Source of the DNA: a virus
Length of the DNA stretch: 24,314 nucleotides
Direction: 5' to 3' (one strand)
IMG/VR virus record: IMGVR_UViG_3300035698_016068
Span: 1 to 24,314 of that record
The notes below the pieces were generated by a model. It made no database searches. It saw only the letters and a list, made by a program, of their open reading frames with translations, and was not told the DNA's origin. Position 1 is the stretch's first letter, and each line of letters opens with the position of its first letter. Made by a program: the position numbers and the translations under genes. Of the stretch, positions 1-24,314 are shown piece after piece.

Positions 1-469
1 CCCGGACGAAGGCCGCGAGAGTCTGGGGGTGAACTTGTACGGACTCCTCCGCATCAAGACCGAGCTTGTGGAGCTTCCCGAGCGCTTCCGAGGCTTTCTC
101 GTCCTCGCCCTTGCCGTAGAGGATGACGATGGAACGTTTGATGAGGGAAGCCTGGCCGTGCTCACGGAGCCACTGGAATGCTTCCTCGCTCCGGGCTTTC
201 GGGATGGAGGCGCGGATTGTCTCCGCAATGATGATCTTCAGGCCGGAGGAAGTTGCGAACTCCGAAAGGTTCACCTCATCCATGGCCGCCGGAATGAGCA
301 CCTCAGACAGGTGGGTGAGCTTCTTGCGAGCGGAGCTCAACTCCGCTTCGATGCGCTCCAAATCGGCTTCGGCTTCGGCTTGCCGCTCGGCCAGGGAGTT
401 GAGGCGGGAAAGCTCTCCGCCGGAGTCGGTCGGAGCGGACACAAATGCGCTGTAGTCGGGTTCACTCAA
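1..469 (-). CDS. Conserved phage protein with N-terminal coiled coil (partial, runs off left edge)
   Basis: An uninterrupted frame reads from a TTG codon at 469-467 to the window edge, giving 156 visible residues beginning MSEPDYSAFVSAP. TTG is chosen because an AAGGAG ribosome binding site lies six bases upstream; the nearby ATG at 473-471 is followed by TGA after two codons. Residues about 20-55 are Glu/Ala/Arg-rich and look like a coiled coil (ERQAEAEADLERIEAELSS). A compact domain follows with a segment ending VHPQTLAAFVR, which I recognise as typical of a conserved protein found near helicase genes in several siphophages; no biochemical role is known to me. It is the last visible gene downstream of the helicase and the 121-aa protein, so it probably belongs to the replication/recombination block. 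The 3' end lies outside the window. Confidence 0.8.
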   Translation of the reverse strand, partial: MSEPDYSAFVSAPTDSGGELSRLNSLAERQAEAEADLERIEAELSSARKKLTHLSEVLIPAAMDEVNLSEFATSSGLKIIIAETIRASIPKARSEEAFQWLREHGQASLIKRSIVILYGKGEDEKASEALGKLHKLGLDAEESVQVHPQTLAAFVR

Positions 470-552
470 TTCATTCTCCTTTTCTGAAAAGCATGAAAGA
501 AGTCTAGCCGTCCGGAGGGCAGAAGTAAACCCCCCCCCGGGCGTTGTCTCGC

Positions 553-918
553 TTACCTCCTCGTGTCCAACCCCTCGCAAGCAATTCGGATGTAGCGCTG
601 CTCCCGGCCCGACCACTGGAGGAGGGAGACCCGACCCGAGTTGTAGAGCGAAGAGAGAGCCACCGACCATCCGATCAGCGCCGGGTTGCCCACCAACACA
701 AGGTGGTCCCCGTCCCGGTACTTGCTCAACTTCTTGTGAAGCTCACCCATCACCGTCTCCGGATTGAACGGGGCGGCTTTCGGGGAGAGCAGGAACTCCA
801 ACCTGCCGAACACCAGCGCTGATTCGAAGTTGTACTTGGGGACCAGTTGCTGTTTGGATTCGTCCCAGCGTTGCTGATCCTGGATGACAAACACCGTGGG
901 TTCTTGCTTCATATCCAT
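553..918 (-). CDS. Conserved phage protein of unknown function, 121 aa
   Basis: The ATG at 918 overlaps the helicase stop by ten bases, so translation is probably coupled to the helicase; GGAG lies five bases upstream. A second ATG two codons later (912) is possible but further from the ribosome binding site. The protein has a central stretch GDHLVLVGNPALIGWSVALS and a C-terminal QWSGREQRYIRI segment. I recognise this pattern (a short strand, then LSGDP/LVGNP-A-IG, then W-x-R-x-x-RRY) from small proteins next to phage helicases, but know no activity for them. No membrane segment, cysteine cluster or nuclease motif is visible. The call as a real gene rests on gene order, overlap and the conserved pattern. 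Confidence 0.8.
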   Translation of the reverse strand: MDMKQEPTVFVIQDQQRWDESKQQLVPKYNFESALVFGRLEFLLSPKAAPFNPETVMGELHKKLSKYRDGDHLVLVGNPALIGWSVALSSLYNSGRVSLLQWSGREQRYIRIACEGLDTRR

Positions 919-2618
919 GCTTTCTCCCCGTCTCCGAGTATTTGGTTGGCGACTTCGAACTTGGACCTGAGATTGCTCACAATGTCCTCGTCTATCGTAC
1001 CCCGGGCAATCAAGTCAATGTACTCAACCTCTTTGTCTTGGCCGATCCGGTGATTGCGGTCTTCGGACTGCAACCGCTCGATGAGCTTGAAGCTGTTCGA
1101 ATAGTAGATGGAGACGGTGGCGACGTTGAGAGTCAACCCCGTAGCCCCGGCCGCAGGATTGGCGACAAAGACGGAAGCCTGCTCTGAGGCCGGGAGAGTC
1201 TCCCGGCCGATCAGAACCCCGCCGGAGAAGACGGCCCGTTGGCCCTTGAATCGAGCCTTGGCCTCCGCCCGGAGGTTCTCCCCCACCAGGCCATCGTACC
1301 GCACAGCCTCCACCCCGTCCCCCTTCAGCGCGGCAAGGATCAGCGTGATATCGAGTTGAAACCGAGCCCAGACAATCACCTTCTTCCCCTCGCTCACCGC
1401 TCGGGAGACCTCCTGACGAAGGTGCTCCAGCCTCGGATTTGCGCCGGGGATTGTGTACGTGGGCTCGCTGTCGTCTTCGGTGGGCAAGTAGCCGGAGGTG
1501 ATTTGTTGAAGCCTCAGCTGACGCTTCAAGATTTCCTCTGCCGCCGCCAACAACTTCCCTCCTTGGGGCTCTCGGTTCACGCAGACCGGACAGGGGTACA
1601 GGTAGCCCTCCGCCTCCACTTCCTTCGAACCCCCGCACTCAAAACAAAGAACGGATTGCTGCAGGGGCCTCCCGTCTTCGTCCGCTCCTCCGCCTTCCTC
1701 CCGGAGCCACACCAGGTAATCCTCGTGCATCTGGCGATAGACCTCGGATTGCTCCGGCGTCATCTGGAAGCTCAACCGCCGGTAGCGCTTCGGAGGAAGG
1801 TTGAGCCCTGCGGACTCCTTCGTCACCCGCGTCATCAGCGGCCGAAGAAGCTCCCGAAGTTCGTCCAGCCGTCGAAACGTCTTCACCACCTCAAACTCCC
1901 GGCCCTGTTTCCTCTTCTTCGTCACCGGGTCCCAACTCCAGGATTGGGGGTCCATCCTTTTCTCAAGAACCGCAAAGTGGTTCCGGTAGGCAGCAAAGCT
2001 CGCCAGGTCGTTCCGCTCCCAGTAGCCCGGGGAGACGAACTCCGCCAAGGTATACATATTGAAGGGTCCGGTGGATATGGGGGTGCCGGTTAGAACCCGG
2101 TGCATCTTCGCATACTCCCCCGCCCGGAGAATCGAAACAGTCCGCGTTGCCGTGGGGTTGTTTATGTAGTGGGCTTCATCCAATACAAACAGGACCTTCC
2201 TGCGGTGGAACAACTCAATCAGCGCCTTCTTCCCGTTCGTCGTCGTGAATGCTTCGTAGCTGATCGCAAACCAGATAAGGCCGGGGTGGTCGGAAAGCTC
2301 CCGGCAAGACTTCTGGTGACGGATGGTGGAGGACTTCTCGGATTGATAGAACAAGGCCCGAGTCTGGGCCATGACAATCTCGGGAGTGTGGGTGGGTATT
2401 TCCTCCTCCACCCAGTTCCGATGAACCCCGTTGGGAGCCACCACCACCACCGCGTCGATCCGCCCCGCGAGGAAGCTCACCGCTGCCGTGTCCACCACCA
2501 CCTTCGACTTGCCCACGCCCTGTTCCCACAGGATCATCCGGCCCGGAGTCTCGCAATGGCGCTCCAGCTCCTCACGCTGGTGAGGGAAGGGATTGGTTTG
2601 GAATTGATAGGGGTCCAT
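909..2618 (-). CDS. SNF2-like superfamily 2 DNA helicase/ATPase with inserted zinc ribbon
   Basis: 569 residues with the full SF2 motif set: Walker A (EQGVGKSK, residues 32-39) after the Q-motif-like PFPHQ, motif II DEAH at 147-150, motif III LTGTP at 176-180, and near the C-terminus GATGLTLN (motif V) and EDRNHRIGQ (motif VI). The RxHRIGQ form of motif VI is characteristic of the SNF2/Rad54 group rather than of replicative DnaB helicases. Between the lobes a Cys4 cluster (C325, C328, C343, C346; CFEC and CPVC) should bind one zinc. Such proteins are ATP-driven DNA translocases that in phages are taken to assist replication or recombination. The start is clear: AAGGAG eight bases before the ATG at 2618. 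It is the first gene downstream of the gene-free repeat region 2622-3102 and likely starts the replication block. Confidence 0.93.
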   Translation of the reverse strand: MDPYQFQTNPFPHQREELERHCETPGRMILWEQGVGKSKVVVDTAAVSFLAGRIDAVVVVAPNGVHRNWVEEEIPTHTPEIVMAQTRALFYQSEKSSTIRHQKSCRELSDHPGLIWFAISYEAFTTTNGKKALIELFHRRKVLFVLDEAHYINNPTATRTVSILRAGEYAKMHRVLTGTPISTGPFNMYTLAEFVSPGYWERNDLASFAAYRNHFAVLEKRMDPQSWSWDPVTKKRKQGREFEVVKTFRRLDELRELLRPLMTRVTKESAGLNLPPKRYRRLSFQMTPEQSEVYRQMHEDYLVWLREEGGGADEDGRPLQQSVLCFECGGSKEVEAEGYLYPCPVCVNREPQGGKLLAAAEEILKRQLRLQQITSGYLPTEDDSEPTYTIPGANPRLEHLRQEVSRAVSEGKKVIVWARFQLDITLILAALKGDGVEAVRYDGLVGENLRAEAKARFKGQRAVFSGGVLIGRETLPASEQASVFVANPAAGATGLTLNVATVSIYYSNSFKLIERLQSEDRNHRIGQDKEVEYIDLIARGTIDEDIVSNLRSKFEVANQILGDGEKAWI

Positions 2619-2665
2619 GTGTGTGCTCCTTTTCTAGGTCCGGACTCTACCCGAGGAAGACGGGC

Positions 2666-2683
2666 CCGGGAAGAGCCTCCCGG
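2666..2683. other. Small hairpin in the helicase leader
   Basis: CCGGGA and TCCCGG form a perfect six-base stem around a six-base loop, 48 bases upstream of the helicase start. Both strands could fold it. There is no T tract after it on the minus strand, so it does not look like a terminator. A role in controlling helicase translation or mRNA stability is possible but unproven. Confidence 0.35.
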
Positions 2684-2757
2684 CGCCCGGGGCACGACGA
2701 ACGGGGGAGGGCCTGGGGGACGGTAGCCCGGGGGCTTTCGGGCAGCTTAGGGGTGCG

Positions 2758-2790
2758 CCTACGCACTTTCAGGGCACCTACGCACTTTCA
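2758..2790. repeat. Tandem 14-bp direct repeat CCTACGCACTTTCA
   Basis: Two exact copies lie at 2758-2771 and 2777-2790 (period 19). The core TACGCACTTT reappears inverted (AAAGTGCGTA) at 2931-2940 and 3077-3086, giving two direct and two inverted copies across the gene-free stretch. Spacing and repetition are like iterons or protein-binding sites. Confidence 0.8.
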
Positions 2791-3086
2791 ACTTTACTTT
2801 TCCGCAGAAGAAGTTCTAAGTGCTTCCCGAGAAAGCCCAGACGGGGCAAGGGCTTAGGCCGGGGGCGACTATACTTTACGCTCTTATTCTACTTTTATAC
2901 TTAAAATATAGGGTTAGTAGGTAAGGGCTAAAAGTGCGTATATCTCCCTCTGCGCCTACGAACGGAAACGAAAGTGGAAAAGTAGAATAAACCAGTAAAG
3001 TAAAGTACAGCCTTGCCGGTAGCCCACGCCCTTCTGGGCTATCCGCCGGAAGCACTTAGAACTTCTTCAGCGTTCCAAAGTGCGTA
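2779..3086. repeat. Large nested inverted-repeat region, candidate replication origin or regulatory structure
   Basis: At least five arm pairs share one axis at about 2937. The best is a perfect 21-bp arm at 2807-2827 (starts GAAGAAGTTC) against 3048-3068 (ends GAACTTCTTC). The others are TTATTCTACTTTT (2884-2896) against 2978-2990, TACTTTAC (2872-2879) against 2995-3002, AGCCCAG (2834-2840) against 3034-3040, and TACGCACTTT (2779-2788) against 3077-3086. The motif ACTTTAC also recurs (2791-2797, 2873-2879; inverted 2995-3001, 3000-3006), and AAGTGCTTCC occurs three times (2818-2827, 3086-3095, inverted 3048-3057). The middle (about 2869-3010) is clearly AT-richer than the GC-rich surroundings. 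The region separates the structural block from the helicase. I see no gene in 2622-3102. Origin function is inference; a transcriptional or RNA-level role is an alternative. Confidence 0.75.
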
Positions 3087-3102
3087 AGTGCTTCCGAAGT
3101 CC

Positions 3103-3435
3103 TCAGCGGTGCGAATCTTTCCAGTTGAGGAACGTCAGCAGGACCGTTCCCAGGGCCACCCCGAGAATGGCGAGGTTGGTGACTAGAGGCACATACATGT
3201 CTTTCTGGGGGGTAGAGGTGAGCACGAAGATGTACCGCCCTCCGAGAGCAAGGAGCCCAGAGAACCGAACCCATCGGGCTGCGACCACCACATGATTCTT
3301 CTTCACCTCCGGGTCTCGGTTCATCAAGAACTCCAGGAAGGCCGCCAGCACCAGCACCAGGCCCACAATCCAATCGAGCCATACCCACCCGACTCCGGGA
3401 ACCAGGAAACCGTTCACCGTCAGAACTTCATCCAT
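3103..3435 (-). CDS. Small membrane protein, three predicted helices
   Basis: 110 residues with three hydrophobic segments at about 18-37 (VWLDWIVGLVLVLAAFLEFL), 56-72 and 83-103, joined by short charged loops (NRDPEVKKN). Its ATG overlaps the stop of the upstream holin-like gene by eight bases (ATGGATGA), so the two are probably translated together and may act together in the inner membrane. I cannot assign a family. A partner or antiholin of the upstream protein is a guess from overlap and topology; another membrane role is equally possible. It is the last gene before the gene-free repeat region, which begins at its stop codon. Confidence 0.72.
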   Translation of the reverse strand: MDEVLTVNGFLVPGVGWVWLDWIVGLVLVLAAFLEFLMNRDPEVKKNHVVVAARWVRFSGLLALGGRYIFVLTSTPQKDMYVPLVTNLAILGVALGTVLLTFLNWKDSHR

Positions 3436-3781
3436 TCTTGTCCTCTTTCTGCCCCTTTAGGGCCGACTTTAACCGGCTCAGGAGTCCCACCGGGTCTTCT
3501 GAGAATTCTTTGCCTAGGGCGAGAATTGCAGTGAGCAAATCACGGGCCGCGAATGAGAACAAAAGGATGTAAAACCCCTTCTTGGAATCTGTGTAGGGTT
3601 CGTCCGCGATATACAGAGAAACTCCCCACGATACAAACAGGGCTGAAGCGAGGTATCCAGCGAACATCCACCAGCCTCCGGCTCGGTCTCCTAACAACCA
3701 GCGAGCCACAGCAGCAACAATCCCAAACAGAATCGGGCTTTCAGCGAGGGTGTGGAGTAGATGTACAACCTGTTCTTTCAC
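3428..3781 (-). CDS. Holin-like membrane protein
   Basis: 117 residues with three hydrophobic segments at about 16-31, 37-57 (GWWMFAGYLASALFVSWGVS) and 69-90, and a charged, lysine-rich C-terminal tail (KSALKGQKEDKNG). Size, three-helix layout and charged tail fit phage holins, which form lesions in the inner membrane to end the infection cycle. The start is a GTG at 3781, three bases after the stop of the DUF4376-type gene; no strong ribosome binding site is visible, so coupling is likely. It lies directly downstream of the tail tip genes, a common place for lysis genes, but the spanins and the muralytic enzyme are about 16 kb away on the other side of the tail genes. The function is inferred from topology and place only. 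Confidence 0.65.
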   Translation of the reverse strand: MKEQVVHLLHTLAESPILFGIVAAVARWLLGDRAGGWWMFAGYLASALFVSWGVSLYIADEPYTDSKKGFYILLFSFAARDLLTAILALGKEFSEDPVGLLSRLKSALKGQKEDKNG

Positions 3782-3784
3782 AAT

Positions 3785-4432
3785 TTAGCTGTCCCACGTT
3801 ATAGCGTTGAGCGCCACTATGTCGGGGGCGGCCATAATTTCGGTGTGCTTGTTTCGCTCTCGGTCCAGAAGCGAAAGAATGTATGCCGCCAACGCGGCGG
3901 AAAATTCGACCAAGTCCACCGAGGGCAAGCTCACGATAGTCGAGTCCTCATCGACCATTAAAGTGGGGGGGTCTGCGGCGGAATTGCGCAAGGTAGTTTC
4001 CGCCCGGAGCGCGTACAGCTGAAGCCTTCGTTGGCGGTCCCGGTCAATGGGCCAAGTGCGGCTATCGAAGTCAAATGTACCAAACTCCCGGCGCTGTCGT
4101 TCGGCTGAAATCTCCGCCTTTTTCTGTTCCTTCAATCCTTCCAGCGTGGGGTCGGTGAAGACGTAAGTGACCCCGCCTTCCCACTCCTCCAGCGCCACCA
4201 CAGCCGCAAGGACGCCGGGGGCGTAGCCCGAGGAGAAGTCCACCGACGCCAACGGCAGGTTCACGGCCGTTCGGTCCACCTCACTGAACCCGGAGATGCG
4301 GGCTCCCTCGGTCGTCCACGAGTGGATCGTCACCTGCAGGTAGTCCGTCGAAAACTCTTGCGTGATGCGCACAAGTTGATGGTGGGTGACGAGGGCGCCG
4401 TTGGGGGCGAGGCGTGCTAGAGATATGAACAC
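3785..4432 (-). CDS. DUF4376-type tail-associated protein, 215 aa
   Basis: The second half contains KKAEISAERQRREFGTFDFDSRTWPIDRDRQRR-like sequence (about residues 125-165). This matches the pattern of the DUF4376 domain seen in phage tail fibre accessory and assembly proteins (Lys-x-x-x-Ile-x-x-x-Arg, then a short beta-hairpin, then Asp-Arg-x-x-Gln). The C-terminal part is helical and leads into ILSLLDRERNKHTEIMAAPD. The start is a GTG at 4432, with GGGAG eight bases upstream inside the end of the giant tail gene. Immediate position after the receptor-binding protein supports a role as tail fibre assembly factor or small tail component. The N-terminal ~120 residues are mostly beta-like and unassigned. 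Confidence 0.75.
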   Translation of the reverse strand: MFISLARLAPNGALVTHHQLVRITQEFSTDYLQVTIHSWTTEGARISGFSEVDRTAVNLPLASVDFSSGYAPGVLAAVVALEEWEGGVTYVFTDPTLEGLKEQKKAEISAERQRREFGTFDFDSRTWPIDRDRQRRLQLYALRAETTLRNSAADPPTLMVDEDSTIVSLPSVDLVEFSAALAAYILSLLDRERNKHTEIMAAPDIVALNAITWDS

Positions 4433-4434
4433 TG

Positions 4435-7400
4435 TTAGAACTCCCGAGACAAATTGATGTTGATCACGCCCCCGCCCACTTGCGCTCCGTCGGAATTGCG
4501 GATGATGGAGAAGTTTACTTGCCCCTCCATATTGAAGGCAAAAGTGCCGGTGTACGTCAGCTTGGCGGACCGAGTTGAGCTGAGAACTCCCGTGGAAGGG
4601 ACAAATGTGGCCCCGCCTCCGTCAGCTACAACAAAGCTGCCCAGCTCAAGAGAGTACCCAGACCCGATGTTGGTGACTTCCGGAGCGTACCAATTGCCAG
4701 CTTTCGTATTGACGTTGGGCCCTCCGGTCTTGGTGTTCACCCTCCACACCGATCCGTCAGAGCGGAACTCGATGCTTGCGGTCACGGTCGCGGTTCCGGT
4801 CACATACAAGTAGAAGTTTCCAGCCCCGAAGGTGAGATATTGTGTCACCGGACCGGCGCTGGGAGCAGCGGACTTGTTCTTGCCGAAAGTGAACCGCTCG
4901 GTTTGGGGGGTGTAACCGGCCCGGGAGGCGGTAATGTCGATCCATCCACTGTCTACGCTGGAAGGGATAGAGGTGATTGTGACCGTGCGGCCGCTCGGGC
5001 TCCCCCCGGAGGTGGTGAGAATGGAGGCGTTGCTTTTCACCTGGGAGTAAGACCAGTTGTTTGAATCGTCGGTTCCCCCGATGGTGACGGTCAAAGTAGA
5101 GGAGCCGTTGGCGTAGCTCTGAACCACCCCGTCGGAGAAGGACGGAAAGTTAACAGAGACGTTGCTGAGCTTTGCGGAGACACCCCCTACACCCGCCGAT
5201 CCGGAGGGACCGAAACCCACCGCTCCGGCTTTTCCACCTACGCTGGTGAAAGAGGAGTCCAGGAACAACTTCTTGCCCGACGGGGAAGAAGAGGAAGTGT
5301 GATGGAGGTTGCCGTTGATGTAGTAACGGACAAACTGAGCGTCTGACACAATGCTGAAAACATCCCCCGGGGAACGAGACACCACGCCGCTTACGGAAGA
5401 CCCGTTTTCATATACGTTGGCTTCTCCGGTGTTTCGAACGTACCAAGCATAGTCAAGGGAACCAAAACTATTATCCGTTGTCGGGTCGGAGTTCAACCCG
5501 ATCATGTACGCTTTGTCTGTGTCGGAAGGAACGAACGTGACAAAAGCCGAGTTCACAAAAGACTCACGACTGTAGCCTGACCCGTTCCATCCTGCGTCTC
5601 CTGATACTTTGGACAGCTCTCCTCCGGACCAGGTCATGTTCGAATCGGACAAGATCATAGTGAACGTGCCCTTGCCTTCCGCTCCGTCTTGGGATTGAAT
5701 TCGGACCGAAGCCCACTCTCCAGCCGGGATCGTGTCGGTGGGGTTGGTACTTACCGCCGTGGCCGTCGTGACATACAGGTACTTGCCCCCGGAAGCGGGG
5801 ACCGATTGCGACCACCCGTTGTTCAGGCCCGAGAGGCCGCCCGAGGCGAAGGTGTAGTTGGTAGTGGCGGAGGGAGGAGCGGGGGGCGTGCCAGTGTCGT
5901 TGCGTTGATACACGAAGACGGAGGCGGAGTTGAGGCCGTTCGCCCCGTTCACGCCGTCCAGCGTCAACAAAGCCGCAGCCGCCCACTCCCCCGCCGCAAT
6001 CGAATCCGAGGGCTCGGTGGATACGGCCGTGGCGATAGTCACCCAGAGGTAGTCTCCCCCCGAACCCGGGATGGTGCGACTCCAGCTGTTGTTCAGGCCC
6101 GAGAGGACGCCCGAGGCGAAGTTGTAGGTGGTAGTGGCGGAGGGGAGAGCCGGAGGAGTCGCGCTTGTGGTTCTCCGGTAGGCGAAGACGGAGGCGGAGT
6201 TGAGGCCGTTCGCCCCGGGGTCTCCCGGGTCTCCCGGCGCCCCGCTTTGGGCCAGGAGCGATGCCGCTGCCCACTCGCCCGAGGCGATGCCGTCGGAGGG
6301 CCCGGTGGAGGAAGCCGTGGCCGCCGTGACCCACACGGGGTCGGTTCCCGCCGGGACCGCCACCACCCATCCGTTGTTCATCCCGGTCGGAGTCTTCGTG
6401 GCGAAGTTGTAGTTGACCGTGGAGGTGGGCAAAGGAGGAGTAGAAGTCAACCGACGGAACAGGAAAACGGTGGCATTGTTCAAGCCCGGGGGCCCTTCCA
6501 AGCCCGGGTCTCCCGCCTCTCCCGGCGCCCCGTCCCGGGCGAGGATCGACGGGGAGGACCACTCCCCAGAGGCAATGCTGTCGGTGGGGGAGACGGAGGC
6601 AGCGGTGGCCGCAGTGACCCAAAGCGGATCGGTCCCGGCGGGGACGGCAGCGAGCCACCCGTTGTTCATGCCCGAGGGCACGTTGGTGGCGAAGTTGTAA
6701 GTGACGTTGGTAGTGGGAACCGAAGGAGTTGTGGTCTTTCGCTGGAACAGGAAGACCACAGCCGAGTTTTGTCCGGGCTGTCCCGCGTCTCCCGGCAATC
6801 CGTCGATGCCGGCGGAGCCGGAGACGAAAGACTGAAGAGCGGTGAGGCCGGAAGAGGTGGTTGCGGCCTCAACCACAGCAATCAAACAGTCTGTCGACAA
6901 GGGGGTGAAATCCACCGCCGTGTTAGAGTTGTTGAAAGCCTCCCAGCCCCCGCCCGACTTCGGGCGACAGGTAAACAGATTCAGGACCGGGAGGGAGAGC
7001 GGGGGGAACCGAGCGCTGACCGCAGTGTTGGAGTAAGCCAAGAAGAAACGGCCCGTGGCCCCTTCCCCGTAAGGGGTGTTCAGGTTCCCCGTCATCCCCG
7101 AGGTCCGTTGAACCCCGTCGGGGTGGTTGAAGCGGTTTGCGCTGAGGTAGAGTTCGCCCGCATTGGACACCCCGGGGGAGGTTTGGTCCAAGTAGAAGAG
7201 GAAGTTGCCGTTGCCTCCGATGAGGCCTGGATTCCAGTCCGGGGGAATTGAGCCCAACGCATCCGTTCCGGGAGCGCCCGCTCCTCCGTCCAGTCCGTTT
7301 TTCGTGAGGATTCGAACCGTGGCCCACTCCCCGGTCAGGATCGGATCGGAAGCGGAAGCGGAAGCAGCGGTGGCGGAGGTGACGAAAAGAAAACGCCCAG

Positions 7401-10400
7401 CGGTGTCGGCAGGGATAGTCGAGGCCCACCCGTTGTTCAGCCCCGAGATAGCCCCCGAGCTGAAATCGTAGGTGGCGGTTGCGGAGGGGACCGGCGGGAA
7501 GGTGCCGGTGTCGTTGCGTTGATAAATCAGGACCGGGGCCGAATTCAGACCATTGGACCCGTTCGCCCCGTTCTGGGCGACAATCTGAGGCGGAGTCCAC
7601 TCGCCCGAGGCGATGGGGTCGGAAGGCCCCGAGGATGCTGCGGTGGCGAGAGTGGCCCAGAGGGGGTCCGCCCCGGCGGGTAAGGTGGAGGTCCAGCCGT
7701 TGTTGAGGCCCGAGACGTTGCCGTTGCTGAAGGTGTAGGTGACGGTGGCTGAGGGGAGCGCCGGAACAGACGGAGCCCGACGGTAGGCCGTCACCGTGGC
7801 GACGTTCTGCCCGGAGGCCCCGTCCTGCGCCAAAAGCGCCACCGTTGCCCATTCGGACGACAGCACTGTGTCCGTCGGCCCGGTAGAGGCTGCGGTGGCC
7901 GTAGTGATCCAGAGATAAGCTCCGCCGGATGTCGGGACCGTCTGGGCCCATCCGTCAAGAGTACCACCGAGAACACCCGAGGCGAAGTTGTAGGTGGTGT
8001 TTGAAGAAGGTTTCGCCGGAGCTGCCGCCGAAGTTGTGCGGCGGTACAGGAAGACCGTTGCCGCGTTCAATCCCGGGGTCCCGGGGTCTCCGGGGTCTCC
8101 GTTTTGGCTCAAGACCTGTGCGGAGGTCCACTCTCCCGGGGGGATCGTGTCCTCGGTTCCGGAACCGACGGCCGAAGCGGCAGTGACCCAAAGCGGAATG
8201 GTCCCGGCGGGGATAGTCTTGGTCCAGCTGTTCGTGAGTCCCGTTACACCACCCGTGGCGAACTCGTAGACAATGTTGCCCGAGGGGAGGGCCGGAGCAG
8301 AGACCGACCGACGGTACAAGAAGACCGTGGCCGCGTTCAATCCGTTCGAACCGTCGGAGGACGCGGGCTCCACAGACACGTTGTCCACGAACCAATCACC
8401 CGTAGTCTGGCCCAAGACAACGACTTCGAACCGAGCCGTGGCCGCCCCGGCCGGAGCGGCACCGGCAACAATCTTGGGCGTCCAGACAGAATCGCTGTTT
8501 AACCAGTCGACGCCGAGAGACGGGGGGAGGAACGTCCCACCTATGTCCCGCCAAGTAATTCGGGCTCGCAGGGTTCCGTTGGGGGTAGAGGCTCCGGCCT
8601 TCGCCACCGCTGAAATGCGGTACAAGGAGCCCCCCACCACGTTGAAGAACTTGTTGGAAGCTGAGGTGACGTTGACGGGCCCGCTTCCGTCATAGCTCAC
8701 CTTGAGACTTTGCGCCCCGCCGTAGGCTTCCGAGGACACGATGCTACCGCCCAAGCCCGCTCCCAACGTCCAGGGGGTGGAGATAGCGGCAGCTTCGAAC
8801 CCCGGGTCATTCAGGTACACCCCCTCACCGTCCAACCCGTCCAGGGTGATGATCTGGGCGGTCTGCCATTCGCCGGAGGCGATAGTATCATTGGCAGTGG
8901 TGCTGTAGGCGATAGCCCGCGTGGCCCAGAGGTAGCGGCCCCCGCTGACGGCCGGAATCGTCTGTGTCCAACTGTTCAGCGATCCGCCACCGAGAACACC
9001 CGAGGCGAAGTTGTAGGTGAGTGTCACCGCTGGGTTCGCCGGGGGCGTCAAGGAGTCCGTGCGGCGGTAGAGGAAGACGTTGGCTGTGTTGCCGCCGTTC
9101 GTCCCTCCTGAAGCCACGTAGGCCAAGACAAAGTTCTGTGGCGTTGATTCGTTCCCGGAAGTGTCCCGGTGCACGGCCCAGATCGTGTAGGTGGCGTCCG
9201 ACGGAGGGACCCAGGTCCACTCCGAGGAAGGGCCCACCCATATGAAAGCCCCCGCCGCCCAGCTCGCTCCCACCCTCAGCTCGGTCTCCAGGTAGTCCGC
9301 CTCATTGTTGGGCGTCCAGTAGACTCGCATGCCCCCCACGACGGACTCTGCCGACAAGCCCGAGACGTTCGAAGGAGGTGCGGACTTCCCGACCACGAAG
9401 TGGGACAAAACGGAGACCGGCCCTTGCCGCCCCAAGCTGTTCACCGCGTAAACTTCCAGGACGATGTAGGACCCCTCGGGGGCGCCTAGGATCAAGGCCC
9501 CCGTGTCGTTGCTCGGGGCGTCCACCACCTGCCAAGAGTTCTCCGAGCTTCGGCGCCACTTCACCCGAATTCTCCCGGTGCCGTCGCTCAAGTAAGCCCC
9601 CGTCATAGCGTCCCAGGTGACGCGAACCCGGGGAACAATCGTGCCGTCCTTCAGTTTCAGAAGTTGGTCAGTGCCAGATTCAATAGCCGTCACGTTCACC
9701 GTCTCTACCACGTTCGGGTCGGGCAGGTCGGAGTTGACGCCTTCGTCCGCCGTGGTCGAGTCCACCTCATCGTAGACCTCGGGGATGTCTTCTTGGAGAG
9801 TGAGAAGGACGGGGGCAGTAATCCCGAACTGCCAGTCAGTGATCCGGTAGGACTTGGTGGTGAATCCGTACTCCGCGTTGTTCACTAGAACCCGATCCCC
9901 CACCACCAGCTCCCAGGCTGTCATCTTCGCCGGGAAGCGGATGATTTGTCCTTGCCGGTTTCGTTCGGTGAAGATGCGGGAGAGGTTCGCGGCCCGAGCC
10001 CTGTTGTCAGTGTACGGATAGCTCAGGTCCTCCCAAAGCTCCTCCCCGTCCGCAGCCACGAAGGTGGCGTTGGAATAGGGTTCAACGTCGGTGGGGCTGA
10101 ACTTCCCACGCTCTATGTGCGTGGCTCGGACGCCGTTGAAGAGATTGGAGAGACTCGCTCCGGCTTGGACGATCTCAATTTGTCCGTCCAAGTCGCTTTC
10201 GTTCAGGGTGGCAACTGGGGCGGTCCAGACTCCCGCGCTGAGGAGCCACTGCGAACTCTGAAAGGCAAAGCCCCCCATACAGCGAGCCATGTCCGCCATC
10301 GTCGTCTCTCGGCTGTCATCGGTCGTGACGGGGCCGTTGAAAGTGTAGCGCTTCTGGTCTGTGGTGGTTACGGCGCCCACCGTAAGGTCGATCAACTCAT

Positions 10401-11499
10401 CGCAAGCATTCGCGGCAGCGACCACATAGTTGTCGTTGACGTCTTCCGCTCCGAGGTTGAACCCCCAAGGATTCGTGAGGTAGTCCCGAGCGATGAGCGC
10501 CGGGTTGTCGGTCCAGCGCGTCTGGGAGTCCCGGGGGTCGAAAATCTTGCGGCCGGAGATGTCGGCGTTGATATTCGGGGGACCACCTTGGAATTGGGAC
10601 TCTTCCAGGTCGAGGGTGATCACGATACCGGCGCGGCCTCGCAACCGATGATTTTCAGTCCACTTCCCGGGAACCTCCCCGTTCAGGTACGCATCCACTG
10701 TTTGCCCGGCGGTGCCGAGAAACTTGCTGATGCGGACGAGGGGGGTGGTAGTCTCCACCCTGTAGTCCACCGTCACCGGATAGCCCGGGTCACCTCCATC
10801 CACGGTGAGAGTCTTGTTGCCGTTGGAGCGAGTGATGGTGACGTTCTCTTGCCCCCCGTCACCGGATAAAGTGACCACTGCGCTCAGGATTTCCTCAGCT
10901 GCCTCGGCTACCGTCACCGAAGCGCCGGAGAAATAGACGGTGCGGGAGGCGTTGACGGACTTCTTCCAGCGCCCAAAGTCTTCCGGGTAGCCGTCGAAAG
11001 CGAGTGTGCCCACCGCTTCGTTTTCCACATAGACCTCGTGGATGGCTTCGACTTCGTGGGCTGCGAAGACAACAACCAAGTGCTTCAGCCCGTCCGCCTT
11101 CGTGTAGGAAGTCCCGTTGGGCCGAAGGCCCTGCTTGTCGGTGGTGAAGATCGCCACCACGTGGCCGCCGGTGATGCAGCGGCCGTAAACGTATTGACGA
11201 GGGGGAAGCGCTCGCAACACCGTGACGGTTCGTCCCTGGAGCTTGTCGTTGTAAGCGTTCCGGGCCCGTCGGTCTGCGGCCTTCGCCTTCCTCCGAGCAT
11301 CGACCGAGCCCAGGACGGAGACCCCGAGGATGAGCGCGAAGGCTTGGAGGGCGGTGATGGTCTTCGCGGCAGATGCGAAGGAGATGAGGAACGTGGTGAT
11401 GGTGACCACATCGGCCTGGGCCCCGAAAGCTCCCACAGCCAAAGAGGCGAGGAAGGCCCCCCGGGCAGCGCGACTCAGGTTCACTTTCAGTTTGCTCAC
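4435..11499 (-). CDS. Giant tail tip / receptor-binding protein (J-like N-terminus, repeat array, lectin-like C-terminus)
   Basis: 2354 residues. Residues about 1-75 contain two hydrophobic segments. About 130-580 resemble the central tail tip attachment proteins (lambda J, Phage-tail_3 type), including NLFNGVRATH and the WELVVGDRVLVNNAEYGF strand set. About 590-800 hold two fibronectin-III-like domains (VRVTWDAMTG; MRVYWTPNNEADYLET). Nine ~85-95 residue repeats run from 804 to about 1942, each starting N-x-A-x-V-x-x-Y-R/Q-R and ending x-x-GEW-x-x-x-x-x-x-x-x-G. A carbohydrate-binding-like beta domain (about 895-1050, DPGFEAAAISTPW) and another globular domain (about 1410-1570) are inserted between repeats. 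Collagen-like Gly-x-y linkers join them. A SPRY/concanavalin-like domain (about 1945-2105), an Ig-like domain and a final beta domain close the protein. The GTG start overlaps the upstream stop (GTGA). It should form the tail tip and contact the host surface. Confidence 0.9.
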   Translation of the reverse strand: MSKLKVNLSRAARGAFLASLAVGAFGAQADVVTITTFLISFASAAKTITALQAFALILGVSVLGSVDARRKAKAADRRARNAYNDKLQGRTVTVLRALPPRQYVYGRCITGGHVVAIFTTDKQGLRPNGTSYTKADGLKHLVVVFAAHEVEAIHEVYVENEAVGTLAFDGYPEDFGRWKKSVNASRTVYFSGASVTVAEAAEEILSAVVTLSGDGGQENVTITRSNGNKTLTVDGGDPGYPVTVDYRVETTTPLVRISKFLGTAGQTVDAYLNGEVPGKWTENHRLRGRAGIVITLDLEESQFQGGPPNINADISGRKIFDPRDSQTRWTDNPALIARDYLTNPWGFNLGAEDVNDNYVVAAANACDELIDLTVGAVTTTDQKRYTFNGPVTTDDSRETTMADMARCMGGFAFQSSQWLLSAGVWTAPVATLNESDLDGQIEIVQAGASLSNLFNGVRATHIERGKFSPTDVEPYSNATFVAADGEELWEDLSYPYTDNRARAANLSRIFTERNRQGQIIRFPAKMTAWELVVGDRVLVNNAEYGFTTKSYRITDWQFGITAPVLLTLQEDIPEVYDEVDSTTADEGVNSDLPDPNVVETVNVTAIESGTDQLLKLKDGTIVPRVRVTWDAMTGAYLSDGTGRIRVKWRRSSENSWQVVDAPSNDTGALILGAPEGSYIVLEVYAVNSLGRQGPVSVLSHFVVGKSAPPSNVSGLSAESVVGGMRVYWTPNNEADYLETELRVGASWAAGAFIWVGPSSEWTWVPPSDATYTIWAVHRDTSGNESTPQNFVLAYVASGGTNGGNTANVFLYRRTDSLTPPANPAVTLTYNFASGVLGGGSLNSWTQTIPAVSGGRYLWATRAIAYSTTANDTIASGEWQTAQIITLDGLDGEGVYLNDPGFEAAAISTPWTLGAGLGGSIVSSEAYGGAQSLKVSYDGSGPVNVTSASNKFFNVVGGSLYRISAVAKAGASTPNGTLRARITWRDIGGTFLPPSLGVDWLNSDSVWTPKIVAGAAPAGAATARFEVVVLGQTTGDWFVDNVSVEPASSDGSNGLNAATVFLYRRSVSAPALPSGNIVYEFATGGVTGLTNSWTKTIPAGTIPLWVTAASAVGSGTEDTIPPGEWTSAQVLSQNGDPGDPGTPGLNAATVFLYRRTTSAAAPAKPSSNTTYNFASGVLGGTLDGWAQTVPTSGGAYLWITTATAASTGPTDTVLSSEWATVALLAQDGASGQNVATVTAYRRAPSVPALPSATVTYTFSNGNVSGLNNGWTSTLPAGADPLWATLATAASSGPSDPIASGEWTPPQIVAQNGANGSNGLNSAPVLIYQRNDTGTFPPVPSATATYDFSSGAISGLNNGWASTIPADTAGRFLFVTSATAASASASDPILTGEWATVRILTKNGLDGGAGAPGTDALGSIPPDWNPGLIGGNGNFLFYLDQTSPGVSNAGELYLSANRFNHPDGVQRTSGMTGNLNTPYGEGATGRFFLAYSNTAVSARFPPLSLPVLNLFTCRPKSGGGWEAFNNSNTAVDFTPLSTDCLIAVVEAATTSSGLTALQSFVSGSAGIDGLPGDAGQPGQNSAVVFLFQRKTTTPSVPTTNVTYNFATNVPSGMNNGWLAAVPAGTDPLWVTAATAASVSPTDSIASGEWSSPSILARDGAPGEAGDPGLEGPPGLNNATVFLFRRLTSTPPLPTSTVNYNFATKTPTGMNNGWVVAVPAGTDPVWVTAATASSTGPSDGIASGEWAAASLLAQSGAPGDPGDPGANGLNSASVFAYRRTTSATPPALPSATTTYNFASGVLSGLNNSWSRTIPGSGGDYLWVTIATAVSTEPSDSIAAGEWAAAALLTLDGVNGANGLNSASVFVYQRNDTGTPPAPPSATTNYTFASGGLSGLNNGWSQSVPASGGKYLYVTTATAVSTNPTDTIPAGEWASVRIQSQDGAEGKGTFTMILSDSNMTWSGGELSKVSGDAGWNGSGYSRESFVNSAFVTFVPSDTDKAYMIGLNSDPTTDNSFGSLDYAWYVRNTGEANVYENGSSVSGVVSRSPGDVFSIVSDAQFVRYYINGNLHHTSSSSPSGKKLFLDSSFTSVGGKAGAVGFGPSGSAGVGGVSAKLSNVSVNFPSFSDGVVQSYANGSSTLTVTIGGTDDSNNWSYSQVKSNASILTTSGGSPSGRTVTITSIPSSVDSGWIDITASRAGYTPQTERFTFGKNKSAAPSAGPVTQYLTFGAGNFYLYVTGTATVTASIEFRSDGSVWRVNTKTGGPNVNTKAGNWYAPEVTNIGSGYSLELGSFVVADGGGATFVPSTGVLSSTRSAKLTYTGTFAFNMEGQVNFSIIRNSDGAQVGGGVININLSREF
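5675..9090 (-). repeat. Nine in-frame tandem repeats within the tail tip gene
   Basis: Repeat units begin, on the minus strand, at 9090, 8337, 8067, 7806, 7545, 6768, 6480, 6201 and 5931. Regular units are about 260-290 bp; the units starting at 9090 (753 bp) and 7545 (777 bp) are longer because each carries an inserted globular domain. Each unit encodes (N)xAxVFxYRR, then P-S-x-T-x-Y-x-F, then LNNGW, PLW/YLWVT-x-AT-x-x-S, D-x-I-x-x-GEW, and a glycine-rich linker. The last two units (5675-6201) are nearly identical over long DNA stretches (for example the ~55 bases around 5820-5875 and 6080-6140), which indicates recent duplication. Confidence 0.9.
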
Positions 11500-11972
11500 A
11501 GCGTCAATCTCCAGGCCATCGTCCCGTCCAGGGTCGGGAGGTAGATGATAGTGCCGTCTGGGCCCAAATAGGCGGACTTCAGGCCCGCGCAGATGCCCAA
11601 CGCGCCGCGCTGCTCTCCCGTCAGTCGCAGGAGTATGTCTCCGGCACGAGCGAAGGCAGCGCCCTTGGGCGCGGAACCGAGCTGTTGGGAGATGAGCCCC
11701 GGAAGGTCTCCGGCGGCTCTACGGACCGCCCTGTACACCGTGCGGGCGTTGGCGGTCTCCGGGTTTTCGTAGCCCAGGGAGACTTCCCGGCCCGTAGCGT
11801 ACAGAACCCAGCTGGAGGCTAAGTGCCCGCAGTTGTGGGTTTTCCAATCAAAGGGACCAGCTTGATAGTCTCTCAGGAAGTTGTCGAGTTTTCGGGACAG
11901 GCTCAGATTTCTTGGAACTTCTTCGTGAGCCACAACGTCGGTTTCTCCAGCAGTTCGTTGATGTAGTCGCAT
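11496..11972 (-). CDS. DUF6950-type tail tip assembly protein (NlpC/P60-like position)
   Basis: 158 residues from the first ATG. The pattern DWKTHNCGHLASSWV (Cys48) followed by an alpha/beta body with RAGDILL, RGALGICAGLKSAYLGPDG and a C-terminal MAWRL matches the DUF6950 family. These small cysteine-containing proteins occupy the place of the NlpC/P60-type tail tip peptidase (lambda K-like) in many siphophages. Cys48 is the likely nucleophile if the protein is an enzyme. The start is uncertain: the ATG at 11972 overlaps the previous gene by 70 bases and has only a weak GGGGGA signal; a GTG at 11933 is an alternative. The stop overlaps the start of the giant tail gene by four bases, so the two are probably coupled. 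Confidence 0.83.
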   Translation of the reverse strand: MRLHQRTAGETDVVAHEEVPRNLSLSRKLDNFLRDYQAGPFDWKTHNCGHLASSWVLYATGREVSLGYENPETANARTVYRAVRRAAGDLPGLISQQLGSAPKGAAFARAGDILLRLTGEQRGALGICAGLKSAYLGPDGTIIYLPTLDGTMAWRLTL

Positions 11973-12538
11973 CCCAGGTCCCCCGGAAACTCCGATTTTT
12001 GTTGAGCGGAGGTCAGCCGGTAGCCGTCAAGCTGCCGGAGGCGAGGACCCCCCGCCCGAGAGCACTCCATCTCGATCCTACCTTGGGACGCCCCGGAGAC
12101 TCCTTCCCGAGCTGTGCCCCGGGGTCGAGGAATCTTCACCCGGTCCATGAACCCGCTCCAACGAAGAACCGGGGCCCCGACGGGCTGAAACTTCTCGTTG
12201 AAGGCTTGGAGGAAGAGCTTGATGCGGCGGTTGCGGTAGCGCTCCACCTGGCCGATGGCGAGGGCTTTCATAGCCGAGTCCACGATGGTGACGCTGACGC
12301 TGATCTGTTCGGTGGAAATGTTCTCGGACTCTGAGACGGCCCCCACTTCGAATAGCTTGCCCACCCCGAAGTAGGTCTTGCCCCCGATGGTCTTGTTCTC
12401 AGGCCAGGTGATCCAGTAGAGGGGGGCGGGGGTCGTCAGGTCCGCTTCCACAAAGGAAGCCTCCACCAACCAAGCCACTCCTCGGGCCTTGGAGGCGAGG
12501 AGGTTGCGGGTGGCGGTGTCTACTCCGGAGACCGGCAT
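11903..12538 (-). CDS. Minor tail protein, DUF2163-like, 211 aa
   Basis: The protein begins with a short helix and then a beta-rich domain (PLYWITWPENKTIGGKTYFGVGKLFEVGAVSES) typical of phage distal tail/minor tail proteins of the DUF2163-like group. It ends in LTSAQQKSEFPGDLGCDYINELLEKPTLW, a tail common to that group. The ATG abuts the TAA of the upstream gene (TAAATG). Position between the 202-aa tail protein and the DUF6950 protein corresponds to the lambda L/K region, so it likely sits at the tail tip below the tape measure. Family assignment is by resemblance and could be a neighbouring DUF. Confidence 0.78.
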   Translation of the reverse strand: MPVSGVDTATRNLLASKARGVAWLVEASFVEADLTTPAPLYWITWPENKTIGGKTYFGVGKLFEVGAVSESENISTEQISVSVTIVDSAMKALAIGQVERYRNRRIKLFLQAFNEKFQPVGAPVLRWSGFMDRVKIPRPRGTAREGVSGASQGRIEMECSRAGGPRLRQLDGYRLTSAQQKSEFPGDLGCDYINELLEKPTLWLTKKFQEI

Positions 12539-13147
12539 TTACCAACTCTCCATCAGTTCGAATCGGAAGTTGCCCGCTCCCCGGTAGCCCTTTGCGTAGG
12601 ACCAACCGGGCGGACCTCCCCTGCGTTTTGCGTAAAAGCGGGGGTGGTCCCAAACCACCGCCGTTCCCGCTGTGAAGGTGTATCGGGCAGGGGCTTCGAA
12701 GTTGATGGTGATCGAAGGTCCTGACGGGGCGGCGTCGTCCACCACGCTGATGAGCTGGGACGTACCCACCCCGCTCCCGATCTGGAGGAGGTCTCCGGCC
12801 TTCAGGGTCCCCGAAGCCGTCAACACAGCGGTGGTGTCCCCGGCGTTGACGGTGGACGCTAGCACCGGGCTTCCCCGCATCGTCCCCTCCGGGTAGGTCC
12901 GGACGGGATCGTACACCGAAAGGTGATTGACCGCGCCCCGGAGCTTCATCTGAATCGACTGCCACCGGCCCGCTTCCGATATGGACATGTTCTCCAGCGA
13001 AACAAGTTGACAGGCCCAACGAGGGGGGCCCCCGAGCCTCTCCGCTTCGTCGCCGTTGGAATCACTCTTCTCGGTGTAATTGAAGTCGATGAAATTGAAG
13101 TCCACCGCCTCATAGCCGAAGTCTGTGGGGAGTTCGATGATGGCCAT
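12539..13147 (-). CDS. Tail tip / distal tail protein, 202 aa
   Basis: The N-terminal half contains a compact beta domain (WACQLVSLENMSISEAGRWQ, then FxxxLRGAVN and the loop TMRGSPVL). The second half is a beta-barrel-like insert (AGDTTAVLTASGTLKAGDLLQIGSG ... LISVVDDA ... ITINFEAPARYTF). I recognise this two-part layout from siphophage proteins encoded directly after the tape measure, where distal tail (Dit/M-like) proteins are found. The ATG at 13147 lies five bases after the tape measure stop and has no clear ribosome binding site, so it is probably coupled. It would form part of the ring joining tail tube to tail tip. Exact family is not certain. Confidence 0.78.
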   Translation of the reverse strand: MAIIELPTDFGYEAVDFNFIDFNYTEKSDSNGDEAERLGGPPRWACQLVSLENMSISEAGRWQSIQMKLRGAVNHLSVYDPVRTYPEGTMRGSPVLASTVNAGDTTAVLTASGTLKAGDLLQIGSGVGTSQLISVVDDAAPSGPSITINFEAPARYTFTAGTAVVWDHPRFYAKRRGGPPGWSYAKGYRGAGNFRFELMESW

Positions 13148-13152
13148 ATTGG

Positions 13153-15756
13153 TTACCCGATCACGCCCGAGGTCTCAAGCTGCTTCAACATATCCTCTTG
13201 TCCGGCTTTTGTGATTTCCACCATATCCTGGCGGAGCGCAGCTCTATCGCTCCGGGAGTCGATCTGAAACACTCGGTTGTCGTTCACCGTGATCGACGGG
13301 GGGGACGACTTGCCCCCGGCCGCAGGATTGTATTCTGCGGGAACTACCGCCTCACCTTTGTGGAGGCTGGCCGGGAAGTTGTCATATGGGACAAAGTTTG
13401 TGCCGGTAGCCATCGGAACAGCCCCGAAGTCCCCCGGCAGAGCCGGTATGTTTTGGAGGGCCGGTCCGCCTCCGAACAAACCGGCGGCAGACTGAAGAAT
13501 GCCCGCCAGGAAGTTGTTGCCAGCGCTGACGATGGGCTGAATCAGGGGCGTCAGAACCGTCTTCGCAAACTGGGACTTCAGCTCCCGGAGGAAGACATCA
13601 GCGAAGCTCTGGCCTTTGCGGAAGCCTTCCAGGAGACCGTTGGAGATGGACTCCGCCAATTGCTTGTCGGCTTGATCCGCGAGCTGGCGCACCTTGTCCG
13701 AGGCGTCCTGAGCGGCAAGGTCGGAGAGCTTGAACCCCTTTTGCCCGAGAAGCTCCTGACGCTGGCGCAGCAGATTGATTTGTCGCTCCAGGGCCATCGA
13801 AACGGCTCCCACCCCTTCCGAGTTGAGCTTGTTCAACAACTCCTCTTCCTTCGCTGAGATCAGCGAAGAGAGACGGATGCGCTCAATGGCCGTGCGCGCT
13901 TCTTCGTTCGCTCCCAGGAGCTCAATCTCCTCTCGGAGAGACTGGTTGGAATCTGCGATGGCGTTGGCTTCCTTCGAATACGTTTCCAGGGCTCGTTCGG
14001 CTATCTGGGCGGTGCCTTGTCGCGCCAGAGTAATCTCCCGCTCCACTTCCGGGGCCCGCATCTTGGCGTCCACGAGCGCAGCCCAGGTTTGAAGTTCAGC
14101 CTTCTTGGCCGCGTCCAACCGTCCGAAATTGCCCAGAGAGATTTCCGCGTTGACTCGCTCCAGCTCGGTGTTCAAACCCAAAAGAGTCGCACGCTCCCGA
14201 AGGGACTCCAGCTGATCTTTGAAGGGGTCGGCTTTGGAGGAGTCCTTGGAGGAGAAGGACTCCCGGATGCGCCGCTCCAGCTCGGGGGTGAAGGCGGCTC
14301 CGAGTTCCTCCTTGGCGTTCTTCAGCTCGGCTGCGAGCTTCTCAGCGTCAGTGGCGTACTTCTCCAGGTACTTGGCAGCTGCGGAGTCTTGCCCCACTCT
14401 GTTGAGAGCTTCCTGGGCGGCTTTCACATCCAGGATTTTCCCCGACAACTTCGAATACTCCATGAGCGTGACACGGAGAATCTCTTGCCGGGCGACCTCA
14501 GGGAGCTTCGCGGCTTCGCCCACTCCCCGGGTGAAGTCTTCGATCCTCTTCTGCAGCTGGGCGAGGCGCTGAACGTCTTCCCCCGAGTCCTTCGCCAAGG
14601 AGGGGAAAGAGCCCGCCAGAGCGGCCCGCTCTCGGAGCTTCTTGATCTGCTTGTCGAGTCCAAGGATGATGTCCGAAGTAGAGCGCTCCACCGCCCCGGA
14701 GGCGGTCTCCGACTCTGCCTTGGACGCGGCCCCGTAGGCGAACCACGCCGTGACACCTACCCCCAGCAGGGTGGTGATAAGTCCGATGGGCCCACCCAGG
14801 AGGCCCAGGGCAACTGCTGCGCCGCGAGCGGCCAGCGGGGTTGCCCCGGCGGCGACAGCAGCGGCGTTGAGCGCGACTCCGGCGGTGGCGGCTGCTGTCG
14901 CAACGTTGATCAGGAGGCCCGCGAGCTTCGCTGCGGCAAACCCTAAAACCGCAGCCGTGAGCAATTCCAGATTGTCTGCGACGAACTTGATGGAGTTGGC
15001 GATGGCGCTGGCCACGCCCGAGGTCTTCGCTCCTTCGCCCACGAACTTGGTCAGAGCGTTGTTCAGGATCGTGAAGGACTGGCCGATGGTCGGAGCGAGC
15101 TGGGCAAACTCCTGATTCAGCTTCTCGCGTTGGGTCTCCAAAGCCTTCACGATGCGCTCGGTGGTGAGCTCGCCCTGCTCCCCGAGCTTCTTCAGGGCCC
15201 CCACCGGCTTTCCGAGTCCGTCCGCCAGCGCTTGCGCCAGGCGCGGAGCCTGCTCCAGAATCGAGTTCAGCTCTTCCCCTCGCAGCGCTCCGGCGGAGAG
15301 GCCCTGTGCGAACTGAATCAATGCGGCCTGGGAGGCGGCAGCGGAGGAACCGCTCACGATCAAAGCCTTGTTGACGGTTTCCGTTACCTCCAGGAGTTTC
15401 GACTCTCCCAGGGCCAGCTCTTCCGTAGCCTTCGACAACTTAGCATACAGCTCCCCGGTAGCCGCGAAAGACGAACGGGTGCGCTGCGCCAGCTGGAAGA
15501 GGTTTTCTTGAACCCGGTTCAGCTGTGCGGTCGAGTCCGTCACGAGACGCAACCGACTTCCGATGTTCGTCAGAGTGTCGGTGTATTCCACCAACTTCGT
15601 CACCGCGAAGGCGGAGGCTAGTGCCGCAATGGCCCGTCCCGCATAGTCAACTTCCTTGCCGGTCCGTCGGGCGGAGGTTCCGATGCCGTCCAAGTTTCGT
15701 TGGACAACACGACTCCCCCGCTCTTGAATGACTATGTCGATGCGTTCGGTGGCCAT
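13153..15756 (-). CDS. Tail tape measure protein
   Basis: 867 residues. Residues about 1-220 form the conserved tape measure domain (RRTGKEVDYAGRAIAALASAFA, RTRSSFAATGELYAKLSKATEEL, GALRGEELNSILEQAPRLAQAL). Two long hydrophobic, alanine-rich stretches at about 255-345 are the usual membrane-active part. Long helical, coiled-coil regions follow to about 715. The C-terminal segment FADVFLRELKSQFAKTVLTPLIQ resembles the lambda H-type C-terminus. The protein sets tail length inside the tube and is probably delivered to the host membrane on DNA ejection. By the approximate 1.5 angstrom per residue rule, 867 residues would suggest a tail near 130 nm (inference). The ATG has a weak ribosome binding site and begins eight bases after the preceding stop. 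Confidence 0.93.
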   Translation of the reverse strand: MATERIDIVIQERGSRVVQRNLDGIGTSARRTGKEVDYAGRAIAALASAFAVTKLVEYTDTLTNIGSRLRLVTDSTAQLNRVQENLFQLAQRTRSSFAATGELYAKLSKATEELALGESKLLEVTETVNKALIVSGSSAAASQAALIQFAQGLSAGALRGEELNSILEQAPRLAQALADGLGKPVGALKKLGEQGELTTERIVKALETQREKLNQEFAQLAPTIGQSFTILNNALTKFVGEGAKTSGVASAIANSIKFVADNLELLTAAVLGFAAAKLAGLLINVATAAATAGVALNAAAVAAGATPLAARGAAVALGLLGGPIGLITTLLGVGVTAWFAYGAASKAESETASGAVERSTSDIILGLDKQIKKLRERAALAGSFPSLAKDSGEDVQRLAQLQKRIEDFTRGVGEAAKLPEVARQEILRVTLMEYSKLSGKILDVKAAQEALNRVGQDSAAAKYLEKYATDAEKLAAELKNAKEELGAAFTPELERRIRESFSSKDSSKADPFKDQLESLRERATLLGLNTELERVNAEISLGNFGRLDAAKKAELQTWAALVDAKMRAPEVEREITLARQGTAQIAERALETYSKEANAIADSNQSLREEIELLGANEEARTAIERIRLSSLISAKEEELLNKLNSEGVGAVSMALERQINLLRQRQELLGQKGFKLSDLAAQDASDKVRQLADQADKQLAESISNGLLEGFRKGQSFADVFLRELKSQFAKTVLTPLIQPIVSAGNNFLAGILQSAAGLFGGGPALQNIPALPGDFGAVPMATGTNFVPYDNFPASLHKGEAVVPAEYNPAAGGKSSPPSITVNDNRVFQIDSRSDRAALRQDMVEITKAGQEDMLKQLETSGVIG

Positions 15757-15764
15757 GACGCGTA

Positions 15765-16202
15765 TTATCCGGCCGGAATCTCAACGACAAGTCTCGTGCC
15801 CACAAGAGTTCGCACCGCGACCATCACCGCCGTCTCCACGTAACCCGAGGGGGCTTGGGCGCTCCAACCGTCGTTCAACCTCCGAATGTAGGGGAGGTTG
15901 TTGGTGATGTATATGGCCTGCTCTTTTCGGTAGCCGGAAATGACCGCCGTGCCCAAGGCAAGAGCGGTGGAGGCGGCCACCTCTTTCCCGAACGTCGGAA
16001 TCATCTCCCGGCGCGGAGCCCCGAGGCCCACCAGCCAGTTGGAGCGAGCGCGGCCGGTATCCAATGGAGTTTCCGAGGAGACCGTGGACAAGGCGGCAAT
16101 GGCGACCTTGCGAGTCAGAGCATCAGCGGCGGCGCTTGTCACTGCGGCCCGTCTCTTCATTCGGGCCGCGAACCGCTCTGGGCTGTTGTTGCTTGTTGCC
16201 AC
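15765..16202 (-). CDS. HK97 gp10-like neck/tail completion protein
   Basis: 145 residues from a GTG at 16202. The core ETPLDTGRARSNWLVGLG, then a helix with TALALGTAVISGY, then YITNNLPYIRRLNDGWSAQAPSGYVE is the signature of the HK97 gp10-like family: small structural proteins that finish the neck or tail. An ATG at residue 15 (16160) is possible but has no better ribosome binding site. The gene starts inside the frameshift-encoded T part of the chaperone (80-base overlap). Lying between the chaperones and the tape measure gene is not the usual place for gp10, which normally sits between connector and tail terminator genes. Confidence 0.82.
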   Translation of the reverse strand: MATSNNSPERFAARMKRRAAVTSAAADALTRKVAIAALSTVSSETPLDTGRARSNWLVGLGAPRREMIPTFGKEVAASTALALGTAVISGYRKEQAIYITNNLPYIRRLNDGWSAQAPSGYVETAVMVAVRTLVGTRLVVEIPAG

Positions 16203-16937
16203 GTTTTCCGGTCCACTCCAGGTACAGATAATCGAGCCGCTTCACCAAGCTCACGAAGTCTTCCCGCTGGTCCCCTTCCAACTCTATCCGGTCGCAATAG
16301 TCCAGTATGGCCATCGCCGGAATCCACCCGAGGGTAGACCCGATTTGGCGGTGGGTCGCCAAGTCCAAAAAGCCCCGATAGTACAGCTCCAATCCGAGGG
16401 TGAGCTCAGGAGCGTTCCGGATTTTCTCCGGAAGCGGGAGGCGGTGCCGGTAGGCGTCCTGAATGATCTTCTGTTCTACCGGACCTTGCTCCCACCCATA
16501 CTTCAGGACCTCCCAGAGTTTCCCAAGTCCCGCTCCATCAGCTCTTCGCGGAAGATGGCGATGCGGTTGGCTTGTTCTTGCCAATCGGCGTAGAGTTCCG
16601 GGAGCTTGTCCAGGAGGCTGGTGACGTTCTCGGAAGTGAACTCCAGGTCCTGGTCGTCTTCGTCTTCGAAGTTGACCCAGCCCTTCACCACCGTTTCCAC
16701 GAACACCTTCTTGTAGAGTTCCTCCTGGATTTGCTTGTCCAACACCCCGGCCTGAAGCGCTTTTCGGTAGGGCCGGGTGGCGACTTCCAGAGCCTTCGAA
16801 AAGTCGAGGTTGGCGCCACCGGCGCGAGCGAGGAGGACCCTTTGGGGGTTGCCCTTGCTGTTCGGGCCGTAGTCAACCCACACCCCGGACTTCTCCATTT
16901 GGGGGTCGGTCTTGAAAGTACGAAAGAGTGAGTTCAT
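16123..16937 (-). CDS. Tail assembly chaperone G-T fusion made by -1 frameshift
   Basis: The G frame is read to Asn140 (DLGN); the ribosome then slips back one base on G GGA AAC (16524-16518) and continues LWEVLKYGWEQGP to a stop at 16123, predicting a product of about 271 residues. The T part (131 residues) is helical, ends in a basic tail (DKRRR), and has no good start of its own. This is the gpG/gpGT arrangement of lambda: both products bind the tape measure and tail tube subunits and guide tail assembly, but are absent from the finished virion. Position just upstream of the gp10-like and tape measure genes agrees. Frame, heptamer and context all fit; the frequency of slipping cannot be seen. 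Confidence 0.9.
16503..16937 (-). CDS. Tail assembly chaperone G (zero-frame product)
   Basis: 144 residues beginning MNSLFRTFKTDPQMEKSGVWVDYG. The N-terminal beta part is followed by a helical, acidic C-terminal part (NFEDEDDQDLEFTSENVTSLLDKLPELYADW), as in siphophage tail assembly chaperones. The zero frame ends only four codons after the slippery heptamer (SGRS-stop), so most ribosomes should make this short form and a minority the G-T fusion. The ATG at 16937 has a distant AGGA about 13 bases upstream. It follows the tail tube gene after a strong hairpin. The role is transient: keeping the tape measure protein soluble and recruiting tube subunits. Confidence 0.88.
   Translation of the reverse strand: MNSLFRTFKTDPQMEKSGVWVDYGPNSKGNPQRVLLARAGGANLDFSKALEVATRPYRKALQAGVLDKQIQEELYKKVFVETVVKGWVNFEDEDDQDLEFTSENVTSLLDKLPELYADWQEQANRIAIFREELMERDLGNSGRS
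16518..16524 (-). promoter_or_regulatory. Slippery heptamer GGGAAAC for programmed -1 frameshift
   Basis: Read on the minus strand in the G frame the codons are TTG GGA AAC, so the heptamer is G GGA AAC: exactly the X XXY YYZ form, and one base different from the lambda G-T site (GGGAAAG). After a -1 slip both tRNAs can re-pair (GGG AAA), and reading continues in the open T frame. The zero frame stops 12 bases later. Confidence 0.92.
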
Positions 16938-16960
16938 GATGGGTTTATGTTCCTGTGTAT

Positions 16961-16990
16961 AAGCCGGGGAGGGTTCCCCCCCCGGAGCTT
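16961..16990 (-). terminator. GC-rich hairpin between tail tube and chaperone genes
   Basis: The 22 bases at 16964-16985 fold into a ten-base stem with one mismatch and a two-base loop. The stem can be extended outward by AAGC/GCTT (16961-16964 with 16987-16990) across a small bulge. It follows the tail tube stop by a few bases on the transcribed strand. There is no proper T run (CTTATAC follows), so it may be a weak terminator, a 3'-end stabiliser or a processing site that lets tube protein be made in excess over the chaperones. Confidence 0.5.
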
Positions 16991-16996
16991 ACTCGA

Positions 16997-18526
16997 TCAC
17001 AGATCAGCCGCAGCCGGGAGGTACGGCAACTCACTGATCAGGAGCGTGTAGCCGTTCGGGCCTTCGGCTGCGTCCGTGGAGAGGTCCAGCTGAATCGGCT
17101 GGTCGGGCTCCACCTGAAGTCGGCCGTTGCCGAGCGAGAGCAGCGCCAGATCGAACACCATGCCCGCGTTGTTCTTCACCAGGGCAAAGTCCAACGTCAC
17201 GTCGGCATTGTTCCGGACGGCTTGCACCGAGGCAATGTCAGCGAAGTAGGCGGAGGTGGAGCCGGAGACTTCGAAGTTGCCCACGTTGACGTCGAAAGCG
17301 CCCAGGACCCCGACAGCCTTCAAAGGCGTGGCGGAGTTGTTCACCGTAAGGGTGATGCTGTTGAAGAAGGCGAAGAGCGCGTTGGGGTTCGGGCTCGTGC
17401 TCACCTGGTGCATCTTGATCCGGGAGAAGTCGCTGGAGGTGTTGAACGCTGAGCTTTGGACGATGGCGGGCCGGGTGCCAGCCTTCACCCCCGTCGGGCC
17501 ATTTCGCAGTTCGTGGTCCATCGCCACAAACGAGAGGTCCGCCGTCACCTTGTCGGCCTGTTCGACGTTGAGCGTGAGCTGGTTTGGCACCGCGCCGGTG
17601 AGGTACTCGGAGATGGTCTCGGCTGAATCGTTCTTGCCCAGGGTTCGTTCCATCTGGTAAGTGCGGCGCTTGATCAGCGTGGGGTCCGCTTCGTTTCGGA
17701 GCACGTTGCCGAAGAAGACGCGCACCGTCAGGCCGGTCCCGGTCTCCACCATCATGGTTTTGGAGGTCTTGTCGAACTCGATGAAGTCCGTGCCGACGGT
17801 CCGGACGCGAGCGAAGCAGGTGTTGTTCGCGTCCACGAACCGAACCGGGGCGGAGTCTCCGCCGATGAACATCCATTCACCCACCACCAACCCGAGGGTC
17901 GTGAAGTCGAAAGAGCCGGAGATTCGGCTCAGTCGGGGATACGTGCCGACGACGGCGACGTTGACCGTGGCGCTGGCGAACTGGTAGCCCACCACCTGGA
18001 GCTTTGCGGCCGCAGGCGGAGAGGCTTCCGTTGCCACCGTCTCGTTCACAACCACCGTCCCCGAAGTGGAGCTGGTGACGGTCTTCACACCGTTGTTGGT
18101 GCTGGCCGAGAAGTTCGAAGCGAGCACGAGGTGGTTGGCGAGGAACGAGGCGAGACCTGAGACACCGGCGTAGGTCTTTGAGCCCGAGGTGACGGAGCTG
18201 ATGGCCGTGGCGGCAGCGTTCATCGGAGCCGTCGTCTTCTTCTCCCGCCAATCCGCGAAGACGAACCCTTGGAGGAGTCGGCTCAGGCCCGACTGGGTCA
18301 GGTCGGTCGAGAAGCCCCCGGCCGCGTCCAGGTCGGTGACCACGCCTTTTTGACGCTGTCGGCCGGCACTGATCGGCGTGCGAGCGAGGGTGGTGAGATT
18401 GCCACCAAAGTCGTTGTACCCGTTGGGCTCCAGCGGGTACCAAATCGGCGAACCGATCAGAACCTTGGGGCTGGCTTCATCGGCGAACCGTAGGCCAGTG
18501 GCGTTTGAATCTTGCTTGTTGGGCAT
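16997..18526 (-). CDS. Major tail tube protein
   Basis: 509 residues; beta-rich throughout. N-terminal NLTTLARTPISAGRQRQKGVVTDLDAAGGFSTDLT and C-terminal FNSITLTVNNSATPLKAVGVLGAFDVNVGNFEVSGS are typical of the large phage tail tube family. The middle segment TYQMERTLG..., ISEYLTGAVPNQLTLNVEQADKVTADLSFVAMD matches the conserved core of that family (a line of beta-strands after a ...GA-x-x-N-x-LT turn). It polymerises as stacked rings into the tube. The ATG at 18526 has a strong AAGGAG eight bases upstream, fitting high expression. It is longer than short lambda-type tube proteins, probably because of an additional domain at about residues 105-190 (Thr/Ser/Ala-rich). It precedes the chaperone pair, the usual order. 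Confidence 0.85.
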   Translation of the reverse strand: MPNKQDSNATGLRFADEASPKVLIGSPIWYPLEPNGYNDFGGNLTTLARTPISAGRQRQKGVVTDLDAAGGFSTDLTQSGLSRLLQGFVFADWREKKTTAPMNAAATAISSVTSGSKTYAGVSGLASFLANHLVLASNFSASTNNGVKTVTSSTSGTVVVNETVATEASPPAAAKLQVVGYQFASATVNVAVVGTYPRLSRISGSFDFTTLGLVVGEWMFIGGDSAPVRFVDANNTCFARVRTVGTDFIEFDKTSKTMMVETGTGLTVRVFFGNVLRNEADPTLIKRRTYQMERTLGKNDSAETISEYLTGAVPNQLTLNVEQADKVTADLSFVAMDHELRNGPTGVKAGTRPAIVQSSAFNTSSDFSRIKMHQVSTSPNPNALFAFFNSITLTVNNSATPLKAVGVLGAFDVNVGNFEVSGSTSAYFADIASVQAVRNNADVTLDFALVKNNAGMVFDLALLSLGNGRLQVEPDQPIQLDLSTDAAEGPNGYTLLISELPYLPAAADL

Positions 18527-18538
18527 GTAGTTGCTCCT

Positions 18539-18991
18539 TTACTTGGCTTCGTCGTAAACGAATTCAGCCGAGACGTTGGCCTGGTTCCATCCTTGAAATG
18601 GTTCCGCCTCTCGGATGGAAGCGTTGCGGAACCACACCCCGGAGGGCGTCCTCTGATTTTCGAAGGCGTCCCGGGCGATTGTAGCGAGATTTTCCATCAG
18701 CGCGGCTCCGGTTTTCAGGCCCAGCGGAGTGAACACTTGGACGAACACCGAGCCCAACCGCTCATGGCGGCGGTTCCCGGCCTCCCCGAAGGTGTGGCGC
18801 CCGCCGGGCACGTGTCGAATCGTCAACCGAGCGAAAGGCCCAGAGGGGTCGGGGCTTTGTCCCGAGGCGTCCACCCATTGCCAAAGCACCGGCACGACGT
18901 TCCCCCCGTTCAGGGCAGGCGTCTCCGCGAGCCACTTGTCCCAAAACACGGTGGCTATGTCGTCACGAGATTGAGAGAACGTGGACGTCAT
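18539..18991 (-). CDS. Tail terminator protein
   Basis: 150 residues with the alpha/beta layout of phage tail terminators: an N-terminal helix, FARLTIRHVPGGRHTFGE, GSVFVQVFTPLGLKTGAALMENLATIARDAFEN, and a final strand QANVSAEFVYDE. The segment VFVQ(V/I)-x-x-P-x-G-x-G/T-x-x-x-A followed by a long helix is the recognisable feature (DUF4128-like / lambda U-type). It caps the tail tube and joins it to the neck. Its ATG overlaps the stop of the upstream gene by four bases (ATGA), and it lies directly upstream of the tail tube gene, as usual. Confidence 0.83.
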   Translation of the reverse strand: MTSTFSQSRDDIATVFWDKWLAETPALNGGNVVPVLWQWVDASGQSPDPSGPFARLTIRHVPGGRHTFGEAGNRRHERLGSVFVQVFTPLGLKTGAALMENLATIARDAFENQRTPSGVWFRNASIREAEPFQGWNQANVSAEFVYDEAK

Positions 18992-19380
18992 GCGGAGGCC
19001 CAGAACCGATAGAAGATGACTGTGCCCCCAGGATCGAACTTGGAGATGAGCTTCACCGCGAGCTTCTCCCCGTTCGCTCGGAGAATCACCATGCCCAACT
19101 CCAGGGGCACCGGGGCGTCTTCCGCTGCCAGGTAGCCTTCCATGTCCGACACTTTGGACTCCGAGCCGTCGGCATATTGAACGGTGGGGGCTGACCCGTT
19201 GACGGGGATCAGGAACACCGGCACATCGGGGTAGTCCTGCACGCTCGGGTCATCGGCCACCGGCCTCCAAGGCACAGCGGCGCTGGCGGCGGGGAGAAAC
19301 CTCCGGAGCACGAGAAGCTCCCGGCCCTTGCCCACGAGACGTTGGGCGGTGAGACGTTTCGCAACGGAGTCGAGCGGCAT
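18988..19380 (-). CDS. Neck / head-tail completion protein, 130 aa
   Basis: 130 residues; a short basic N-terminal helix (DSVAKRLTAQRLVGKGRELLVLRRF) is followed by a beta domain (VPVFLIPVNG, GYLAAEDAPVPLELGMVILRANGEKLAVKLISKFDPGGTVIFYRFW). The order connector, this gene, tail terminator, tail tube predicts a stopper or head-tail adaptor that binds below the connector. No exact family is recognised, though a short helix plus barrel fits head-completion proteins. GGGGTGA lies before the ATG; start and stop are tightly coupled to neighbours. Confidence 0.72.
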   Translation of the reverse strand: MPLDSVAKRLTAQRLVGKGRELLVLRRFLPAASAAVPWRPVADDPSVQDYPDVPVFLIPVNGSAPTVQYADGSESKVSDMEGYLAAEDAPVPLELGMVILRANGEKLAVKLISKFDPGGTVIFYRFWASA

Positions 19381-19384
19381 TCTG

Positions 19385-19903
19385 TCACCCCCTCATCAAC
19401 TGGCCGCCGGTCAGCAGGAGGCCGGAGGAGGAGAGGAGGTTGTCAGCCGCCGGGTAACGTGGGAGCTGGTACAACGCGCTGTCAGTGTACTGGGTCGTCT
19501 CTTCCAGAGGGCCCAGCACCTCCTTCTTCATCTTGACGCGAGAGCCGGTGAAGTCGGAGGAGGGGTCCGGGAGCAGCGGAGCGGAGAGGGCCCGAAGAGC
19601 GTACTCCGCGCAGGCTTCCTTCACCTCCCGGGGAATCCCCGCCACCAGCCGCCGGTCCTGATCGTAGGCGTCCACCCGAGGCCACTGAGTCGTCTGGTCC
19701 CGGCCAAGAGTCCGACGGCCGACGAAGGCGAAGCGCTTGTCCAGGTAGCCGGTGGCGATGACGAGGCGAGCCTGAATTGATGCGTCGTCAGCTCCGCCGT
19801 AGGATTGGGCTCGGTCGTCGTGGTAGGTCTTGAAATCTGCCACGGACAAGTAAGCGTTGGCCCCGGAGACCCCGCCGTTGTCGTCTTGTACCGCGAAAGC
19901 CAT
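19385..19903 (-). CDS. Head-tail connector protein (DnaT-like domain)
   Basis: 172 residues. ANAYLSVADFKTYHDDRAQSYGGADDASIQARLVIATGYLDKRFAFVGRR, then a W-P-R box (TTQWPRVDAYDQD) and IPREVKEACAEYALRAL form the helical pattern of phage connector proteins of the HK97 gp6/SPP1 gp15 type, annotated in databases as DnaT-like. It attaches beneath the portal and starts the neck. GGAG lies six bases before the ATG at 19903. It is preceded by the lysis gene 19907-20623 with only a few bases between, an unexpected neighbour for a connector gene. Confidence 0.85.
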   Translation of the reverse strand: MAFAVQDDNGGVSGANAYLSVADFKTYHDDRAQSYGGADDASIQARLVIATGYLDKRFAFVGRRTLGRDQTTQWPRVDAYDQDRRLVAGIPREVKEACAEYALRALSAPLLPDPSSDFTGSRVKMKKEVLGPLEETTQYTDSALYQLPRYPAADNLLSSSGLLLTGGQLMRG

Positions 19904-19906
19904 CTG

Positions 19907-20623
19907 TCACTCCGTTTCCGAGGTCCACCAAACTTGGTACTTGTCTCGCCTCAAGTCGAGTATCGTGGCGGGATATTTCCGATTGATCTCAAACACGGAT
20001 CGGTTTCCATACCCGCTCAGGGGCCGTCGAGACTTCACGCTGTCCAATTCTACGTTCCCGAACCATAGCCCGGGGTCGCACCCTTCTCTCCGAGCACACA
20101 ACGTCCGGTCTTGTAGAACGTGGCTCATGCCGCCGTTGTAGGCGGCAAGAACAAAGGCCCAGCGCTCCCGATCGGTCTGGGCAAAGGAGGCGCGTGTCCA
20201 GAGCCGCTCCGTCATCAGCACCACCGAGGCCAGCTGGTGGTCCGCTCGGAAGCGGTCCGCCCAGCTCCAGCTCCGCAGCCGGGGGTAGGCGTCCGTCAGC
20301 TCTTGAAACTTGTTGAAACGCACCGATCCGTCCGCCCGGTAGGCGGTAGTGATCTGCCCGAAGCCAAAGCCGTACTCACGCGAGGTCTTCAGCTCCGCTC
20401 TCGGGTTCCAGCACTTCCGATGAGTGAGCGTGACACAGCTTTCCTGCTCCACGAGCCCCGCCAGTGTCCAGGGCTCCGGAGCCTCGGGCCATTCTTCTTT
20501 CTGCTCCACAGCCAAGACCGGAACGTACAGAAGCGCAGCGGAAGGCCGGAAGGTCTCCCGCTCGGAGAAGGTGGCTGAAGCTGCTCCCCCGAAGATCAGA
20601 AGGAACAGCACCAGCTCTCGCAT
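19907..20623 (-). CDS. Exported SLT-type lytic transglycosylase (probable endolysin)
   Basis: 238 residues from the ATG at 20623, whose first bases share the TAA of the upstream membrane protein gene (TAATG junction). A longer frame exists upstream but only as a shadow of that gene. Residues 1-17 look like a secretion signal (MRELVLFLLIFGGAASA, cut after Ala17). The SLT/lysozyme-like fold follows: catalytic Glu61 in VEQES, GFGFGQI at 85-91, and AAYNGG at 160-165, as in soluble lytic transglycosylases. It cleaves peptidoglycan glycan strands in the periplasm. A signal peptide means export by the host Sec system, so the adjacent membrane protein may act by depolarisation rather than as an export pore. 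A virion-associated or maturation role cannot be excluded, but the spanin neighbours favour lysis. Confidence 0.85.
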   Translation of the reverse strand: MRELVLFLLIFGGAASATFSERETFRPSAALLYVPVLAVEQKEEWPEAPEPWTLAGLVEQESCVTLTHRKCWNPRAELKTSREYGFGFGQITTAYRADGSVRFNKFQELTDAYPRLRSWSWADRFRADHQLASVVLMTERLWTRASFAQTDRERWAFVLAAYNGGMSHVLQDRTLCARREGCDPGLWFGNVELDSVKSRRPLSGYGNRSVFEINRKYPATILDLRRDKYQVWWTSETE

Positions 20624-20958
20624 TATCCGCGAGCCCAAAGCGTGACCCCCAGGAAGGTCATGCCCAGGAAGAGGATCACCGCTGCGCAAACGACTGCGGC
20701 GGGGAGGTTGTTCTCCTTCGCTTCCTGAAGCCAATGGCTCAAGGAGAGGGAGGGGAACGCGATGCGGCTCAAGAGAATCGAGACCGCCATGAACAAGACT
20801 CCGAACAGCACCCAATGGAGCATCGTCACCAGCATCGCCGGGTCGAGAAACGCCAGCGGAATCGCCCCCAGGAGGAAGAGGAGAATAACGGAGATGTCGC
20901 CGAAGGCCCGGAGGCGGATCAGCCACCGTTCTTTGTTGCTGGGGAATTTCGATTGCAT
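20623..20958 (-). CDS. Small membrane protein in lysis cassette, holin candidate
   Basis: 111 residues from the ATG at 20958 (MQSKFPSNKERW), with GAGG ten bases upstream. A GTG eight codons earlier (20982) is possible, but its AGGAG directly overlaps the start codon. Three hydrophobic segments at about 20-38 (DISVILLFLLGAIPLAFL), 43-63 and 86-108 (AAVVCAAVILFLGMTFLGVTLW), with a positively charged N-terminus. It lies between the spanins and the exported muralytic enzyme and overlaps Rz by 40 bases, so a holin or pinholin role is the natural reading. The sequence itself does not prove it; another holin-like protein sits at 3428-3781. Confidence 0.72.
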   Translation of the reverse strand: MQSKFPSNKERWLIRLRAFGDISVILLFLLGAIPLAFLDPAMLVTMLHWVLFGVLFMAVSILLSRIAFPSLSLSHWLQEAKENNLPAAVVCAAVILFLGMTFLGVTLWARG

Positions 20959-21461
20959 AGGTTCGTTGCCTCGGTGGCCCACTCCTGAAGAGCGGTCAGT
21001 TGTCGGATGGCAGCATCGCCGTCGTTGGCAATGTCGAGGAGAGCTGCAGAAGTCTCTGGCGCAAGTTCGGCTCTCGTTTCTCCATCAGCTCCGGAGGAGG
21101 CGGAGAGAGCTGCGGCAGCTTCGGTTCGATCAGCCGCACAACTTCGGACTGCGAAGCGCAACCGCTCAGACCCATCCAAGTAAGCAGAACGGTCACGAAC
21201 AGCAGCCACTTGCGCCGCAGCGCGTTGGGCGGCGAAACCGGCCCGGAGGTCGGAAACGATTTGTTCATGGACCTTCTCCCGTTCTTCCTGTTCCACGTTC
21301 AGCCGGGAGAGCTTCTCCCGGGCCGTCCGGTCGGCCGTTTCCCGGGCTTCCCGGGCCTCTTCCTGCGCTCGGGAGGAGCCGAGGCTGTACCCGGTCGAGT
21401 AGAGACCCCCGGCCACCGCTACGGCCAGCGCAGCGGCAGCGAGGAGCCTCAGCGGAATCAC
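20919..21461 (-). CDS. Rz: i-spanin (Rz-like)
   Basis: 180 residues from GTG at 21461, overlapping the upstream stop (GTGA). One N-terminal membrane helix (about residues 4-25, LLAAAALAVAVAGGLYSTGYSLG) is followed by a charged coiled-coil region (AQEEAREARETADRTAREKLSRLNVEQEEREKVHEQIVSDL), then RLRFAVRSC and a helical C-terminus. This is the form of an inner membrane spanin (Rz, related to DUF2514). It pairs with the outer membrane lipoprotein encoded inside it (20996-21268) to fuse the two membranes in the last step of lysis of a Gram-negative host. Confidence 0.88.
   Translation of the reverse strand: MIPLRLLAAAALAVAVAGGLYSTGYSLGSSRAQEEAREARETADRTAREKLSRLNVEQEEREKVHEQIVSDLRAGFAAQRAAAQVAAVRDRSAYLDGSERLRFAVRSCAADRTEAAAALSASSGADGETRAELAPETSAALLDIANDGDAAIRQLTALQEWATEATNLCNRNSPATKNGG
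20996..21268 (-). CDS. Rz1: o-spanin lipoprotein (Rz1-like), nested in Rz in another frame
   Basis: 90 residues wholly inside the Rz gene. A hydrophobic signal (about residues 21-35) ends in the lipobox LSGC, with the lipidated Cys at residue 37, leaving a short mature lipoprotein of about 54 residues. The mature part is proline-rich (PKLPQLSPPPPEL), as in Rz1 proteins. The ATG at 21268 has GGAG seven bases upstream. The N-terminus before the signal (about 20 residues, with RRK) is longer than in lambda Rz1. Overlapping codes, lipobox and proline run together make this a confident call; Ser at +1 (Ala-Ser after Cys) is compatible with outer membrane sorting. Confidence 0.88.
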   Translation of the reverse strand: MNKSFPTSGPVSPPNALRRKWLLFVTVLLTWMGLSGCASQSEVVRLIEPKLPQLSPPPPELMEKREPNLRQRLLQLSSTLPTTAMLPSDN

Positions 21462-21652
21462 TTCACGCCGCCACGGTCAGCGCCCTTGATCGGGGAAGTG
21501 GCACCGGCCGCGCCCTTGCCCATGTGGCTCTTGGGCTTCGACTTCGATTGGCCTGCGCCGTTCGGGGTCGAGGAGCCGTGACGGGCTCCGGCGGTGGCCG
21601 ACTTCATGGCCATGCCGGTCTTGACGGTGGTGCCATAGGATGACTTGTTCAT
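21458..21652 (-). CDS. Small basic phage protein, 64 aa
   Basis: A 64-residue protein rich in Lys, Gly, Ser and Ala (QSKSKPKSHMGKG), low in hydrophobics and probably disordered. AAGGAG lies eight bases before the ATG at 21652, and its stop overlaps the Rz start, so it is a genuine, well-translated gene. Position between the 212-aa head protein and the spanins suggests a virion or head-related component that may bind DNA through its charge, but nothing in the sequence proves it. Confidence 0.78.
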   Translation of the reverse strand: MNKSSYGTTVKTGMAMKSATAGARHGSSTPNGAGQSKSKPKSHMGKGAAGATSPIKGADRGGVK

Positions 21653-21680
21653 GATGATGCTCCTTCGGGTTGAATCAGAT

Positions 21681-22319
21681 TCAGGCGTTGGCCGGAATCA
21701 ACTTGGGCGCAGTGGCCCGGGTCAGGCTCGGGGCGGCTTCCGCGATGTCGGAACGTCGAATGTCGGTGGAGCCATAGAACTTCTCCACCGCTGAGATGGC
21801 GGGTTGACCGGCGGCGGTCCAATGCTGGGAGTTGGAGGGGTCGAGGCGAGCGAGAGCCTTCAGCAGCTTCGGGTTCACGGCCTCCGGTGCCGGCTCCCCG
21901 TTCACCAGGTCTTTCGATCCGTCCCCGACGGGGACAGACCCCTCACCCCCGGCCGGGGCGTCAGCTGACCCGGAGCCGAGGTCTGCACCTTCTTCGGGAG
22001 GTGTGTCCCCCTCGGGTCGTGAGTCGCTCGGTACGTTGGCCGACCCGTCGGGCTCGGTCCCGCTGGTTTGAAGTGCACTGCTCCCATTGGAGTTCTCCTG
22101 AATCGACTTGAGGGCTGCGGTGAGTTCGTCCGAGCCCTCTGGGAAGGCCTGATACATCAAGCCGATGAGGCGGGCGGTGGCGCTGACATCTCTCTCCGGT
22201 CCCACCAAAGTGGTTCGTCCGTTCTCCACCTCCACTCGGTTCGGCGGGAGGCCCAAGAGGCCCGAGAAGTTGCTGTAATGGCCGACGTACACAAGCACGA
22301 GGGTGATGAGGCTAGACAT
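21681..22319 (-). CDS. Head-associated protein with acidic low-complexity middle, 212 aa
   Basis: Residues 1-60 form a small folded part (LITLVLVYVGHYSNFSGLLGLPPNRVEVENGRTTLV). Residues about 80-150 are Gly/Ser/Asp/Pro-rich and probably flexible. The C-terminal part (KALARLDPSNSQHWTAAGQP, AISAVEKFYGSTDIRRSDIAEAAPSLTR) contains LDPxNxxHWTxxGxPAxxxVE, a motif I recognise from phage head-region proteins encoded next to capsid genes. GGAG lies nine bases before the ATG at 22319. It follows the capsid gene beyond a terminator-like hairpin. A head completion, decoration or connector role is plausible; not proven. Confidence 0.75.
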   Translation of the reverse strand: MSSLITLVLVYVGHYSNFSGLLGLPPNRVEVENGRTTLVGPERDVSATARLIGLMYQAFPEGSDELTAALKSIQENSNGSSALQTSGTEPDGSANVPSDSRPEGDTPPEEGADLGSGSADAPAGGEGSVPVGDGSKDLVNGEPAPEAVNPKLLKALARLDPSNSQHWTAAGQPAISAVEKFYGSTDIRRSDIAEAAPSLTRATAPKLIPANA

Positions 22320-22344
22320 GTGTTGGTTCTCCGAAGTTGAAGTG

Positions 22345-22383
22345 AAAAGGGGGCGGACCGCTGCTGATGCGAGGTCCGCCCCC
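22345..22383 (-). terminator. Rho-independent terminator after the major capsid gene
   Basis: Minus strand: GGGGGCGGACC, a 13-base loop, then GGTCCGCCCCC, a perfect 11-bp stem (22349-22359 with 22373-22383), followed by TTTTC. It begins 33 bases after the capsid stop. Downstream genes have no obvious promoter of their own, so it is probably leaky and serves to make more capsid message than downstream message. Confidence 0.88.
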
Positions 22384-22415
22384 TGGGCTTGAAACCCGTG
22401 CGCCGGGTTACGGGA

Positions 22416-23348
22416 TCAGTTGGTGATACCGTCGGCCAGGGCCAGGCCCTTTTCGCTGAACAGCGCCAGGCCGCAGTACCACTTCACGCGCCAGATGAAC
22501 TCATCGGCGTCTTCCTTTTCGCCGACGGGGACCACCTGGATGCCCGACGCTTGCGTGGCGGTCAGGCCCGCGATGCCGTGGGTGCGCGAGCCGTCGTCCA
22601 GCGTCCCGGCGAAGATCGTGGTCTGGCCGGAGCCCGAGCCCTTCACCTGGTTCGTCGGGATGTAGTCATTGCGGAAGATCGGCACTTGGTTGTAGCCCAT
22701 CACCTTCGCACCGCTCGGCAGCTCCACCACTTCGGTGATCGAGGCCCCGCCCAAGGTGCGCAGCAGCGCCTTGTAGGAACGGATGGTGCGGGCGTGCATG
22801 GAGATGTAGTCCACGTCACCGTCTTTGTCCACCACCAGGTCCAGGAGTTCGTCCAGGATGGCGAACGACAGCACCCCGCCGTTCGTGCCGGTGGCGACCT
22901 TCTGCGAAGCCGCGCACAGCGACAGCAGGCCGGCAAACTGGTTCGTGGCGCCGGTGCCGGTGATCAGCTGTTCCTGGTAGCGACGGCCCGCGCTCTTGGC
23001 CTTGCTGGCAATCTGGGTGTCCGTCTGATCGTTGCCGTCGCCGGAGCGGGTGGCTTGGATCAGGCCGTTCACCTCGGCATCGCCCATGATGGTCGTCAGC
23101 GATGCGGTGACTTGCGTGAAGGTAGCGGGAGCCTTGCCAGCGCCAGCGCCGGAGAAGGTCGTGCCGACACCGGCGTTGATGACGTCGCCCAGCACATTTT
23201 CGCGGTTGTACGACAGGGCGTTGCCGTCGATGCTGTCGAAGGGGAGAACGTCGAACATTCGGTTGACGGTGATGATGTTCTCGATGACGCCGGACACCAG
23301 TTCATCCTGGGCCAGCTTTGCCGATTCGGCGAGGGTAACAGATGCCAT
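22416..23348 (-). CDS. Major capsid protein
   Basis: 310 residues from the ATG at 23348, chosen because AGGAG lies seven bases upstream; a longer in-frame extension upstream lacks a ribosome binding site and runs through the control region. The sequence MASVTLAESAKLAQDELVSGVIENIITVNR (N-terminal helix), PFDSIDGNALSYNRE, a long beta-rich A domain, SYKALLRTLGG and the closing VKWYCGLALFSEKGLALADG fit the HK97-fold capsid proteins encoded by many siphophages. The usual long N-terminal delta domain is not seen, so a separate scaffold probably lies outside the window. The gene is followed by a terminator-like hairpin. Hundreds of copies form the head shell. Confidence 0.9.
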   Translation of the reverse strand: MASVTLAESAKLAQDELVSGVIENIITVNRMFDVLPFDSIDGNALSYNRENVLGDVINAGVGTTFSGAGAGKAPATFTQVTASLTTIMGDAEVNGLIQATRSGDGNDQTDTQIASKAKSAGRRYQEQLITGTGATNQFAGLLSLCAASQKVATGTNGGVLSFAILDELLDLVVDKDGDVDYISMHARTIRSYKALLRTLGGASITEVVELPSGAKVMGYNQVPIFRNDYIPTNQVKGSGSGQTTIFAGTLDDGSRTHGIAGLTATQASGIQVVPVGEKEDADEFIWRVKWYCGLALFSEKGLALADGITN

Positions 23349-23410
23349 GATGGGGCTCCTGAGAGAAGTTGATGAGTCAGACGCGCATTGCTGCGGTCGC
23401 TGGCCGGATT

Positions 23411-23455
23411 TCGGGATCACCCCGAGTTCACGGCCCGCCGTCGGAATCACTCCGC
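23411..23455. promoter_or_regulatory. Two tandem dyads, CGGR-ATCAC-YCCG, upstream of the capsid gene
   Basis: TCGGG-ATCAC-CCCGA (23411-23425) is a perfect 5-5-5 dyad. TCGGA-ATCAC-TCCGC (23441-23455) keeps the same spacer and changes one base in each arm in a compensating way (G/C to A/T). The copies are 30 bp apart, close to three helical turns, and sit between the divergent capsid and 23589-23972 genes. They resemble operator sites. No convincing promoter boxes were found on either strand. Confidence 0.55.
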
Positions 23456-23483
23456 CTCGGGGCCTGAACTTTGGCCCGTGAAC
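23420..23483. repeat. Overlapping inverted repeats in the capsid leader
   Basis: CCCCGAG (23420-23426) can pair with CTCGGGG (23456-23462), AGTTCA (23425-23430) with TGAACT (23465-23470), and GTTCACGG (23426-23433) with CCGTGAAC (23476-23483). These pairings are mutually exclusive, so the leader RNA could switch between hairpins. A regulatory role is only inferred. Confidence 0.45.
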
Positions 23484-23532
23484 CAAAGACGCCCGAAGTA
23501 TAGGACGAAAACCCTGTCAGGGGAAACACCTA

Positions 23533-23557
23533 TTGTCCGAGGCCTGGAGTTGTCCGA
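23533..23557. repeat. Direct repeat TTGTCCGA upstream of the rightward gene
   Basis: TTGTCCGA occurs at 23533-23540 and 23550-23557 (17 bp apart), about 30-55 bases before the start of the gene at 23589. It may be a small protein-binding pair or chance. Confidence 0.4.
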
Positions 23558-23588
23558 AGATAGAGCCTTCAACCAAAGGAGAACCGAG

Positions 23589-23972
23589 ATGACCCCCACC
23601 CACCTCACTTTCGACGTCACCAGCTCTGTTGTGGTTCTCTACTGCGACCCGGAGATGGCGGACTACACCAACCAGCGCGGTGAGGTTCACGGCCTTTCCT
23701 TCGCGGTTCGGGCCCAGAACCCGCACGGCGATACTTGGGAGCTTCACGTGGTCACCGATCACCCCGCCCACGCTTCGGACATGGAAGCAAAGGCCCAGAA
23801 GCTCGCAGACGCCCTTCAGCTCCGTCAGGACTCCCTCGGGAAGCCCCCGGTGGGCCTCAGTCGTTGGGTTCCGGGTCGGGCGTTGTACGGATCGGCGGCT
23901 TGGGTCGAGTACGGGAACGACGATGAGATGGAGATGGAGCGCCGGGAGGCTGAAGAAGAGGCTTGGGGCTGA
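23589..23972 (+). CDS. Lone rightward phage gene, 127 aa, unknown function
   Basis: The ATG at 23589 has AAGGAG seven bases upstream (AAAGGAGAACCGAG), a strong signal that decides this start over an upstream extension. The protein has a beta-rich N-terminal part (HLTFDVTSSVVVLYCDPEMADYT, then GLSFAVRAQNPHGDTWELHVV) and a helical middle (MEAKAQKLADALQLRQDSLGKPP). It ends in a very acidic tail (EYGNDDEMEMERREAEEEAWG). No family is recognised. It is the only clear gene on the plus strand, divergent from the capsid gene and convergent with the methyltransferase. It probably has its own promoter in 23349-23588, perhaps controlled by the dyads there. Confidence 0.8.
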   Translation: MTPTHLTFDVTSSVVVLYCDPEMADYTNQRGEVHGLSFAVRAQNPHGDTWELHVVTDHPAHASDMEAKAQKLADALQLRQDSLGKPPVGLSRWVPGRALYGSAAWVEYGNDDEMEMERREAEEEAWG

Positions 23973-24072
23973 TGGTAGGGTTTGTACCTATTGCTGATCA
24001 ACAAGTAATCGCCGAAACTACGTTCACGGCCTTTCCGCTGCTGGCCGCTCACGTCGCTGTGGCGGGTGCTGC
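23973..24072. other. Gap between convergent genes, nothing assigned
   Basis: A 100-base gap between the 3' ends of the rightward gene and the methyltransferase gene. I see no clear terminator hairpin with a T run on either strand, and no gene. Confidence 0.5.
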
Positions 24073-24314
24073 TCATACGAGGTTCTTCTGCACAGGCTGC
24101 GGCGCTTCCTCGGGCGGCAGTAGCGTGCCCTGAGCCTGGGCGCGGCTGATGCGCTCGCAGTCGATCTCGAAATACTTGCGCTCGCGCTCGATGCCGGTGA
24201 ACTTGCGCCCTTCCAGTGCGCACGCTACGCCGGTTGTGCCGCTGCCCATGAACGGGTCGCACACGGTTTGCGCGGCAGCGGCCTGCATCAGTGACCAGCG
24301 CATCAACGGCACGG
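24073..24314 (-). CDS. DNA methyltransferase, C-terminal part (5' end outside window)
   Basis: The visible ~80 residues include CDPFMGSGTTGVAC, the S-adenosylmethionine-binding motif I of amino-methyltransferases (N6-adenine/N4-cytosine), followed by GRKFTGIERERKYFEIDCERI, the conserved strand-helix that ends such enzymes. Motif I near the C-terminus indicates the beta-type order, with the catalytic D/N-PP-Y motif earlier, beyond the right edge. A GTG at 24312 is not the real start, since the frame continues to the edge. The target sequence cannot be told. In phages such an enzyme usually protects DNA from host restriction. Confidence 0.9.
   Translation of the reverse strand, partial: VPLMRWSLMQAAAAQTVCDPFMGSGTTGVACALEGRKFTGIERERKYFEIDCERISRAQAQGTLLPPEEAPQPVQKNLV

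Follow-up and report, generated by a model that had tools for sequence, protein, structure and literature searches.

An iteron-bearing nested palindrome ahead of the helicase gene of YuA-like phages: probably one of two origin-like control sites per genome

The lambda origin of replication is a single site inside a gene, with iterons on one side of an AT-rich unwinding element. In P4, two separate loci, ori1 and crr, carry common iterons for the alpha protein, a TOPRIM primase. The herpesvirus origins oriL and oriS are palindromes in which inverted origin-binding sites surround an AT-rich centre; they are present in more than one copy and lie in promoter regions. Binding of P4 alpha to repeats has been described (PMC4234260). 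The pRN1-type replicons and BIP-1/BPP-1 have a stem-loop origin and a replication protein that combines a primase, an SF3 helicase and a winged helix, and in pRN1 and phage BIP-1 this origin lies 3' of the primase/replication gene (PMC4234260).

The window analysed here, the whole 24,314-nt contig IMGVR_UViG_3300035698_016068, carries ahead of an SNF2-like helicase gene a palindromic element for which the initial annotation could name no matching origin type. That statement was too strong: reasonable parallels exist in the stem-loop origins of pRN1 and in P4 ori/crr. On balance, the element is probably one of two origin-like control sites per genome, with or without a part in transcription control, and on sequence grounds the two elements of this phage family are the best candidates for its replication start sites. 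No description of the element was found in the open-licence literature searched, and a 2025 survey of the family makes no mention of intergenic repeats, promoters, a palindrome or an origin of replication (PMC11946847).

The element and its genomic setting

Nearly all genes of the window are carried by the minus strand. On account of its tail, capsid and lysis families (tape measure, tail (PHROGs), capsid, holin, spanin and endolysin), of a capsid protein (MCP) up to 78% identical to those of YuA-like phages and of a helicase 52% identical to its counterpart there, the contig is, judged by its predicted proteins, a fragment of a YuA-like phage, in or beside the Mesyanzhinovviridae. It covers 24.3 kb of a phage genome of ~60 kb, so that a second copy of the element, expected before the terminase gene, is out of view; the terminase and primase genes both lie outside the contig.

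The outer arms of the element (Table 1), 52 nt long and 73% complementary, enclose a perfect 21-bp pair (2807-2827 with 3048-3068), and the inner arms, 35 nt long and 80% complementary, enclose a 13-bp pair (2884-2896 with 2978-2990); both pairs of arms have their axis at ~2937. Co-axial nested arms amount to 60 nt at this place; 1000 dinucleotide shuffles never gave more than 25, and no other place in the contig gives more than 17. This bears out the initial claim of a nested palindrome on one axis beyond chance. The repeats reported at the same time are all present: besides the 21-bp and 13-bp pairs, TACGCACTTT occurs four times (two in each direction), ACTTTAC four times and AAGTGCTTCC three times. 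All four copies of ACTTTAC in the contig lie inside the element, and 12 of the 35 copies of ACTTT fall within 356 bp at it. The AT-rich core also stands, and it contains the stability minimum of the contig. Folding, which had been proposed as a check, is extreme with both RNA and DNA parameters (z-scores of -11.25 and -11.98, respectively), and an Rfam covariance-model search of the element gave chance-level matches only. The element had been placed immediately upstream of the helicase gene; this holds in the transcription sense, with a sigma70-like promoter between the two, because the helicase gene is transcribed away from the element, a direction of reading that has to be added as a correction.

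Table 1. Coordinates of the element, its parts and the adjoining genes in the window
Feature	Position	Strand	Remark
SNF2-like (SF2) helicase	909..2618	-	52% identity with YuA gp02; first gene downstream of the element
Sigma70-like promoter TTCCCG-17-TAGAGT	2644..2672	-	between element and helicase
Whole element: nested imperfect palindrome, iterated motifs, AT-rich core	2755..3096		axis ~2937
Iterated site TACGCACTTT, copy 1	2760..2769	+	
Iterated site TACGCACTTT, copy 2	2779..2788	+	
ACTTTAC site	2791..2797	+	
Left outer arm	2803..2854	+	includes the perfect 21-mer GAAGAAGTTCTAAGTGCTTCC at 2807-2827
Left inner arm	2868..2902	+	35 nt, 80% complementary to 2972-3006
Putative unwinding element	2868..2927		stability minimum of the contig (60 bp)
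ACTTTAC site	2873..2879	+	
Iterated site TACGCACTTT, copy 3 (reverse)	2931..2940	-	
Right inner arm	2972..3006	-	partner of 2868-2902
Two overlapping ACTTTAC sites (reverse)	2995..3006	-	
Right outer arm	3021..3072	-	partner of 2803-2854
Iterated site TACGCACTTT, copy 4 (reverse)	3077..3086	-	
Last gene of the structural/late block	3103..3435	-	110 aa, small membrane-protein-like ORF

A family search with the 110-aa ORF bordering the element (3103..3435) gave no match. After the helicase gene, the minus strand at 1-918 encodes homologues of cyanophage Pam3 gp32 and gp33; a gp32/gp33-like pair also adjoins the helicase gene in YuA, forming with it a conserved three-gene cassette. The minus strand at 4435-11499 encodes a tail protein of 2354 aa that contains numerous modules, almost identical and spaced by collagen-like Gly-x-y stretches (GEPGDPG, GLNAATVFLYRR), and the repeated modules suggest module duplication in a host-contact protein. 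A plausible 127-aa gene without a PHROG match (23589-23972, plus strand), located between the capsid and methyltransferase genes, runs against nearly all other genes. The contig ends within an N6/N4 DNA methyltransferase gene (24073-24312, minus strand), of which the C-terminal part is present; at this position YuA has scaffold and head-morphogenesis genes instead.

Conservation and pairing among relatives

The same kind of element occupies the same gap before the SNF2 helicase gene in YuA, M6, LKO4, Bordetella CN1 and IMG/VR relatives, and nested inverted repeats sharing one axis are found in the pre-helicase gap of YuA, JM2 and Aergia. In M6, LKO4, CN1, Ab18 and four IMG/VR relatives, the axis lies ~235-276 nt upstream of the helicase start, while the letters of the arms differ. 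The comparison with related phages that the initial annotation had called for finds the axis retained before the helicase and the arms rewritten, and it turned up no relative with the neighbouring genes in place and the repeats missing. The DNA of the window's element gave no similarity match to phages, and its own 19-mer arm is in no other viral contig searched; GAAGAAGT and GCCCAG are common to its arms and those of YuA. Matches to the core 19-mer in the genome collection were set aside, as no phage homologues lay nearby among those examined.

Read in the transcription sense, the element of a typical relative starts with an outer arm (TGCGCTT..., GAAGAAGTATA) and a left array of 9-bp iterons, ACTTnnnTT, continues with a conserved TTCGCCCGAYAAATCG, a right array of AAnnnAAGT (GTAAGTAAGTTAAGTAAGTTAAG) and a run of (TAA)n, (AAG)n or (ATCT)n accompanied by TATATA, and ends with the mirrored outer arm followed by a promoter. 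The window's element follows this plan but uses different iterons, ACTTT/TACGCACTTT and not the CTTnnnTT type of the relatives. The idea that the (TAA)n/(AAG)n run is a DnaA-trio was rejected; because other copies carry (ATCT)n, the run is better read as an easily melted repeat. In diverged IMG/VR contigs, the core array GTAAGTTAAGTAAGTTAAG lies ahead of helicase or terminase homologues. One diverged relative, IMGVR_UViG_3300043400_000014 (L144, L149, L174), whose helicase is 43% identical to YuA gp02, has the core array in at least two places, with iterons built on GTCTTAACTTAGC. An AT-richer relative (G016, L110-L112) keeps both copies, with CTTAGGTTG iterons, at 47% GC, which means that the element survives a large change in base composition. 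Head-to-tail arrays of the phage core's 9-bp unit also occur in two Acinetobacter contigs (L182, 1156-1201; L188, 861-933), with no YuA homologues near them; they look like simple tandem repeats and were not retained as copies of the element.

In this family, the element is apparently always present twice per genome. Two element spots were found in all 11 complete genomes tested: YuA, CN1, G009, G008, G002 and G016, and five genomes of Bradleyvirinae or Pamexvirus (Ab19, PaMx11, DoCa5, AXL1 and PaMx28). In YuA, CN1, G008, G009 and G002, the second cluster was located by scanning the complete genomes with the most repeated word of each gap. Copy 2 lies near 33.0-33.3 kb in YuA, ahead of the gene for the terminase small subunit, and near 34.7-35.1 kb in CN1, ahead of its terminase gene; G008, G009 and G002 have motif clusters at the second locus. 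The copies precede helicase and terminase genes in Rabinowitzvirinae and Abidjanvirus. DoCa5 has one spot between divergent genes of the structural block and its second spot downstream of the primase gene, away from the helicase in both cases; on this account, the idea that replication and structural transcription units invariably start at a copy was dropped. The best-matching stretches of the two copies measure 34-213 nt, with 83-100% identity, in YuA, CN1, G008, G009 and G002, where their relative orientation is always the same. In Abidjanvirus (Ab19, PaMx11), the copies match over ~300 bp (79-86%) in opposite orientation; the helicase (508-2082) and terminase (32158-32673) genes of Ab19 are both on the plus strand. 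In Rabinowitzvirinae and Abidjanvirus, the copies are 0.52-0.58 of the circle apart, and in the others 0.28-0.40.

The two copies resemble each other in their iterons. In all eight genomes compared (8/8), the elements account for the two richest clusters of CTTnnnTT, and the centre of the motif depends on the genome: ACC in G008, GAC in G009 and G002, AGG in CN1 and G016. The centres of copy 1 and copy 2 agree within a genome (mean cosine 0.64 vs 0.25), an agreement equalled in 5 of 40,320 permutations and to which Ab19 is the exception (cosine 0.06). Such concerted change is as expected of sites that would be read by one trans-acting protein; gene conversion between the copies would also yield matching centres. 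The copies coincide, moreover, with the places where the genomes should melt most easily. In YuA, CN1, G009, G008, G002 and G016, nearest-neighbour calculations single out the two copies as the two least stable segments, at 60 as well as at 100 bp, and the two leading minima of 100-bp segments are the two element spots in each of Ab19, PaMx11, DoCa5, AXL1 and PaMx28 (5/5). Every genomic CTTAGAT of DoCa5, AXL1 and PaMx28 sits in the two minimum spots.

Replication, transcription and other readings

Three roles had been envisaged in the initial annotation. The best supported of these is a replication origin that combines iterons with an unwinding element, because there are two copies, because these are stability minima, because their iterons change in concert and because they are independent of orientation. 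The absence of a skew switch speaks against it: the cumulative GC-skew check that had been suggested revealed no consistent switch at either copy in 8 genomes, skew being uninformative throughout these genomes. Two features of an iteron origin, arrays of short repeated sites and an adjacent AT-rich region of low stability, are present. Relatives, and the family at large, encode a primase that carries an SF3-like helicase domain (PMC11946847); the region lies outside the window fragment. The element lies 3' of a replication-protein gene in DoCa5 (one copy, directly following the primase/polymerase gene) and probably in AXL1 and PaMx28, not in YuA or CN1.

A phage protein, most likely the primase-helicase (YuA gp26), perhaps together with the HTH protein gp25, would bind the iterons on both sides. 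Once bound, this candidate initiator would bend or loop the two arms together, melt the AT-rich core and prime forks in both directions. One copy lies where the early/replication genes begin and the other ahead of the terminase/structural genes, and on account of these positions the element is probably coupled to the adjacent promoters too. Both copies might fire, or a single one might serve as origin with its partner as an accessory site, on the model of P4 ori/crr. The fuller scheme, in which two symmetric, orientation-independent origins about half a genome apart are served by a primase-SF3-helicase initiator whose recognition sequence drifts from lineage to lineage, both origins following it in concert, is possible, and we put it forward tentatively.

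The promoters found at the copies bear on a reading without any replication role, in which a regulator would bind the iterons, loop the arms and switch the helicase and terminase promoters, the AT-rich core aiding promoter opening or bending. A hub of operator sites was among the initial candidates, and it keeps some standing because the YuA record places promoter-trap fragments, with annotated sigma70 promoters, inside both copies (about 1000 Miller units, according to the annotation). Several relatives have a sigma70-like promoter after each of the two copies. A TTGnnn-17-TATAmT promoter follows copy 2 in all five genomes, and a TTCCCT-17/18-TAWACT promoter follows copy 1 in two relatives, resembling the TTCCCG-17-TAGAGT found after copy 1 in the window; the position of the copies at the head of transcription units in Rabinowitzvirinae and Abidjanvirus and the HTH domain of YuA gp25 would also fit. 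Control of transcription alone is nevertheless rather unlikely: the Ab19 copies are oppositely oriented before co-directional genes, a genome-wide stability minimum exceeds the needs of a promoter, and neither of the DoCa5 spots, at a divergent structural pair and after the primase gene, is at the helicase. The origin reading is better supported, and the origin and operator roles are compatible.

The last of the initial candidates, a long RNA hairpin ending the structural transcript as a terminator, processing site or decoy RNA, would agree with the extreme RNA fold of the window, but the DNA fold is equally extreme and Rfam offers no match. G.T mismatches are as frequent as A.C mismatches in the strong palindromes (47 vs 50; sub-total, six copies), hence there is no selection for G-U pairs, and a slight surplus of G.T overall (238 to 192) accompanies poorly aligned background. 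Palindrome strength ranges among copies from a z of 15 to below 0, the stem-loop being strong in the window, G009 copy 1, L144 and Ab19 copy 2 and weak in CN1 copy 1, G016 copy 2 and L161; the palindrome as a whole is weak in several relatives that keep iterons and core. Since the Abidjanvirus copies are inverted and the neighbouring genes co-directional, the element does not seem to act as a directional RNA. The lack of G-U selection, the variable palindrome and the inverted copies together favour a DNA element read by proteins and make the hairpin very improbable. A DNA site for packaging, partition or recombination (pac-like, parS-like or a resolution site) would account for the copy before terS in YuA, CN1, Ab19 and DoCa5. 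We regard it as improbable, since a second copy about half a genome off is odd for a packaging site and the Mesyanzhinovviridae are reported to have circularly permuted DNA and headful packaging (PMC11946847). Moreover, an AT-rich melting core is a feature of neither pac nor parS, and the variable relative orientation argues against useful recombination between copies. The CtrA motif is TTAA-N7-TTAA. Control by CtrA, a candidate prompted by PMC9437464, was rejected, because the spacing is 9 instead of 11 and the relatives have mostly gamma- and betaproteobacterial hosts.

Comparison with described origins

The replication start of YuA-like phages, among them laboratory phages of P. aeruginosa and Bordetella, appears to be previously undescribed, and we know of no two-origin design described for tailed phages of this type. 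The finding yields a testable question, with two defined fragments of 350-450 bp in each genome, a putative initiator and a presumed specificity code, the CTTnnnTT centre, that varies from lineage to lineage. If true, stem-loop/iteron origins of primase-SF3-helicase proteins would extend to a large phage family.

Like the origins of pRN1 and BIP-1, the element is a large palindromic site that keeps its overall shape better than its sequence, with a stem-loop strong in some copies and weak in others; the family likewise has a primase fused to an SF3-like helicase, and the DoCa5 element lies just 3' of its gene. Unlike them, it comes in two copies per genome, bears iterated short sites in both arms, measures ~340 bp as against ~100 and usually lies away from the primase gene. 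With P4 ori1/crr it shares two loci with the same iterons and a phage primase-helicase as presumed binder, whereas the P4 sites have no nested palindrome around one central melting core and alpha is of the TOPRIM type. Herpesvirus oriL/oriS offer the same inverted sites around an AT-rich centre, multiple copies and placement in promoter regions, but the virus, its proteins and the site sequences are unrelated, and the 9-bp tandem iterons are particular to the phage element. As in lambda ori, iterons adjoin an AT-rich unwinding element; the lambda sites are one-sided, intragenic and single, whereas those described here are mirrored, intergenic and duplicated. Iterons with an unwinding element, and palindromic origins, are thus of a known kind, and it is the mirrored, duplicated and orientation-free version that appears to be new.
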